Shown: positions 1 through 64,000, counted from the stretch's first letter. The stretch: DNA of 64,000 nucleotides from an uncultured Clostridia bacterium (GCA_947629905.1 CANRFM010000011.1:1-64000); one strand, 5' to 3'. The notes: generated by a model not told the origin, from the sequence alone. Made by a program: numbers and translations.

Positions 1-1014
1 CTTGACCTGAAAGGCAATTTTTATCCGAAAAAAGAATTTTGTGTAAATCGGTTAAATATCACCTATCATCCTGAAATTCGTGAGGGTGTTTACTATCCCG
101 AAAAATTCCTGCAATTCCTGTATGAATTGCTTTCCCCGGAGGATGTTTTTACGTTGCAGGAGTATTTAGGCTATTTGCTGATACCCTCCACAAAAGGTCA
201 AAAAATGCTATTTCTGATCGGGCAGGGCGGTGAGGGAAAATCCCGGATTGCCATTGTTTTGCGTGAGATTTTCGGGGAGAATATGATTACGGGAAATTTT
301 CAGCGAATAGAGAGCGACCGTTTTTTCCGGTATAATTTGCGGGATAAATTGCTGATGGTGGATGACGATATGCAGATGTCGGCACTGCCCTCCACAGGCT
401 ATATCAAAAACCTTGTAACTGCCGAAATTCCGGTAGATATCGAGGCAAAAGGCAAACAATCGGAGCAATCTTTATTGTACACAAGGCTGCTCTGTTTCGG
501 CAATGGCAGCCCGAAAGCGCTGTATGATAAATCCAAAGGTTTCGTCCGCAGAATGATCATTTTAACGACATTAAATCCCCCCGAGACCCGCAAAAACGAC
601 CCGAATATTGCCGACCAATTTATTGACGAAAAGGAGAAAATATTCTGTTGGATGTATGACGGTCTGCTCCGGCTGATCCAGAATAATTACCATTTTACAA
701 TTTCGGATAAAGCGAAATTAAATGTAAAGGAAACCATGCAGGACAGCTGTAATATTCCGGATTTTTTAGCGGATGCCGACCGGGTGCAGTTTGGGGAAAA
801 ATTGCGTGTGGCATCCTCGGCGCTGTACGAAAGCTATTGTAAATGGTGTGAGGATAATGCGCTGACGGCTTTGAAGAGAGACACGTTTATTATGTGGCTG
901 AAACAAAATGAATCGGCATATTCTATTCAATACGATTTCAATATCCCGAAAGACAGCAAACACGTCCGGGGGTTTAAGGGTATTGCAGTTGTATATAGGG
1001 CAAACGGGTTCTGA
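1..1014 (+). CDS. P4/D5-type primase-helicase C-terminal part (5' end outside window)
   Basis: Frame 1 is open from base 1 (LDLKGNFYPKKEFCVNRLNITYHPEI...). Walker A-like GQGGEGKSR, DDD in LLMVDDDMQ, and FGNGSPKALYDKSKGFVRRM resemble phage/plasmid D5/P4 primase-helicases. The ORF track's 127 start is an internal TTG. Confidence 0.75.
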   Translation, partial: LDLKGNFYPKKEFCVNRLNITYHPEIREGVYYPEKFLQFLYELLSPEDVFTLQEYLGYLLIPSTKGQKMLFLIGQGGEGKSRIAIVLREIFGENMITGNFQRIESDRFFRYNLRDKLLMVDDDMQMSALPSTGYIKNLVTAEIPVDIEAKGKQSEQSLLYTRLLCFGNGSPKALYDKSKGFVRRMIILTTLNPPETRKNDPNIADQFIDEKEKIFCWMYDGLLRLIQNNYHFTISDKAKLNVKETMQDSCNIPDFLADADRVQFGEKLRVASSALYESYCKWCEDNALTALKRDTFIMWLKQNESAYSIQYDFNIPKDSKHVRGFKGIAVVYRANGF

Positions 1015-1640
1015 GGCGTGTATACGTGTATTTCCCTGTAAATAGCCAAAAGCAGCGTGCGCAGATAGTGTTTGACCTTAAAAACCGTGTATTTTACACA
1101 TCTGCACGTCTGTCACACACTATTGTTACTCGCCTGAAATAGTGAAATATAGCCATTTACACACCTACACGCCTTTTTTCTTTGTTGCTATATATATATA
1201 TTATATTATACCATATTTTCCTGTTCTTGCAGATCCAATACAATATCTGTTTTTCTATGATAACATAGAATGAAAAAATTAAACTGCGAAAATGACAATT
1301 TTGCAATACCCGAAAGGGGGTAGCGTTTCACGACTCCCTTTGACGGAATACAAAACAATATCGAGTTTAACAAATCGTTAAAAGTCATATTTTTCAAAAA
1401 TAATATATCAAGCGGTATACCCTGAATCGGGGTATACTTAGGCTGATGTCGTGAAATGCGATGGCAGGTATAGTATATATATAAGGACAACAAGAAAAAA
1501 AGACGTGTAGGTGTGTATTTCCCTATAAATAGCCAAAACTGATGTGTAACAGGGTGCGTACAGGGTGCGTACAGGGTGCGTACAGGGTGTGCAAATCTGC
1601 AAAAACGGCGTACAGTGTACGCCGCCACGAATATTCTGTA
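1015..1640. repeat. Non-coding AT-rich inverted-repeat element, left copy (homologous in reverse complement to 54881-55291)
   Basis: 1414-1473 matches the reverse complement of 54987-55046 at 57/60 positions. The block TTTTTTCTTTGTTGCTATATATA...TTATATTATACCATATTTT (about 1174-1220) matches the reverse complement of about 55183-55222. Confidence 0.8.
1549..1592 (+). repeat. Tandem 11-bp direct repeat (ACAGGGTGCGT x3 plus variant ACAGGGTGTGC), iteron-like
   Basis: Read directly: acagggtgcgt acagggtgcgt acagggtgcgt acagggtgtgc. Confidence 0.9.
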
Positions 1641-1712
1641 AATTTCGGCAAATACTAACACCGCAGGGAGATACCCGGCAGAATTTCAGTAAAATCATAC
1701 GGAGGTAGTATC

Positions 1713-2249
1713 ATGAAAGCAACAGGCATTGTCAGAAGAATTGACGATTTGGGGCGGGTTGTCATCCCCAAAGAGATCCGCCGCACCATGCGGATCCGGG
1801 AGGGTGACCCCTTAGAAATCTACACAAGCGGTGACGGGGAAGTGATTTTCAAGAAATATTCCGCCATCGGGGAGATGAGCGAAAACGCTTCGCAGGTGGC
1901 AGATATCATGTTCAAGCTTGCCGGATGTCCGGTGGTGGTGTTTGACCGTGACCACGTGGTGGCGACATCGGGCGTGACGAAGAAGGAATTTCAGGAGCGC
2001 CGTGTCTCCCCGGAACTCGAGGAACTCATGGAGTCCCGCAAGCAGTATTTCGCCGAGGGACAGAACAGCACCCTATACCCCGTGGAGGGCGTGGAGCAGA
2101 CCTCCATTGCTGCCATGCCGATCCTCTCCGCCGGGGATGTGACCGGGGCTGTCGCCTTTTTGTCGAGCGGGAACAAGCAGACCGTTTCCGAGCTGCAAAA
2201 ATCCCTCGTCAACGCCGCTGCGCAGTTCCTTGGCAGACAGGTAGAATAG
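1713..2249 (+). CDS. spoVT: Stage V sporulation protein T, AbrB-type regulator with GAF-like C-terminus
   Basis: MKATGIVRRIDDLGRVVIPKEIRRTMRIREGDPLEIYTSGDGEVIFKKYS is the typical SpoVT AbrB N-terminus; 178 aa. Confidence 0.93.
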   Translation: MKATGIVRRIDDLGRVVIPKEIRRTMRIREGDPLEIYTSGDGEVIFKKYSAIGEMSENASQVADIMFKLAGCPVVVFDRDHVVATSGVTKKEFQERRVSPELEELMESRKQYFAEGQNSTLYPVEGVEQTSIAAMPILSAGDVTGAVAFLSSGNKQTVSELQKSLVNAAAQFLGRQVE

Positions 2250-2271
2250 CTGCGTGACGCTGCATTGAAAG

Positions 2272-2302
2272 GCAGGGGGTGTATCTGGTTCACCCCCTTT
2301 CA
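2272..2302. terminator. Hairpin terminator between convergent spoVT and phosphoesterase
   Basis: GGGGGTG-tatctggtt-CACCCCC followed by TTT, between convergent genes. Confidence 0.7.
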
Positions 2303-2307
2303 AATAA

Positions 2308-3012
2308 TTATATATAAAACTCCTCTAAATCATCCAACCGCAGACAAGCAAGCCGCCCTTTTTCCCAGCAAGCTGCACAGTCAATACAGAAATTATTGTG
2401 GCTCTTGTAAATTTCAGCCTTCCCCCAGATATGCGGTGTGGGGGTATGCCCGGTCACGACAAATATCGAATCGTCCTCAAAATACTGTATCTCCGGGTCG
2501 CTCCGGTCTTGCAGCAGTTCTTCTATCGTGTATTCCCGCAGCTTCTTCCCTTTCCGGAAATTCCCCAACCCCGCATGAACCAGCAAAAACGTGCGCTCCC
2601 CCACATCGATCATTTCATACAGGCTGAATTCCCGCAGATAGGAAAGCACATCGCTGCGCTGCGTCTCCGACAGCCCCAGAAAGCCCTCTACGGTGGGCAT
2701 ACCGCCGTCCTTACACCAACCGAAAATGTGCGATGCCGTTTCCGGGTCAAGCTGTCCGCCGGTCTTTTCTGCGGCTTCTGCCACGGACGTGAGCGCATTC
2801 AGCGCCATAACATCATGGTTGCCGTAGAGCGGGTAAATATTCGGGCGCTGCATCATGTCCAGCAAGATCTCCATCGGCTTACTGCCCCTGTCCACCACAT
2901 CCCCGAGGATGAACAGCTCGTCCTCCTCGGAAAACCGGATGAGCGCCAGCATTTCCCGGTATTTATCGTACATTCCATGTAAGTCCGACATTGCATAAAA
3001 AGCCATAGCCAT
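2308..3012 (-). CDS. Metallophosphoesterase (serine/threonine protein phosphatase-like)
   Basis: MAMAFYAMSDLHGMYDKY, GDVVDRGSKPME, YGNHD, VTGHTPTP metallophosphatase motifs. Start at 3012 chosen for the RBS GGAGG. Confidence 0.88.
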   Translation of the reverse strand: MAMAFYAMSDLHGMYDKYREMLALIRFSEEDELFILGDVVDRGSKPMEILLDMMQRPNIYPLYGNHDVMALNALTSVAEAAEKTGGQLDPETASHIFGWCKDGGMPTVEGFLGLSETQRSDVLSYLREFSLYEMIDVGERTFLLVHAGLGNFRKGKKLREYTIEELLQDRSDPEIQYFEDDSIFVVTGHTPTPHIWGKAEIYKSHNNFCIDCAACWEKGRLACLRLDDLEEFYI

Positions 3013-3099
3013 ACCTCCTGTTCTTTTTTTAGTATAACACAGAATTACAAAAAAATCAAGTACGGCGCAGACCGGACAGCTCATTTTTTACAAAAACTA

Positions 3100-3128
3100 T
3101 TGACAATTTGCACGGATTATGGTATAAT
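3100..3128 (+). promoter_or_regulatory. Sigma-A-type promoter of the TIR-TPR gene
   Basis: TTGACA (3100-3105), 17-bp spacer, TATAAT (3123-3128). Confidence 0.8.
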
Positions 3129-3191
3129 ATACAAAGATTCCTCATTCCATTTCCTGAAACCCCAAACTTTCCCATGTAAGGAGATAGGCAT

Positions 3192-5393
3192 ATGAAGTAT
3201 GTAACCAGAGGCGGCATCATCCCGCAGGGTATCCCCAAAGTCTACGTGACGGGGCACTCCAGCCAATTTATGCAGCATTTTGCGCATATCAAGGAGGATA
3301 TTCTCAAATTCAGCAATTGTGCCGTATTTTATGACCCCGACCCGGAACATCCGGAGGATATTGACCCGAAAGATCCGAAGGGCGTTGAAAAATTCAAATC
3401 GCTGCTGAAATCCATGCAGCTGGTGGTTTTAGTGGTGACGAGGCGTTTTGTCGAGGAGGACACATTCGCCTTTTCGGAGGTCTTTCAGTTTGCAAATGAA
3501 GAAACTATCCCGGTGCTGCCCATTCTCGAAGAAAACGGCATTGAAGCGGCATTTAACGAAAAATGCGGCAATATTCAAATGCTGAATCCATACTCAGAGG
3601 ATCCGACAGAGATCAGCTATGAGGACAAGCTGAAAAAGCGTTTGGATGCCGTGCTGATCGGCGATGAAATGGCTGAAAAAATTCGTGCCGCCTTTGATGC
3701 GTATGTATTTTTGAGTTACCGCAAAAAGGACAGAGAACAGGCGCAGAAGCTGATGCAGCTCATTCACAGCAATGACTTCTGCCGGGATGTGGCGATCTGG
3801 TATGATGAATTTCTGGTGCCGGGTGAGGATTTCAATCAGGCGATTGCTGCTGCCATGAAGAAAAGCGACCTCTTTGCGCTTACCGTGACACCGCACCTGC
3901 TCGAAGAAGGCAATTATGTCATGACAACCGAATATCCGGAAGCAGCCAAAGCCAATATGTCAATTCTGCCGGTGGAACTGGAAGAAACGGACAGCGAAAA
4001 GCTACAGGAAAAATACAGCGAAATTCCTACGATACTCCGTGCGGATGATGCAAATAGACTGAAACGAGCCCTGAAGCAGATATTGGGCTTAGACGATACT
4101 GTGAGAAACAATGACCCGCAGCACATGTTTTTTATCGGGCTTGCATACCTGTCCGGCATTGATGTAGAGGTCAACCGTAAACGTGCCGTGGAGCTGATCA
4201 CTGCGGCGGCGAAACAGGATCTGCCGGAAGCCATGGATAAGCTGGTCAGTATGTACCACGAGGGTGAAGGTGTAGAACGTGACTACCCCACAGCGATCGA
4301 ATGGCAGAAACGCCTTGTGGAATTGAGAGAAAAACAATACCGGCAGTCGAAAAATGTAGATAATGCTTGGAAGTGGATATACGATTTCAATCTGTTGGCG
4401 GAATATACGGAAGAGATCGGGCACTATGAGGAAGCGCTGGAAATATATAAAAATAAACTTACGGCTTTGGATGATATATCACAATTACATTATAAGATGA
4501 TTCTAAACCAATTTATATTGGCACCGGAAGATATGCAAGAATATGTGATGACATGGATCAATATCGGAAAAATATATGGAGTATTAGGAAACCTCCAAGA
4601 GGCAAAAACATGGTGCAAAAAAGCAATTGACTTTACTGAAAAACTGGCAGTACAAAGTGATAATGCCGTGATACAGCATGATTATGCACATTCTTGTTAT
4701 GCGTACGGTGGAATCTGTCAACAACAAGGTAACCTTTCTGCGGCAAAGGAATACTATGAAAAAGCAATTGTCATTTTTGAAAAATTAGCAGCGCAAAGTA
4801 ATTCCGTTGATCCACTGAGATGTCTTGGTTCTTCTTATAACAATCTTGGTAATATTTGTCAAGAGCAGGATAATCTTGCCGATGCAAAAAAATGGTATAA
4901 AAAAGCACTTTCCATTGCTGAAAAAATAGCAGCACAAAGTGATTCTGCTGAGATACAGGGAGACATTGGAGTTTTGTATGGAAAGCTTGGTGATATCTGC
5001 GAAAAACAGGGTGATCATGCCGAGGCAAAGGAATGGTATGAAAAAGCACTTGCCATCAGAGAAAGACTGGCAGCGCAAAGTGATTCTGTTGAGGCACAGA
5101 GAGACCTTTCTGTTTCTTATGACAAGTTGGGCGGTATCTGTGAGGCACAGCATGATCTTGCCGGTGCAAAAGAATGGTATGAAAAAGGACTTGTCATTGA
5201 TGAAAAAATAGCAGCACAAAGTGATTCTGTTCAGGCACAGAAAGACCTTGCTTGGTCTTATAACAAACTGCGTAGTATCTACAACAAGTTTGGTGATAGC
5301 TGTCTGGCACAGGATGATCCTGCCGGTGCAAATAAATGTCTTGAAAAAGCACTTGTCATTTTTAATGAGCTTAAAAGCAAAGGTAATTTATAA
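3192..5393 (+). CDS. Double TIR-like / Sel1 / TPR repeat protein
   Basis: TIR-like block 1 KVYVTGHSSQ...LVVLVVTRRFVEED...IPVLPILEE. TIR block 2 DAYVFLSYRKKDREQA...AIWYDEFLVPGEDFNQAIAAAMKKSDLFALTVTPH...TTEYPEA. Then a Sel1-like segment and TPR repeats AKEWYEKALAI. Confidence 0.82.
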   Translation: MKYVTRGGIIPQGIPKVYVTGHSSQFMQHFAHIKEDILKFSNCAVFYDPDPEHPEDIDPKDPKGVEKFKSLLKSMQLVVLVVTRRFVEEDTFAFSEVFQFANEETIPVLPILEENGIEAAFNEKCGNIQMLNPYSEDPTEISYEDKLKKRLDAVLIGDEMAEKIRAAFDAYVFLSYRKKDREQAQKLMQLIHSNDFCRDVAIWYDEFLVPGEDFNQAIAAAMKKSDLFALTVTPHLLEEGNYVMTTEYPEAAKANMSILPVELEETDSEKLQEKYSEIPTILRADDANRLKRALKQILGLDDTVRNNDPQHMFFIGLAYLSGIDVEVNRKRAVELITAAAKQDLPEAMDKLVSMYHEGEGVERDYPTAIEWQKRLVELREKQYRQSKNVDNAWKWIYDFNLLAEYTEEIGHYEEALEIYKNKLTALDDISQLHYKMILNQFILAPEDMQEYVMTWINIGKIYGVLGNLQEAKTWCKKAIDFTEKLAVQSDNAVIQHDYAHSCYAYGGICQQQGNLSAAKEYYEKAIVIFEKLAAQSNSVDPLRCLGSSYNNLGNICQEQDNLADAKKWYKKALSIAEKIAAQSDSAEIQGDIGVLYGKLGDICEKQGDHAEAKEWYEKALAIRERLAAQSDSVEAQRDLSVSYDKLGGICEAQHDLAGAKEWYEKGLVIDEKIAAQSDSVQAQKDLAWSYNKLRSIYNKFGDSCLAQDDPAGANKCLEKALVIFNELKSKGNL
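4640..5380 (+). repeat. TPR-encoding tandem repeats with ~141-bp period
   Basis: Motif gcagc(a/g)caaagt(g/a)attc recurs at about 4648, 4788, 4929, 5070 and 5211. Confidence 0.75.
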
Positions 5394-5458
5394 TTTTCTA
5401 ATATTATTCCAGAAAGGAAAACGTGATCCCGGGACACCGGATCACTCGGTGAAACATT

Positions 5459-6985
5459 ATGCAGCTGAATGAATTGTTAAAGGCGAAAACGATCGTGGTG
5501 CAGTGCCACAATGACCCCGATGCGGATGCTATTGCAAGCGGCTGGGGGCTGTATCAGTATTTCCACGAAAAGCAGAAAAATGTGCGGCTCATCTATGGCG
5601 GCAGCAAGCCGATCAGCAAGAAAAATCTCCTGCTGATGGTCGATCTGCTGAACATTCCCATCGAATACGTAACCGCACTGGACGAAGAACCGGACTTGCT
5701 CCTGACGGCAGATTGTCAGCCCGGCGAAAGAAATGTGCAGACTTTTGCGGCAAAACAGTATGCCGCTGTCGATCATCACAGGATCCGTGAGGAGGGGCTT
5801 GCTCACCTGTGCGCCTACGAGATCAAGGAAAATTACGGTGCGTGTGCTACGCTTGTCTGGAATCTGCTGTGTGCGGAAAAGGATTTCACCCCAAGCGGAC
5901 AGCTTGCAACGGCGTTATATTATGGGCTGTTTATGGACACCTGCAAATTACAGGAAATTTACCAGCAGGAAGACCGCATTGTGCGCAACAAGCTGGAAAA
6001 ATTATTCGATGAATCCATTCAGAAAAAGCTCATCACCCACAACCTGAATTTGTCAGAGCTTACCATTGTGGGAAAGGCACTGGAAAATGTGACCTACAAT
6101 GAAAAATACCGCTTTGCCATTGCAGAAGCAGAACCCTGCGACCCGAATATTCTGGGCATCATTTCCGACCAGATCAACGAAGTGGACGGCATTGACATTT
6201 GTGTGATCTTTACCCTGCTGCCGATCGGTGCAAAACTGTCTGTCCGCAGCTGTATCGGGCAGGCACAGGCAAATGAAATAGCCCATTACCTTGCAAACGG
6301 CGGCGGACATAAGCAGAAAGCCGGCGGAATGCTCACCAACGGAATGCTCACGAAAAATACAGGCATCACGGAGATCACCGGAGAAGCCGTGACAAGATAT
6401 CTCACCGAAAAGCTGCAAGCCTATTTTGACGATCTGGATATTATCATTGCAGGGCAGAGCAGTTCAATAGACCTGTCGGATGCGCCCATGTATCAGAAGC
6501 GCCGTTACGAGATCGGTTTTGTCCATATGACCGACGTTTACCATGTCGGGGACAAGATCAGGCTCATGACCCTTGAGGGAGATGTGGACAGGGTAGTCGA
6601 TGACAATCTGTACGTGATGATCGGCATTGAGCATGAAGTGTACGATAACACACGGGATTATTTTGAAAGTCACAATGAAATTTGCGACGAACCGTTTTCC
6701 ATTACAGAACAAGAGCTTTCTGACGTGGAAAGGCTGGTCTGCGGCGTGAATACGGATACCAGATCCATCGCAGGACATATCGGAAAATGCTTCCCGAAAA
6801 CCTCTCAGATCCGTGCCGTGCAGGCATCACGCCCCACAAAAATTCTGGCAAAATACGGAAACTGGCTCAGCGGAGAACCGGGAGATTATATCGTTTCCAG
6901 AGCAGAAGACCCCACGGATATGTACATTGTCCAGAAGCGTATTTTTGAAAAGACCTATGAACCTTTGAAGATGTCTGAAACCTGA
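5459..6985 (+). CDS. DHH/DHHA1 family phosphoesterase with C-terminal extension
   Basis: HNDPDADAIASGWGL, DHHRI, and C-terminal NGGGHKQKAGGML (DHHA1) motifs. Confidence 0.9.
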   Translation: MQLNELLKAKTIVVQCHNDPDADAIASGWGLYQYFHEKQKNVRLIYGGSKPISKKNLLLMVDLLNIPIEYVTALDEEPDLLLTADCQPGERNVQTFAAKQYAAVDHHRIREEGLAHLCAYEIKENYGACATLVWNLLCAEKDFTPSGQLATALYYGLFMDTCKLQEIYQQEDRIVRNKLEKLFDESIQKKLITHNLNLSELTIVGKALENVTYNEKYRFAIAEAEPCDPNILGIISDQINEVDGIDICVIFTLLPIGAKLSVRSCIGQAQANEIAHYLANGGGHKQKAGGMLTNGMLTKNTGITEITGEAVTRYLTEKLQAYFDDLDIIIAGQSSSIDLSDAPMYQKRRYEIGFVHMTDVYHVGDKIRLMTLEGDVDRVVDDNLYVMIGIEHEVYDNTRDYFESHNEICDEPFSITEQELSDVERLVCGVNTDTRSIAGHIGKCFPKTSQIRAVQASRPTKILAKYGNWLSGEPGDYIVSRAEDPTDMYIVQKRIFEKTYEPLKMSET

Positions 6986-6996
6986 TGCTCCCACTC

Positions 6997-7029
6997 GTAT
7001 CAACCCTCACCTGAAATGAGGGTTGATAC
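6997..7029. terminator. Perfect 13-bp inverted repeat after the DHH gene
   Basis: GTATCAACCCTCA-CCTGAAA-TGAGGGTTGATAC. No strong T-run, so the terminator role is tentative. Confidence 0.5.
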
Positions 7030-7169
7030 CTCCCCGGAGAATTTGGCAGGATAGCTAATTCCTACTGGTGAATTTAGGCAATATGTACAAAATTTATAGC
7101 TTGCACCTCCCCTATTGCCGGAAAGGGGCTTGTTTTTTCTGCCCGTATGTGATATAATAAAAGTGACAT

Positions 7170-7243
7170 GTTTCCGTAGCTCAGCTGGATAGAGCGGCCG
7201 CCTCCTAAGCGGCAGGTCGGGTGTTCGAATCACCTCGGGAACG
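7170..7243 (+). tRNA. tRNA-Arg (anticodon CCT)
   Basis: Acceptor stem GTTTCCG/CGGGAAC, D arm AGCTCAGCTGGATAGAGC, anticodon arm GCCGC-CTCCTAA-GCGGC, T arm GGGTGTTCGAATCACC. CCA not encoded. Confidence 0.95.
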
Positions 7244-7254
7244 CTGCAAAAAAG

Positions 7255-7312
7255 CAGGAACAATCTGTGAGGCTGCCGTTTTGAGACAGTACTGCAGATT
7301 GTTCCTGTTTCG
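7255..7312 (+). terminator. Inverted-repeat terminator downstream of tRNA-Arg
   Basis: CAGGAACAATCTG ... CAGATTGTTCCTG followed by TTTCGTTTT. Confidence 0.65.
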
Positions 7313-7314
7313 TT

Positions 7315-8292
7315 TTATACTGACTTCTTCCGGCAGAGCATGACCGACATCAGCAACAAGCACAGCCCCGGCAAAATACTTCCGCCATACACAGCAGGGC
7401 GGATCTCCGGCAGAAAAACCTGCTCAGCCCCGAGGAACTGCATCCCGACCGCCGCAAAGACATATGCCATCGCAGCCGCTGCCGCCCGGAATGCCCAGAA
7501 CAGCAGCCACCGCACATTCCCCTCGCAGATCGCAGCCGCCTGCAAATGCACGCAGACTCCCCCGAACGCAAGCAGCGCCGCCGCCCCCGGCAATGAACCG
7601 CCCGCAGCCGTAAATGCAGTCACACAGCTGATCTCCAGCAAACTGCGCAAAACCGGCACATCCGGCAGACCCATGCCATCCAAAATGCCCAGCACTGCCC
7701 CGAATGCCGTTACCATTGCCGTAATTTTCAGCATTGCCGCTGCGGCGCTCTCCACCGCCTCCGTAAAAAACTGCACACCCGCTTTTCGGACAGGAGGATG
7801 AGACATTTCCGCTTTGCGGGGCAGAACCAACGGCGCAAGCAGCAAGTTCGGCAAGCTCACCGAAAGCAGCAGCCAAAGTCCCACTCCGACCGGCTGCTTC
7901 CCGCAAACCGTTCCGAGCAAAAACCCCGGACCGCAGCCCATACACACGCACAAAAGTCTGCTTTCCTCGGCTGCCGTGATACTGCCATCCTCCCGCATCG
8001 TGTGCAGGAGCTGCGCCCCGACCGGATAACCGCCCACCTGCGAAAATAACAGCACTGCCACAAGCCTTGCCTCATACCGTCCGCTGATGAACCGCAGCGG
8101 CTTTGCCAAAAGCCCCGGCAGTCCGATTTTTACGCTGTACGCCGCCAAAATCGAGAACCCATACAGGGACGGCAGCAACACCCGCAAACAGCGCTCCCCT
8201 GCTGTATAAATGCCCGCTGCCGTCTGCGCATGGAACACCACCGCACCGACCGTCAGCACCCCCAAAACCACCGCAAGCCCGATTCGTTTCAT
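7315..8292 (-). CDS. YlbJ-like sporulation / nucleoside-recognition domain membrane protein
   Basis: MKRIGLAVVLGVLTVG...LLPSLYGFSILAAY...FSQVGGYPVGAQLL...CGPGFLLGTV. Multi-TM with the GGYPVGA motif typical of YlbJ-type proteins; next to yqfC/yqfD. Confidence 0.72.
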   Translation of the reverse strand: MKRIGLAVVLGVLTVGAVVFHAQTAAGIYTAGERCLRVLLPSLYGFSILAAYSVKIGLPGLLAKPLRFISGRYEARLVAVLLFSQVGGYPVGAQLLHTMREDGSITAAEESRLLCVCMGCGPGFLLGTVCGKQPVGVGLWLLLSVSLPNLLLAPLVLPRKAEMSHPPVRKAGVQFFTEAVESAAAAMLKITAMVTAFGAVLGILDGMGLPDVPVLRSLLEISCVTAFTAAGGSLPGAAALLAFGGVCVHLQAAAICEGNVRWLLFWAFRAAAAAMAYVFAAVGMQFLGAEQVFLPEIRPAVYGGSILPGLCLLLMSVMLCRKKSV

Positions 8293-8384
8293 AGAGATCA
8301 CCCCTACAGCATATGCCCTGCCTGTTGGCTTTATGCCGCATAATCCTGCACTCCTCCGCATACAGTGAAGCAGAGGTGATTTTT

Positions 8385-8648
8385 TTGCGCAAGGGTCTGA
8401 AACGCACATTCATGAGCTGGATGTATCTGGACAGCTACATCAGCCTGCACGGTAACGAATCGCTCCGGCTCGAAAACTGCCGGCGCATTTTAGAATATAA
8501 TGATGTGCTTGTCCGTTTGCAGACACCCGACATGACGGTCGAGGTCTGGGGCACGGGGCTGCGGGTGTTTGATTACAATGACAACAGTGTCCTTGTGACC
8601 GGAAAAATCACCTCCGTCCACCTTTCCGAAAGGAGGAAACGCACGTGA
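8385..8648 (+). CDS. yqfC: YabP/YqfC family sporulation protein
   Basis: Small protein directly upstream of yqfD; ...ENCRRILEYNDVLVRLQTPDMTVEVWGTGLRVFDYNDNSVLVTGKITSV resembles YqfC. TTG start with RBS GAGGTG. Confidence 0.8.
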   Translation: MRKGLKRTFMSWMYLDSYISLHGNESLRLENCRRILEYNDVLVRLQTPDMTVEVWGTGLRVFDYNDNSVLVTGKITSVHLSERRKRT

Positions 8649-9805
8649 ATTTCCGGGAATACTGCGACATTGAAGCCTCCGGCGGCAACCCCTACCCTTT
8701 CATCAATGCCATCCGCCAAAGCCCCGTTGCCTGCGGCAATCAACACTGCCGGGGCAGTATATTCTGCTGCCGGGTCGCACGCTCCGACCTTGAAGCATTG
8801 CAGGAGATCGCCGCCCGCTGCCATATGCAGCTGAACATTCGCCGGAAGCGTTCAGTACTGGGGATGTTCCGGCGCTATCGGTTTCGGGTCGGCTTGGCGG
8901 CGGGTATCCTGTTGGGGGCTGTGCTGCTGTTCTACCAGTCGAATGTCGTTGAAACCATCGAATTACAGGGCAATTCCACGGTTGCCGACAGTGTCATTCT
9001 CAGCATCCTCGAAGAGGAGGGCGTACACCGGGGCGTTTGGATTCCGGATATGGATATGCTGCACCTTGAAAGGCGCTTGCGGGCTGCCGTGCCTGACCTT
9101 GCGTGGGTCGGCATCCGGCACACCGGCAACCGCCTTGTGGTGGAGGTGACAGAAGTCAAGCACGCCCCCGAACTGCTCCACGAGCGCACCCCCTGCAACA
9201 TCATCGCCGCCGAAAATGCCCAGATCACAGACGTTAAGGTGTATGCCGGACATCTGGAGCGCCTGATCGGGGACGGTGTCGCAAAGGGCGACCTGCTTGT
9301 CAGCGGGATGTACACGAACGAACGTGGGCTGATGTCCTATCATCACGCCATTGCCTCAGTGACGGGCATTTTTGAGCGGGAGACAGAGCTGACAGAACCT
9401 TTCACCGTCACGGAGACTGTGCCGACCGGAAATGTCGTCCAACAGAAATGGCTACGCATTTTTGGGCTGAAACTCCCCCTGACATTCCAGCAGCCAGATT
9501 TTACAGAAAGCACCGCAGAGGAAACGGAGACAGCATTCTCCTTTTTAGGCATGACGCTGCCCTGCGGTATTCTTCAGCGTACCACCGCCGAAACCGTCAC
9601 GACGGAAACCACCCGCACCGAAGAAGAAGTCCGCCTTGCCCTGCACGCAGCCGTTGTCCGCTATGAAAAAAATCTGCTCGCCGATGTGACGATACTGAAC
9701 CGGACACTGGACTACACCCCCGGAGAGGACGGCATCACCTGCCACCTGTACTATCGGGTAGAGGGCGAGATCGGGACTGAATCAGACTTCTATATCCAAA
9801 AATAA
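8645..9805 (+). CDS. yqfD: Sporulation protein YqfD
   Basis: Single TM then IELQGNSTV...SILEEEGVHRGVW...WVGIRHTGNRLVVEVTE typical of YqfD; 4-bp overlap with yqfC. Confidence 0.85.
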   Translation: MNFREYCDIEASGGNPYPFINAIRQSPVACGNQHCRGSIFCCRVARSDLEALQEIAARCHMQLNIRRKRSVLGMFRRYRFRVGLAAGILLGAVLLFYQSNVVETIELQGNSTVADSVILSILEEEGVHRGVWIPDMDMLHLERRLRAAVPDLAWVGIRHTGNRLVVEVTEVKHAPELLHERTPCNIIAAENAQITDVKVYAGHLERLIGDGVAKGDLLVSGMYTNERGLMSYHHAIASVTGIFERETELTEPFTVTETVPTGNVVQQKWLRIFGLKLPLTFQQPDFTESTAEETETAFSFLGMTLPCGILQRTTAETVTTETTRTEEEVRLALHAAVVRYEKNLLADVTILNRTLDYTPGEDGITCHLYYRVEGEIGTESDFYIQK

Positions 9806-9834
9806 AACAGGACTGCCGAAGCAGCCCTGTTTTT
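9806..9834. terminator. Bidirectional terminator between yqfD and GH9
   Basis: AACAGGACTGC-CGAA-GCAGCCCTGTTTTT. Confidence 0.75.
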
Positions 9835-9846
9835 GAATATCTGTTA

Positions 9847-12800
9847 TTATTGTGCAGCAATCGGGAAATCAGCCTGTGTGAGGATCTCGATAACCAGCTG
9901 CAGAATGTTCAGTGCATCGTAAGGAGCAACTGCACCATCCTGATCAACGTCAGCATTGGTAATACCCTGATCAGTCAGTGTAGCACCGTCAACGTTCATC
10001 AGCATCTGGTTTACAGCGATAACATCAGACAAATTTACAGTACCATTGCAGTCAGCATCGCCCCAGATGATATCGCCTGTTACAGACGGCTTGGTATCAC
10101 TCTCACCCTCTGTCGGAGTGGTGGGCTTGGTCGGCTTCGTTGTAGTGCCGCTGCCATCAGCTTCAGCAGCTTCATCCTGCATGAAGGATGCGATCCATGC
10201 GAGCGGTGCGTTCCAGTTGATGGTAACCTCGTTGGTAGACCATGCTTCGATGGAGTCTACATAGCATCTCTGAGACGGGTTGCTGTCATCGCCCGGAACA
10301 AAGCCCAGTGCACGTACATACGGGTCTTGCAGACCTGCGTTAGGACCACCGGACAGAACGCCGTCAGGAGCCAGAGGCAGAGTCTTGTCAAGTTCGTAAG
10401 ACCAGTATCTGTGGTGCGGGTTCGTCAGCTTGTAAGAACCGTAACCAGAAACGAAGGAGAAGGACAGCGGGTTGCAGCCGAGCAGGTAGTCCAGTGCGGA
10501 AACAACGCCGTTCATGTAGGTCACATCGCCAGTCAGGTCATAAGCATAAGCCATAACGATCGTGTTGTTGATGACCATGGAGTTGGAACCCCACTCATAG
10601 CCTTGGATCATAACACTCTCAGGCAGGTTGTTCGGGTCGTTGTAAGGATCACCGTCATACTTGTAGGGGATACCATAACCCTGTACAGCCTCTTCATCTA
10701 CATAAGCCTGTGCAGCTTCTACGATGGAATCTTCCACAGTCTTCTTCTGCGTATCATCCAGCAGATCTTCATGCAGTGCCAGTGTCAGAGAACCAGCAGA
10801 TGCTGTGTTGCCCCAGTTGAAGGAGGTGAAAGAACCCTTGTTCTCACCGCCGGTGCATCTTGTCGTTACCTTGAAAGCATCCTTGTATTCGGAGAGTTTG
10901 TCAAAATACGTAGAGGCATCCGCATCGCCCATTTCGCTTGCGGAAACGAAGATCTCGCAAGCTGCCCAGTAAGCATCATCCTTGACCTCGGTATCACCGT
11001 AAGGACCACCGCCCTTTGCCTGATACATCGGTGCATAGAGAGAAGTCTCATTCTCCTCTTCCTTGGTAAAGTGAGAGCCCTGTGTCAGGTCAGCCGGATA
11101 ATAGTGTGCCTCATAAGCTGCATATGCCTTCTTTGCTTCATCCAGATAGAATGCAGCCTTTTCAGCATCATAATCCTTCCAAAGTCTTGCTGCCTGTGCT
11201 GCGCAAGCTGCGTAGTTCAGGGTAGCTGCGAACGTCGGCGGCTTTACGATACGAACAGTCTCCCATTCCTTTTCATAGTCCCACGGTCTTGTAGCCAGAC
11301 CAGTCCACTTGTGGTCGTGCAGCTTGTGGTATACCATACCTGCATACTTGCCCCATGTCGGATCATCCGGCTGAACGACCATCTTGGTCATCCAGTCAAG
11401 CTCGTAAGCACACTCATCGAGGATATCCGGGATCTTGTTGCCGTTCTCCGGGATAATGATCGTACCAGAATCATCAGCGAACTTTTCGTTACCTGCATCC
11501 GGATCAACGGTGATCGCTCTCTCGTACATATTCTGGAGCGTCCATACAGAGATACCGCCGTTTACAACGTACTTACCATGGTCACCGGCATCGTACCAGC
11601 CGCCGGATGCAGTCATAGTTCCGGAAGCATAAGTCCCGGTAGCCTCTTCCTTGCTTGCGTACTCATTCTTCCAGATCTTCTGGATAGAAGCCGTATCTGT
11701 CTTGTGACCGCCTTCGTGACCCATGCCTGTGCCCTTGCCGTCAGAGCCGCCGGATGTACAATATTTATCTTCAATATCGATACCGGAACGGTTCTGATAG
11801 AAGTAGTTGACCGCATTGGTCAGCAGGTCATGCGAATCATCGGAATAGATGTTGTCGCCGATGTTGAAATCGAACGATCTCCAATCCTTGCCCTTGATGC
11901 GCAGGAAGTATCTGCCGGGCGTGGTGTAATCGGAGAAGTCGAGCTTGCAGACAGTATCTGCGGAATCCGGATCCTTGAATGCCTTGCCGGACGTTCCCTC
12001 ATAAACGACCTTGTTAGATTTAGAATCCACCAGCTCAAAGTCGTAAGTATCGCCTACGCCGATAGAGATCTTGGTAGCGCCATATACGATGTCGCCTTGG
12101 TTGTCGCCCAGTGTAGCGATCTTAGCCAGATTGGAGTAGTAACCGATCTGGTTTACGGAGATAAAGTTGACAGGCTCACCGTCTACCTGCAATTCCGGAT
12201 GTCCTACTACGCTGTAGTTACGGTCTGTTGCACCGTAGGACTTGCCCGGGTCAGCATCGCAGTCGTCGCAGGTCAGGCACTCGATGGACATATCATCGAA
12301 CCAAAGCTCGTCGCCCTCCTGTGCATTGCCCTCAAACTCGTGACCCATTGCATAGTGGAATGCCCACTCAATGCCTTCCAGATCTTGGGTCGGCTTGAAT
12401 ATGCCCTCATAGGTCTGCCAGTCCGTGGAAAGGATAGCAGCACTGCCGTACTGACCGCCCATGTGCGGACCCATGTGCATATTGCCCTGATTGCCGTCCA
12501 GCTCGAAGTACTCCTCATCGCCCTTGATATTACCGATCTTGGAGCAGAGCTGCATACCGGCTCTCTTTGCCTTTACCTTAAAGCTTACCTTGTACTCATG
12601 ATTTGCCTTGAAATTGAGGTTCCTGCATCTGAACTGCAGATCCCACTTCTCACCGTCGCCGCCCTCCGGCACGAGGACTGTCAGGTGAACTACACCGTTG
12701 TCACCTTCCTTGGTCAGCTCAAACTCCTGCTTTGCAGGACTTGTCTCACAGGTGTGCCACGGAAGCGCCTTGTAATCGAAGGACGTTTCACCAAGCACCT

Positions 12801-12903
12801 GACCTGCTGAAACATCGATCGGCGCAAATTCTGCAGCCATCGGTGCGAGCATTGCCACAGCCATGATCCCGGCTATGACAGCTCTGGAAAATTTCTTATG
12901 CAT
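9847..12903 (-). CDS. GH9 cellulase with CBM4-like and Ig-like N-terminal domains and C-terminal type I dockerin
   Basis: GGWYDAGDHGKYVVNGGISVWTL (GH9), PHHRYWSY late GH9 motif, N-terminal CBM4/9-like region. Dockerin GDADCNGTVNLSDVIAVNQMLMN...ADVDQDGAVAPYDALNILQLVIE; signal peptide. Confidence 0.93.
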   Translation of the reverse strand: MHKKFSRAVIAGIMAVAMLAPMAAEFAPIDVSAGQVLGETSFDYKALPWHTCETSPAKQEFELTKEGDNGVVHLTVLVPEGGDGEKWDLQFRCRNLNFKANHEYKVSFKVKAKRAGMQLCSKIGNIKGDEEYFELDGNQGNMHMGPHMGGQYGSAAILSTDWQTYEGIFKPTQDLEGIEWAFHYAMGHEFEGNAQEGDELWFDDMSIECLTCDDCDADPGKSYGATDRNYSVVGHPELQVDGEPVNFISVNQIGYYSNLAKIATLGDNQGDIVYGATKISIGVGDTYDFELVDSKSNKVVYEGTSGKAFKDPDSADTVCKLDFSDYTTPGRYFLRIKGKDWRSFDFNIGDNIYSDDSHDLLTNAVNYFYQNRSGIDIEDKYCTSGGSDGKGTGMGHEGGHKTDTASIQKIWKNEYASKEEATGTYASGTMTASGGWYDAGDHGKYVVNGGISVWTLQNMYERAITVDPDAGNEKFADDSGTIIIPENGNKIPDILDECAYELDWMTKMVVQPDDPTWGKYAGMVYHKLHDHKWTGLATRPWDYEKEWETVRIVKPPTFAATLNYAACAAQAARLWKDYDAEKAAFYLDEAKKAYAAYEAHYYPADLTQGSHFTKEEENETSLYAPMYQAKGGGPYGDTEVKDDAYWAACEIFVSASEMGDADASTYFDKLSEYKDAFKVTTRCTGGENKGSFTSFNWGNTASAGSLTLALHEDLLDDTQKKTVEDSIVEAAQAYVDEEAVQGYGIPYKYDGDPYNDPNNLPESVMIQGYEWGSNSMVINNTIVMAYAYDLTGDVTYMNGVVSALDYLLGCNPLSFSFVSGYGSYKLTNPHHRYWSYELDKTLPLAPDGVLSGGPNAGLQDPYVRALGFVPGDDSNPSQRCYVDSIEAWSTNEVTINWNAPLAWIASFMQDEAAEADGSGTTTKPTKPTTPTEGESDTKPSVTGDIIWGDADCNGTVNLSDVIAVNQMLMNVDGATLTDQGITNADVDQDGAVAPYDALNILQLVIEILTQADFPIAAQ

Positions 12904-13166
12904 TTCAGCACCCTCCCTTTAGAAAAATAGGTTTCAGACATACTGTATGCCAGTGCAATACACACAGCATCTCCACGTTCATTGACGAGCAGATATACGT
13001 GGACTGCTGAACAGCCCAACTCATCATATTTATTATATACTATATGCACAAAAAAGTAAAGTGTTTTTTTGAACTTTGGTAAAATTTCCAATACACGGGC
13101 ACAATTTTTGTGCATTATTTACAAACAGCCTCTCCTAAAAGGAAAGGCTGCTTGTTTCGGAACGCC

Positions 13167-15554
13167 TTACACCGGCAATTCCGGGATAATTTCAATCACA
13201 TAGCACAGGATATTGAGCGCATCCGCAGGAGCAAGCAAGCCATCCCTATCCACATCGCCGTTGTGCTGCTGCTGTTCATCCAGTGTGGTGAGGTTCAGCA
13301 GAAAACGGTTCAGCTCAATGACATCCGCAAGATTGACCTTGCCGTCCACCTCTACGTCGCCATAAACCACATCGCCCGGTACAGGTTCAGTAGCCTCGCC
13401 GCCGGAAGTCGTGTCCTCCGGTTCAACCGGTGCAGGGCGGGTCGGTGTCTCCACGTCCGGCGTTGTGCCGTCCGGCTCGATGCCCCATACCAGCTCATCA
13501 TTCACGTACATGGTAATATGTTCGTTGAGTGAATCGCTGCTCTTGAGGTCGGTAGCTGTTTCGATACCGCCCAGATAGGAGTAGTCATTCGTGGGATCCC
13601 ATGCGCCCGTTGTCGGCTGTCCGTCCACAGCATCCGGAATGGAGACACGGAACTGCACCTCGTCACGGTGTTCACTCTGTCCGGTCGGCTGGATCGCACG
13701 TCCGTCCGGGAACTGGATCAGCGCATAGTAGGTATTGCCTGTCGGGTCGCCGTCATACTTGAAAGGACCGGAAACTTCGGCAAAGCCCTGCTCTCCCTCC
13801 TGATACTGCTGAGAACCGCAGATAATGGAAATATCATCCACGGAAAGCCCAGCCGCCAGCACTTCTGAAACATCGAAATAGTAGCGGTAGGAAACATTCT
13901 TCTCCACTCTTGCCGGCCAAGCCGTATGGTTCATCGCCCAAGCCTTGATCTCCGTGTAGCTGTCGCCGGAACCATTCAGGACGGCTGCGACTTCCCATTC
14001 TGCCCACTTCGGCGTTTCTGTCGGCGGGAAATCTGCCAGCGGTGTTCCGCCGTGGTCGTCGATCATAGCGCAGAGGCAAGCCGTATAGCCCGCATTGTAG
14101 TCGATAGCGACCTCTGTATACTGGTAGTCCGAAACTTTATAGCTGCCGTAACTGCCCGTGTTGTCCGGACCGCCGATCAGTGCGCCGTAAAGGGTATGTG
14201 CATATTCGGTCTGCCAGCCCTCTTCGCCGCCTGTTTCCTGACCGAGTTCGTTCCAGTGGTCGTCATGGATGCCGGAAGCAGTTCTGTGGTGGATGGCAGT
14301 AGGCTGCTTATCGCCCATACCGAGCACATAGCTCATATTTTCCTCATTATCACCGAAGCAGTAGTCCATCTGACTGTCTGCCCATTCGTCAAACTTCTGC
14401 ACCTTTGCAGCATCGTCCTTGAAGATCGTATCGCTGGCAAGCTTTGCCAAGAATGCCGTATTGGTAGCATGGCGCAGGCAGCCCCAGTTGGTGAGGTGAG
14501 AAAGCCCGCCGGGGGTCACTTTTCCCTCAAAGGGTTTCAGCCCGGCAGCTTCGCCCTCATTCATCCAGTAGCGGAGGTGCTTTTCAATATGGTTGATCCA
14601 TTCTTCTTTCCCGGTGATCTGCGCATAGAGGAGTGCCGCAGCCTGTGTCGTATCATCCCATGCAAGCCCCCACGTATATTTCCAGTCGGTAGACTGATTT
14701 TCTTGTGGGAAATTTGGGATATAGTCGCTCTCGATCTTGTCCAGATACGCCTGATCGCCGGTCGCTTTATAGAGCCAGCAAGCAGCATACATACAGTCAT
14801 CGACCCATGTAGAAGTATTGTACATCCCCGACATACCGCCGACATCTTTCGTATCACGGATCGCATCTGCGCCCTCGAAAAGATCTTTTGCGTGCTCAAG
14901 GTATTCCGCTGCCTTGTCAGGGTCGCTGTCTTTGAAGATCATGTACCCCTGTGCAAGCGCCGCTGCGGAAAGGGCAGCAACGGTGGAGTTTTCGATGATG
15001 TCATAGGGACGTTCCCAGTCGTCGTTGTTCAGGTGATGCTTTCTCAGGTAAACTTCGGCGCTGCACCAGATATTATGATCCGTCGAACCCCCCGTAAAGT
15101 CGCCGATCGTGCCGACCATTTTTCCGCCGCCACGGTCTGCGCCAAGGACATAATCCATGCCCCACTGGATGTTGTTCCGGTAAAGCTCACCAAGCCCTGC
15201 GCCGTCTACAGCATCCTGATACTCCATATAGCCCCATGCTAAAATGGACGCACTATAGGCATTTGTCAGGGTGAATTTGAAGTGGTCGCCCGCATCGAAC
15301 CAGCCGCCGGGAACGACATCTGTTTCCTTGCCGTCCTCGTCCACCATAGAATTGGAACGCCATGAGACCTCGTTCCATTCCGGCAGAACGCCCGACTGCT
15401 GCACCTCATAGAAGAACATGGACTTCTGAAGCGCTTCCGCATAGTTGTAGTCTCCCTCTGCCCTGACGGTCAGCGGGACAGCTGCCTGCATGGGTGCGCT
15501 CAGTGCAGCAGCACACACAGCAAGCCCGGCAAGGAATGCCGTCAATTTTTTCAT
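13167..15554 (-). CDS. GH9 endoglucanase with CBM3c-like domain and C-terminal dockerin
   Basis: YNYAEALQKSMFFYEVQQSG, PGGWFDAGDHFKFTLTNAYSASIL, HHRTASG. CBM3c-like WAEWEVAAVLNGSGDSYTEIKAWAMNHTAWPARV. Dockerin GDVEVDGKVNLADVIELNRFLLN...GDVDRDGLLAPADALNILCYVIE. Start MKKLTAF. Confidence 0.93.
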   Translation of the reverse strand: MKKLTAFLAGLAVCAAALSAPMQAAVPLTVRAEGDYNYAEALQKSMFFYEVQQSGVLPEWNEVSWRSNSMVDEDGKETDVVPGGWFDAGDHFKFTLTNAYSASILAWGYMEYQDAVDGAGLGELYRNNIQWGMDYVLGADRGGGKMVGTIGDFTGGSTDHNIWCSAEVYLRKHHLNNDDWERPYDIIENSTVAALSAAALAQGYMIFKDSDPDKAAEYLEHAKDLFEGADAIRDTKDVGGMSGMYNTSTWVDDCMYAACWLYKATGDQAYLDKIESDYIPNFPQENQSTDWKYTWGLAWDDTTQAAALLYAQITGKEEWINHIEKHLRYWMNEGEAAGLKPFEGKVTPGGLSHLTNWGCLRHATNTAFLAKLASDTIFKDDAAKVQKFDEWADSQMDYCFGDNEENMSYVLGMGDKQPTAIHHRTASGIHDDHWNELGQETGGEEGWQTEYAHTLYGALIGGPDNTGSYGSYKVSDYQYTEVAIDYNAGYTACLCAMIDDHGGTPLADFPPTETPKWAEWEVAAVLNGSGDSYTEIKAWAMNHTAWPARVEKNVSYRYYFDVSEVLAAGLSVDDISIICGSQQYQEGEQGFAEVSGPFKYDGDPTGNTYYALIQFPDGRAIQPTGQSEHRDEVQFRVSIPDAVDGQPTTGAWDPTNDYSYLGGIETATDLKSSDSLNEHITMYVNDELVWGIEPDGTTPDVETPTRPAPVEPEDTTSGGEATEPVPGDVVYGDVEVDGKVNLADVIELNRFLLNLTTLDEQQQHNGDVDRDGLLAPADALNILCYVIEIIPELPV

Positions 15555-15727
15555 AGTATCTTCCCCTCTCTGAAAAGAACAGCTTCGTCCGCCCCCGAAA
15601 GGGCGCATATGTATACTTTTATTGTACACGAAACGGCGTGGTTTGTCAAGTGTTTTAACAAAAATAAACCAGAATGCCCGACAAGATGCAGGATTTTCCA
15701 CGCACACTGTTATTCAGCGCTTACATA

Positions 15728-17110
15728 TCAGGTGTATTCCTCACTGTTTTCGTTGTATGCTTTCCGTGCATTGACAAATGCCACAAGACCTACGATCAGA
15801 AAGAGCAGTACAGCTCCCTCTATGATGAGCGTCATAGCGTGTATCGAAAAGGAGGATTCACCGCATTCTGCGCATTGCTCTTTGACAAGACCGGGAATGA
15901 TGAAGAAATTGAATACCCCGAACATCTTGACCGGCTGCAAGTTGTGTTCCTTGACAGCAAGCGTGACAGTATCATACAGTTCACCGCAGCGTACACAGTA
16001 ACGCTCCGCAGTACCCGTTTCCGTGCAGGTCGGCTCTTTGGTCGTCACCGTTTCACCAGCAACGTGAAACACAAAGGAACCCTGATCACTGACACAGGAG
16101 ATCTCCCACTCACAGATAAAGCCGTAATTCACATAGTAGTCGGATTCCCGGTATTCTGCTCCGATATTGGATTCTGCGACCCACTTTCCGGGTGAAAAGC
16201 TGCCTGAAGCAATGTTCATGGCAGCATGGACAGATTCACCGTCCGGATTATCCGGCTCACCCGGCGACCAATTGCTGTATGTGATGTCTGCTGTGTAACC
16301 GCCGCTGTCCCAGTTCCATTGTTCGCCGGATTCTTTTGCACCGATCCAGTACATATTCTTCTTTTCTTCCATCTGCAAAATGGACTGCGTCAGGAAATCC
16401 TGCTCCTCAGCCGATTCGATAAAGACCAGATGCCCGCCCATTTCCTTACAGAAACTATCCGCTTCTTCCGCTGTCAGGGAGACATGAAAGACCTTGTACA
16501 TATCGTTTCCGAATGTCAGCGTATTATCCGGGAGCGCATGGTCGCCCTCCTCTGTATATTCAATTGTATCTTTCCAATACTCACCGCTGTCCCATTCACA
16601 CAGGTAAGCCGCATCCCCGGAGAAGGCACTGTCGTTCCACCCGCCGTCCGGATATGCCGACAGCAAAAATTGCCCGTACTTCTCATCCAAGCTGCTCGGT
16701 TCACTGTCTGCCCAGTCGGTGTATTCCACCGGCTCATCCGTGACCCATTTCCAGCCCTCTCCTTCCCGGACAAGCCCGAAAAAGATCTGATCATAGCCAG
16801 CGCCGGCATAATTCTGAAATACCGCTTTACTTTCCTCTGCACTTGTCAGCGTTGCCAGATGTCCTCCCCTTGCGGCACAGAGACGCTGTGCTGCTTCCCA
16901 CGAAATCTCCATGGAATTCAGATCCTGATAGAGCATATAATAATGCCCTTCATAGCAGAACGCCTCCTGCGTGATCAGCAATTCTTCCTGCGCACCTACC
17001 GGAACACTATACAGCCACGGCAGGATCCCCGCAGCAGCCAGCCCTGCACACAGGCAGGAAAACACCCGCCGTCCCCCGCAAGCAAGATCTCTGATAAGTC
17101 GATTTTTCAT
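15728..17110 (-). CDS. Secreted/membrane protein with two C-type lectin domains and C-terminal TM
   Basis: Two CLECT-like modules (SWEAAQRLCAARGGHLATLTSAEE...YLCEWD; TAEEADSFCKEMGGHLVFIESAEEQ...YWIGAKESGEQWNWDSG...NWSPGEPDNPDG...FICEWE) and terminal TM AMTLIIEGAVLLFLIVGLVAFV. Confidence 0.85.
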   Translation of the reverse strand: MKNRLIRDLACGGRRVFSCLCAGLAAAGILPWLYSVPVGAQEELLITQEAFCYEGHYYMLYQDLNSMEISWEAAQRLCAARGGHLATLTSAEESKAVFQNYAGAGYDQIFFGLVREGEGWKWVTDEPVEYTDWADSEPSSLDEKYGQFLLSAYPDGGWNDSAFSGDAAYLCEWDSGEYWKDTIEYTEEGDHALPDNTLTFGNDMYKVFHVSLTAEEADSFCKEMGGHLVFIESAEEQDFLTQSILQMEEKKNMYWIGAKESGEQWNWDSGGYTADITYSNWSPGEPDNPDGESVHAAMNIASGSFSPGKWVAESNIGAEYRESDYYVNYGFICEWEISCVSDQGSFVFHVAGETVTTKEPTCTETGTAERYCVRCGELYDTVTLAVKEHNLQPVKMFGVFNFFIIPGLVKEQCAECGESSFSIHAMTLIIEGAVLLFLIVGLVAFVNARKAYNENSEEYT

Positions 17111-17113
17111 ACA

Positions 17114-19894
17114 TCATTCATCCTTTGCCTTTTTTTTGAAGGGAAATCTCGCTTTCATCTTTCCAAGGAATGTGTTGCTATTTTCCTCTTCATACCCCTT
17201 TTCCAGCTCTTTCCGGAGTGTACGGAGGTCGGCATCTGCATCCGACTCACCAAACACCTGTGTCAGCCTCTGCCCAAGTCCGGCATCGTTGAGCGTATCT
17301 TCCAGATCATGGAATTTCAGCCCTTTTTTCAGCAGAATCCTGACTGTTTCGTCGCAGCGCAGCATTCCGGTCAGATGTATCACAGCAAGCAGCTCCGCTG
17401 TCAGCTGTGCTTTTTGTTTTTTCGGTGCTTCCTCTAAGAGTTTTTGAAGCCACTTGGCGGTAATGATATTTTGCGGGCTGGAAAGCTGCTTGGGGTTGGT
17501 AAATGCCACAAGATTCTGATAGGGCAGCACGGCAGTCCCCTCCCGCAGACAGCACTGATACAGGTAGTTCACGATCCGGGAAATGAATACATCTTGTGTC
17601 CTGTTGTCGAGCAGTTCAAACAGAACCGGCTGCCTGTTGCGCATCAAAAATGTCACATCAGACTGTGCTGCATTGAGATGGTTCATCAGGGACAAATTCT
17701 GAATGTCTCCTGCGGCTTCGCTCCCGTTGATACGATCTCCGGCAGCCCGCATCAGCTCTTTCAGTTCCTCCATGCGCTTGGAATCGAGATCATACCAGTT
17801 TTCCATGGAAAAGACAGACTCTTTATAAGCGATCGCCAGATCACCGAGCAATTTCGGCTCTGTCAAACCGCAAACTTTTGCAAAATTGTATACACGATAG
17901 ATATTGGACACCTTTTCCGGCGGTACATCCGGCAGTATGGCATCGAGCAGACAATCAAGCATTTCCTTGTAGTAAGCATCGCAGCCCTGTATACCGGATT
18001 TCAGGATACGGTTGAAAATACCTGTAATGGCATCGAAATCATACGTGTAGTGATCCTGCCGGATCTCCCGGAACAAAAGCTGCATTGCCGGATCCCGCAG
18101 TACTGTCAGTGAGGTGAGAAATTCGCTGTCAGCACTCTGTCCGGAACCTGCTATCACCCCGAATGTGTAGCGGACGATCTCCTCTTTCAGCTCCGGTGCA
18201 GCATCGGAATACAGTGCCTCCAGCAATGCTGCCTGACAGGCGGACGAACCGAACAATTCCACAAAATAGCCGAGCAGATTGCTGCGGTTGCGTTCATCAC
18301 GCAGTATGCTATACAGCAGAGAGCGGAACAATGCTGCCATTCCCGTGTCCGCCCGCAGCCCGGAAGCAGGTAAGCGGCTGCTCCTGATCTGCATGGCAGC
18401 GATCTTTGCCAGCTCCACAATGGCCCACTTCTTCTTTAACATTTCCCGGAGTTTCCGGATCTCCTCTTCCGGCATAAGAGCGCAGATCCGCTCCTCGTAG
18501 GATATGCCCAGACCGGAGCAAAAATCCTTGATCTGCGTACGCAGCGCTACATAATCCGTCTTTTCTCCCGTACACAGCAAATGTTTCAGGCAGCGGAGAA
18601 ATCTGTCACAGACAGCAGTGCGCTCCTGTTCCGGGCTGTTACGATACAAGCGACCTGCCAGACGGAGCATTTCTTCGCTGCCCTCTCCCAGTACGCCCTT
18701 ATCCACCGTCTGCGACATCAGTTTATCCAGAATGGAGCGCATATCTTTTCCGCCGCCATAGCGCCCGGCAAATGCCTCTGCCTCTGCCAGATAGGCAAGA
18801 TTGCCGGGTTCCGGGTACAGGCTGAGCAAGTAGAAGCTATACCCCCGTAGATAGTCATTGTCCAGCTTGCGGTACGTGGTCTTTTCCATGAGGAATTTCT
18901 GATAGTCCCGCAGCTGCTGTAAATCATTGTCAAAGGATGCCTCGATCAGTGCCTGAAACTGGTCACTGCGCATCCCGTTGTCCGCAAAGCTCTCTTTCTC
19001 AAAATCAAACAGTGCCGCATCGCTGCGTGCTGCTTCTGTGGGATAATCATAATTTGTCGCCCGGTCATCTGCCTCATCACCATTGACACTGGGCGTATAC
19101 ACGCCGCAGAACATCACCGGTTCATAAACCGGAGAAACCTGATCGGGACGGGATGCAAGGAACGAATACGTCGTAAAGGAAAACTGCTTTGCCAGCTCCT
19201 CCGGTAACAGCAAAGAAAGCGCAGCGATCCAGTAGATCATGTTCTCTTTCCTGTCACACACCATCAGCTGTCTGGTTTCCTGTGCCTCATCCCCATGATC
19301 CAGTACATACTGGAACATGGAGCAGAGCAGATCCAGTCTGTCTCCCTCATTGATGAAACGAATGACATCCTCCGTAGTGAACGGCAGCGCCTTTGTCATT
19401 CGGGCAGGCTGCGGCAAGAGCGGTGCAATTTCTGCCTGTTTGCAGAAATAATTGGTATCATACGGAACGAACAGCTCCGGGCAGCCATAGTAGGAGAAAG
19501 GATACCCGCTGATCTCACTGCTGTCTGCGGCAAGCAGATTCACAAGGATATTGCCCGGACGGGATTTGCCAATGTCCCGTCCCAGATTTCTTCCGTAGGA
19601 AAATACAGCTTTTTCCGCTCCCCCGATCTGTACGGGCTGATAACTGAAAGTTTCCGGATGGTGCTGCCGGATAGCAGCCTCCTCTTCCGTGTCACGCACA
19701 CTTTCCTCATCGGCAGTACTCCACCACAGTTCCTGATTACGGGGCGGGGCATAGGTCACGGAAACACGCTTCACATCCTGAGAAGCCTGACTGAGTGCTT
19801 CAAATCCCTTGGTAAAGGAATAGTAGCCGAAACCCGTTGTCCCCGTATCACGCCTTGCACGGACACAAGTATAAATCGACTGTTCAATTGGCAT
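17114..19894 (-). CDS. GAP1-like (GTPase-associated protein 1, type-2 N-terminal domain) large protein
   Basis: N-terminus IEQSIYTCVRARRDTGTTGFGYYSFTKGFEAL and LPEELAKQFSFTTYSF resemble GAP1-N2 proteins. Lies in a cluster with GTPases. ATG at 19894 with RBS AGAGGTG. Confidence 0.65.
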   Translation of the reverse strand: MPIEQSIYTCVRARRDTGTTGFGYYSFTKGFEALSQASQDVKRVSVTYAPPRNQELWWSTADEESVRDTEEEAAIRQHHPETFSYQPVQIGGAEKAVFSYGRNLGRDIGKSRPGNILVNLLAADSSEISGYPFSYYGCPELFVPYDTNYFCKQAEIAPLLPQPARMTKALPFTTEDVIRFINEGDRLDLLCSMFQYVLDHGDEAQETRQLMVCDRKENMIYWIAALSLLLPEELAKQFSFTTYSFLASRPDQVSPVYEPVMFCGVYTPSVNGDEADDRATNYDYPTEAARSDAALFDFEKESFADNGMRSDQFQALIEASFDNDLQQLRDYQKFLMEKTTYRKLDNDYLRGYSFYLLSLYPEPGNLAYLAEAEAFAGRYGGGKDMRSILDKLMSQTVDKGVLGEGSEEMLRLAGRLYRNSPEQERTAVCDRFLRCLKHLLCTGEKTDYVALRTQIKDFCSGLGISYEERICALMPEEEIRKLREMLKKKWAIVELAKIAAMQIRSSRLPASGLRADTGMAALFRSLLYSILRDERNRSNLLGYFVELFGSSACQAALLEALYSDAAPELKEEIVRYTFGVIAGSGQSADSEFLTSLTVLRDPAMQLLFREIRQDHYTYDFDAITGIFNRILKSGIQGCDAYYKEMLDCLLDAILPDVPPEKVSNIYRVYNFAKVCGLTEPKLLGDLAIAYKESVFSMENWYDLDSKRMEELKELMRAAGDRINGSEAAGDIQNLSLMNHLNAAQSDVTFLMRNRQPVLFELLDNRTQDVFISRIVNYLYQCCLREGTAVLPYQNLVAFTNPKQLSSPQNIITAKWLQKLLEEAPKKQKAQLTAELLAVIHLTGMLRCDETVRILLKKGLKFHDLEDTLNDAGLGQRLTQVFGESDADADLRTLRKELEKGYEEENSNTFLGKMKARFPFKKKAKDE

Positions 19895-19909
19895 AATTCG
19901 CACCTCTCT

Positions 19910-20734
19910 TTATTCGTTCTTGATGTGGATGCAGTTCAGAAACAGCAGTCCGGCTGCTGCTGAACCTATCGCCAGCCCCGCAGCAGAAAGATAGTCTCCC
20001 ATCTCCGGCATTCTGCCGGTCAGATCACTTAACCGGGACAGTACCCAGAATTTCTCAAAGGGAAAGGAAATATGCTGCACCACCCGCAGATACGTGAATC
20101 CGGACGGCAATGCCAGCACAACGGAAACAGCTGTCAGCATGGCAGCCGTGGTTTGCCGCAGCAGGACGGAAAGCGTTGTACAAAACACTGAAAAACTGAA
20201 CAGCATAAATACTTGTGTCAGCAGCACCGCTGCCAGTTCTCCCGGTGCAATTTCTGTTGACGGGATGCCCGCTGCCGTTGCCGAGACAAGAAAACCAGCC
20301 AGATAGGTCACTGCCAGCAAAAAGGTGAACAGCAGCATGACAAGCAGATAAGACAGATACACAGAACTGCGCCGGCAGCCCTTTGCCACTGCTGCAAAAA
20401 AACCGCCCTGCCGGAATTCCGCTGTGACCGTCCGGGAAATATAGACCGAAAGCAGTACGGTCAGACTGCTGCTGTTCAGAATGCGTGTCAGCAGCTGATT
20501 TGTGTACAGATGTTCCAGCTCGTCACGGGAGCGCATCTGCACCACCAGAAAATTATAATACTGCCCCTGCCGGAACGTTTCCAGCATATCGTCCGACACG
20601 CCTGAAAGCGTTCCGCTGATGTTTTGCAGAAAGATCACCACCGCAGCCGACAGGAGCAGCGCAGACCCGAATATTGCCGCTGCCGCTGCATTGCAGAACG
20701 TTTTCCGGCATTGCAAGGCAAGAAGCTTTCTCAT
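19910..20734 (-). CDS. ABC transporter permease (ABC-2 type)
   Basis: Multi-TM, overlaps the 3' end of the ABC ATPase gene. Confidence 0.75.
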   Translation of the reverse strand: MRKLLALQCRKTFCNAAAAAIFGSALLLSAAVVIFLQNISGTLSGVSDDMLETFRQGQYYNFLVVQMRSRDELEHLYTNQLLTRILNSSSLTVLLSVYISRTVTAEFRQGGFFAAVAKGCRRSSVYLSYLLVMLLFTFLLAVTYLAGFLVSATAAGIPSTEIAPGELAAVLLTQVFMLFSFSVFCTTLSVLLRQTTAAMLTAVSVVLALPSGFTYLRVVQHISFPFEKFWVLSRLSDLTGRMPEMGDYLSAAGLAIGSAAAGLLFLNCIHIKNE

Positions 20735-21621
20735 GCCGTCTGCTCCTTTCCGCACATATAATACCGCAGGATCTCCTCCGTGTCTGCCTCTGCCTTTTCA
20801 CAAAAGCGAAAGCCCTCCGACAGAACAGGCTGCGACTGAGAGATCACAGCGATCGTGTCCTCATAATAGGGTATCGCACACAATGCCGGATGCTCCTGTT
20901 CCAGCCGGTGTATGCCATCTGACAGCGCATCCACGGCATAGATATACCGGAAAAAACCCCGTTCTTTCAGCGAGCGCATCGTTCCCTCACTGCTCATCCG
21001 ACCTTCACAGATCACGCCAAAATCTGTTGCCAGCCGCACCAGTTCCGGGAGAATGTGACTTGTTACCAGAATCGTTACACCGCCCTTGTGCAGCGTGTGC
21101 AGCAATATCCGCAGATGTTCCATTCCCTGCGGGTCGATCGCATTGAAAGGCTCATCCAGTATCAGAAGCGACGGCGCACCGACAAGCGCACCTGCGATCA
21201 GGATACGCTTGTACATTCCGTCCGAGCAATCCCGCAGCCGCTTGTGCAAATAACCTGTACATTCCGTCATAGCGGCGACTCTTGTGATCTCCGTGGCAGG
21301 ATCAGCGCCGCAAAGCAGACACATCTGCCGCAGATGTTCCTTTCCCCGCAGAGACATATTCCGGCACAGCATCTGCATCACCGCACCAATTCTACGCCGC
21401 TGCGCAAGGAGTTCCTGACTGCCGAACAACCGGATCTCCCCCTGATACTGCGTTTCCAGTCCCAGCAGTACCTTCAGCAATGTGGTCTTACCTGCGCCGT
21501 TATTTCCCACCAGTGCATAGACTGCCCCTTTGCGCACGGACAGACTGATCCCTTTCAGGATAGGTTTGCTGCCAATGCTAAAGTTCAGATCCCGCACTCC
21601 GATCACTTGTTCTTCACTCAT
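20731..21621 (-). CDS. ABC transporter ATP-binding protein
   Basis: Walker A GNNGAGKTT, signature-like CSDGMYKRI, Walker B LLILDEP, H-loop TSHIL. Confidence 0.95.
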   Translation of the reverse strand: MSEEQVIGVRDLNFSIGSKPILKGISLSVRKGAVYALVGNNGAGKTTLLKVLLGLETQYQGEIRLFGSQELLAQRRRIGAVMQMLCRNMSLRGKEHLRQMCLLCGADPATEITRVAAMTECTGYLHKRLRDCSDGMYKRILIAGALVGAPSLLILDEPFNAIDPQGMEHLRILLHTLHKGGVTILVTSHILPELVRLATDFGVICEGRMSSEGTMRSLKERGFFRYIYAVDALSDGIHRLEQEHPALCAIPYYEDTIAVISQSQPVLSEGFRFCEKAEADTEEILRYYMCGKEQTA

Positions 21622-21650
21622 CACTAACCACGCAGACTTTCTGGAATCGC

Positions 21651-22817
21651 TCAGACAATGATATGCCGCTGATCCAGCAGCCAGAGGAACGGGTCCTCTA
21701 CCCGCTTGGAAACGATGATCGGCACTTTGCCATTGGCTTCCGGTGCTGCACCAATGGCAGAGACACCAAAGAATTTATATTTCGAGAAATTCTGCTGCAC
21801 TGTCAGGAGGAAGTTTTCGCATCCCCAGTGTGCCAGCAGACCTTCTATCTCTGCGCTGACATTATCGCAGTTGGCAGCATCAAAGCCATTCTTGAAATGC
21901 GGGCTGTCTCCGGTGCTCACAGTGCTTCCCTGACACAGCTCCGGAGAATGTTCGATCAGATCCCACTTGGAAAAAGCAATTGCCAACGGAATGTCAATAA
22001 TGGTTTTCTTTGCCATACGCTTCTGACTGCGAATGACGGATATCAGATTGTTCAAAATATCATCATAGCTCAGGATCGTTTCACCCTCACGCACGTCCGC
22101 CTTGGCGTTTTCCGTTTTCAGGGTGTTGCGTACCGTTTCGATCTGAAGCGGGTCAAGCAGCAGCAAGATCGCAGTAGAGTGCTGGATATATTTTGCGACA
22201 GCATCCATGATCGCCACATCATCAAAATTCTCTCCTGCGGCATCAAAGAAAGTGAATGTGCGGTCTGCGCCGTTCTTGTCCCGGAGGTCGCAGAGCAAAG
22301 GCGTATTGGCGCTCAGGAAATTGTCTTCATCCGTTGGCTGCTGCGTTTTTTCGAGCTTCATGCCCTTGTCAAAATTGGCTTTGAACTTGGACATATACAG
22401 CTTTTCATCGTTCTTTGTCGTATACTTGAACGAACACCCGAATGTATGGATATGGGTGCGAAGCTGCCGCAGCAGTGTGCCGACATAATAGCTCTTCCCT
22501 GCCCCGGGCGCACCCACGATAGAGATGATGATGTTTTCCTTTGTATCCGGCAATGCACTGTGACATTCCGGGCAGATCCGGATGTTCGTCACCTCATTGC
22601 ACTTGTCGCACTGCGCAAAGCCGTTCTTGACCTTGATACGCCCGCCGAGGATGTGCGGCTGCTGCAGCTTGACGGACTGGTGATACTTGAAAAATGCAGG
22701 ATCATCCTCCAGTTTATCCTGTTGTTTGCAAAAATAGGAATTGCATCGCCACTGTACTTTTCCTGCCGGAAAGCGCTGAAAGCAATAGGGGCAGATGATG
22801 GATTTATCAAAAAGCAT
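21651..22817 (-). CDS. Zinc-ribbon GTPase (double-GTPase/DO-GTPase2-like)
   Basis: N-terminal CPYC and CDKC...CPEC ribbons; P-loop GAPGAGKS, FDAAGE (G3), FSKWD (G4). Confidence 0.72.
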   Translation of the reverse strand: MLFDKSIICPYCFQRFPAGKVQWRCNSYFCKQQDKLEDDPAFFKYHQSVKLQQPHILGGRIKVKNGFAQCDKCNEVTNIRICPECHSALPDTKENIIISIVGAPGAGKSYYVGTLLRQLRTHIHTFGCSFKYTTKNDEKLYMSKFKANFDKGMKLEKTQQPTDEDNFLSANTPLLCDLRDKNGADRTFTFFDAAGENFDDVAIMDAVAKYIQHSTAILLLLDPLQIETVRNTLKTENAKADVREGETILSYDDILNNLISVIRSQKRMAKKTIIDIPLAIAFSKWDLIEHSPELCQGSTVSTGDSPHFKNGFDAANCDNVSAEIEGLLAHWGCENFLLTVQQNFSKYKFFGVSAIGAAPEANGKVPIIVSKRVEDPFLWLLDQRHIIV

Positions 22818-22830
22818 AAATGTTTCCTCC

Positions 22831-25800
22831 TCACAGTTCGGCAGTATGCCCCTCTGCGATCATCAGCTGATAGCATCCGCTCAGGCTCTTGTCTTTCAGG
22901 AACAGTTTCCCGAAGACCCGTTTTTTCTTTACCGTATTTGGCAGCGGGGGCAGTACAAATTCATATCGCTTGGCAGGGGCTGCTCCGGTAGGTTGGATCT
23001 CAAGCAGCTGCTGACCGTCTACCTCCGCTGCCGGTATAAAACCGTCCCGGTAGCAGAGTGTCATTTCCGGCAGTTCAGCCTTTTCCGTAAGTGTCAGGAT
23101 CAGTTTCTTTTTCGATAACAGTCCGCCCTTGGTAAAATAATAGCTGATACCGATCTGCTGTTCCGTTCCATACTTGGCACGGAACACCGTACTATAGCCA
23201 TTCCCGCCCCGCACAAATCCTGCGATCCAGCAAGCGCCGCTGCCTGACGGTACTACAATGCCACGGGAACGATAGTCACGCTCATTGACCGTGAACTTTG
23301 TACCGCCGGCATCACTGACCGTTGACGGGTATCTGTCATCCCGATAGGCGATCGTAAGGATATTGCATCCGGCAGGCCATTTTTCCAGCTCAAGGTGCAG
23401 ATTCATGCCGTCACTCTTGATGGCTTTTACCGCAAGCATTTCAAGATTTTCATAGTAGTCATCGTGTCCGATGACAGCCGTTTCACCACGCACAGAAACC
23501 ACGTAAATATAGCCCTTGCTGTTTTTCTCAGCCTTGAAGCGATACACCCGTGCGCTCTCTTTTGTGACCTTGATCGGCGTCAGTTTCAGTTCATCTGTCA
23601 GCTTCTGTACGGTCGTAATACCGTCATTCGGAATGATAATGCTGCGCTCACTCTGATAAAATGCGATCTCCTCATCCGCATCCGGCTCGGCTTTCAGCTC
23701 CATACGGCAGGTATCCTCGTCCTGTATCAGCGTGAAATCCATGGGCTTGCTGATCTTTATGGGTGATGCCGAAATCGAAAACGGCGGAGAAATACGCTTC
23801 TTTCCGCCTGTCTCCAGTGTCAGGAAGATCTGGTAGTAATACTTCACCCCGACCTGTAAACCCTCATCCGTAAAGCTGTTGGATGTTACATTTTGGACGG
23901 GCGTTCCCTTGCCATATTCTGTCATACCGGGTGTTTCCGAACGGAACACCTCTGCCTGCATTCCGTGAACATCCGTGTCCCATGTGACCCGGATGCTTTT
24001 TTCGTCCGGCAGCACATTGGCTGAACGGATCTCCGGAAAGAGCAGACACGGTTCCGGGGACGTACACAGGGCAGTCTTGCTGCTGCCACGAATTGCAAAC
24101 ACGGCATAGAAATAGGGCACACCAATGTCAGGAGAACGGTCGCAATAGGCTTTTTCACTGGTCTGTGCGAGCTTTCCGTCCTCTGTGCTGACCGGCTTGC
24201 TGTATGCCTTACGAAGGATAACATAGACAGCCGTTTCTTCGGGGTTGCTGCTCTTCCATTCAAGATTGACGCACCCGGCATTCTGCACGGCACTGCATAG
24301 CAGACTGCTGACAGGTTCCGGCTTGATCGAACCCAATTCCCGCACAGCATCCGCATGGTCGGCAACATATTCCGTGACCTTGATGAGCTTCTGGAGACGG
24401 GTGTTGGCATCCTTTGCCTGTGTGGCTTCCCGATACGTTTCATCCGCCTTTTTCAGTGCATCGCTGATCTCTGTCTGTAGCAGTTCATCCTGATAGCCGG
24501 GCGCTGTATTCCGGAGCTGCTGGTAGGTTTTCCGTGCTGCAAAATAGCGCTTCTCACGGATACTTGTCTCCAGCTCTGCCACGATCGTTCCGAATTTCTT
24601 TTTCTGGCTGTCCAGTTCCTGACGAATATCCTTGAGCAGCGGAAAGCCTGCCCAAGCCTTTTCGATTTCCTGTACCTGTGACTCGGCAAATCCGAATTGC
24701 AGACCGGCGATCAGCCGGGAAGCATCCTCACACTTCCGTGCAAGACGGGGGTACTGGTCAAAATTGAAGCCGCAGCAGCTGTTTTTCTCCGCAAAATTGA
24801 CAGGCTTATGACATTTCGGGCAAGTCAGCAGAAACGATCTCCGGCAGACAGGACAGGCATCCGGCACTTTTCCTTCCTTTTTTTCAAAGATGCTGTTACA
24901 GAACGGGCACATACTGTTGAGTGCCACCTTTTGCTGAATGGCGATCTTTTTTTCTTTACAGTAATTTTCCAGAATACTCTCCGCATCATCCCGGTTCTGC
25001 ACAAGCTCCACAATGCGGTTGATGTACACGCCTTTCTGCTCCAGATAGAGCATCTTAGTATCGCTGACATTGCCAATATCATTTTGCAGCTCATCCAAAA
25101 TGGACTTGATTTTTTTATAAAGAAGGTATTTATTATATTCCTGCTGATTCTGCTTGTCACCGGACACAGCAAAATGCACCCGGATGCAGGTGCAGACAGA
25201 CTGCACAGCAGATTTTTCAGCATTCTCTTTTCTGGCTTTCCATGCATCTTCAATAGCAGAGGCAGCAGCTACACAGGCGGCAGCTGCTGTGGTTTCAGAA
25301 AAAACAGTATGCGTATTCACCTGATACCGGTTGAGGAACTGGTAAAAATCTTCGCATCCAAGCTGTACTGCACTCTTGGACGGCGGATTGAAGCTTTTTT
25401 CCCCTTCCTCAGAACGATAGTCCTCCAGTTTCCGGTCAGAACGGGTACGCTTCTCCTCTGCATCCCGGACAGGGATACCCTTGCTCTGAATGATACTGCG
25501 GACAAGGCTTTCATCCACCTTGTATTTCTTGTTTACATCACCCACCCGGATCTTGACAGCATCCTTCATTTTGGCGATCTCATCATTTGTGAGATAGCCC
25601 TTTCCCCGGTTGGCATTGATCATGCTGGTAATTTTTTCTATGATCTTTGCCTTGGCATCCTGATACAGCTTTTCCCATTCTGCGGCATTAGAAATGGCTT
25701 CCCGCACGGGCTTTTCGTATTTTTCCTTCTTATTGCGTTCAGAGGTGCTGGCAGAGGCATTCCATTTTTTCAGTTTCTTTTCCAGCTCATCCATTGCCTC

Positions 25801-25860
25801 CTGACCGCTTACAAACCTGTCGATCGGCAATTCCAGTACAAGATAATAATTCTCGTTCAT
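22831..25860 (-). CDS. Zinc-ribbon and fibronectin type III repeat protein with possible degenerate J-like N-terminus
   Basis: MNENYYLVLELPIDRF opening; CPFC...CPVC...CPKC ribbons; several FN3-like modules (VNLEWKSSNPEETAVYVILRK..., SIRVTWDTDVHGMQAEVFRSE...VGVKYYYQIFLTLE). Confidence 0.65.
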   Translation of the reverse strand: MNENYYLVLELPIDRFVSGQEAMDELEKKLKKWNASASTSERNKKEKYEKPVREAISNAAEWEKLYQDAKAKIIEKITSMINANRGKGYLTNDEIAKMKDAVKIRVGDVNKKYKVDESLVRSIIQSKGIPVRDAEEKRTRSDRKLEDYRSEEGEKSFNPPSKSAVQLGCEDFYQFLNRYQVNTHTVFSETTAAAACVAAASAIEDAWKARKENAEKSAVQSVCTCIRVHFAVSGDKQNQQEYNKYLLYKKIKSILDELQNDIGNVSDTKMLYLEQKGVYINRIVELVQNRDDAESILENYCKEKKIAIQQKVALNSMCPFCNSIFEKKEGKVPDACPVCRRSFLLTCPKCHKPVNFAEKNSCCGFNFDQYPRLARKCEDASRLIAGLQFGFAESQVQEIEKAWAGFPLLKDIRQELDSQKKKFGTIVAELETSIREKRYFAARKTYQQLRNTAPGYQDELLQTEISDALKKADETYREATQAKDANTRLQKLIKVTEYVADHADAVRELGSIKPEPVSSLLCSAVQNAGCVNLEWKSSNPEETAVYVILRKAYSKPVSTEDGKLAQTSEKAYCDRSPDIGVPYFYAVFAIRGSSKTALCTSPEPCLLFPEIRSANVLPDEKSIRVTWDTDVHGMQAEVFRSETPGMTEYGKGTPVQNVTSNSFTDEGLQVGVKYYYQIFLTLETGGKKRISPPFSISASPIKISKPMDFTLIQDEDTCRMELKAEPDADEEIAFYQSERSIIIPNDGITTVQKLTDELKLTPIKVTKESARVYRFKAEKNSKGYIYVVSVRGETAVIGHDDYYENLEMLAVKAIKSDGMNLHLELEKWPAGCNILTIAYRDDRYPSTVSDAGGTKFTVNERDYRSRGIVVPSGSGACWIAGFVRGGNGYSTVFRAKYGTEQQIGISYYFTKGGLLSKKKLILTLTEKAELPEMTLCYRDGFIPAAEVDGQQLLEIQPTGAAPAKRYEFVLPPLPNTVKKKRVFGKLFLKDKSLSGCYQLMIAEGHTAEL

Positions 25861-25892
25861 CCATATCTCCCACTTTCCGGTTCAGATCGCTG

Positions 25893-27992
25893 TCAGCCGT
25901 TGATAATACGGGCAATTTTTGAAAGTTTGGAATCCAGCTGAGAAATATCTTCCACAGAAGAAAAATCGGTTCTTGTAGAAATATTCCGCAAAAATTTCTC
26001 ATCCGCAGAGCCAAAGCCAAGTCCGATCACCTCAAATTGCTGCTTCACGAAATTCTTCTTCAAACTCCGTGCCTTGAGACAGCATCTTCCACTCCACAAG
26101 CCATCTGTCATTACCACTGCATACACAAAGGGATCCTTCCTGAATTTCAGCATCAGGTCGTACATGGTCGACAAGGGTTCTGCACCGTTGCAGCCGCCCG
26201 CCAGTCCGGCATCGAGCATATTGATCGCCGCTTCGATTTTTCTGAGATCAGAGGTCGCCTCTGTCACGACCACTACCTCGTCCGCAAAAGCAATTACACC
26301 AATTTTAATCTTTTTCGTGTCAAATTGATGTGCAAAGTTCAGCATGGATTTTTTTGCCAATTTCATTGGTCTGCCCGACATACTGTAAGATACATCCAGC
26401 GCCATATAAATGACACCCTTCTTGGGAACTGTCTTGGTCGTTGACTGGAAATACTCCTCAGGGTTCAGCATGACCCAGCTCATATCCGCCGGAACAGGTT
26501 CTTCCCGGCAGCGAAGCTGCTTGCCGGTTTCCGTTTGCACTGCCTCAATGGCGATCGTACCATTCTGCGTATAGTAGTAACGGATGTCCATATAAGTCAC
26601 GCCGCCGTCTACATAGGCGATCTTGTCGAACACATATTTTTTGGCGATCGTGCAGTCCAGCGGGCACTCCATATCTCCCTGTAATAAATAGATCTCCATC
26701 TCATTATCCGCTTCCCGGCGGCTGACATTCAGCTCACGCCGTTTGGTCACAGATGCCTGAGAGAGAGGCGTATTCCGGGGGATCATCACATCGTTGACAA
26801 AGCGTTTTCCGTCCGCACTCACGGAGATCATTCCCATGGAATGGGCAATGACATCCTGTATCTCCTTTGCGCCGGGCAGTGAGATCTCAGAAGATCCCTT
26901 TCTGCCGAACAGGGTAAGTGTACCCTGTTTCTGCCGTTTCAGGATCTCCGCATGGATCGCAGCACCGATTGCTACAGCCTCATCCGGATGCACGCCGTTC
27001 AGCGGCGGTCTGCCTGTCATTTCCTGTATGTATTCTGAAACCATCCGCATTTTCGTAGAACCGCCCACTAAAATGACACCATCGATGTCCTGCCATGTCA
27101 TGCCAATGTCTTCCAGCAGATACTGAATGGTATCCTTGGTAATGTTCAGCAGGTCTGCTGTACATATCTTGAACAGCTCATTCGTCAGCCGGTATTTGCC
27201 CGTCTGTCCCTCATATTCCATTGTAATGTCTGCATAAGGCGCAGTAGAAAGCGCCCGCTTTGCCTTTTCTGCCTTTACCATGCAGGCGTTGAAAGATTCC
27301 GGATCTTCCAGAAAGGATTCTCCGAATTCCTCTTCAAACTGTTCAGCGACCCAGTTTGTGACAGCTTCATCCCAGTTTTTTCCGCCCAGAAAATGCTTCC
27401 CGGCAGTGCCCCGTACCCGGACTTCCGCATCCGTGATCTCAGCGATCGTCACATCAAATGTACCGCCCCCCAGATCATAGATCAGGATGTTACGCATATC
27501 GCTGCTGCCCCGCAGCCCATAGGCGATCGCCGCAGCTGTCGGCTCATTGAGAATGCCCAGCACCTGTAACCCGGCACGCTTTCCGGCAAGAATGGTGCTG
27601 TTACGTTCCGGATCCTCAAAATATGCCGGCACTGTAATGACAGCATTGTCGATCTTCTGCCCCACGGAATGCTCCGCCTGCCGGATAAGCTCTTTCAGAA
27701 ATCCGGCTGACAGATCTGTGGCAGTATAGTCCTTTCCGCCAAGGCAGACCTTATAATCCGGATGTCCCATTTCCAGCTTATAAAACGAAGCAGTATCCGG
27801 ATTGCCGATCTCCTGCTCCGCTTTGGCAGCTTCACCGATCAGAACATTTCCCCTTGCATCAAACATAACCACAGAGGGTGTCGTGTGCGCCCCCATTTCA
27901 TTTGGAATGATCTTTGGCGAATTGGTTTCAGGATCGATGTATGCAACCACAGAATAAGTCGTGCCAAGGTCAATACCAACTGTCAATCCCAT
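25893..27992 (-). CDS. Hsp70 (DnaK-type) ATPase fused to C-terminal von Willebrand A domain
   Basis: VGIDLGTTYSVVAYI, YDLGGGTFDVTIAEI, LVGGSTKMRMV (Hsp70 NBD), then VIYMALDVSYSMSGRPM (MIDAS DxSxS) and AVVMTDG (vWA). Confidence 0.93.
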   Translation of the reverse strand: MGLTVGIDLGTTYSVVAYIDPETNSPKIIPNEMGAHTTPSVVMFDARGNVLIGEAAKAEQEIGNPDTASFYKLEMGHPDYKVCLGGKDYTATDLSAGFLKELIRQAEHSVGQKIDNAVITVPAYFEDPERNSTILAGKRAGLQVLGILNEPTAAAIAYGLRGSSDMRNILIYDLGGGTFDVTIAEITDAEVRVRGTAGKHFLGGKNWDEAVTNWVAEQFEEEFGESFLEDPESFNACMVKAEKAKRALSTAPYADITMEYEGQTGKYRLTNELFKICTADLLNITKDTIQYLLEDIGMTWQDIDGVILVGGSTKMRMVSEYIQEMTGRPPLNGVHPDEAVAIGAAIHAEILKRQKQGTLTLFGRKGSSEISLPGAKEIQDVIAHSMGMISVSADGKRFVNDVMIPRNTPLSQASVTKRRELNVSRREADNEMEIYLLQGDMECPLDCTIAKKYVFDKIAYVDGGVTYMDIRYYYTQNGTIAIEAVQTETGKQLRCREEPVPADMSWVMLNPEEYFQSTTKTVPKKGVIYMALDVSYSMSGRPMKLAKKSMLNFAHQFDTKKIKIGVIAFADEVVVVTEATSDLRKIEAAINMLDAGLAGGCNGAEPLSTMYDLMLKFRKDPFVYAVVMTDGLWSGRCCLKARSLKKNFVKQQFEVIGLGFGSADEKFLRNISTRTDFSSVEDISQLDSKLSKIARIING

Positions 27993-28162
27993 TGCAGCCC
28001 CTCCTTGTGAAAATCATACGTTTTCCGCAGAACATACAAAACCCCTGCTTTCCTGACCGGCACTGTTGATTACCGACAGGTCTGCCTGCGGATGCAGTTC
28101 CTGCACGTCTTGAAAGCAGGGGCTATTCTTCTTTTTGTGCAGCCTGATGTCAGACTGCGGAC

Positions 28163-29782
28163 TTATGCCTGACCGACGGCATCATTTTCAATATCTGCCT
28201 CGATCTCGCAGTGATGTGTCAGATCCACACCACGCACATGGATCATACCATCCAGAGAAATGCTCAGTGTCACCTCGATCGGAGAACCCTTCGGCAGTTC
28301 CGTATGGATCTTCAGCATCGCTGTACCGATTTTCAGATCTTCGTCAATATCATAAAATTCTTCATAGTTGTTGACCTGATAAATATTCAGGTCGATCAGC
28401 TTTGCGCCGTCATCGGAAGTCGGGAATACCTCAGTATGTGTTACCGGAAGCTCTGTATCCTTCTTAATGAGGTTATAGACCTTCGGTTCCCCGTTGTACC
28501 GTACTTCCAGTCCAAGGCTCTTGGTGGCAACCGTCTTGATCGAAATACTGCCGAGTGTGATGCCGGCTTCTGTGTTCTGAAGTGTCTCATATCTTCCGAA
28601 CAGCTCCACCACTTGCTTCTTCTGTTCCGCAGCTTCTTCCGGCGGCAGATCAGCATAGTGATCGTCCGCACTGCCATCCGTATCCGAATTGCCGTCCGTC
28701 CCCGTAATATCAATTATTCTGCTATAGGCATACATAGTAGCGCCCTTGGAAACTGCACTGTTCGGCTCGTTAATGAACAGCTCCATGCCGGGGAAAGCTT
28801 TCTCCAGCGCTGCCTTGACCTGCGGCATATAAGTAGAACCGCCCACCAGCAGCATTTTGTCGATCTGGATGCCACGTTCTGACACACGGTCGAGGACTTT
28901 CTGTGTCAGACTGATCGCCTTATCCATTAAATTGGCTGTACATTGCTCAAATTCCGTCCGGGTGATCTCAATGGCAGCCCGGTGCTGTCTGTCAATGGAT
29001 ACCGGCACAGAAGCTTTCTCCGCACCCGTCAGCATGATTTTTGCCTTTTCAGCATTGATGACAAGTTCCTGCTCGATGTCCGAATCATACTCTTCGTCCC
29101 AGCCGGTCTCTTCCTCGAACTTCATCTTTACCAGATCGATGAGGGCAGCATCCCAGTTTTTACCGCCAAGATCGTGGTCGCCCTCTGTTGTGATGACCTT
29201 GAAGCTGGTACCCTTGCATTCCATTGCTGTAACATCAAATGTACCGCCGCCAAGGTCGAATACGATAATATTCTCCTCATCCTGTGACTTGTTCACACCA
29301 TAATACAGCGCAGCAGCAGTAGGTTCTTCTACAATGCCCAGAACATCCAGACCAGCCTCGATACCAGCAGCCTGCGTTGCTTTCTTCTCCGGGTCGCCAA
29401 AATATGCCGGTACTGTGATAACCACTCTCTTCACAGTGGAATTGGTGTAGTTACCGGCATCGTTTGCCAGTTTTTTCAGAATTTCAGCAGACACAGCGAT
29501 CGGCGTAGTCGTCAGGGACAGATCCGGACCGTAGTTAAACGAAGCATCCTTGCCGATACGTGCCTTGACGAACTGGATCGTTCTGTCTGCGTAGATCTCA
29601 GCTGTGTTTTTTGCGGCTTCACCGACAACAGCATCCCCGTTGTCCTCCAGACGTACTACAGAGGGAGTCGTTGTTCCGCCCTCAATACTCGGACATACGA
29701 CAACCTGTCCATTCTCATCCAGATAGCTGATACAGGAATAGGTCGTTCCCAAGTCAATGCCAAATACATATTTTTCTTCCAT
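28163..29782 (-). CDS. Hsp70/DnaK-type chaperone
   Basis: MEEKYVFGIDLGTTYSCISYLDENG, VFDLGGGTFDVTAME, LLVGGSTYMPQV; short C-terminal substrate-binding region. Start set at MEEKYV. Confidence 0.93.
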   Translation of the reverse strand: MEEKYVFGIDLGTTYSCISYLDENGQVVVCPSIEGGTTTPSVVRLEDNGDAVVGEAAKNTAEIYADRTIQFVKARIGKDASFNYGPDLSLTTTPIAVSAEILKKLANDAGNYTNSTVKRVVITVPAYFGDPEKKATQAAGIEAGLDVLGIVEEPTAAALYYGVNKSQDEENIIVFDLGGGTFDVTAMECKGTSFKVITTEGDHDLGGKNWDAALIDLVKMKFEEETGWDEEYDSDIEQELVINAEKAKIMLTGAEKASVPVSIDRQHRAAIEITRTEFEQCTANLMDKAISLTQKVLDRVSERGIQIDKMLLVGGSTYMPQVKAALEKAFPGMELFINEPNSAVSKGATMYAYSRIIDITGTDGNSDTDGSADDHYADLPPEEAAEQKKQVVELFGRYETLQNTEAGITLGSISIKTVATKSLGLEVRYNGEPKVYNLIKKDTELPVTHTEVFPTSDDGAKLIDLNIYQVNNYEEFYDIDEDLKIGTAMLKIHTELPKGSPIEVTLSISLDGMIHVRGVDLTHHCEIEADIENDAVGQA

Positions 29783-29795
29783 TTTGGAATACCTC

Positions 29796-30635
29796 CTAAT
29801 TGAATTTATAGACTGCGACCCTTGCAGGCCGGATGATCTTGTTCTTATAGATATACCCACAGGAACGTGCTTCAGCGATATAGCCGTTCTTGGTACTGTC
29901 ATCCGTGGGGAACGTTTTGACGATCGTGTGACGCAGCGGATCCATAGCCCCGCCCGCTTCAGGACGGAATATCTCTACGCAGCAGTTGGTAAGCGAACCT
30001 TCCAGCATCTGGACATAATAAGAGGCTGTGCTTTGCAGTTCGAGAAGTGTTTTTTCTTCGATCATGTCCTGCAGCTTTTCCTCTTCCGCTGCATCGCCGG
30101 AAGTCTCCTCCGACTGTGCTTCCTGTTTCTGCCGAAGTTTTTCCAGATCTTTCGTGAAGCTGTCAAGATCCCGCAGCATGGAAACATGGATGCTGACAAG
30201 CATGGACACAAACGGTTCAGAAATGGAGCTGTACAGATCTTTCCTGTACTTCTCCAGCTCACTGTTCATGCTTTTCTCGATCTCCTCATGTGCTGCAACG
30301 GCACGGTTCGTCTGCTCGATCCGCCGTGTAAGCTGTGCTGTCACTTCGGAAAGCTTCTGTAACTCTGCCATGACCGCTTCATTCTGCTTTTCAAGCTTCT
30401 GGATCTGCTGCTGCAGTGCACTATCCTCCGGTGCAGGCATCGGCGGCGTTTGTTCAGAAGTGGGCTGCGGCTGTTCGACAGGCGGCTGCGTTTCTTCAAC
30501 AGGCTCTAACGGCTCTGCTAAAACTTCCTGCTCCGGAGACGGCTCTGCTGTGTCTGCGGCATCTGACTGTGCATCCGGCAGCGGAACGATCTCTTCGTCC
30601 TCGTCGCAAAAGATCAGGGGGTCTTTTTCTTCCAT
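29796..30635 (-). CDS. GrpE-like nucleotide exchange factor
   Basis: Acidic/Pro-rich N-terminus, long coiled coil, C-terminal GrpE-like AEARSCGYIYKNKIIRPARVAVYK; adjacent to Hsp70. Confidence 0.75.
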   Translation of the reverse strand: MEEKDPLIFCDEDEEIVPLPDAQSDAADTAEPSPEQEVLAEPLEPVEETQPPVEQPQPTSEQTPPMPAPEDSALQQQIQKLEKQNEAVMAELQKLSEVTAQLTRRIEQTNRAVAAHEEIEKSMNSELEKYRKDLYSSISEPFVSMLVSIHVSMLRDLDSFTKDLEKLRQKQEAQSEETSGDAAEEEKLQDMIEEKTLLELQSTASYYVQMLEGSLTNCCVEIFRPEAGGAMDPLRHTIVKTFPTDDSTKNGYIAEARSCGYIYKNKIIRPARVAVYKFN

Positions 30636-30692
30636 GTGTTAAACCTCTCTTTCTATGTCACATTATGCAAAAAGGCAATGCGCCTTGTTCTG

Positions 30693-32555
30693 TCAAGTAT
30701 GCTGCGCAGCTTCCTCAGCATTGCTGGTTTCGATTTCCTGATAGAAAGAGAGATCCTTACGCCCCACTTCCTTTTTCTTGTCATCAATATCCTTGATATT
30801 ATATTCTGTGAACACCTTGTCAAATTTTCTGTCTGCACGGGAGAAAAGCCAGCACACAGCCGCAGATACATTTTCCGGCTGGAATCTGACACCGTGTTTG
30901 CTGCTGCTTGGCACATATCCCATGGAAGAACACGAGAAGTAGTGGACAGTCGTAAAGGCATTGTCGATCGTCATCATAGCATTGCTCTTCCCGTTGAATG
31001 CCATAAATGCCCGGCACAGATAGTCCAGTGTTGTAAACTCATCCGTGAACTGATCCGGGTGCGCCTTCATCAGCTTTTCCACAGCCGGCATACCGATCCG
31101 GTTTTTCAGGGCAGGTGTATCCACCTTGTTGATGCAGACCGCAATTGGTATCGTGAACTTGTTCCCACGTTTGTGCACACCGGGCACTTTTTTCAAGGCA
31201 TCGATCAGCCGGTCAGCAAGCGTTTCCATGTCCATCATGCCAATGCGCATTTCACCTGTTTCATCATTTCCGGCGACAGCCTGCAGGGAGTAAGGATCCA
31301 ACAGGAACACAAGCCCTTCCACATAGGCAAAGTGATCCATCCGATCCTGTGCATTGTCATTCTCAAACACCTCACCCGGCATATCATAGATCTGAATGAT
31401 ACGGGGGTCTGGGAAATTCTGGTGAAGCAAGCTGAATTCAAACACCGTCACATCATACCCTCTTACCGGGTCGGGACGTGTTTCCGGAACGGTACGTACA
31501 CCACGGTAGTATTTTTCTATGTCACTGAATTCCAGCTGTGTTTCCCTTGAGGTGAATTCCGTCTTGATCTTATGTGAGACAGCCATTTCGTTGATAAAAT
31601 TGAACAGGAATGCCGTCTTGAACGTTGTCTTACCGGCATTGACACCGCCAAGCAGTGCCACACCAAGCGGACGTGACTGCCCGGAGATCGCACTTCCGCA
31701 CTTGGGACAGAGGGTCTGGAGCGCTGCCCTTTCGATATCGGAGGGTTTGCATTTGCCATGCACCAGACAGGGCAACAATTCGCCGCAAGTACATTTCCGG
31801 TGGAAGATACCCCATCTGCCGGGGCGGAGTTTTTTGTGCTGTGTATGGCATTTCGGGCAGCAATACACAGGCATCCGGATAACTTCCTGACATTTCCGGT
31901 TGGCACAGCGGGATTCGATCTTATGTGTGCGGTAATAGATCCCGTCTGCCGTCACAACAACGACCCAGAAGATGCAGTAGAACAACAAACTGATCAGGCT
32001 GACAGCAAGGCTGACCACTGCTACAACAACACCGAACGCCGCACCGAATACGCCCATGAGAATGGTTGCTATTATATTGCGGATAGTAATGGCAAATTTC
32101 TTCAGACCACTGTTGAGGGCATTATTCTGCCACATTCCTGAAATATGTTTCCAGACATTCCTGAAAAGATAGCCGATCAGATAAACCGTGCTCACCAACA
32201 ACGGTCCGAACAGAAAGTTACTGTATGAAACAGGCACAACATCTTCGTAAAACTCGCCTGACTTTACGCCGTTTGTGTATGTCTGGACTTTCCAGCTCTT
32301 TCTCTTATCAATGATCGCAAACACAGCCAGAAAAAAGGACTTCATCGCACAATACAGCCCGATCACCGTTCCTGTAACTACCATTACAGTGATCACTACA
32401 GCAGCAATAGCAGCTGCAATAGAAGCAGCAATCCCAACAGCATAAACGGCAACAGTGATCAATATGTTAAGTAAGAAATAGAGCACTATGGCGATCGTCA
32501 TACAGCCACAGCCTTCTCCATCCAGCAAGATCAGCAGACTGCTCATTGTCAACAT
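30693..32555 (-). CDS. Membrane-anchored zinc-ribbon GTPase
   Basis: N-terminal TM helices; zinc ribbons CCPKCH, CTCGELLPC, CPKCGSAISG; P-loop GGVNAGKTT, YDMPGE (G3), CINKVD (G4). Start 32555 has RBS GGAGGGG. Confidence 0.75.
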   Translation of the reverse strand: MLTMSSLLILLDGEGCGCMTIAIVLYFLLNILITVAVYAVGIAASIAAAIAAVVITVMVVTGTVIGLYCAMKSFFLAVFAIIDKRKSWKVQTYTNGVKSGEFYEDVVPVSYSNFLFGPLLVSTVYLIGYLFRNVWKHISGMWQNNALNSGLKKFAITIRNIIATILMGVFGAAFGVVVAVVSLAVSLISLLFYCIFWVVVVTADGIYYRTHKIESRCANRKCQEVIRMPVYCCPKCHTQHKKLRPGRWGIFHRKCTCGELLPCLVHGKCKPSDIERAALQTLCPKCGSAISGQSRPLGVALLGGVNAGKTTFKTAFLFNFINEMAVSHKIKTEFTSRETQLEFSDIEKYYRGVRTVPETRPDPVRGYDVTVFEFSLLHQNFPDPRIIQIYDMPGEVFENDNAQDRMDHFAYVEGLVFLLDPYSLQAVAGNDETGEMRIGMMDMETLADRLIDALKKVPGVHKRGNKFTIPIAVCINKVDTPALKNRIGMPAVEKLMKAHPDQFTDEFTTLDYLCRAFMAFNGKSNAMMTIDNAFTTVHYFSCSSMGYVPSSSKHGVRFQPENVSAAVCWLFSRADRKFDKVFTEYNIKDIDDKKKEVGRKDLSFYQEIETSNAEEAAQHT

Positions 32556-32621
32556 TCTTTTCCCCTCCAAAAATAGTAGACCGCAGTCAGCTCCATTATA
32601 ATCCAGCAGCTCTGCTGTTTT

Positions 32622-32651
32622 ATTATAGCATATTTGCAGCATAAAAATCAA
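32622..32651 (-). promoter_or_regulatory. Sigma-A-like promoter for the GTPase/Hsp70/GAP1 gene run
   Basis: On minus strand TTGATT, 18-bp spacer, TATAAT. Confidence 0.6.
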
Positions 32652-32801
32652 CTTATTTTGTTAAATAATGCTACAAAACTATCAAATTCGGCAAAAAACA
32701 CAATATTTTTCCATCCATTTTGTTGAAACATAACAAAGTGAAGCAATTTCCATTCCGGAAAGGACATTCTTTCCCCGTCTTGAAATTTTTTTGCAAAAGG
32801 C

Positions 32802-32830
32802 TTGACAAACGGAAAACATTGTGGTATAAT
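32802..32830 (+). promoter_or_regulatory. Sigma-A promoter for metY-like gene
   Basis: TTGACA (32802-32807), 17 bp, TATAAT (32825-32830). Confidence 0.85.
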
Positions 32831-32887
32831 AAAAACATACAAAACAGGTAGGAATACTTACCGGTAATATTTAAGGAGGAATTTATC

Positions 32888-34171
32888 ATGGAAAGAAAGT
32901 TACATTTTGAGACTTTACAGCTGCACGTAGGACAGGAACAGGCAGACCCGGTTACAGATGCAAGAGCCGTGCCGATCTACGCTTCGACTTCCTATGTGTT
33001 CCACAATTCTCAGCACGCTGCTGACCGCTTTTCGCTGCGGGATGCCGGCAATATCTATGGCAGACTGACCAACCCGACAGAAGACATCTTTGAACAGCGC
33101 ATCGCAGCACTGGAGGGCGGTTCCGGGGCGCTTGCCGTTGCCTCCGGCGCAGCAGCCATTACCTACACATTTCAGGCACTGGCGCAGGCAGGAGAGAACA
33201 TTGTTGCTGCCAAGACGATTTACGGCGGTACATATAACCTGCTGGCACATACGCTCCCGCAGTATGGTATCACAGCCAATTTTGCAGAACCGGATGCTGC
33301 CTCTCTCGCAGCTGCCATCGATGACAAGACCAAGGCGATCTTCGTGGAAACACTCGGCAACCCCAATTCCAATGCCATCGACATCGAAGCCGTTGCGGCA
33401 GTCGCACATCAGCATGGCATCCCGCTTGTCGTGGATTCGACCTTTGCTACACCCTATCTGGTGCGCCCGATCGAGTACGGTGCAGACATCGTGGTGCATT
33501 CTGCCACGAAATTTATCGGCGGACACGGGACAGCCATCGGCGGTGTGATCGTGGACAGCGGCAAATTCGACTGGAAGCAGTCCGGCAGATACCCGTGGAT
33601 CTCCGAGCCGAACCCGTCCTACCACGGCATCAGCTTTGCGGATGCGGTAGGTCCTGTGGCATTTGTGACCTATATCCGGGCAATTCTGCTGCGTGATACA
33701 GGGGCAACGCTTTCGCCGTTCCATGCTTTCCTGTTCCTGCAAGGGCTGGAAACGCTCTCCCTGCGTGTAGAACGCCATGTGGAGAATGCCCTCAAGATCG
33801 TGCAGTACCTGAATGCCCACCCGCAGGTAGAAGCTGTGCATCATCCCTCCCTGCCGAGCGAGCCGACCCATGAGATCTACAAGAAGTATTTCCCGAACGG
33901 CGGCGGTTCGATCTTTACGTTCGAGGTGAAGGGAACGAGAGAGGATGCAATGAAATTCATCGACAATCTGGCGATTTTCTCCCTGCTTGCCAATGTTGCC
34001 GACGTGAAATCGCTTGTCATTCATCCGGCATCGACCACGCACTCCCAGCTCAACGATGAGGAACTTGCCGAGCAGGGCATCAAGCCGAACACCATCCGCC
34101 TGTCGATCGGCACGGAACACGTGGACGACCTGATCGCAGCCCTTGAGGATGCGTTCCAAGCCATTCGCTAA
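32888..34171 (+). CDS. metY: O-acetylhomoserine sulfhydrylase / aminocarboxypropyltransferase
   Basis: FETLQLHVGQEQADPVTDARAVPIYASTSYVF, YGRLTNPTEDIFEQRIAALEGG, HSATKFIGGHGTAIGG (PLP lysine). Confidence 0.93.
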   Translation: MERKLHFETLQLHVGQEQADPVTDARAVPIYASTSYVFHNSQHAADRFSLRDAGNIYGRLTNPTEDIFEQRIAALEGGSGALAVASGAAAITYTFQALAQAGENIVAAKTIYGGTYNLLAHTLPQYGITANFAEPDAASLAAAIDDKTKAIFVETLGNPNSNAIDIEAVAAVAHQHGIPLVVDSTFATPYLVRPIEYGADIVVHSATKFIGGHGTAIGGVIVDSGKFDWKQSGRYPWISEPNPSYHGISFADAVGPVAFVTYIRAILLRDTGATLSPFHAFLFLQGLETLSLRVERHVENALKIVQYLNAHPQVEAVHHPSLPSEPTHEIYKKYFPNGGGSIFTFEVKGTREDAMKFIDNLAIFSLLANVADVKSLVIHPASTTHSQLNDEELAEQGIKPNTIRLSIGTEHVDDLIAALEDAFQAIR

Positions 34172-34183
34172 TGACAGAAAGAA

Positions 34184-34210
34184 CCCCTCCGGTTTTCCGG
34201 AGGGGCTTTG
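34184..34210. terminator. Terminator downstream of metY
   Basis: CCCCTCC-ggttttcc-GGAGGGG then CTTTG. Confidence 0.7.
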
Positions 34211-34212
34211 TT

Positions 34213-34896
34213 CTAAAATGGTGTCATGTCATATTTCTCCCGCAGCTTGCCGAGGGCTTTCTTCTCCAGCCGTGAAACGTAAGAGCGGGAAATATTCAGC
34301 TTTTTGGCGACTTCTTTCTGTGTCAGGGGCATATGTCCGTACAGCCCATAGCGGAGCGTGACAATTTCCAGTTCCCGTTCATCCAGACATTCCGTCAGAA
34401 ATTGCCGGAGCTGTTTGGCATGGATCGACAGATCGACCTGTTCTTCCAGATTTGTGCCGTCCTCCAGCGTATCCATCAGTGTGAGAGCATTCCCGTCCTT
34501 GTCGGTCATCGTGGGTTCGTTCATGGAAATATCGCCCATATGCTTTTTCTCCGCCCGGAAGTGCATCAGAATTTCATTTTCCACGCACCTTGCCGCATAG
34601 GTAGAGAATCTTGCCCCTTTCCGGAAATCAAACGTATCCACCGCTTTCATCAACCCGAAAGTACCAATGGAGACGAGTTCCTCCGGGTCTTCCGGAGAGC
34701 TGCGGTATTTTTTGACGATGTGTACCACAAGGCGGAGATTGTGTTCGATAAGCTTGTGCCTTGCCTGCACATTCCCCTGTTCCATCGCCGCAAAGTATGT
34801 AAGCTCTTCCTCCTGCGTGAGCGGTTTCGGAAAGAGAAACGGCGTATCCGCATGGAGTATCCACAAGATCACCTGACTGAGCAATTCTAAAAGCAT
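34213..34896 (-). CDS. sigK: RNA polymerase sporulation sigma factor SigK (with pro-sequence)
   Basis: KPLTQEEELTYFAAMEQGNVQARHKLIEHNLRLVVHIVKKY...YAARCVENEILMHFR...LTQKEVAKKLNISRSYVSRLEKKAL; hydrophobic N-terminal pro-region. Confidence 0.88.
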   Translation of the reverse strand: MLLELLSQVILWILHADTPFLFPKPLTQEEELTYFAAMEQGNVQARHKLIEHNLRLVVHIVKKYRSSPEDPEELVSIGTFGLMKAVDTFDFRKGARFSTYAARCVENEILMHFRAEKKHMGDISMNEPTMTDKDGNALTLMDTLEDGTNLEEQVDLSIHAKQLRQFLTECLDERELEIVTLRYGLYGHMPLTQKEVAKKLNISRSYVSRLEKKALGKLREKYDMTPF

Positions 34897-34951
34897 AGGC
34901 AGCACCCCTTTCGGAACTACTCTATGCCGGAGGGCTTTTCCGCTATGCCAG

Positions 34952-35989
34952 TTATCCGGATCTCCTGAAACATTTTGCATCGCCCCGGCTGCTGACAATG
35001 TGCAGACCGATGCTTTCTACCCGGCGTTCGAGACAGCCTTTGCACTGTGCCGACTCCTCACCGGTGCAGATCTTATTGTCATAGAGCATATACTGCTCCC
35101 GCACAGCGGTAGGCGAAAGATTCGGCATAACGACATTGCCGCCGGTCTGCAATCCCATTTCCCGCCCCAAAGGATGCAGCGTGCCAAGCGCTGTCGTTGC
35201 CGGCAGCAGCACATCCGGGAACATCAGCCGCAGAATACCCAAAAGTCGCAGCGTCAGTTTCAGGTCGCCGGACGGCTTATCCCGAAACGGTGTGTCCTTG
35301 TGCGAAAGGAACGGACCAATGCCGATCATATCCGGCTGCAATTGCTGCAAAAACCGCAGGTCGGCGATCAGGCAGTCTGTTGTCTGAAACGGACTGCCGA
35401 CCATCAGCCCCGCACCGACCTGATAGCCAATGCGTTTGAGGTCAAACAGGCATTGCTGCCGGTGTTCACAGCTCATGTCAGACGGGTGCAGTTTGGCATA
35501 ATGCACCGGGTCAGCCGTTTCATGCCGCAGCAAGTAACGCTCTGCCCCTGCCTCAAAATAGGCAAGATAGCTCTCGTGGGATTTTTCCCCGATAGAAAGT
35601 GTGATCGCACAGTCCGGATAACGGCTGTGGATCGCACTGACGATCGAACAGATGCGTTCGTCCGTAAAATAGGGATCTTCTCCGCCTTGCAGGACAAATG
35701 TCCGGTAGCCAAGCGCATATCCCTCAGCGCAGCAGCCTAAAATTTCCTCTTCGCTCAGGCGATAGCGGCTGATCTCCCGGTTGTCCCGCCGGATACCGCA
35801 GTAAAGGCAATTGTTTTTACAATAATTGGTAAACTCAATCAGTCCCCGCAAATATACATCCGTTCCGTAGTGTTCGAGCCGGACGGCATGGGCAGCGGCT
35901 TTCAGTTCCGCATCATAGGCATCCGTTTCGAGGAGTTCCCGGAACTGCTCATCCGTCAGGTCACGGTTCTGCCGCAGTGCTTTGATCAT
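34952..35989 (-). CDS. hydE: [FeFe] hydrogenase H-cluster radical SAM maturase HydE
   Basis: GLIEFTNYCKNNCLYCGIRRDN (CxxxCxxC), VLQGGEDPYF, AGLMVGSPFQT; adjacent hydF. Confidence 0.93.
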   Translation of the reverse strand: MIKALRQNRDLTDEQFRELLETDAYDAELKAAAHAVRLEHYGTDVYLRGLIEFTNYCKNNCLYCGIRRDNREISRYRLSEEEILGCCAEGYALGYRTFVLQGGEDPYFTDERICSIVSAIHSRYPDCAITLSIGEKSHESYLAYFEAGAERYLLRHETADPVHYAKLHPSDMSCEHRQQCLFDLKRIGYQVGAGLMVGSPFQTTDCLIADLRFLQQLQPDMIGIGPFLSHKDTPFRDKPSGDLKLTLRLLGILRLMFPDVLLPATTALGTLHPLGREMGLQTGGNVVMPNLSPTAVREQYMLYDNKICTGEESAQCKGCLERRVESIGLHIVSSRGDAKCFRRSG

Positions 35990-37223
35990 GTTCTTCGTCC
36001 TTTCCGTCCAGAATATGCAGCACATCCGGAAATAGCGCCAAACTCCGCCGCAAAATACCGTGGCAGTGTGCGATCGCCGTTCCGTAATTTGTGATCGGAA
36101 CACCCTGTTCCCCGGCGATCCCCTGCCGGAACTGCACTTCCTTCGGCGGCAGCATACACGCCCCGCAGTGCACGACCAGAGCGTATTGGCGCAGATCCCG
36201 TGGAAATTCCGTTCCGCTGCTCCAGCTGAAATCCGGTTCACATCCGGCATGGGCACGGATCCATTTCGGGAGCTTGACCGTGCCGATGTCATTGCACTGG
36301 CGGTGGTGTGTGCAGCCCTCGGAGATCAGAACTTTATCCCCGTCATGCAGCCTGTCCAGTGCAGCCGCACCCCGGACAACGGTCTCTAAATCCCCTTTGT
36401 AGCGGGCAAACAGAATGGAAAAGGAAGTCAGAGGCACGCTTTCCGGAACGATCTTTGCCACGAAGCCAAATGCCTGACTGTCCGTAATGACCATGCGGGG
36501 CGGTGCAGGAAGCTTTTTCAGCGTGAGGGCAAGTTCCGTATCCCGGCAGCAGACAGGTATCGCCCCCTCTTCCAGCGCAGCCCGGATGACCTGCTGCTGG
36601 GGAAGAATGAGCCGTCCTTTGGGGGCAGCCTCATCGATGGGTATGACAAGCACAAGAATGTCCCCCGTGGTGATGAGGTCGGCAAGGAGGGGCTTCGGGT
36701 TGGTTTCAGGGCGCACCTGTCTGGCGATCAGCTCCCGAAGGTCGTTGATGTGCGTGCCGTCCTTGGCGCTGACGCAGATCTCATGCACGGAATCCGTCTC
36801 CGGGATACCAGTCAGATCGGCTTTGTTGTAGACGATGATATAGGGCAGCTTACGCTTCTGAAATTCGGCAAGAAGCTGCTCATCGGCAGGCGCTTTTCCG
36901 GCCGTGCCGTCCACGACAAGTATGGCAATGTCCGTTTTGGCAAGAACGCCCAGTGTCTTTTCCACACGCAAAGCACCAAGCTCACCTTCATCATCGATCC
37001 CGGCAGTATCAATGATCATCACAGGACCAAGCGGCAGCAGCTCCATGGCTTTGTAGACAGGGTCGGTGGTCGTGCCTCTGACCTCGGAGACGACAGAGAG
37101 CGACTGCCCGGTCACGGCATTGACAACGCTCGATTTTCCGGCATTGCGCCGTCCGAAAAAGGCGATATGGATACGCTCAGAAGAGGGGGTGGAATTCAGG
37201 CTCATAGCAAAAACTCCTTTCAA
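35961..37223 (-). CDS. hydF: [FeFe] hydrogenase H-cluster maturation GTPase HydF
   Basis: IAFFGRRNAGKSSVVNAVTGQ, DTAGIDDEGELG, YNKADL; C-terminal HCGACMLPPKEV and late cysteine/histidine region. Confidence 0.94.
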   Translation of the reverse strand: MKGVFAMSLNSTPSSERIHIAFFGRRNAGKSSVVNAVTGQSLSVVSEVRGTTTDPVYKAMELLPLGPVMIIDTAGIDDEGELGALRVEKTLGVLAKTDIAILVVDGTAGKAPADEQLLAEFQKRKLPYIIVYNKADLTGIPETDSVHEICVSAKDGTHINDLRELIARQVRPETNPKPLLADLITTGDILVLVIPIDEAAPKGRLILPQQQVIRAALEEGAIPVCCRDTELALTLKKLPAPPRMVITDSQAFGFVAKIVPESVPLTSFSILFARYKGDLETVVRGAAALDRLHDGDKVLISEGCTHHRQCNDIGTVKLPKWIRAHAGCEPDFSWSSGTEFPRDLRQYALVVHCGACMLPPKEVQFRQGIAGEQGVPITNYGTAIAHCHGILRRSLALFPDVLHILDGKDEEHDQSTAAEP

Positions 37224-37235
37224 GGTTGTGCGACA

Positions 37236-37832
37236 TTACGCTTTGATTTTTCTTGCCCTGATATAGCTTTCGAGAAAGTCGGTCGTCTTTTCAATGCCAA
37301 GCCGGCTGGAGTTGATACAAAGATCATAGCCACGTGAATCGCCCCATTTGATGTCGCAATAATAATTATGGTACGCCTTTCTCTTCTTGTCATGCCGCAG
37401 CATGATACCCCGTGCTTCATCCATATTCACGTCACGCAGCGCACACACACGCTCCGCTTTCTTGTCCTCATCCGCAAGCACAAAGATCTTCACAAGCCCC
37501 GGATATTCGGAAAGCACTTCCTCCGCACAGCGACCAACGATGACAAATGCTTCCCCCGCATCCGCCTTTTTGAGAAGATAGTCAAACTGGATCTGCGCCA
37601 CATTTTCTTCCGGGGAACTGGACATACCACGCACCCGGCGTGTCAGCAGACGTTTCGGCACCTCGTCAAATCTGCGCAGCTTGTTCACGTCACCCAGCTT
37701 TTCAGCGGCGATCTCATCGAGCAGATTTCTGTCATAGTACCCGATCTTCAGCCGTCTGGCAAGCTCCTGCGCAATTACCCTGCCGCCGCTTGCATATTCC
37801 CGGCTGACAGAGACGATCAATTGGTTATTCAT
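37236..37832 (-). CDS. Cytidylate kinase-like family protein
   Basis: IVSVSREYASGGRVIAQELARRLKIGYYDRNLLDEIA; 198 aa. Confidence 0.85.
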   Translation of the reverse strand: MNNQLIVSVSREYASGGRVIAQELARRLKIGYYDRNLLDEIAAEKLGDVNKLRRFDEVPKRLLTRRVRGMSSSPEENVAQIQFDYLLKKADAGEAFVIVGRCAEEVLSEYPGLVKIFVLADEDKKAERVCALRDVNMDEARGIMLRHDKKRKAYHNYYCDIKWGDSRGYDLCINSSRLGIEKTTDFLESYIRARKIKA

Positions 37833-38149
37833 AGGGATCCCTCCATTCTTTTTTCTATTATAACACATTTTCCTCAGAATTTCAAGCCTTAAAAGAAAGG
37901 AATTTCATCCGAAATATGCAGAAAAGTAAACCGGCTGCCGGACAAACACATGACATTGCTGCAGATCGTCTGAAAGGATCACACACAAGTCTGTCTGCGC
38001 ACCTGATGCATGATCTTTGTGCGGTGCTGCCTTAAAAATATTTCGGACAAATTCCCATAAAGGGGTAGACAAACGCAGAATTGTGTGATATAATGTATAT
38101 ATAAAACGTTTCCCTTTCCGGGAAACCACAGAAAGATGAGGGTAATATC

Positions 38150-40240
38150 ATGAAGAAAATGTTCCGAAAAACCGCTGCCGCTGCACTGGCAGCAACGATG
38201 TGTCTGGCAAGTATGCCGGCAGTCCCCTTCTCTGCCTCCGCTGCCTATGGACTGGGTACGTATGAGGTCGAGGACTTCGAGGGAGTCGATCTGTGGACTT
38301 CCATTTACGAAACAGAAGTACCCGGCTATTCCGGGAACGGCTTCGCCTACCTGACTGCCTCCCCGATCACCTTTGAGGTCGAGGTCGAGGAAGAGGGTAT
38401 GTACGAAATTGACGTGCGTGCCGTGCAGCGCCTGAATCCGGGCGAATCCCGTCTGCAGACCATTGCCGTCAACGGTATCAAGTACACCTACAACATGGGC
38501 TATATGGAGGAATGGACGGACATCAATTTCGGCGTGTTCCGCATGAAAGAGGGCGTGAATGAGATCTCCCTCGTGCCTGAATACGGCTATGCGGCATATG
38601 ATACGATCACGATCAAGGAAGCCGAATTTGAACCGCTGACCGGAACAGCCGAGACCTGCGACCCGGATGCTACCCCGGAAGCCAAGGCACTGCTGAAATA
38701 CCTCAATTCCGTCTACGGGAAGAATATTCTTTCCGGACAGCAGGAGATCTACGGCGGCGGTCATGGGATGCAGACGACTATCCGCTACGATGCCGCAACG
38801 GACACCTGTGTCGATCAGGACGGCAAGACCTATACATTTGACCCGGCGCAGAAGGACACCGCCGACGACGGTTCTACTTTCGTCTGGGAATGCTATGATG
38901 AAGAGGGACAGCGGTACGGCTACGACACGCAGAGCAGAGGTTATACCTTTAATGACTACAACACCGAATGCCGTTATCTCTATGAGCTGACCGGACACTA
39001 TCCGGCGATCCGGGGCTTTGACTTCAACTGCCACAATCCCGGCTTTGCATGGGAGGACGGCGTGACCGACCGCATGATCGACTGGGCGACCAACAAGAAC
39101 GGCATCGTTACCGCAAGCTGGCACTGCACCGTCCCGGTCTCCATGGATGATTTTGAGATCGATGAGGAAGGCAATATCACCAAGATCTCCAATGACTGGC
39201 AGCAGTTCACCTACTCCGAAAAGACCGATTTCCACACTGCCAACTGCATGGTAGAGGGCACGAAGGAATACGTCTTCTATCAGGAAGCGATCAAGCTCGT
39301 TGCCGCAGAGCTTCAGAAATTGCAGGATGCCGGCGTTCCGGTCATCTTCCGTCCCCTGCATGAGGCAGAGGGCAACCCGAGCAATACTGGTATCCCCGCC
39401 GACGGCAGCGGTTCGTGGTTCTGGTGGTCGAAAGAGGGCGCAGAGGTCTATAACCAGCTGTGGAAACTCCTCTACACGACTTTGACAGAAAAATACGGCA
39501 TCCACAACCTCATCTGGGAGCAGAACCTCTATGCTTACTCCGAAGAATCTGCCCTCTGGTACACGGGGGATGAATGGGTGGACATTGTCGGCTTTGACAA
39601 ATACAACACTGTTTACAACCGCCATGACGGTCTGACTTCCGGACCGAACGAAGATGCCGAGAGCAAGATCTTCTGGTCTTTAGTGGACTATGTGGACAAC
39701 AAGAAAATGGTCTCCATGCCGGAGAACAGCACCATTCCAAGTCTTGCCAATCTCCAGATCGAGAACGCTGGCTGGCTGTATTTCTGCACATGGTATGACG
39801 ATCAGGATAAATTCATTTCCGGTGAGAATTATCAGAATGCAGACACGGTAAATGAAATGTTCAACAGTGACTACTGCATCACGCTGGACGAGCTGCCGGA
39901 GGATCTCTACACATGGGACGGCGAGACAACACCCAGTGACACAAAGCCGGCAGATACCACAGAACCGGAAGATACCGATGCACCTGACGTGACAGAAGAA
40001 CCCGTAATACCGGCAGAAGGCGTTTACGGAGATGCAGACGGCGATAAAGTAGTCAATCTGGCAGATGTCATTGCCGTCAACAGATTTCTGATGAATATAG
40101 ATGATCTGGATAAAGCTGTACAGCCGTATCTTGATGTTGATCTGGATGGAGCGATCAAACCGCAGGATGCCCTGTATATCCTGAGCTACGTCATCGAATT
40201 TATCGACACATTGCCGGTCGAGAGCGATCTTCCCCTGTAA
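38150..40240 (+). CDS. GH26 mannanase with N-terminal CBM-like domain and C-terminal dockerin
   Basis: NILSGQQEIYGGG, RPLHEAEGN...WFWWSKEGAEVYNQLWKLLYTTLTEKYGIHNLIWEQN, FDKYNT (GH26). Dockerin GDADGDKVVNLADVIAVNRFLMN...DVDLDGAIKPQDALYILSYVIE. Confidence 0.92.
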   Translation: MKKMFRKTAAAALAATMCLASMPAVPFSASAAYGLGTYEVEDFEGVDLWTSIYETEVPGYSGNGFAYLTASPITFEVEVEEEGMYEIDVRAVQRLNPGESRLQTIAVNGIKYTYNMGYMEEWTDINFGVFRMKEGVNEISLVPEYGYAAYDTITIKEAEFEPLTGTAETCDPDATPEAKALLKYLNSVYGKNILSGQQEIYGGGHGMQTTIRYDAATDTCVDQDGKTYTFDPAQKDTADDGSTFVWECYDEEGQRYGYDTQSRGYTFNDYNTECRYLYELTGHYPAIRGFDFNCHNPGFAWEDGVTDRMIDWATNKNGIVTASWHCTVPVSMDDFEIDEEGNITKISNDWQQFTYSEKTDFHTANCMVEGTKEYVFYQEAIKLVAAELQKLQDAGVPVIFRPLHEAEGNPSNTGIPADGSGSWFWWSKEGAEVYNQLWKLLYTTLTEKYGIHNLIWEQNLYAYSEESALWYTGDEWVDIVGFDKYNTVYNRHDGLTSGPNEDAESKIFWSLVDYVDNKKMVSMPENSTIPSLANLQIENAGWLYFCTWYDDQDKFISGENYQNADTVNEMFNSDYCITLDELPEDLYTWDGETTPSDTKPADTTEPEDTDAPDVTEEPVIPAEGVYGDADGDKVVNLADVIAVNRFLMNIDDLDKAVQPYLDVDLDGAIKPQDALYILSYVIEFIDTLPVESDLPL

Positions 40241-40279
40241 CAGGGCTGTATGATCTATCAATTCCGCAGGAGGCTTGCT

Positions 40280-40747
40280 ATGAAAACCATTCAGAGCTTT
40301 ACCATTAACCATGACATACTGGGAAAAGGGATGTATACCTCACGCATAGACGGTGATGCTGTGACCTATGACATCCGCATGAAAATTCCCAACAACCCGG
40401 AAAATGACTACCTCTCCCCTGCTGCGGCGCATACCTTTGAGCATCTGTTTGCAACTTATGTCCGCAACACGCCTGAAAGCGATGCCGTCATCTATGTCGG
40501 TCCGATGGGATGCCTGACGGGGTTCTACTTCGTGGTGCGCAGCAGTATCACGCCGGAAACGGCGATCCGCCTCGTGCAGGAAAGCTGCGCATTCGTGCGG
40601 GATTTTACGGGAGAAATACCCGGCAGCAAGCGCAGGGAATGCGGCAATTACCGGATGCATGACCTGCCTGCCGCAAAGGCTGTGGCTGCTGATATGTGTA
40701 CCGTTCTTGCCGGATGGACCGTCTCCCGGCTCGTGTACCCGGAATGA
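40280..40747 (+). CDS. luxS: S-ribosylhomocysteine lyase
   Basis: AAAHTFEHLFATYVRN, GPMGCLTGFYFV, ECGNYRMHDL motifs. Confidence 0.93.
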   Translation: MKTIQSFTINHDILGKGMYTSRIDGDAVTYDIRMKIPNNPENDYLSPAAAHTFEHLFATYVRNTPESDAVIYVGPMGCLTGFYFVVRSSITPETAIRLVQESCAFVRDFTGEIPGSKRRECGNYRMHDLPAAKAVAADMCTVLAGWTVSRLVYPE

Positions 40748-41286
40748 ACCGTGTCAGCTACCGGGTAGCACTCGGCGGCATCGTAGCGGCGTTCTGCCTG
40801 ATCTGTATGTTCCTGACAGGCGTGTTTCCGCTGCTGTATCTGGTGCTGCCGATGCTCTCCGGCGTGCTGCTTTTGGTCGTTGTGGAAGAAGTCAGCACGG
40901 CATGGGCATGGGTGACTTACATTGCGGTCGGGCTGCTGTCACTGTTCGTGACCTACGACAAGGAGGCAGCACTCATCTTTATTATGTTCTTCGGGTGCTA
41001 TCCGATCTTACGCAAATACCTGAACCGGATACGCCCGAAACTGCTGCAAACGGGGGTAAAGCTGCTGTTCTTCAATGTGACAATGGTTGCTTATTTTTAC
41101 CTGAATGTGTATCTCCTCGGCTTGCAGGATATGGTGGAAATGCTGGATGAATTTGGTAAATACGGCGGAGCAGGGCTGTTGGTTCTGCTCAACCCGTTTT
41201 TTCTGATGTATGACTATATGCTGTTCACCGTGCGGGAGCTGTACCGCCTCCGCCTGAAACCCCGCATCACCGGGAAAAGGAGATGA
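40744..41286 (+). CDS. Hypothetical multi-TM membrane protein
   Basis: Hydrophobic 180-aa ORF overlapping the luxS stop; MNRVSYRVALGGIVAAFCLICMFLTGVFPLLYLVLPMLSG. Confidence 0.8.
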   Translation: MNRVSYRVALGGIVAAFCLICMFLTGVFPLLYLVLPMLSGVLLLVVVEEVSTAWAWVTYIAVGLLSLFVTYDKEAALIFIMFFGCYPILRKYLNRIRPKLLQTGVKLLFFNVTMVAYFYLNVYLLGLQDMVEMLDEFGKYGGAGLLVLLNPFFLMYDYMLFTVRELYRLRLKPRITGKRR

Positions 41287-42161
41287 CTGCTGTGCATTCC
41301 CGCAACAAGGGCATTGTGCTGATTATCTGCTCGGCGTTCTGTTTTGCCTGCATGAATGCTTGTGTCCGGCTTTCAGGCGATCTGCCGTCCGTCCAGAAGA
41401 GCTTTTTCCGGAATTTCGTAGCACTGCTGATCGCCGTTGTCCTGTTCGTAAAAGACGGCGCACCGAAACAGCACCTGAAAGGCGCATGGCATTACCTGCT
41501 TTTGCGGGCTGTCTGCGGCACTGTGGGGGTGCTGTGCAATTTTTATGCCATTGATCATCTTTTGCTGTCGGATGCCTCCATGCTGAATAAAATGTCCCCG
41601 TTCTTCACGATCCTGTTTTCATGGCTTTTGCTGAAAGAAAAACTCCGTCCGGCACAGGCAGTAGCGGTGGTGACGGCATTCCTCGGCAGCATGCTGATCG
41701 TCAAGCCGTCCCTTGATTTTTCCGACTTTCAGGCATCCTTTGCCGGGCTGTGCGGCGGGATCGCTGCGGGGGCTGCCTATGCTATGGTGCGCATTTTAGG
41801 GCAGAAAGGCGTGAATAAGACGTTCATCGTGCTGTTCTTTTCGGGATTCTCCTGTGCTGTGACACTGCCGTTTCTGATTTTTGATTTTCACCCGATGACA
41901 TGGGTGCAGGTACTTACGCTTTTAGGGGCAGGTGCTGCGGCAGCGGGCGGACAGTTCTCCATTACAGCTGCCTACTGCTATGCACCGGCAAGGGAAATTT
42001 CCGTGTACGACTACTCGCAGATCCTTTTTGCAGCCGGACTGGGGTTCCTGTGCTTTCAGGAAATTCCCGATAAATGGAGCTTTTTAGGCTATGGCATTAT
42101 CCTTGCGGCAGCGATAGCGGTATACTTTTACAATAAGCGGAGTGCTGCTGACTCCGCTTGA
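41283..42161 (+). CDS. EamA/DMT superfamily transporter
   Basis: Ten-TM EamA-like protein; KSFFRNFVALLIAV, LNKMSPFFTILFSWLLLKEKL. Confidence 0.88.
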   Translation: MTAVHSRNKGIVLIICSAFCFACMNACVRLSGDLPSVQKSFFRNFVALLIAVVLFVKDGAPKQHLKGAWHYLLLRAVCGTVGVLCNFYAIDHLLLSDASMLNKMSPFFTILFSWLLLKEKLRPAQAVAVVTAFLGSMLIVKPSLDFSDFQASFAGLCGGIAAGAAYAMVRILGQKGVNKTFIVLFFSGFSCAVTLPFLIFDFHPMTWVQVLTLLGAGAAAAGGQFSITAAYCYAPAREISVYDYSQILFAAGLGFLCFQEIPDKWSFLGYGIILAAAIAVYFYNKRSAADSA

Positions 42162-42387
42162 TTTTTTGGATTTCCGATGCTGTAGTTACGATTTAGTTAC
42201 AAAGCTGTATCTGAATTTGTGATGAATATACAAATGGAAATAAAAATATTAGCCGATTTCACTAAAAAACAAGAAAATTTAACGCTTTGTTCATATTGTG
42301 TTCATTAAAATATGTTACTATTTTAATGATACCAAAGTGAACAGGCAGAAAGCTACTGCCAACCAACAACAGAAGGGAAGTTTGTGT

Positions 42388-43473
42388 ATGTCAAACAGAT
42401 TGTTTCAGGGACTGGTTCACCAGATGCGTGACACCATGGATGCTACCATTGGTGTCGTAGACGAAAATGCCACCATCATTGCTTGCAGCGACCTGACCAA
42501 GGTCGGCACGACCAACGAATTTGTTTCCCTCGATCTGAGCGATACCCACGATATTTTTGTGCGGGACGGCTTTACTTATAAACCTTTCGGCGCACACCAG
42601 AAGCCGGATTATGCCGTTTTCGTAGAGGGTACGGATGAAACTGCCTCCAAGTATGCCAGCATCCTTGCCATTACCCTCTCCAATATCAAACAGTATTACG
42701 ACGAGAAGTATGACCGCAACAACTTCATCAAGAACGTTGTCCTCGACAATGTGCTGCCCGGCGACATCGTCATCAAGGCACGGGAACTGCATTTCAATGC
42801 CGAGATCAGCCGTGTCGTACTCCTCATCCGCATTGTATCCTCCAATGACATTTCTGCTTACGATGTCATCCAGAACCTGTTCCCGGACAAGAACAAGGAC
42901 TTCGTGTTCAACATCACGGAATCCGACATCGTTCTCGTCAAGGAGATCAAGAGCAGTGTCGATTCCAAAGACCTTGAGAAACTCGCTCGTTCCATTGCGG
43001 ACACGCTCAGCAGTGAATTTTATACCCGTGTCAATGTCGGCATCGGTACAGCTGTCACCAGCGTGAAAGACCTTGCACGCTCTTTCAAGGAGGCACAGAC
43101 CGCCCTCGAAGTCGGCAAGGTATTCGACACGGATAAGATCATTGTCAGCTATGACAATTTGGGCATTTCCCGCCTGATCTATCATTTGCCGACCACGTTG
43201 TGTGAGACATTCCTGCATGAGGTATTCAAGCGGGGCAGCATCGAGTCTCTCGACCATGAAACGCTGTTCACCATCCAGAAATTCTTCGAGAACAACCTGA
43301 ACGTTTCCGAAACGTCCCGGAAGCTGTTCGTCCACAGAAATACCCTCGTGTACCGCCTTGAGAAGATCAAGAAGCTGACGGGTCTCGACCTGCGGGAATT
43401 CGACCATGCGATCATCTTCAAAATTGCACTCATGGTCAAGCGCTATTTACAGGCAAATCCCACGAAATTCTAA
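42388..43473 (+). CDS. CdaR/PucR-type transcriptional regulator
   Basis: Sugar-diacid-like N-terminus (RLFQGLVHQMRDTMDATIGVVDENATIIAC) and C-terminal HTH FFENNLNVSETSRKLFVHRNTLVYRLEKIKKLTGLD. Confidence 0.88.
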   Translation: MSNRLFQGLVHQMRDTMDATIGVVDENATIIACSDLTKVGTTNEFVSLDLSDTHDIFVRDGFTYKPFGAHQKPDYAVFVEGTDETASKYASILAITLSNIKQYYDEKYDRNNFIKNVVLDNVLPGDIVIKARELHFNAEISRVVLLIRIVSSNDISAYDVIQNLFPDKNKDFVFNITESDIVLVKEIKSSVDSKDLEKLARSIADTLSSEFYTRVNVGIGTAVTSVKDLARSFKEAQTALEVGKVFDTDKIIVSYDNLGISRLIYHLPTTLCETFLHEVFKRGSIESLDHETLFTIQKFFENNLNVSETSRKLFVHRNTLVYRLEKIKKLTGLDLREFDHAIIFKIALMVKRYLQANPTKF

Positions 43474-43531
43474 GTCATCTGCCTGTCGTCAGCGACCCTG
43501 ACACAGGCAAATGCTTTGCAAGGAGTCTGCT

Positions 43532-44215
43532 ATGGTAGAATTAAAGGATGTATCCGTCACCTATGCAAGCGGTGTGGATGCGCTCAACCATGTCAGCCTG
43601 AAGATCAATGACGGCGACTTTGCCTTTGTTGTCGGCTCTTCCGGTGCGGGCAAAAGTACGATGATCAAGCTCCTCCTCAAGGAGATCGATGCGACAGAGG
43701 GCGTTGTCATCGTCAACGGCTATAATCTGCGCAAGCTGCGCCGCCGCAAGATCCCGGAACTGCGCCGCACGATCGGCATTGTTTTTCAGGACTTCCGGCT
43801 GATCCCGTCCATGACGGTTTACGAAAATATCGCTTTTGTGCTGCGTGTCATCGATGCGCCGTACAAGTACATACGCAAGCGTGTGCCCTATGTGATCTCA
43901 CTGGTCGGGCTTCAGGCAAAGGCAAATTCTTTCCCACATGAGCTTTCCGGCGGTGAGATGCAGCGTGTTGCCATTGCAAGGGCGCTCGTGAACGATCCCA
44001 AGCTCATTATTGCCGACGAGCCGACCGGAAATATCGACCCGGAGCTGTCCTACGAGATCGTAGAGCTGCTCAAGGGCATCAATGCCTGCGGGACGACTAT
44101 TTTAATGGTCACGCATGAGCATGATCTGGTGCGGCATTTCGGCGGGCGTATCATCAACATCACGCAGGGCGAGATCGTGTTCGATGAAATTTTAGGAGGT
44201 GCCGATGAAGGTTAG
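43532..44215 (+). CDS. ftsE: Cell division ATP-binding protein FtsE
   Basis: VGSSGAGKSTMIKLLLKE, LSGGEMQRVAIARAL, IIADEPTGN. Confidence 0.95.
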   Translation: MVELKDVSVTYASGVDALNHVSLKINDGDFAFVVGSSGAGKSTMIKLLLKEIDATEGVVIVNGYNLRKLRRRKIPELRRTIGIVFQDFRLIPSMTVYENIAFVLRVIDAPYKYIRKRVPYVISLVGLQAKANSFPHELSGGEMQRVAIARALVNDPKLIIADEPTGNIDPELSYEIVELLKGINACGTTILMVTHEHDLVRHFGGRIINITQGEIVFDEILGGADEG

Positions 44216-45110
44216 CGGTGTCAGATACCTCGTACAGCAGGGCGTGGACAATGTCTGGAAAAACCGGATGATGGCATTTGCCTCTTTCTGCGTACTGCTG
44301 GTAAGCCTGCTGTTAGTCGGGATCAGTGTGCTTGCCTACTACAACGTCAATTCCATCATCGGCGGCATCGAGGAAAAAAATGAGGTCATTGTCTACTTCA
44401 ATGACAACACAGATGATGAAACGCTCAAAGAGATCGGCAGCAAGCTCCGGGCAATGCCGAATATCTCCGAGGTCGTCTTTTATTCCAAGGAAGAAGCCTA
44501 TGAATCCCTGAAAGCAAGCATGGCAGAATATGAAGTGCTCTTTGATTCCCTCGGGGATGATAACCCCCTTGTCGATGCCTACCGCATCAAGGTGAACAAC
44601 ATCGACGAAATACAGAGCACCATTGCGGAGATCCGGAAACTCGACAATATCTACTCCATCCGTGCGCCGTATGATTTTGTAAACATACTGGTGCAGCTCC
44701 GGACTATTCTGACATGGGTCATGGGGGCGATCATTCTGGCAATGGTCATTGTATCCATGGTCATTATTTCCAACACCACCAAGGCAAGCGTCTATGCCCG
44801 CCGTGAGGAGATCCAGATCATGAAGTATGTCGGTGCGACCGACGCTTTCATCCGGTTTCCGTTCTTCATCGAGGGCATGATCACCGGCTTCTTTGCCGGG
44901 TGCATGGCGCTTGTCATCACATGGCTGGTCTATGATTCTGTTGTCAACATTCTCCAGAATCAGGTTGCTTTGCTGAATATCATCGGTATGGGGAGCATCA
45001 TCCGGTTTGCCGATATTTACATTCCCGTCACGGTGGCATATGTGGTCGGCGGTGCGCTGGTAGGCGCTATCGGCAGTGCCATCAGCACAAGACGGTATAT
45101 CAACGTATAA
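44205..45110 (+). CDS. ftsX: Cell division protein FtsX
   Basis: YLVQQGVDNVWKNRMMAFASFCVLLVSLLLVG...AMPNISEVVFYSKEEA...ARREEIQIMKYVGATDAFIRFPFFIEGMITG. Confidence 0.95.
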   Translation: MKVSGVRYLVQQGVDNVWKNRMMAFASFCVLLVSLLLVGISVLAYYNVNSIIGGIEEKNEVIVYFNDNTDDETLKEIGSKLRAMPNISEVVFYSKEEAYESLKASMAEYEVLFDSLGDDNPLVDAYRIKVNNIDEIQSTIAEIRKLDNIYSIRAPYDFVNILVQLRTILTWVMGAIILAMVIVSMVIISNTTKASVYARREEIQIMKYVGATDAFIRFPFFIEGMITGFFAGCMALVITWLVYDSVVNILQNQVALLNIIGMGSIIRFADIYIPVTVAYVVGGALVGAIGSAISTRRYINV

Positions 45111-45133
45111 GCACAGGAAAGGCGGTCCTACAC

Positions 45134-46552
45134 ATGAAACGTACTGCGGTAAAACGAATAGCTGCCCTCACAGCAGCGATTCTGTGTATCGCCGGTATGA
45201 GCGTTCAGCCCGCTGAAAAGCTGCCCGCCGGGGCAGTCACCATTGCGGAACTGGAAGCCCAGAAAGCCGAAAATAACAAGAAAATTGCCGAATATCAGCA
45301 GCAGCTTGAACAGTTCTCTGCCGATCAGAAAGAAGAAGAAGCCTATCAGGCAGCTTTGCAGGAAAAGATCGATGTGCTGCAAAACAATATGCAGATCATT
45401 GACACGGAGCTCGAAACCATCAAGGAGAATATTTTTCAAATTGACGGGGATATTACCAATATGGAAATGACCATTTCCGAGCAGAAAGTGGAGATCGATC
45501 AGGGACTGGAAGAATTCAAGCTCCGGCTGCGTGCCATGTATGTCAACGGTAACGACAGCCTTGCCTCTGCTTTGGTGGGAGCAACGGATTTTTATGATCT
45601 GCTGTCCAAATATGAGCTGATCTCCTGCGTGGCAAGGCACGATGATGAACTTGTCAATGACCTGAAAGAGGAGCTGAATTCCTACAACCGCAATTTAGAG
45701 ACCCTCGAAGCACAGCGGCAGCAGGAAGAGGATGCCAAGGCGGAACAGGAAGCCAAGCAGGAAGAAGCACGCAGCTCCATGAATGAGCTGAACGCTGCCT
45801 ATGCAGAATCCGAAGCCGAAAAGGCACGTCTCGAACAGGAACAGGCACTCGCCAACCAGTCTATTGAAGACCTGAAAAAGGCGAATGAAGAAGCCGATGC
45901 TGCCGAGGCGGAGATCTATGAGGCGATCCGGAAAGCCGAAGAAGAAGCGAAACGGAAAGCGGAAGAAGAAGCCAAAAAACGTGCTGCCGAGGAAGAAGCC
46001 CGCCGAAAAGCTGCCGAAGCGGCTGCTGCGCAGCAACAGGCACAGCAAAATTCCAGCGGCGGTAATACAGCATCTGCACCGACAACAAGCACACCTGCCG
46101 TTTCTACACCGGCAACCACAGAGGACTATTCCGGTTCTTCGTTCGGGTGGCCGTGTCCGGGGCATTATTACATCTCGTCCGGGTTTGCATGGCGCTGGGG
46201 CAAGCAGCACAAGGGCATTGACATTGCGCAGAGCAACGGCGCTGATGTCGTCGCCTCCCGTTCCGGGACAGTCATCAAGAGCTATAACGGCTGCACTCAC
46301 AATTATGGCAAGAGTGCCAACTGCTGCGGCAACGGGTACGGTAACTATGTCATCATCATGCACGATGACGGGACGTATTCCACGCTGTACGGGCATATGT
46401 CGAGCATTATCGTTTCGGTCGGCACGTATGTGAACAAGGGGCAGACCATCGGGTATGTCGGCTCGACAGGGCATTCTACCGGACCGCACCTGCATTTTGA
46501 GATCCGTAAGAACGGTACTGCCGTCGATCCGAGCGGCTACCTGAATTATTGA
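45134..46552 (+). CDS. Coiled-coil M23 murein hydrolase (EnvC/PcsB-like activator)
   Basis: Signal peptide, coiled coil, C-terminal HKGIDIAQSNGADVVASRSGTV...GNYVIIMHDDGTYSTLYGHMS...GPHLHFEIR (M23). Confidence 0.92.
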   Translation: MKRTAVKRIAALTAAILCIAGMSVQPAEKLPAGAVTIAELEAQKAENNKKIAEYQQQLEQFSADQKEEEAYQAALQEKIDVLQNNMQIIDTELETIKENIFQIDGDITNMEMTISEQKVEIDQGLEEFKLRLRAMYVNGNDSLASALVGATDFYDLLSKYELISCVARHDDELVNDLKEELNSYNRNLETLEAQRQQEEDAKAEQEAKQEEARSSMNELNAAYAESEAEKARLEQEQALANQSIEDLKKANEEADAAEAEIYEAIRKAEEEAKRKAEEEAKKRAAEEEARRKAAEAAAAQQQAQQNSSGGNTASAPTTSTPAVSTPATTEDYSGSSFGWPCPGHYYISSGFAWRWGKQHKGIDIAQSNGADVVASRSGTVIKSYNGCTHNYGKSANCCGNGYGNYVIIMHDDGTYSTLYGHMSSIIVSVGTYVNKGQTIGYVGSTGHSTGPHLHFEIRKNGTAVDPSGYLNY

Positions 46553-46663
46553 TCAGACATAAGAGAGGAAAAGCAAGAGGCAAGTTCAGAGACCGTATCC
46601 TTGATCAGGGGGCGCAGGTTCTTCTTGCTTCTTGCTTCTGTTTTCTATTGAAAGGAGCCAGCT

Positions 46664-47845
46664 ATGAATCATAAAGTCAGCGTGGGCGTGACGATCAGCA
46701 TTGCGGCGCTCGTCTGTGTGCTCACCTTTATCGTCACCTCTTTTTTCTCCCTGCAAAGCTTCAATGCTCAGGTACAGGCAGTCAAGGAAAAAGCCGAAAA
46801 ATATGACCGTCTCGAAGCGCTTGACACCTATGTCCGGGGGAAATATTACAAGGAGGATTTAGACGAGGACAGCCTCATGGACGGCATCCTGAAAGGCTAT
46901 GTGGCAGGGCTGAATGACCCCTATTCGAGCTACATGACCCCGGAGGAATATCAGGCACGCTTAGACAAGGAATCCGGCACAGGTATCGGCATCGGCGTGA
47001 CCATAACTCAGGCAGAGGACGGCAATATCCTTGTGATCTCTACGGAGGAGGATTCCCCTGCTGAAAAGGCAGGATTGCAAAAAGATGATGTCATCATCGC
47101 CGTAGACGGACAAAATGTGCTTGAGGTCGGCTATGAAACGGCGATCGATGCCGTGCGTGGCGAGGAGGGTACGGATGTCGTTCTGACCGTGCGCCGGAAC
47201 GGTGAGGACAAGGACTACCGCATCACCCGGAAAAGCTACGATGTCCACACGGTACGCTCTGAAATGCTTGGGAATGTGGGCTATATCCGCATCACGGCAT
47301 TCCGGGAGAACACGCCGGAACAGTTTCAGGAAGCACTGGATTCCGTGAAGTCGGCAGGGGCAAAGGCGCTGCTGTTCGACGTGCGGGGCAATGGCGGCGG
47401 CTTGCTGGATTCGCTGGAAGCAATGCTCGACCCCCTGCTCCCGGAGGGTGTCATTGCGACTGCGACCTATCAGGGCAGTGTCACGGAAGACGTGGTAATC
47501 TCCGATGAGGAGGAAACCGACCTGCCGATGGCAGTGCTGATCAATGGCGGCTCGGCGAGTGCGGCAGAGCTGTTTTCCGCTTCCCTGCGGGATTTCAAGG
47601 ATGCAAAACTTGTGGGGGAAAATTCCTACGGCAAGGGCGTGATGCAGGAAACACGCCGCATGGATGACGGCGGCGGGCTGACGATCACGGTGGCGACCTA
47701 TCAGACGACGGTTTCAGAATGCTATGACGGTGTCGGACTTGCGCCGGATGTGGAAGTGGAAGCTGACGAGGACACGGACGTGGAAGCTGCCGACCCGGAC
47801 ACCGACCCGCAGCTTGCCGCTGCACTCCGGGTGCTGGCTGCATAA
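46664..47845 (+). CDS. S41 family C-terminal processing peptidase (PDZ)
   Basis: YSSYMTPEEYQ, PDZ, LFDVRGNGGGLLDSLEAM, INGGSASAAELFSASLRD, ENSYGKGVMQ. Confidence 0.94.
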   Translation: MNHKVSVGVTISIAALVCVLTFIVTSFFSLQSFNAQVQAVKEKAEKYDRLEALDTYVRGKYYKEDLDEDSLMDGILKGYVAGLNDPYSSYMTPEEYQARLDKESGTGIGIGVTITQAEDGNILVISTEEDSPAEKAGLQKDDVIIAVDGQNVLEVGYETAIDAVRGEEGTDVVLTVRRNGEDKDYRITRKSYDVHTVRSEMLGNVGYIRITAFRENTPEQFQEALDSVKSAGAKALLFDVRGNGGGLLDSLEAMLDPLLPEGVIATATYQGSVTEDVVISDEEETDLPMAVLINGGSASAAELFSASLRDFKDAKLVGENSYGKGVMQETRRMDDGGGLTITVATYQTTVSECYDGVGLAPDVEVEADEDTDVEAADPDTDPQLAAALRVLAA

Positions 47846-47855
47846 AGGAGGCACT

Positions 47856-48743
47856 ATGCTGGAATTACAGGCTGCAACAGAGGGAGAATTGGAGGAGGTC
47901 ATCACGGAAGAAGCGGAGCACGTTTCCTCTGTTCTGACAACACTGTTGGACTATGTACGGGGACTTCTGCCGTCACTGGGGGCAGCATTGCTGGTGCTGC
48001 TGATCGGCTTGGTGCTGACAAAAATCGTCATGAAGCTGATCGGACACGGCTTCGACAAGAGCAATGCGGATGCAACGGCGGTCAGCTTTTTGCAGTCCCT
48101 TATCAGCGTAGCACTGTATGTACTGTTGGGTGTCATCGTGCTTTCCGTGCTGCACGTGCCCATGACGAGTATCATCACGGTCATCGGCACAATGGGCATT
48201 GCCATCGGTCTGGCGCTCAAGGACAGCCTGTCTAATGTAGCGGGCGGCTTCATCCTGCTCTTTTCCAAACCCCTGAAAATCGGGGATTTCGTGGAGTTCG
48301 GCGGCGTGACGGGTACGGTGGAAAGTATTGCCATTCTGCAAACCAGACTCCTGCGCCCGGACGGCACGACTGTATTCATCCCGAACGGGAAAATCGCCGA
48401 TGCTATGGTACTTAACTACTCCGGAGACCCAAGGCGGCGGCTGGACATGGACATCAGTATCTCCTACGAGGCAGATGCAGAAAAGGCAAAAGCTGTCATT
48501 CAGGCGATCCTGCAAAAGCACCCTCACGCCTCGAAAGAACCGCAGCCTTTGGTGCGTATCGGCGCACTCGGGGACAGTGCCGTGGTACTGCACGTGCGGG
48601 TGTGGACAGTCCATGCGTTCTACTGGGAGCTGTATTATGACCTGCTGGAACAGGTGAAGGCTGCCTTTGATGCGCAGGGCATCAGTTTCCCCTATCCGCA
48701 GATGGATGTCCACTTAAAGCAAGGCACTCCCCTGCCCCGTTGA
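47856..48743 (+). CDS. Small-conductance mechanosensitive channel (MscS family)
   Basis: GTMGIAIGLALKDSLSNVAGGFILLFSKPLKIGDFVEFGGVTGTVESIAILQTRL...FIPNGKI. Confidence 0.95.
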   Translation: MLELQAATEGELEEVITEEAEHVSSVLTTLLDYVRGLLPSLGAALLVLLIGLVLTKIVMKLIGHGFDKSNADATAVSFLQSLISVALYVLLGVIVLSVLHVPMTSIITVIGTMGIAIGLALKDSLSNVAGGFILLFSKPLKIGDFVEFGGVTGTVESIAILQTRLLRPDGTTVFIPNGKIADAMVLNYSGDPRRRLDMDISISYEADAEKAKAVIQAILQKHPHASKEPQPLVRIGALGDSAVVLHVRVWTVHAFYWELYYDLLEQVKAAFDAQGISFPYPQMDVHLKQGTPLPR

Positions 48744-48947
48744 CGGATTTGTGCAAAATAATGATTTTCAACATAAAAAATTTGGCAGGTAAATTTTAGT
48801 TCACGCCTTGCAAAATGCGGGGAAATATGGTATAATTAAAAAGATTTCGCACGTCTGTTTTGGCACGGCAAGGTGCCGGTTTTCCGGTTGTCAGGTGCTT
48901 TCCACAGGCGGAGGATTCAAAACCAAACATTTTCAGGAGGAAATATC

Positions 48948-49691
48948 ATGAGCGTAGTATCCATGAAACAGCTTCTCGAAGCAGGTGTTCACTTCGGACA
49001 CCAGACCAGACGGTGGAACCCCAAAATGGCTCCCTACATCTTTACAGAGCGCAATGGTATCTATATCATTGACCTGCAAAAGACCGTCAAGAAACTGGAG
49101 GAGGCATACCTGTTCGTCCGTGACCTCTCCGCAGAGGGCAAGGAAGTGCTTTTCGTCGGCACAAAGAAGCAGGCAAGCGATTCTATCCGTGAAGAGGCTA
49201 CCCGTGCAGGCGCACACTTTGTCAATGCACGCTGGCTGGGCGGTATGATGACGAACTTCAAGACCATTCAGAGACGGATCCAGAGACTGGAACATCTGCA
49301 CCAGATGGCAGAGGACGGCACTTTCGCACTGCTGCCCAAGAAAGAAGTGGTCAAGCTCAATCTCGAGATCGAGCGTTTGGAGAAGTTCCTCGGCGGTATC
49401 AAGAACATGAAGCACCTCCCCGGTGCGCTGTTCATCGTTGACCCCCGCAAGGAGAAGATCGCCGTTGCCGAGGCAAAGAAGCTGCACATCCCGATCGTTG
49501 CGATCGTAGATACCAACTGCGATCCGGACGAAGTGGACTATGTCATTCCGGGTAATGACGATGCGATCCGTGCTGTCAAGCTGATCGCCGGCACGATCGC
49601 CAATGCGATCATCGAGGGCAGACAGGGTGCTGATGAAGAAGCTGCCGAAGCTGAGGCTGCTGCCAAGGACGAGGAAGAAGCTGCTGAATAA
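48948..49691 (+). CDS. rpsB: 30S ribosomal protein S2
   Basis: [46 protein letters not shown]. Confidence 0.98.
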
Positions 49692-49721
49692 CGATAATTT
49701 GAGTGAAATGAGGAATGAAGA

Positions 49722-50648
49722 ATGGCTAAAATTTCTGTTCAGGAGATCAACGAGCTGCGTCAGATGACCGGTGCAGGCATGATGGACTGCAAGCGTGCAC
49801 TGACAGAGGCTGAGGGAGATAAAGACAAGGCTGTACAGATCCTGCGTGAAAAGGGTCTGGCTACACAGGCAAAGAAAGCCGGCAGAGTTGCTGCCGAGGG
49901 TCTGGCACTTGCGGTTGTCAATGCAGATCACACGGTAGGTGCTGTGGTGGAAGTCAATATTGAAACTGACTTCGCTGCCAAGAACCCGAAGTTCAAGGAA
50001 TTTGTAGAAGCAGTCGCTATGACGGTTATCGAAAAAGACCCGGCAGATGTAGAAGCACTGAGTGCAGCAACCATCAGCGGCGGCACAACAACCGTTGCCG
50101 AGGCATTGCAGGAACTGTTCCTGTCCATCCGTGAGAACATGAAGATCCGCCGCTTTGCAAGACTGACAGGCGATGCCGTAGCTGCTTACGTGCATCAGGG
50201 CGGTCAGGCAGGTGCTTTAGTTTCTGCCAAGACCGAAGCAGGCGCCAACGAGGCTGTTCTTGAGGCACTGAAAGACTGCAATTTCCAGGTGGCTGCGATG
50301 CATCCGGAATATCTGGTGCGTGAGGACGTACCGCAGAGCCGTGTGGATGAAGAGTGGGAGATCGTCCTCAAGCAGATGGAGGAAGACCCGAAGCTCGCTT
50401 CCAAGCCCGAACAGGCAAAGAAGCACATCGCAGAGGGCAAGGTTGGCAAGATGTATTCCGAAATCTGCCTGATGGAGCAGACCTTTGTCAAGGACAACAA
50501 GATGACTGTCAAGCAGTATGTCGATAGCAAGGCAAAGGAAGCCGGCGCACCGATCGAAGTAACAGGCTTTGTATGCTTCGAGTTGGGCGAGGGCATTGAG
50601 AAAAAGGCTGATGATTTCGCCGCAGAAGTCGCAAGCATGATCGGCTAA
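49722..50648 (+). CDS. tsf: Translation elongation factor Ts
   Basis: ISVQEINELRQMTGAGMMDCKRALTEAEGDKDKAVQILREKG. Confidence 0.98.
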   Translation: MAKISVQEINELRQMTGAGMMDCKRALTEAEGDKDKAVQILREKGLATQAKKAGRVAAEGLALAVVNADHTVGAVVEVNIETDFAAKNPKFKEFVEAVAMTVIEKDPADVEALSAATISGGTTTVAEALQELFLSIRENMKIRRFARLTGDAVAAYVHQGGQAGALVSAKTEAGANEAVLEALKDCNFQVAAMHPEYLVREDVPQSRVDEEWEIVLKQMEEDPKLASKPEQAKKHIAEGKVGKMYSEICLMEQTFVKDNKMTVKQYVDSKAKEAGAPIEVTGFVCFELGEGIEKKADDFAAEVASMIG

Positions 50649-50657
50649 AATCAAAAA

Positions 50658-50697
50658 TAACCGTCCTGTACACCATGGTGTATGGGGCGGTTTTTCT
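50658..50697 (+). terminator. Terminator after tsf
   Basis: AACCGTCCTGTACACC-atgg-TGTATGGGGCGGTTTTT. Confidence 0.75.
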
Positions 50698-50899
50698 GCG
50701 CCCTGCTGAAAAGAGGGTGCTTTTTTTATAAAATTTCAGAAAAAATCTGGCTTTAAGATTTCTTTAAGAAATCAGCCGTATAATACAAATGATCCCACAG
50801 AGATCAGACAGTCGGCTGCGGGTTCGCCGCACGGGCTGTGCAGTCGACTGCACATTTTTACTTTACTGATCATAATTCCGACAGAAAGGGGAAATTTGT

Positions 50900-53800
50900 A
50901 TGAAAAAGCACCTCATCCGGCGCAGTTTTGCTGTCATGATGACCGCTGCCCTGTGTGTTTCACTGCCGCCGGTCATGACTTCCTGCGCCAAAACAATAGC
51001 CGGAGATGTTACAGACGATGGTACCGTCAGCGTGGAGGACGTTGTACTGCTTCAGCGCTTCCTGCTGGGGAATGGCACACTGAAAAACGCAGCCAATGCC
51101 GATTTGCAAAATGACAGCGTTGTGGACGTTTTCGACCTTGCGCTGCTGAAAAACAGTCTCCTGTCCGTACCGGCTGCCGATACCATTTATATTCATCTTC
51201 AGGACAATGCGATCACCGTGGAGGGCGATGAGAATGGCGTGGTACAGATCAACGGCACAACCGCAGTCATCACAAAATCCGGCGTTTACTGCGTGGACGG
51301 CAGCCTGACAGACGGGCAGATCTACGTGGAAACAGCCGCCGATGACACTGCTGATGTGGAACTCATTCTCTCCGGTGTGACCATGACAAACAGCACCAAA
51401 TCGGCAATTTACACCTCTGCTGCTTCCGGGGCGGACAAGACGAAAATCACCTTACAGGGCAAGAACAGTATCACCGATACTGCTGCCACAGCCTACACAG
51501 AAACCGTGGACGGCAAGGAAAAGACCCTCGGTGTCATTTTCTCGAACAATAAGCTCACCTTCACCCGCAGCAGTTCCGGTTCTCTGAACATGGCAAGCTC
51601 TATGAACCATGCTGTAAGCTGCGAAAAGAAAATCAGCCTGAACGGCGGCAGCCTTTCCATTAACACAGCCGACCCGACTACGGATGCCGTTACCGAATGC
51701 GATGCCGATGCGATCCATTCCGACAAGGCAATCGAAATTGAGGGCGGTACGCTTGAAATTGATGCTTCCGGGGACGGTCTCCAGAGCGATGAGAACATCC
51801 TCATGACAGACGGCACGGTCAGCATCAAGGCGGGCAAGGATGCCGTGCAGGCAGTCACGGAAATTGCGGTTTCAGGCGGCAAGCTGACGGCTTCCGGCGA
51901 CCGGGGCTTCCGGCTCGATGCGGACGGTGCGCTGAATATCACAGGCGGCACAGTCGTTGCTACGGCGACCGATTATCAGGTAGACGGCAATGAAGCCATC
52001 ACGTTCACCGGTACACAGGCAGTCATGCTCTTCGATATGGCGGAAGAGTGGAAAAAGGACAGCGCCATTTCTGTCGGCACAAAGACCTATCCGGTCAACA
52101 AGAAATATGACTATGTGCTGATTTCAGACAGCAGCCTGAGCAGCGCTGAAACCTATCCGGTCTACATCGGCGGCGCACAGGCAATGCATGACGGCGATGC
52201 AGCGGGCAATTTCAAGAACACCAGAACGGTGACTTCCTATCAGGGGGTTGCGCTTCTGGAAGGCGGCGGCACGCTGGTTGCCGGGAATACCGTTGCTTCT
52301 CTGGAATTTGGAACGAGCGGCGTAACGCTCTATGATGCTTCCGGGAATGCCGTAGATGCCGCAGCGGCGGATAATCTCACCGTTACCGACAGCACCTATG
52401 TGACCGTTACCAAGGCAAGTGTCCTCTCCGTCAGCGGTGAGTGCAGCAACGGGCAAATTCGGGTGCTTACCGACAACACTGCCGAGCCAAATGCCGTGGT
52501 AGAGCTTGATTTGAACGGCTTGACGCTTTCCAATCCCACAGCTGCACCGATATTTGTGGAAAATGTCGGGGATGAAGCTGTTATTTCCGCACAGAACGGT
52601 ACAGTAAATACCATTTCGGACGGCACAAGCCATACGGACACAGACACCAATTCCGAGGGCGTGACGGAGACGGTCAATGGAGCGATTTATGCGAAAGATG
52701 ACCTGAAACTCAAGGGCAAGGGTACGCTCATCGTCAACGGCAACACCGAGGACGGCATCGTCTGCAAGAATGACCTGAAACTCTATAACGGCACGATTGA
52801 AGTTCATGCAGTAGATGACGGTATCCGGGGCAATGATTCCGTGCGTATCGGCAACCCGGATGACACCGACTACAGCAAGCTTAACGTTACTGTCAAGACG
52901 AATAACGGCACTTCCGGCGGTGACGGTATCAAGTCCTCCTCCACGGAGACCGGAAAGGGCTATGTTACGATCAACGGCGGTACGGTGACGATCGATGCCT
53001 ATGCGGACGGCATTCAGGCTGAACAGAGCGTTACCCTCAACGGCGGTACAGTCAATATTACTACCTACGAGACAAGCACTTACGGCGGCAGCGGCACTTC
53101 TTCCGGTTCGTCAACGCCTTGGGGCGGCGGCATGGGCGGTATGGGCGGTATGCAGGAAGGCAATGCCAACAAGACCGACATCAGCGCCAAAGGCATCAAG
53201 GCTGTCGGACTGTACGACACGACCGGCACAACATGGCAAAGCGGCGGCGATATTGCGATCAACGGCGGTACGCTGACCGTGGATTCCTCGGATGACTGCA
53301 TCCATGCTGGCGGCAATGTCACGCTGACAGGCGGCTTGCTGAAATTAGCTTCGGCGGATGATGCGGTTCATGCCGACCACGATGTTACAATTGGGCAGGG
53401 CACGGCAAACACCTTCGATGATGTGGTTGTGCTGATTTCAACAGCCTACGAGGGCATTGAGGGCATGAATATCACGCAGAACAGCGGTTCTGTTGTCTCA
53501 AACACGACTGACGACGGCTACAATGCCGCAGGCGGCTCGGATGGTTCGGGCAATATGGGCGGCGGACCCGGCGGAGGCTGGGGACAAGGCGGCTTTGGCG
53601 GCGGCGGTAACTATTCGCTCACGATCAACGGCGGCTTTGCCCGTGTAAATGTAACAGACGGCGACCATGACGGCTTCGATTCCAACGGTACGCTGACCAT
53701 TGCGGGCGGCTATCTGGTCTCCAACGGTTCGGATGCCTTTGATGCGGAAAGCACCATGACCTATTCCGGCGGTATCTTTGTGGAAGATACCGGGAACAGC

Positions 53801-54208
53801 GGTATGGGTGGCATGGGCGGCATGGGCGGCGGTACGCTCACGACCGACACAACTGCATCCGGTTCGGTAGCAGCCGGGGAGCGCATCACGCTTTGCGGCA
53901 GTGACGGCACTGTCCTCATCAGCTTCATCGCTGACAAGCAGGTCTCCAACATCAAGGCAGGTACGGGCGCTTCGGGCGTGAAGGTCTACACAGGCGGCAC
54001 GCTGAGCGGTACGACCTACTTCCAGACCGAGGATGACACGCAGCTTGCGGGCTTTGGCGGAACGCTTTCCGGCGGTACAGCCATGGCAGCCGGAAGCAGC
54101 ACCGGCGGAAATTGGTTCGGGCGGCGGCAGCGTGACGCTGCACCCGTTGCACCTCCCGATGCGGCTGCGCAGCAAAGGTCGGCTTACTCGGATGGTAGTG
54201 AAATTTAA
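50900..54208 (+). CDS. Secreted Cthe_2159-like carbohydrate-binding domain protein with N-terminal dockerin-like repeats
   Basis: Lipoprotein-like signal; GDVTDDGTVSVEDVVLLQRFLLG...ADLQNDSVVDVFDLALLKNSLLS; two beta-helix/carbohydrate-binding-like regions with Gly/Met-rich loops (GGGMGGMGGMQEG). Confidence 0.78.
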   Translation: MKKHLIRRSFAVMMTAALCVSLPPVMTSCAKTIAGDVTDDGTVSVEDVVLLQRFLLGNGTLKNAANADLQNDSVVDVFDLALLKNSLLSVPAADTIYIHLQDNAITVEGDENGVVQINGTTAVITKSGVYCVDGSLTDGQIYVETAADDTADVELILSGVTMTNSTKSAIYTSAASGADKTKITLQGKNSITDTAATAYTETVDGKEKTLGVIFSNNKLTFTRSSSGSLNMASSMNHAVSCEKKISLNGGSLSINTADPTTDAVTECDADAIHSDKAIEIEGGTLEIDASGDGLQSDENILMTDGTVSIKAGKDAVQAVTEIAVSGGKLTASGDRGFRLDADGALNITGGTVVATATDYQVDGNEAITFTGTQAVMLFDMAEEWKKDSAISVGTKTYPVNKKYDYVLISDSSLSSAETYPVYIGGAQAMHDGDAAGNFKNTRTVTSYQGVALLEGGGTLVAGNTVASLEFGTSGVTLYDASGNAVDAAAADNLTVTDSTYVTVTKASVLSVSGECSNGQIRVLTDNTAEPNAVVELDLNGLTLSNPTAAPIFVENVGDEAVISAQNGTVNTISDGTSHTDTDTNSEGVTETVNGAIYAKDDLKLKGKGTLIVNGNTEDGIVCKNDLKLYNGTIEVHAVDDGIRGNDSVRIGNPDDTDYSKLNVTVKTNNGTSGGDGIKSSSTETGKGYVTINGGTVTIDAYADGIQAEQSVTLNGGTVNITTYETSTYGGSGTSSGSSTPWGGGMGGMGGMQEGNANKTDISAKGIKAVGLYDTTGTTWQSGGDIAINGGTLTVDSSDDCIHAGGNVTLTGGLLKLASADDAVHADHDVTIGQGTANTFDDVVVLISTAYEGIEGMNITQNSGSVVSNTTDDGYNAAGGSDGSGNMGGGPGGGWGQGGFGGGGNYSLTINGGFARVNVTDGDHDGFDSNGTLTIAGGYLVSNGSDAFDAESTMTYSGGIFVEDTGNSGMGGMGGMGGGTLTTDTTASGSVAAGERITLCGSDGTVLISFIADKQVSNIKAGTGASGVKVYTGGTLSGTTYFQTEDDTQLAGFGGTLSGGTAMAAGSSTGGNWFGRRQRDAAPVAPPDAAAQQRSAYSDGSEI

Positions 54209-54346
54209 GATGATCTGACCGGTTGATACCTTTATCTTCCCTGAGAGCAGTCGCCCTTTGCGCCGTCAGGCGCATTGGGCGACACAACGGAGGCGGCAGC
54301 CTGCCGCCGGCTTACTCGGACAGTAGTGTAATTTAAGAAGATTTGA
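54180..54346 (+). repeat. Direct repeat pair (~39 bp, 128-bp spacing) at the 3' end of the 1102-aa ORF
   Basis: cggcttactcggatggtagtgaaatttaagatgatctga (54180-54218) versus cggcttactcggacagtagtgtaatttaagaagatttga (54308-54346); 34/39 identical. Confidence 0.85.
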
Positions 54347-54371
54347 GTGACTGAAAGAGCAATAGAGTGAG

Positions 54372-54398
54372 AAGGGTGTGAACCAGATTCACACCCTT
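54372..54398. repeat. Palindromic hairpin repeat AAGGGTGTGAA-CCAGA-TTCACACCCTT (copy 1)
   Basis: Perfect 11-bp arms. Confidence 0.9.
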
Positions 54399-54519
54399 TC
54401 AGGCTGTCAAAAAAGTCTGAAATCATGTTTTTTGCCCTCAAAAAATAGCTCGAAAATGGCTATTCTACGTTAGCCGATTCCGACTTTTTTCATTCAAAAG
54501 GGGGTTTTTTTACAAGCTG

Positions 54520-54546
54520 AAGGGTGTGAACCAGATTCACACCCTT
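54520..54546. repeat. Palindromic hairpin repeat AAGGGTGTGAA-CCAGA-TTCACACCCTT (copy 2)
   Basis: Identical 27-bp palindrome to copy 1. Confidence 0.9.
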
Positions 54547-54602
54547 TCTCTTTATGGCAGCAAAGGGCAGCGTGGTCTCACCTGTCGGTTCGGTCGGTGC
54601 TT

Positions 54603-54693
54603 CTGCTTCGCAGAGGTGTCCACCGGACACCCGCACCGCTGCACCCGTTTTGACCCCTCTGTCACTTCGTGACATCTCCCCTTTCAGGGGAGA
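54603..54693. repeat. Chain of short palindromes (dispersed multi-hairpin intergenic repeat)
   Basis: CTGCTTCGCAG; GGTGTCC-acc-GGACACC (54615-54631); TGTCAC-ttc-GTGACA (54660-54674); TCTCCCC-tttca-GGGGAGA (54675-54693). Confidence 0.75.
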
Positions 54694-54880
54694 TTTTGCC
54701 CGACAGAAAATGCAATTCAGGTAGATGAGGTCGGTAAAATCGACCCCACCGGGGAGCAGGGGTATGAACCAGATTCACACCCTTTCATACGCAATGAAAC
54801 GGCTATAGCAAGCCCAAAAGACACCACGACACCTGAAAAGCAAGTTGTCCTTTATAGCTTTATAGTATACTGCCGTACCA

Positions 54881-55291
54881 TGCACACCCTTGGCACACCA
54901 TCCGTACACGCCTGTTTTGGCTATGTATAGGCTTTGCACGTCTGCACGTCTTTTTATTGAGTTGCTATTATATTATATATATTATTCTATACCTGCCGTC
55001 GCATTTCACGACATCAGCCTAAGTATACCCTAATTCAGGGTATACCACACTGTTTTATTATGTAGTTTTGTATTCTGTCAAAGGGTGTTCATCAGAGTTA
55101 CACCCTTTCAGATATTGTAAAACTGTCATTTTAACAGTTTTAATAGAAATACAGATATTATATTTACATAAATGGAAAAATATGGTATAATATAATATAT
55201 ATAATAGCAACAAAGAAAAAAGACGTGCAGACGTGCAAAGCCTATACATAGCCAAAACAGGCGTGTACGGATGGTGTGCCAAGGATGTGCA
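54881..55291. repeat. Non-coding inverted-repeat element, right copy (~75-bp near-perfect arms)
   Basis: Left arm (54881-~54955) is the reverse complement of the right arm (~55217-55291) with one mismatch seen (ccaagGgtgtgca / ccaagAatgtgca position). The AT-rich TATAATATAATATATATAATAGCAA flanks are also mirrored. Confidence 0.88.
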
Positions 55292-55332
55292 GTATAATAT
55301 AAGGGGGTCGCATCCTGCTACCCCCTTTATAC

Positions 55333-56562
55333 TTAGGCTTGTATCATCTTTTTCAGCCGCTGCATGGCTTCCTTCGTGTTCTCCCGGTCACCGAATGCCG
55401 TGAGCCGGAACCAGCCGTCACCGTTCTTGCCGAATCCTGCGCCCGGTGTGCCGACCACAGCAATTTCAGACAGCATCTTGTCAAAGAAACTCCAGCTATC
55501 CATATTGTCCGGACACTTGAACCAGATGTACGGCGAATTGATGCCGCCCGTGAACGCAATGCCCAGCTCCGTGAGCGTTTCAGCCATGATGCGGGCATTT
55601 TCCTGATAGTAGGCGATGTTCTCCCGTATCTGCTTCTGCCCCTCCGGCGTGAATACTGCCTCGGCAGCACGCTGTACGGGATAGGACACACCGTTGAACT
55701 TCGAGCCCTCTCGCCTGTTCCAGAGCTGTTTCAGGCTGACTTCCGTGCCGTCGGAGGCTGTCGCTTTCAGCTCGGACGGCACGACCGTATAACCGCAGCG
55801 CACACCCGTGAAACCTGCCGTCTTGGAGAGGGAGCACATCTCAATGGCAACTTCCTTTGCGCCCTCTATCTGGTAAATGCTCCGGGGCAGCTCCGGCTCG
55901 CTGACGAAAGATTCATAGGCAGCATCAAACAAGATCACAGCCCCGTGTGCCTTGGCATAGGCGATCCATTCGGCAAGCTGTTCTTTCGTGTAGACCGAAC
56001 CCGTGGGATTATTCGGGGAGCAGAGGTAGATGATGTCCGGGAATACCTGCTTCCCGTCCAGTGCATAACCGTCCGCAGAGGGCATTGCTGCAAAGCCGTT
56101 GGCTTCGTTGGAATCGGCATAGACAATTTTTCTGCCGCTCATCAGGTTAGAATCCACATAGACCGGATATGCCGGGTCTGTCACCAGCACAATATTATCA
56201 TCCCCGAAAATGTCCACCAGATTGCCGCAGTCAGACTTTGCGCCGTCGTTGATGCGAATGTCATCTGCCGGCACATCTGCCCCGAAACTCCGGTAATACC
56301 CGGCAACCGCTTCCCGGAGGAAGTCATAGCCCGCACCGCTGTCCTCGTAGCCCCGGAACGTCTCCTTGACACCCATTTCGGCAGCGGCTTTCTGCATCGC
56401 CTCCACCACCACAGGCGCAAGCGGCAGTGTCACATCGCCGATACCCATGCGGATGAGTTTTGCCTCGGGGTTGGCTGCCTGAAAGGCTTTTACCTTTTCG
56501 GCAATGCGGATAAAGAGGTAATTTTTTTCCAGTTTCAGATAATTTTCATTGACCTTGATCAT
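55333..56562 (-). CDS. dapL: LL-diaminopimelate aminotransferase
   Basis: MIKVNENYLKLEKNYLFIRIAEKVKAF...RMGIGDVTLPLAPVV...YLCSPNNPTGSVYTKEQL...SLSKTAGFTGVRCGYTV. Confidence 0.95.
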   Translation of the reverse strand: MIKVNENYLKLEKNYLFIRIAEKVKAFQAANPEAKLIRMGIGDVTLPLAPVVVEAMQKAAAEMGVKETFRGYEDSGAGYDFLREAVAGYYRSFGADVPADDIRINDGAKSDCGNLVDIFGDDNIVLVTDPAYPVYVDSNLMSGRKIVYADSNEANGFAAMPSADGYALDGKQVFPDIIYLCSPNNPTGSVYTKEQLAEWIAYAKAHGAVILFDAAYESFVSEPELPRSIYQIEGAKEVAIEMCSLSKTAGFTGVRCGYTVVPSELKATASDGTEVSLKQLWNRREGSKFNGVSYPVQRAAEAVFTPEGQKQIRENIAYYQENARIMAETLTELGIAFTGGINSPYIWFKCPDNMDSWSFFDKMLSEIAVVGTPGAGFGKNGDGWFRLTAFGDRENTKEAMQRLKKMIQA

Positions 56563-56563
56563 C

Positions 56564-57445
56564 TTAACAGCTCCTTACAAAATGAATTTCATGTTCCATC
56601 CGGGAAAGGTCGATCTCCCCGTCAAACACGTGTGTTGCCGTTCCGGTCATCATCACCGTGCCGTCCGGCTTGTAGAGAATGCGCAGGTCGCCGCCCCGCA
56701 GCTTGACGGTGATTTCTTCGCCCTGCTGACAGAAGCCGTTCAGCACGGCAGCCACGGCTACTGCACAAGCCCCCGTCCCGCAGGCAAGGGTCTCCCCGCT
56801 GCCACGCTCCCAGACACGCATAGAGAGCGTGTGCGCATTCAGCACCTTGACGAATTCCGTATTGATGCGCTCCGGAAACAGCGGATGATGCTCGAACCAC
56901 GGTCCGACCGCCGCAAGGTCGATCTCCATCGGGTCTTGTTCCGTGAACACCACGCAGTGCGGATTGCCCATAGAGATACAGGTGACGGTATAGGTCTGCC
57001 CCTCTACCGTAAGGGATTGCTTCACGAACTGTTCGCCCTCTGCCAGTACGGGGATGTCCTGCGGTTTCAGGATCGCCTTGCCCATATCGACCGTTGCGCT
57101 GACTGCCTTGCCGTTCTCGATCTGAAGCGTTATGTACTTGATGCCGGACTTCGTCTCCACGGAAAGCGTGGGGCTCTGGACAATGCCGTGTTCGTAGGCA
57201 TACTTGCCCACGCAGCGGATACCGTTGCCGCACATCATGCCCTCTGAACCGTCCGCATTGAACATCCGCATCCGGCAGTCCGCCTGATCGGACGGCAGGA
57301 TCAGGATCAGCCCGTCTCCCCCGATGCCGAACCGCCTGTCACTGACAGCCACAGCCACTGCACGAGGGTCGGCGGGCAGCTTCTCCGCAAAGCAGTTGAC
57401 GTAGATATAGTCATTGCCGATGCCGTGCATCTTGCTGAATTTCAT
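56564..57445 (-). CDS. dapF: Diaminopimelate epimerase
   Basis: MKFSKMHGIGNDYIYVNCF...FNADGSEGMMCGNGIRCVGKYAYE...ACGTGACAVAVAAVL. Confidence 0.96.
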   Translation of the reverse strand: MKFSKMHGIGNDYIYVNCFAEKLPADPRAVAVAVSDRRFGIGGDGLILILPSDQADCRMRMFNADGSEGMMCGNGIRCVGKYAYEHGIVQSPTLSVETKSGIKYITLQIENGKAVSATVDMGKAILKPQDIPVLAEGEQFVKQSLTVEGQTYTVTCISMGNPHCVVFTEQDPMEIDLAAVGPWFEHHPLFPERINTEFVKVLNAHTLSMRVWERGSGETLACGTGACAVAVAAVLNGFCQQGEEITVKLRGGDLRILYKPDGTVMMTGTATHVFDGEIDLSRMEHEIHFVRSC

Positions 57446-57727
57446 GCACATCATCCTTTCGCTGAATTGCAGACCATGCAAGACCTGCTCTTTCTATTAT
57501 AAACCATTCCCGCCGAAAAAGCAAGGGGGAGCAGCATTTTTTATACAATTCCTGCCGGACAAATCCCTGTTACATCCGTCAAATTGCATGAATATCGTAC
57601 AAGTATATGTACAAAATTAACAAAAAATTTGTAACCTCTTGCAGTATTTGTATATTTGTGCTATAATAAAATAAGATAATTTCGCCGGTCGCAGATCAGC
57701 TGCACCGCAACAAAAGGAGTAACGAAT

Positions 57728-58684
57728 ATGGCTGCAAAGGTTTGTTATGTGTGCGGCAAAAAGCTGCATGGAAATGGCGTGAGCTGCACCAACTGCGGTG
57801 CACATCAGTGGCGTGAGGGTACCGACAAAATGGGCGTGGAGCAGCTCAAGGAATATGCGGATGAGGAATTCCGTCAGGGCAAGCTCGGCACAAGTGAAGC
57901 ACATACCCAGCACACAGAAAAGGCAATGTTCCTCTATTCCATTATCGCCGGACGTATCAGTGATATGGCACCCCGTCTCGAAGATATTGACACAATGGAA
58001 CGCTGCGTGCATATGCTCGACTATATCCTCATGCAGGAGCGCCGTGCCGGTTTCAGCGGGGATGAAAGACGGCAGGCACGCTATAAAGATTTGATGGATC
58101 GCATTTCCAACGCAAAGGACAATCTGCTCTATGACCGCATTGAGAAGTCCCGCAAGCGTGATGAGGAGAATGCTGCCCCTGCCGCTGCACAGGCTGCGCC
58201 CTCTGTACCGGATAAGCTCGATGAACTGGTAGACTATGCGATCTTCACGGTTTCCGAAATGGATGAAATGGGTACATGGACATTCCTCGGCAAGCCGAGA
58301 AGCAAGAACTACATGATCAGTATGTTCAGCTTCCTGCGTGAGATCAAGGATCAGATCCCGACCCTCGAACAGAAAGAGCGGGAAGTCCTGCTGCACGTGA
58401 TGTTTCAGGTTGCTGACAGCTATGAGAAAGGCACGTATCCTTTCCCGCAGGATCCGACACGTGCCATTGACTGGCACATGGAGGCTGCCAACAGAGGTCT
58501 GGTGCTCAGTCAGCTTGCCATCGGGGATATTTACCTCAAGGGCAGCGGCGGTATGCGCCCGCAGCTCGAAAAGGCGCTCGAATGGTACGAAAAAGCACTC
58601 GCTGCCAACAGCTCCCCGAAAATCAACGAATACGCAGAGGCTGCGATCGAACACATTCGCTATACCATGCGCACAGGCGGTTGA
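57728..58684 (+). CDS. Zinc-ribbon / Sel1-like repeat protein
   Basis: CYVCGKKLHGNGVSCTNCGAHQW zinc ribbon; C-terminal Sel1-like AIDWHMEAANRGLVLSQLAIGDIYLKGSGG...ALEWYEKAL. Confidence 0.75.
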   Translation: MAAKVCYVCGKKLHGNGVSCTNCGAHQWREGTDKMGVEQLKEYADEEFRQGKLGTSEAHTQHTEKAMFLYSIIAGRISDMAPRLEDIDTMERCVHMLDYILMQERRAGFSGDERRQARYKDLMDRISNAKDNLLYDRIEKSRKRDEENAAPAAAQAAPSVPDKLDELVDYAIFTVSEMDEMGTWTFLGKPRSKNYMISMFSFLREIKDQIPTLEQKEREVLLHVMFQVADSYEKGTYPFPQDPTRAIDWHMEAANRGLVLSQLAIGDIYLKGSGGMRPQLEKALEWYEKALAANSSPKINEYAEAAIEHIRYTMRTGG

Positions 58685-58741
58685 TACATTACCCGGTACA
58701 GAAAAAACTGTACCGGGTTTTTGTGTTTTTGCGGCATGAAA

Positions 58742-58772
58742 AACCCCCTCTGCTTTGAGAGGGGGCAGTCTT
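58742..58772. terminator. Bidirectional terminator between convergent genes
   Basis: CCCCCTCTgctttgAGAGGGGG. Confidence 0.75.
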
Positions 58773-59905
58773 TATAGCTTGTTCTTTTCCTTTTCCAGTA
58801 CAGCGATCAGGTCGTCGATCGAATCGGTTTTCGCAATTTCAGGATTGATCTTTCTGCCCTCTTTGGCGGCACGCAGTTCTCCGGGGTTCAGAATGTCGTC
58901 AATATTCGGTGCCGATGTCCTTGCTGCCGCAGGAATGGCAGAGGCAGCAGGTTTTGGTGCGGGTGCAGGTGCGGGCGGTGTAGGCGGTGTCGACTGTACC
59001 GGCTTTGCAGGCTTGGGGGCAGGGGCATCCGGGGTTTTCTCATGTGTCGGGACGTAGGCAGGTTTTTCCGGGGGTGTCTCCGGCTTCTTGGCTGCCTTTT
59101 GTTCGGCTGCCTCACGCTGCACACGCTCAATATCCTCCTGCTGCACCTTCTTGAATTTCATGGTGCGCTCCTGTACGGCTTTCTGGTAGGGGGAATTTTC
59201 GTTGACAGGCTTTTCAGTAAAGTTCCCCTGCAGGGCGGATTTCTTCTTTTCTATCGATGCCATCGTTCCGGCAGTAGACTGTTCCGGGTCAAAGAGCGGG
59301 CTCTGCTTCTTGGCAGTTTTCCGGAGCATCTGATCGGTCTCTTCCTCGTCAAACTGGAAGTCCTCGTCATCAAAATCATCCTGACTGCTTTTTGCGATCT
59401 TCACAAGCAGCATAATGATCAAAATCACGCACGGCACGACAAGCAGCAGCATCAACCCGGCAACCGATGTAGCAAATGTCACATAGGCATACAGCTCCTT
59501 GCTGGCACGGGTACATATCGCAAAGATATTTTCACGGGGGATACTCAGCTCATTACCCTGCTCCACAGCCGTTCCGGGGAAATAGCTTGTCGAGCCGTCC
59601 TCATTCACGGTGATCTGGTAAATATCCCGCAGCGCAACATGGTTGTCCGCCAGATAGCACAGCACCTTTGCACCGGGGGAAAGGCTTGTATTGGGGGAAT
59701 TTTTAGCGAAAACAAGAGAGTTTTGCGGAATATCCGGCTCCATGTCGGTCTCTTCGTGCAGATACAGGTAATAGCCGAACACTTCCGGGATACGGTCTCC
59801 TGAAAAAATCACATTCACGGTCACAGTCGCTGCCACAACAAGCAGCAATACAATGACGACCAGCACGGCAAAGACAGAGCCTGCTTTTTTCTTGGGTGTA
59901 CTCAT
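58772..59905 (-). CDS. Signal peptidase I-like (S26) membrane protein with long cytosolic tail; probable loss of catalytic Ser
   Basis: MSTPKKKAGSVFAVLVVIVLLLVV...ETDMEPDIPQNSLVFAKN...GAKVLCYLADNHVALRDIYQIT...ENIFAICTRASKELYAYVTFATSVAGLMLLLVVP, then acidic/Pro-rich tail. Confidence 0.7.
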   Translation of the reverse strand: MSTPKKKAGSVFAVLVVIVLLLVVAATVTVNVIFSGDRIPEVFGYYLYLHEETDMEPDIPQNSLVFAKNSPNTSLSPGAKVLCYLADNHVALRDIYQITVNEDGSTSYFPGTAVEQGNELSIPRENIFAICTRASKELYAYVTFATSVAGLMLLLVVPCVILIIMLLVKIAKSSQDDFDDEDFQFDEEETDQMLRKTAKKQSPLFDPEQSTAGTMASIEKKKSALQGNFTEKPVNENSPYQKAVQERTMKFKKVQQEDIERVQREAAEQKAAKKPETPPEKPAYVPTHEKTPDAPAPKPAKPVQSTPPTPPAPAPAPKPAASAIPAAARTSAPNIDDILNPGELRAAKEGRKINPEIAKTDSIDDLIAVLEKEKNKL

Positions 59906-60065
59906 GTGCGTTCTCCTTCCGGTTTTTCTGATGACATTTACTATTATAACACAAGCCGCTGCATTTTGCAAGTGCTTTCCGAAAAAAATATGGAAATCTC
60001 TCTTCCCTTTTCTGCCGGCATTTTTTCCGGTCTCCCCGCATAGGATGCAGCAAGGGGGGAGAAAC

Positions 60066-60347
60066 ATGGAAGAAGCAATGGTAGAGATACCCGGAACAGA
60101 GGCGGAAAACGGCTGGCAGCCCCCCGTTGTGAAGGCTGCCCCTGAAGCACCGCCCTGCCCGGCGGCGGATGTGTTTTTCATGCAGTATGCAGTCTGTATC
60201 CTGTTGCTGACGGCGGTTCTGGTGCTGCGTGTGCTGGATGCGGGTACATTCGGGAACACGCTCGAGACGTTCCGGAACCATACCGCCTGTCCGGACGAGC
60301 CGTGGGTCACGGGGCTGTTCCGGTACATAGGCAGCCTGTGGAGCTGA
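60066..60347 (+). CDS. Small single-TM protein upstream of M50 peptidase
   Basis: 94-aa ORF, TM FFMQYAVCILLLTAVLVLRVL; 10-bp overlap with the M50 gene. Confidence 0.6.
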   Translation: MEEAMVEIPGTEAENGWQPPVVKAAPEAPPCPAADVFFMQYAVCILLLTAVLVLRVLDAGTFGNTLETFRNHTACPDEPWVTGLFRYIGSLWS

Positions 60348-60883
60348 AATGCGGAAACTGCCGGATCGTCGTGGATTTCGGGTTTCCGGCAATGGCGGCT
60401 GTGATGCTGCTCTGGGGGCAGGAAATGCTCCGGCAGATGTTCTGGGTGTGCGTGCTTCATGAATTGGGGCACGCACTTGCCATGCGGCTGACCCATGCGG
60501 GGATACGGGAGATACGCCTGTATGCGGCAGGTATGCAGATGCGCACGAATACGGTCTTGTTAAGCAGTCAGGCGCTGACAGCGGTCTACCTCAGCGGTCC
60601 TGCTGTCAATCTTTGCATGGCTGCCTTGCTGCACGGCACGGAGACGGGGCTGCTGCATTTGTGTATGGGGGTGTTCAATCTGCTGCCGTTCCGGGTACTG
60701 GACGGCGGTGCTGCGCTGCGGTGCGTACTGGAGCAGAGCCCGAAGCTGCTGCGTATGCTGAACTGCTTTTGTATTCTGTTGGCAGCAGGGCTTGCGGGGG
60801 CTGCGTTGGCGGTCGGGCTGCGCAATCCGGCGGTATACTGTATGGCTGTCTACCTTGCGGTCTGTGAAATTTGTGCAGAATAA
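60338..60883 (+). CDS. M50 family site-2 protease-like membrane metallopeptidase
   Basis: VLHELGHALAMRL (HExxH) and NLLPFRVLDGGAALR (NxxPxxxLDGG); GTG start. Confidence 0.85.
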   Translation: MELKCGNCRIVVDFGFPAMAAVMLLWGQEMLRQMFWVCVLHELGHALAMRLTHAGIREIRLYAAGMQMRTNTVLLSSQALTAVYLSGPAVNLCMAALLHGTETGLLHLCMGVFNLLPFRVLDGGAALRCVLEQSPKLLRMLNCFCILLAAGLAGAALAVGLRNPAVYCMAVYLAVCEICAE

Positions 60884-61028
60884 CTAAAAACAGCCTGTTG
60901 AAATATCATATTTCCTAAAAATTGCTGTATTCCATTGCAAAATGTATGATTCAATGGTATAATAACAATATGGGGCTTTCGTGTGAAAGACCGCAGACCG
61001 TGAAATCTCAACAAAGGAGCAAACCACT

Positions 61029-63104
61029 ATGAACCAATTCCATGCAGGCAATATCCGGAATATTGCCATCGCCGGACATCACAGCTCCGGTAAGACCTCA
61101 CTCGCCGAAGCACTGCTCTATCGGGCAAAGGCTTCCGACCGTTTCGGAAAAATTGCCGACGGCACGACCGTCTGTGACTATGACCCCGAAGAGATCCGCC
61201 GCAAGGGTACGATCTCGACAACACTGGCAGGTTTTGCCTATGAGGGCAACTGGATCAATCTGCTCGACACGCCGGGTATTCTCGACTTTGCCGGGGAGCA
61301 GCTTTCAGGCATTACGGCTGCCGATACGGTGCTCATTACCGTTTCCGCAAAATCCGGTGTAAGTGTCGGCACGAAAAAAGCCTACGCCGCTGCCAAGGCA
61401 CTCGGCAAGTCTGCCATGTTTGCCATCACCAAAATCGATGATAAGGATGCCAATTTCTATAATGTACTCACGCAGCTCAAGACCGTGTTCGGTCCTACCG
61501 TCTGCCCGGTCGTTGTGCCTGTGCTGAAAAATCACGAGATCGGCTCGTTCGTGAACCTGATCGAAATGCAGGCATATGCCTACGACAAGTCCGGCAACGC
61601 TGTACCGCAGGAACTGCCTGCCGAAATTTCCGATGACAAGGAATACCGTCTGGAAGGTCTGAAAGCTGCCATTTCCGAAGCCGTTGCCGAAACGGATGAA
61701 GCCCTCATGGAGAAATTCTTCGAGGGTGAGGAATTCACGCAGAAGGAGCTGACCGACGGCATCCATGCTGGTATGAACAGCGGACTGATCACGCCTGTGG
61801 TCTGCACATCTGCCTTTACACTGGCGGGCGTGGATATGCTCCTGAAAGAGTTTGGCTTGCTCGTTCCGGCTGCCAATGAAGTTGCTCCGGCACAAGCTGT
61901 CTGCCATGACGAACTGGAAGAAATTCCCTGTGACCCCGATGCGCCTTTGGCTGCGCTCGTGTGCAAGACGGTCGCTGACCCGTTTGTGGGCAAGATGTCC
62001 TACCTGAAGATCCTCTCCGGGAAGATCTCTTCCGACTCTGCCGTTGTCAATTCGAGAACGGGCGCAGAGGAGAAGCTCGGCAAGCTCTACACGTTGCTCG
62101 GCAAAAAGCAGACCGAGATCAAGTCCGCCGAAGCCGGGGACATCATTGCCGCTGTCAAGATCTCAGCGCTGACAGGCGATACGCTCTGTGCGCCGTCAAG
62201 AGTTGCCGCTGCCCTGATGCCGGCATTCCCGAAGCCGTGCTATTCCATGGCTGTCCGGGCAAAGCAGCAGGGCGATGAGAGCAAGATCGCATCCGGGATG
62301 CAGCGCCTTGTGGAGGAAGACCCGACTTTGACCTACACGCAGGACCCGCAGACCAAGGAAATGCTGCTCAGCGGTCTGGGCGAACAGCATCTTGAAATTG
62401 CAGTTTCCAAACTCTCCGCCAAATTCGGCGCAGAGGTGAAGCTCTCCAAGCCGCAGGTCGCTTACCGGGAGACCATCCGCAAGAAGGTACAGGCAGAGGG
62501 CAAGCACAAGAAGCAGTCCGGCGGTCACGGGCAGTATGGTCACGTGATCATGTCCTTTGAGCCGTGCGTGAGTGATACGCTTGTGTTTGAGGAAAAGGTG
62601 TTCGGCGGTTCCGTGCCGAAGAACTACTTCCCCGCAGTCGAAAAGGGCTTGCAGGAGTGCGTGCAGAAGGGCGTTCTGGCTGGCTGTCCGGTAGTCGGAC
62701 TGAAAGCGATCTTGCTGGACGGTTCGTATCATCCGGTCGATTCCTCGGAAATGGCATTCAAGATGGCAGCTTCCATTGCCTACCGGGAGGGAATGCGTGC
62801 GGCAGACCCTGTCATGCTTGAACCGATCGGAACGCTTAACGTCACAGCACCGGATGAAAATACCGGAGACATCATGGGTGAGCTGAACAAGCGCCGTGGC
62901 AGAGTGCTCGGTATGGAGCCTGCCGGCAAGGGTGAAACGACCATCACCGCCGAAGTGCCTATGCGGGAGATGCAGGACTTTGCGCTGTACCTGCGGCAGA
63001 CAGCAAGGGGCATGGGCAGTTTCACGCTGGAATTTCTGCGGTATGAGCCGCTTCCGGCTAATCTGCTGACTGAAGTCATTGCTTCTTTGGCTGCGAATGC
63101 GTAA
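61029..63104 (+). CDS. Elongation factor G-like paralogue
   Basis: IAIAGHHSSGKTSLAEALLY, RRKGTISTTLAGF, LLDTPGILDFAGE; EF-G domains III-V (HGQYGHVIMSFEP..., GELNKRRGRVLGMEP). Confidence 0.93.
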   Translation: MNQFHAGNIRNIAIAGHHSSGKTSLAEALLYRAKASDRFGKIADGTTVCDYDPEEIRRKGTISTTLAGFAYEGNWINLLDTPGILDFAGEQLSGITAADTVLITVSAKSGVSVGTKKAYAAAKALGKSAMFAITKIDDKDANFYNVLTQLKTVFGPTVCPVVVPVLKNHEIGSFVNLIEMQAYAYDKSGNAVPQELPAEISDDKEYRLEGLKAAISEAVAETDEALMEKFFEGEEFTQKELTDGIHAGMNSGLITPVVCTSAFTLAGVDMLLKEFGLLVPAANEVAPAQAVCHDELEEIPCDPDAPLAALVCKTVADPFVGKMSYLKILSGKISSDSAVVNSRTGAEEKLGKLYTLLGKKQTEIKSAEAGDIIAAVKISALTGDTLCAPSRVAAALMPAFPKPCYSMAVRAKQQGDESKIASGMQRLVEEDPTLTYTQDPQTKEMLLSGLGEQHLEIAVSKLSAKFGAEVKLSKPQVAYRETIRKKVQAEGKHKKQSGGHGQYGHVIMSFEPCVSDTLVFEEKVFGGSVPKNYFPAVEKGLQECVQKGVLAGCPVVGLKAILLDGSYHPVDSSEMAFKMAASIAYREGMRAADPVMLEPIGTLNVTAPDENTGDIMGELNKRRGRVLGMEPAGKGETTITAEVPMREMQDFALYLRQTARGMGSFTLEFLRYEPLPANLLTEVIASLAANA

Positions 63105-63111
63105 CAACAGA

Positions 63112-63142
63112 CCCTCCTCCGGCATGGAGGAGGGTGATTTTT
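63112..63142 (+). terminator. Terminator after EF-G-like gene
   Basis: CCCTCCTCC-ggcat-GGAGGAGGG then TGATTTTTG. Confidence 0.75.
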
Positions 63143-63199
63143 GTCTGTATGCCGCATGGGGCTTGACAAATCCGGAAAAATCATGTATACTATACTATA

Positions 63200-63548
63200 G
63201 TGAGCAGACTATGCGGCAGCGGGAACGTTTTCAGGTTCACGAGGAAAGTCCGGGCATCACAGAGCAGGATAGCTGCTAACGGCAGCCGAGGGCGACCTTA
63301 GGGCAAGTGCAACAGAAAAGAGACTTCTGCCCCTGCGGCGGTAAAGGTGGAATGGTGAGGTAAGAGCTCACCGGAGTGCAGGAGACTGCACTGCCGTGTA
63401 AACCCTATCCGATGCAACGCCTATTGGTGCTGCCCGTCTTAACGCTGGCTCGGCGGACGGTACAGCAATGGCGGCTCAAGCGGTACGGCGACATACCGCT
63501 CAGATAAATTGCCGCACACGACAGAACCCGGCTTATCGGTCTGGTCAC
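63200..63548 (+). ncRNA. rnpB: RNase P RNA (bacterial)
   Basis: GAGGAAAGTCCGGGC core, ACAGAACCCGGCTTAT, P1 pairing GTGAGCAGAC/GTCTGGTCAC. Confidence 0.96.
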
Positions 63549-63578
63549 GGCTGGCAGCGGAAGCTGTCAGCCTTTTTT
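63549..63578 (+). terminator. rnpB terminator
   Basis: GGCTGGCAGC-ggaa-GCTGTCAGCC-TTTTTT. Confidence 0.9.
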
Positions 63579-63592
63579 CACAGGAGGCATAT

Positions 63593-64000
63593 ATGAAAGC
63601 ATTACGGCTGTGCTGCCTTGCGGCGGCTATGGTTTTCTGTCTGACAGGGTGCAGCGGCACACAGACAAATTCCGAAAATACGCAGGAGACCCTTGTTGTG
63701 TATCAGGCACTTCCCCTGCCGGATCTGTCTGTCAAGATCCCGGACACCTTTACAGCAACATCCTCGGCGCATTATGAAGAATACTATATCTGTGACGATG
63801 CCAGTATCATCATCACGGAGGACACCGCCGGAGCGCCCTACACTTCTGCCTATGACTATGCGATCTCGGCTTTGGTGCAGTACGAAGACATGGCACATTC
63901 GGTCACGGATACCAAGAATGATGTGGTCTATGCAGGCAAGTATGCGGTACAGACACTGGAATTTACCTATACCCTCGATCAGGAGGATGCGTATCCGCTG
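63593..64000 (+). CDS. Lipoprotein (3' end outside window)
   Basis: MKALRLCCLAAAMVFCLTGCSGTQTNSENTQETLVVYQ (lipobox LTGC), RBS GGAGG; runs off the window. Confidence 0.75.
   Translation, partial: MKALRLCCLAAAMVFCLTGCSGTQTNSENTQETLVVYQALPLPDLSVKIPDTFTATSSAHYEEYYICDDASIIITEDTAGAPYTSAYDYAISALVQYEDMAHSVTDTKNDVVYAGKYAVQTLEFTYTLDQEDAYPL

Follow-up and report, generated by a model that had tools for sequence, protein, structure and literature searches.

The locus considered here lies in a 64,000-nucleotide stretch of an uncultured Clostridia bacterium (GCA_947629905.1 CANRFM010000011.1:1-64000), referred to below as the window, and comprises two codirectional genes, the first coding for a protein with TIR domains followed by Sel1 and TPR repeats and the second for a phosphoesterase of the DHH-DHHA1 type (Table 1). 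The coordinates and strand given for both ORFs in the first-pass annotation, an earlier reading of the same DNA, and the 65-bp spacing between them proved exact. That reading had further placed both genes under one strong promoter: the sigma-70 element upstream of the TIR gene is as strong as was claimed, and the sharing of it is what we infer from the shortness of the gap and from the lack within it of a promoter comparable to that element, which together point to co-transcription of the two genes.

Table 1. Features of the TIR-DHH locus, in window coordinates
Feature	Coordinates	Strand	Evidence
Sigma-70 promoter TTGACA-17-TATAAT, TG ahead of -10	3100..3128	+	12/12 consensus
TIR-TIR-Sel1-TPR protein, 733 aa	3192..5393	+	ORF; Pfam TIR_2, Sel1, TPR
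First TIR domain, divergent, probably non-catalytic	3231..3641	+	hhalign 97.8% to second TIR, 91.8% to other TIRs
Second TIR domain (TIR_2), likely catalytic	3705..4004	+	Pfam 1.2e-11
Codon of presumed catalytic glutamate E247	3930..3932	+	invariant in 10 relatives
Sel1 then TPR repeats, ~aa 312-725, presumed sensor or scaffold	4125..5366	+	Pfam
Modest intergenic hairpin without T tract	5423..5445	+	whole gap folds at -16.4 kcal/mol, z -1.85
DHH-DHHA1 phosphoesterase with C-terminal tandem beta domain, 508 aa	5459..6985	+	Pfam; model pLDDT 89
DHH and DHHA1 catalytic core	5489..6340	+	D21 D23 D85 D105 H106 H107 D160 invariant, 93 relatives
C-terminal tandem "PGDY" all-beta domain	6476..6973	+	model pLDDT 92; best Foldseek E 0.14; PGDYG E 0.03
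Strong perfect 13-bp hairpin, no T tract	6997..7029	+	z -5.3; starts 11 bases past DHH stop codon

Pfam detects only the second of the TIR domains (residues 172–271), along with the Sel1 (E 3.8e-15) and TPR (E 3e-28) arrays that had been described downstream of it. The N-terminal ~140 residues nevertheless form a divergent TIR fold, which is recovered by profile-profile comparison. Thus, the earlier claim of two TIR-like domains stands at the level of the fold, whereas the position of the catalytic glutamate is conserved only in the second: in the first it varies among relatives, while in the second E247, in the sequence TTE-YPEA, is invariant in the 10-member alignment. This difference suggests that the first TIR is probably a regulatory or structural part of the protein, and that of the two only the second looks catalytic. 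The motifs singled out earlier (LSYRKKD, WYDE and TTEYPEA) are all present in the protein, and the glutamate expected near the last of them is this E247.

The identity of the downstream gene, which had been called as a DHH/DHHA1 phosphoesterase, is borne out by Pfam (DHH 9e-13; DHHA1 1.3e-5, with a DHHA1 score of 26.0 bits, just over the cut-off of 25.9). All the core residues given in Table 1 are invariant across the 93 sequences aligned, as is H17, and in the GGGH motif of DHHA1 G283 and K287 are likewise invariant, with H284 present in 90 of the 93. Among the closest PDB folds to the AlphaFold model are TM1595 and GdpP, phosphodiesterases of pApA/c-di-AMP, along with NrnA and Rv2837c, the resemblance extending over approximately the first 330 residues. 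The last ~165 residues, overlooked in the first-pass annotation, constitute a confidently modeled all-beta domain for which no counterpart was found in the PDB by sequence or by fold; its two halves are weakly alike (hhalign E 2e-4, probability 44%), and it carries a faint PGDYG signal. This additional domain, together with an NCBIfam NrnA score of 26.3 bits against a cut-off of 350, rules out NrnA proper as the identity of the protein.

The relationship between the two genes can be assessed across a wider sample: a full-length DHH family alignment yielded 551 relatives, the best 80 of which were kept as public loci. In 51 of these best 80, the DHH gene has a TIR gene at a distance of no more than 150 bp, with 31 on its downstream side and 12 on its upstream side in the same orientation (43 altogether) and eight convergent; one of the 51 is doubtful (L135), its presumed TIR partner being called by Pfam only as FHA. 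Among the same best 80 of 551, many of the pairs overlap or are separated by no more than 20 bp, and the link is confined to the immediately adjoining gene, TIR genes accounting for 51/155 ORFs at an offset of one as against 3/136, 1/123, 1/112 and 0/90 at offsets of two to five (5/461 when pooled). On the DHH tree, adjacency switches at least 23 times, with 18 switches forced by well-supported branches (for this count the convergent state of L205, which has a truncated WD40 neighbor where its contig ends, was assigned manually), and so the arrangement is not one old inherited pair. TIR and DHH genes have instead become neighbors time and again in gut Clostridia, and not via common descent. 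No TIR gene was seen beside NrnA-like control loci within their 1.5-kb flanks. A parallel picture emerges from the family of the window's genome, in which full-length DHH is sporadic (16 of 249 genomes): TIR_2 occurs in 68 of the 249 but in 13 of the 16 with full-length DHH (Fisher p 5e-6), and a TIR gene directly adjoins DHH in nine of the 14 scored genomes versus 0.025 expected by chance.

Neighborhood conservation of TIR-TPR with DHH, which had been named earlier as a check on the pair, is therefore found to recur across Clostridia, in several orders and with several TIR architectures, and the contrary prospect of a housekeeping DHH gene whose relatives stand without TIR largely fails in the face of the 51 of the best 80 loci. 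As for the signaling-immunity pair originally proposed, the linkage, the co-occurrence and the RyR company described below strongly support a functional pairing of the two proteins; the making and erasing of a signal by them, and any immune role, are the parts that stay proposals. About 30% of the DHH loci in the best 80 of 551 are devoid of a neighboring TIR, and DHH may therefore be functional on its own as well. Two genomes of the family (G119 and G183) have DHH and zero TIR_2 matches, the locus being complete or the gene near-complete. Neither of the two nearest DHH relatives of the window (L062 and L130) has an adjacent TIR: in L130, the second-closest, the DHH gene (60% identical) is followed by one (8532–10176, +) for a TPR protein with no recognized TIR. 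The N-terminal part of that protein, which has no Pfam match, looks TIR-like or DUF4062-like by eye. In G063, where DHH is 64% identical to that of the window, two TIR-TIR-TPR genes are present elsewhere and none by DHH. A TIR gene ahead of DHH was observed in no member of this lineage other than the window, with G030 having DHH followed by TIR-TIR-TPR. The position next to glnS is constant for some DHH genes, whether or not a TIR gene intervenes.

The TIR partners are architecturally diverse, including TIR-TIR-TPR, TIR-WD40 or beta-propeller, TIR-MORN, TIR-DUF6273 and TIR-RsgI_M proteins as well as short TIR proteins. Several pairs are further accompanied by the RyR domain, a module of animal calcium channels tied to cADPR, which occurs either in small proteins (G203, L135, L142 and L174) or joined to a hydrophobic segment that presumably lies in the membrane (G030, G148 and L133, with a relative of the latter type of protein in L132). 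In the family sample, RyR co-occurs with TIR (14/16, p 3e-7) and more weakly with DHH (4/16, p 0.013). In the proteins at L063 3417–4838 (−), L064 952–2361 (−) and L133 3575–4966 (+), the hydrophobic part is N-terminal and the RyR domain C-terminal, and such proteins near TIR-DHH pairs are candidates for a signal-gated membrane effector. RyR genes beside TIR in the absence of any DHH (L110, L117, L119, L116 and L115) were seen as well, making RyR-TIR a second recurrent pairing. The window's own genome has no RyR, its one match being a false positive that corresponds to an acetolactate synthase, and no effector was identified in it. In a different association, DHH and a GGDEF-EAL gene share 4 bp in L169 (with L197 similar by eye), an arrangement that would suit the clearance of nucleotide signals.

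Searches of databases and the literature placed the pair in no described system. Neither PADLOC nor NCBIfam offered a system fitting the window pair or the scanned partners, and comparisons with the ThsB and ThcB4 models gave weak matches only. In the papers searched for TIR with DHH, RyR with TIR, and PGDYG, the pairing is not described, although an earlier mention is possible; Burroughs et al. 2015 (NAR) reportedly treats TIR and related nucleotide systems. A search of genome contigs that used only the window DHH and one of viral contigs that used the DHH family alignment were both without matches, and the plasmid matches of DHH were set aside as covering the NrnA-like core only. Two "phage" records with full-length DHH are unannotated fecal contigs that we read as bacterial, one of them carrying an overlapping TIR-DHH pair near ilv genes. 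Judged by eye among the listed neighbors, no obvious defense islands surround the TIR-DHH pairs.

Of the known systems, Thoeris comes to mind in that it too has a TIR protein that may both respond to a cue and produce an NAD+-derived signal, and that is operon-coupled to a more constant second protein; the window pair differs in having a DHH phosphoesterase as partner. The assignment to Thoeris was rejected, as neither ThsA nor any other known Thoeris effector was detected beside the TIR gene (Pfam and NCBIfam for the neighbors, PADLOC for the window genes). A closer parallel on the DHH side is the CorA-NrN branch of type III-B CRISPR, in which the signaling genes likewise adjoin one for a DHH-family phosphodiesterase whose active site is intact: NrN, the DHH enzyme beside corA, specifically degrades the antiviral messenger SAM-AMP, and immunity in a plasmid assay depends on its active site (PMC10600005). 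There, Cas10 is the signal maker and CorA the effector, whereas here the presumed maker is the TIR protein, CRISPR is absent, and the DHH protein has its extra C-terminal domain; with neither Cas10 nor CorA beside the window DHH, membership in that branch was likewise discarded. On the side of the RyR domain, phage RyDEP cleaves TIR-made 2'/3'cADPR, for which no degrading enzyme was known before it, which shows that cleavage or binding of TIR-made cADPR is within the reach of RyR proteins (PMC13232231). Compared with the RyR glycosidases and sponges of phages, the RyR proteins beside several TIR-DHH pairs retain the His, Trp and Asp equivalent to the cADPR contacts of RyDEP; they differ in being encoded in bacterial genomes beside a presumed signal maker, and in that most of those adjoining DHH, namely the small ones, have lost the second His of the RyDEP-type site. 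According to a 2025 review (PMC12072042), no phosphodiesterases of bacterial origin were found for the CBASS-type signals that it covers. Finally, GdpP, the TM1595 phosphodiesterase, NrnA and Rv2837c share the catalytic core and residues of the window DHH, and none of them matches its C-terminal tandem beta domain.

From bacteria to plants and animals, TIR proteins use NAD+ to make alarm molecules, and the enzyme family to which the DHH protein belongs degrades small nucleotides. The reading we favor, with a probability of roughly 45%, is that the two genes form an accessory nucleotide-signaling module in which the second TIR would make an NAD+-derived signal that the DHH enzyme would erase, thereby resetting the system. 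The TPR/Sel1 part might sense a cue, with the first TIR serving as scaffold or regulator, upon which the second TIR would convert NAD+ to a small signal of the ADP-ribose type or to a cyclic nucleotide. The DHH-DHHA1 protein, as a two-metal phosphodiesterase, would set a threshold by hydrolyzing this signal or the product of its initial breakdown, and its additional beta domain may bind a ligand or a partner; in those relatives that have them, the RyR proteins, whether small and soluble or membrane-fused, could be binders, cleavers or effectors of the signal. NAD+ as the substrate, the nature of the signal and the erasing role of DHH are thus predictions from the domains, and so is any role of the pair in phage defense or immunity. 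What is observed on behalf of such a module are the folds, the intact active sites and the recurrent linkage; the making and erasing of a signal fits the intact sites of both the second TIR and DHH, with NrN as a close published analog, and is plausible as the leading and best-supported model. Arguing against it, DHH enzymes cleave phosphoesters, while the known eraser of cADPR cleaves a ribose-ribose bond; furthermore, the loci and genomes described above have DHH in the absence of a TIR partner, the two nearest relatives have no TIR next to it, and the window's genome has neither RyR nor an identified effector.

The constancy of DHH in the face of changing TIR partners (TPR, WD40, MORN and DUF6273) is also what might be expected if DHH were itself the effector, with one constant protein serving many TIR sensors as in Thoeris: the TIR product would bind the C-terminal tandem beta domain and activate DHH as a nuclease against an essential nucleotide or short RNAs. 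The extra domain could be such a receptor, and no other effector was found beside the window pair; the variable partner and the extra domain make this role conceivable. Yet we regard it as rather unlikely, since DHH is retained without TIR in many loci, its core resembles that of clearance enzymes, DHH enzymes already described as partners in immune systems serve to erase signals (PMC10600005), and the RyR-membrane proteins look like better effectors where they are present.

The same TIR-less loci, the fixed place of some DHH genes beside glnS and the overlap with GGDEF-EAL in L169 would suit a general housekeeping or stress phosphodiesterase acting in the turnover of nanoRNA, pApA or c-di-AMP, its adjacency to TIR arising from genome organization. 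This is improbable given that the gene is sporadic in the family, unlike a housekeeping gene, and that its link to TIR, which involves the next gene only, recurs in diverse contexts and gene orders at a rate well beyond chance. Least probable of the alternatives is a TIR protein that acts as a toxin by depleting NAD+, or as a scaffold, and yields no diffusible signal, with DHH as an antidote or a processor of by-products such as ADP-ribose. The divergence of the first TIR, the TPR or WD40 arrays that are suited to assembly, and the close coupling of the two genes would all be in keeping with it, but the persistence of DHH without TIR and the lack of a fixed gene order would be unusual for a toxin-antidote pair, and RyR domains, cADPR binders in phages, accompany several of the pairs.

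Returning to the favored reading of a signal made by TIR and erased by DHH, TIR-DHH, in some cases with RyR, looks like a recurrent nucleotide-signaling module that was previously uncharacterized, and what would be new in it is TIR-based nucleotide signaling equipped with a dedicated phosphodiesterase. The linkage in many Clostridia provides concrete pairs for joint tests of the production and erasure of TIR signals, and places the RyR domain next to bacterial TIR genes. A more far-reaching possibility, which we hold only tentatively and consider doubtful as a whole, is that these loci represent an undescribed and widespread clostridial system with swappable TIR sensors, RyR proteins that, where present, sense or cleave the signal, and a dedicated host DHH enzyme, bearing a new C-terminal domain, that erases it, such DHH proteins then being a host-encoded off-switch for TIR signals.

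In its genomic setting, the pair is adjoined by genes for a metallophosphoesterase, SpoVT and a YlbJ-like protein, with a tRNA-Arg gene at 7170; the hairpin past the DHH gene has no second copy elsewhere in this genome. G620, the closest relative examined, aligns to the window at 89% from 7324 onward and not before, and its spoVT is on a different contig; what lies from spoVT to the YlbJ-like gene, inclusive of TIR-DHH, is therefore accessory. Synteny with this nearest relative thus stops by the tRNA-Arg gene, and in G211 the tRNA stretch is inverted; the comparison of the region 1600–7324 with these two genomes suggests a site of rearrangement or insertion. The metallophosphoesterase, encoded divergently to the TIR gene (2308–3084, −), is of the calcineurin type and related to ApaH-like phosphatases, and is found in only nine of the 21 genomes of the genus, at other places there. 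A fragment of a DUF5906 or poxvirus D5-like primase-helicase at the start of the contig (127–1014, +) is perhaps the remnant of a mobile element. Further along, two large secreted proteins (9847–12903 and 13167–15707, both −) appear by eye to be GH9-like cellulases with C-terminal dockerin-like repeats, which suggests a cellulose-degrading bacterium of the cellulosome type.
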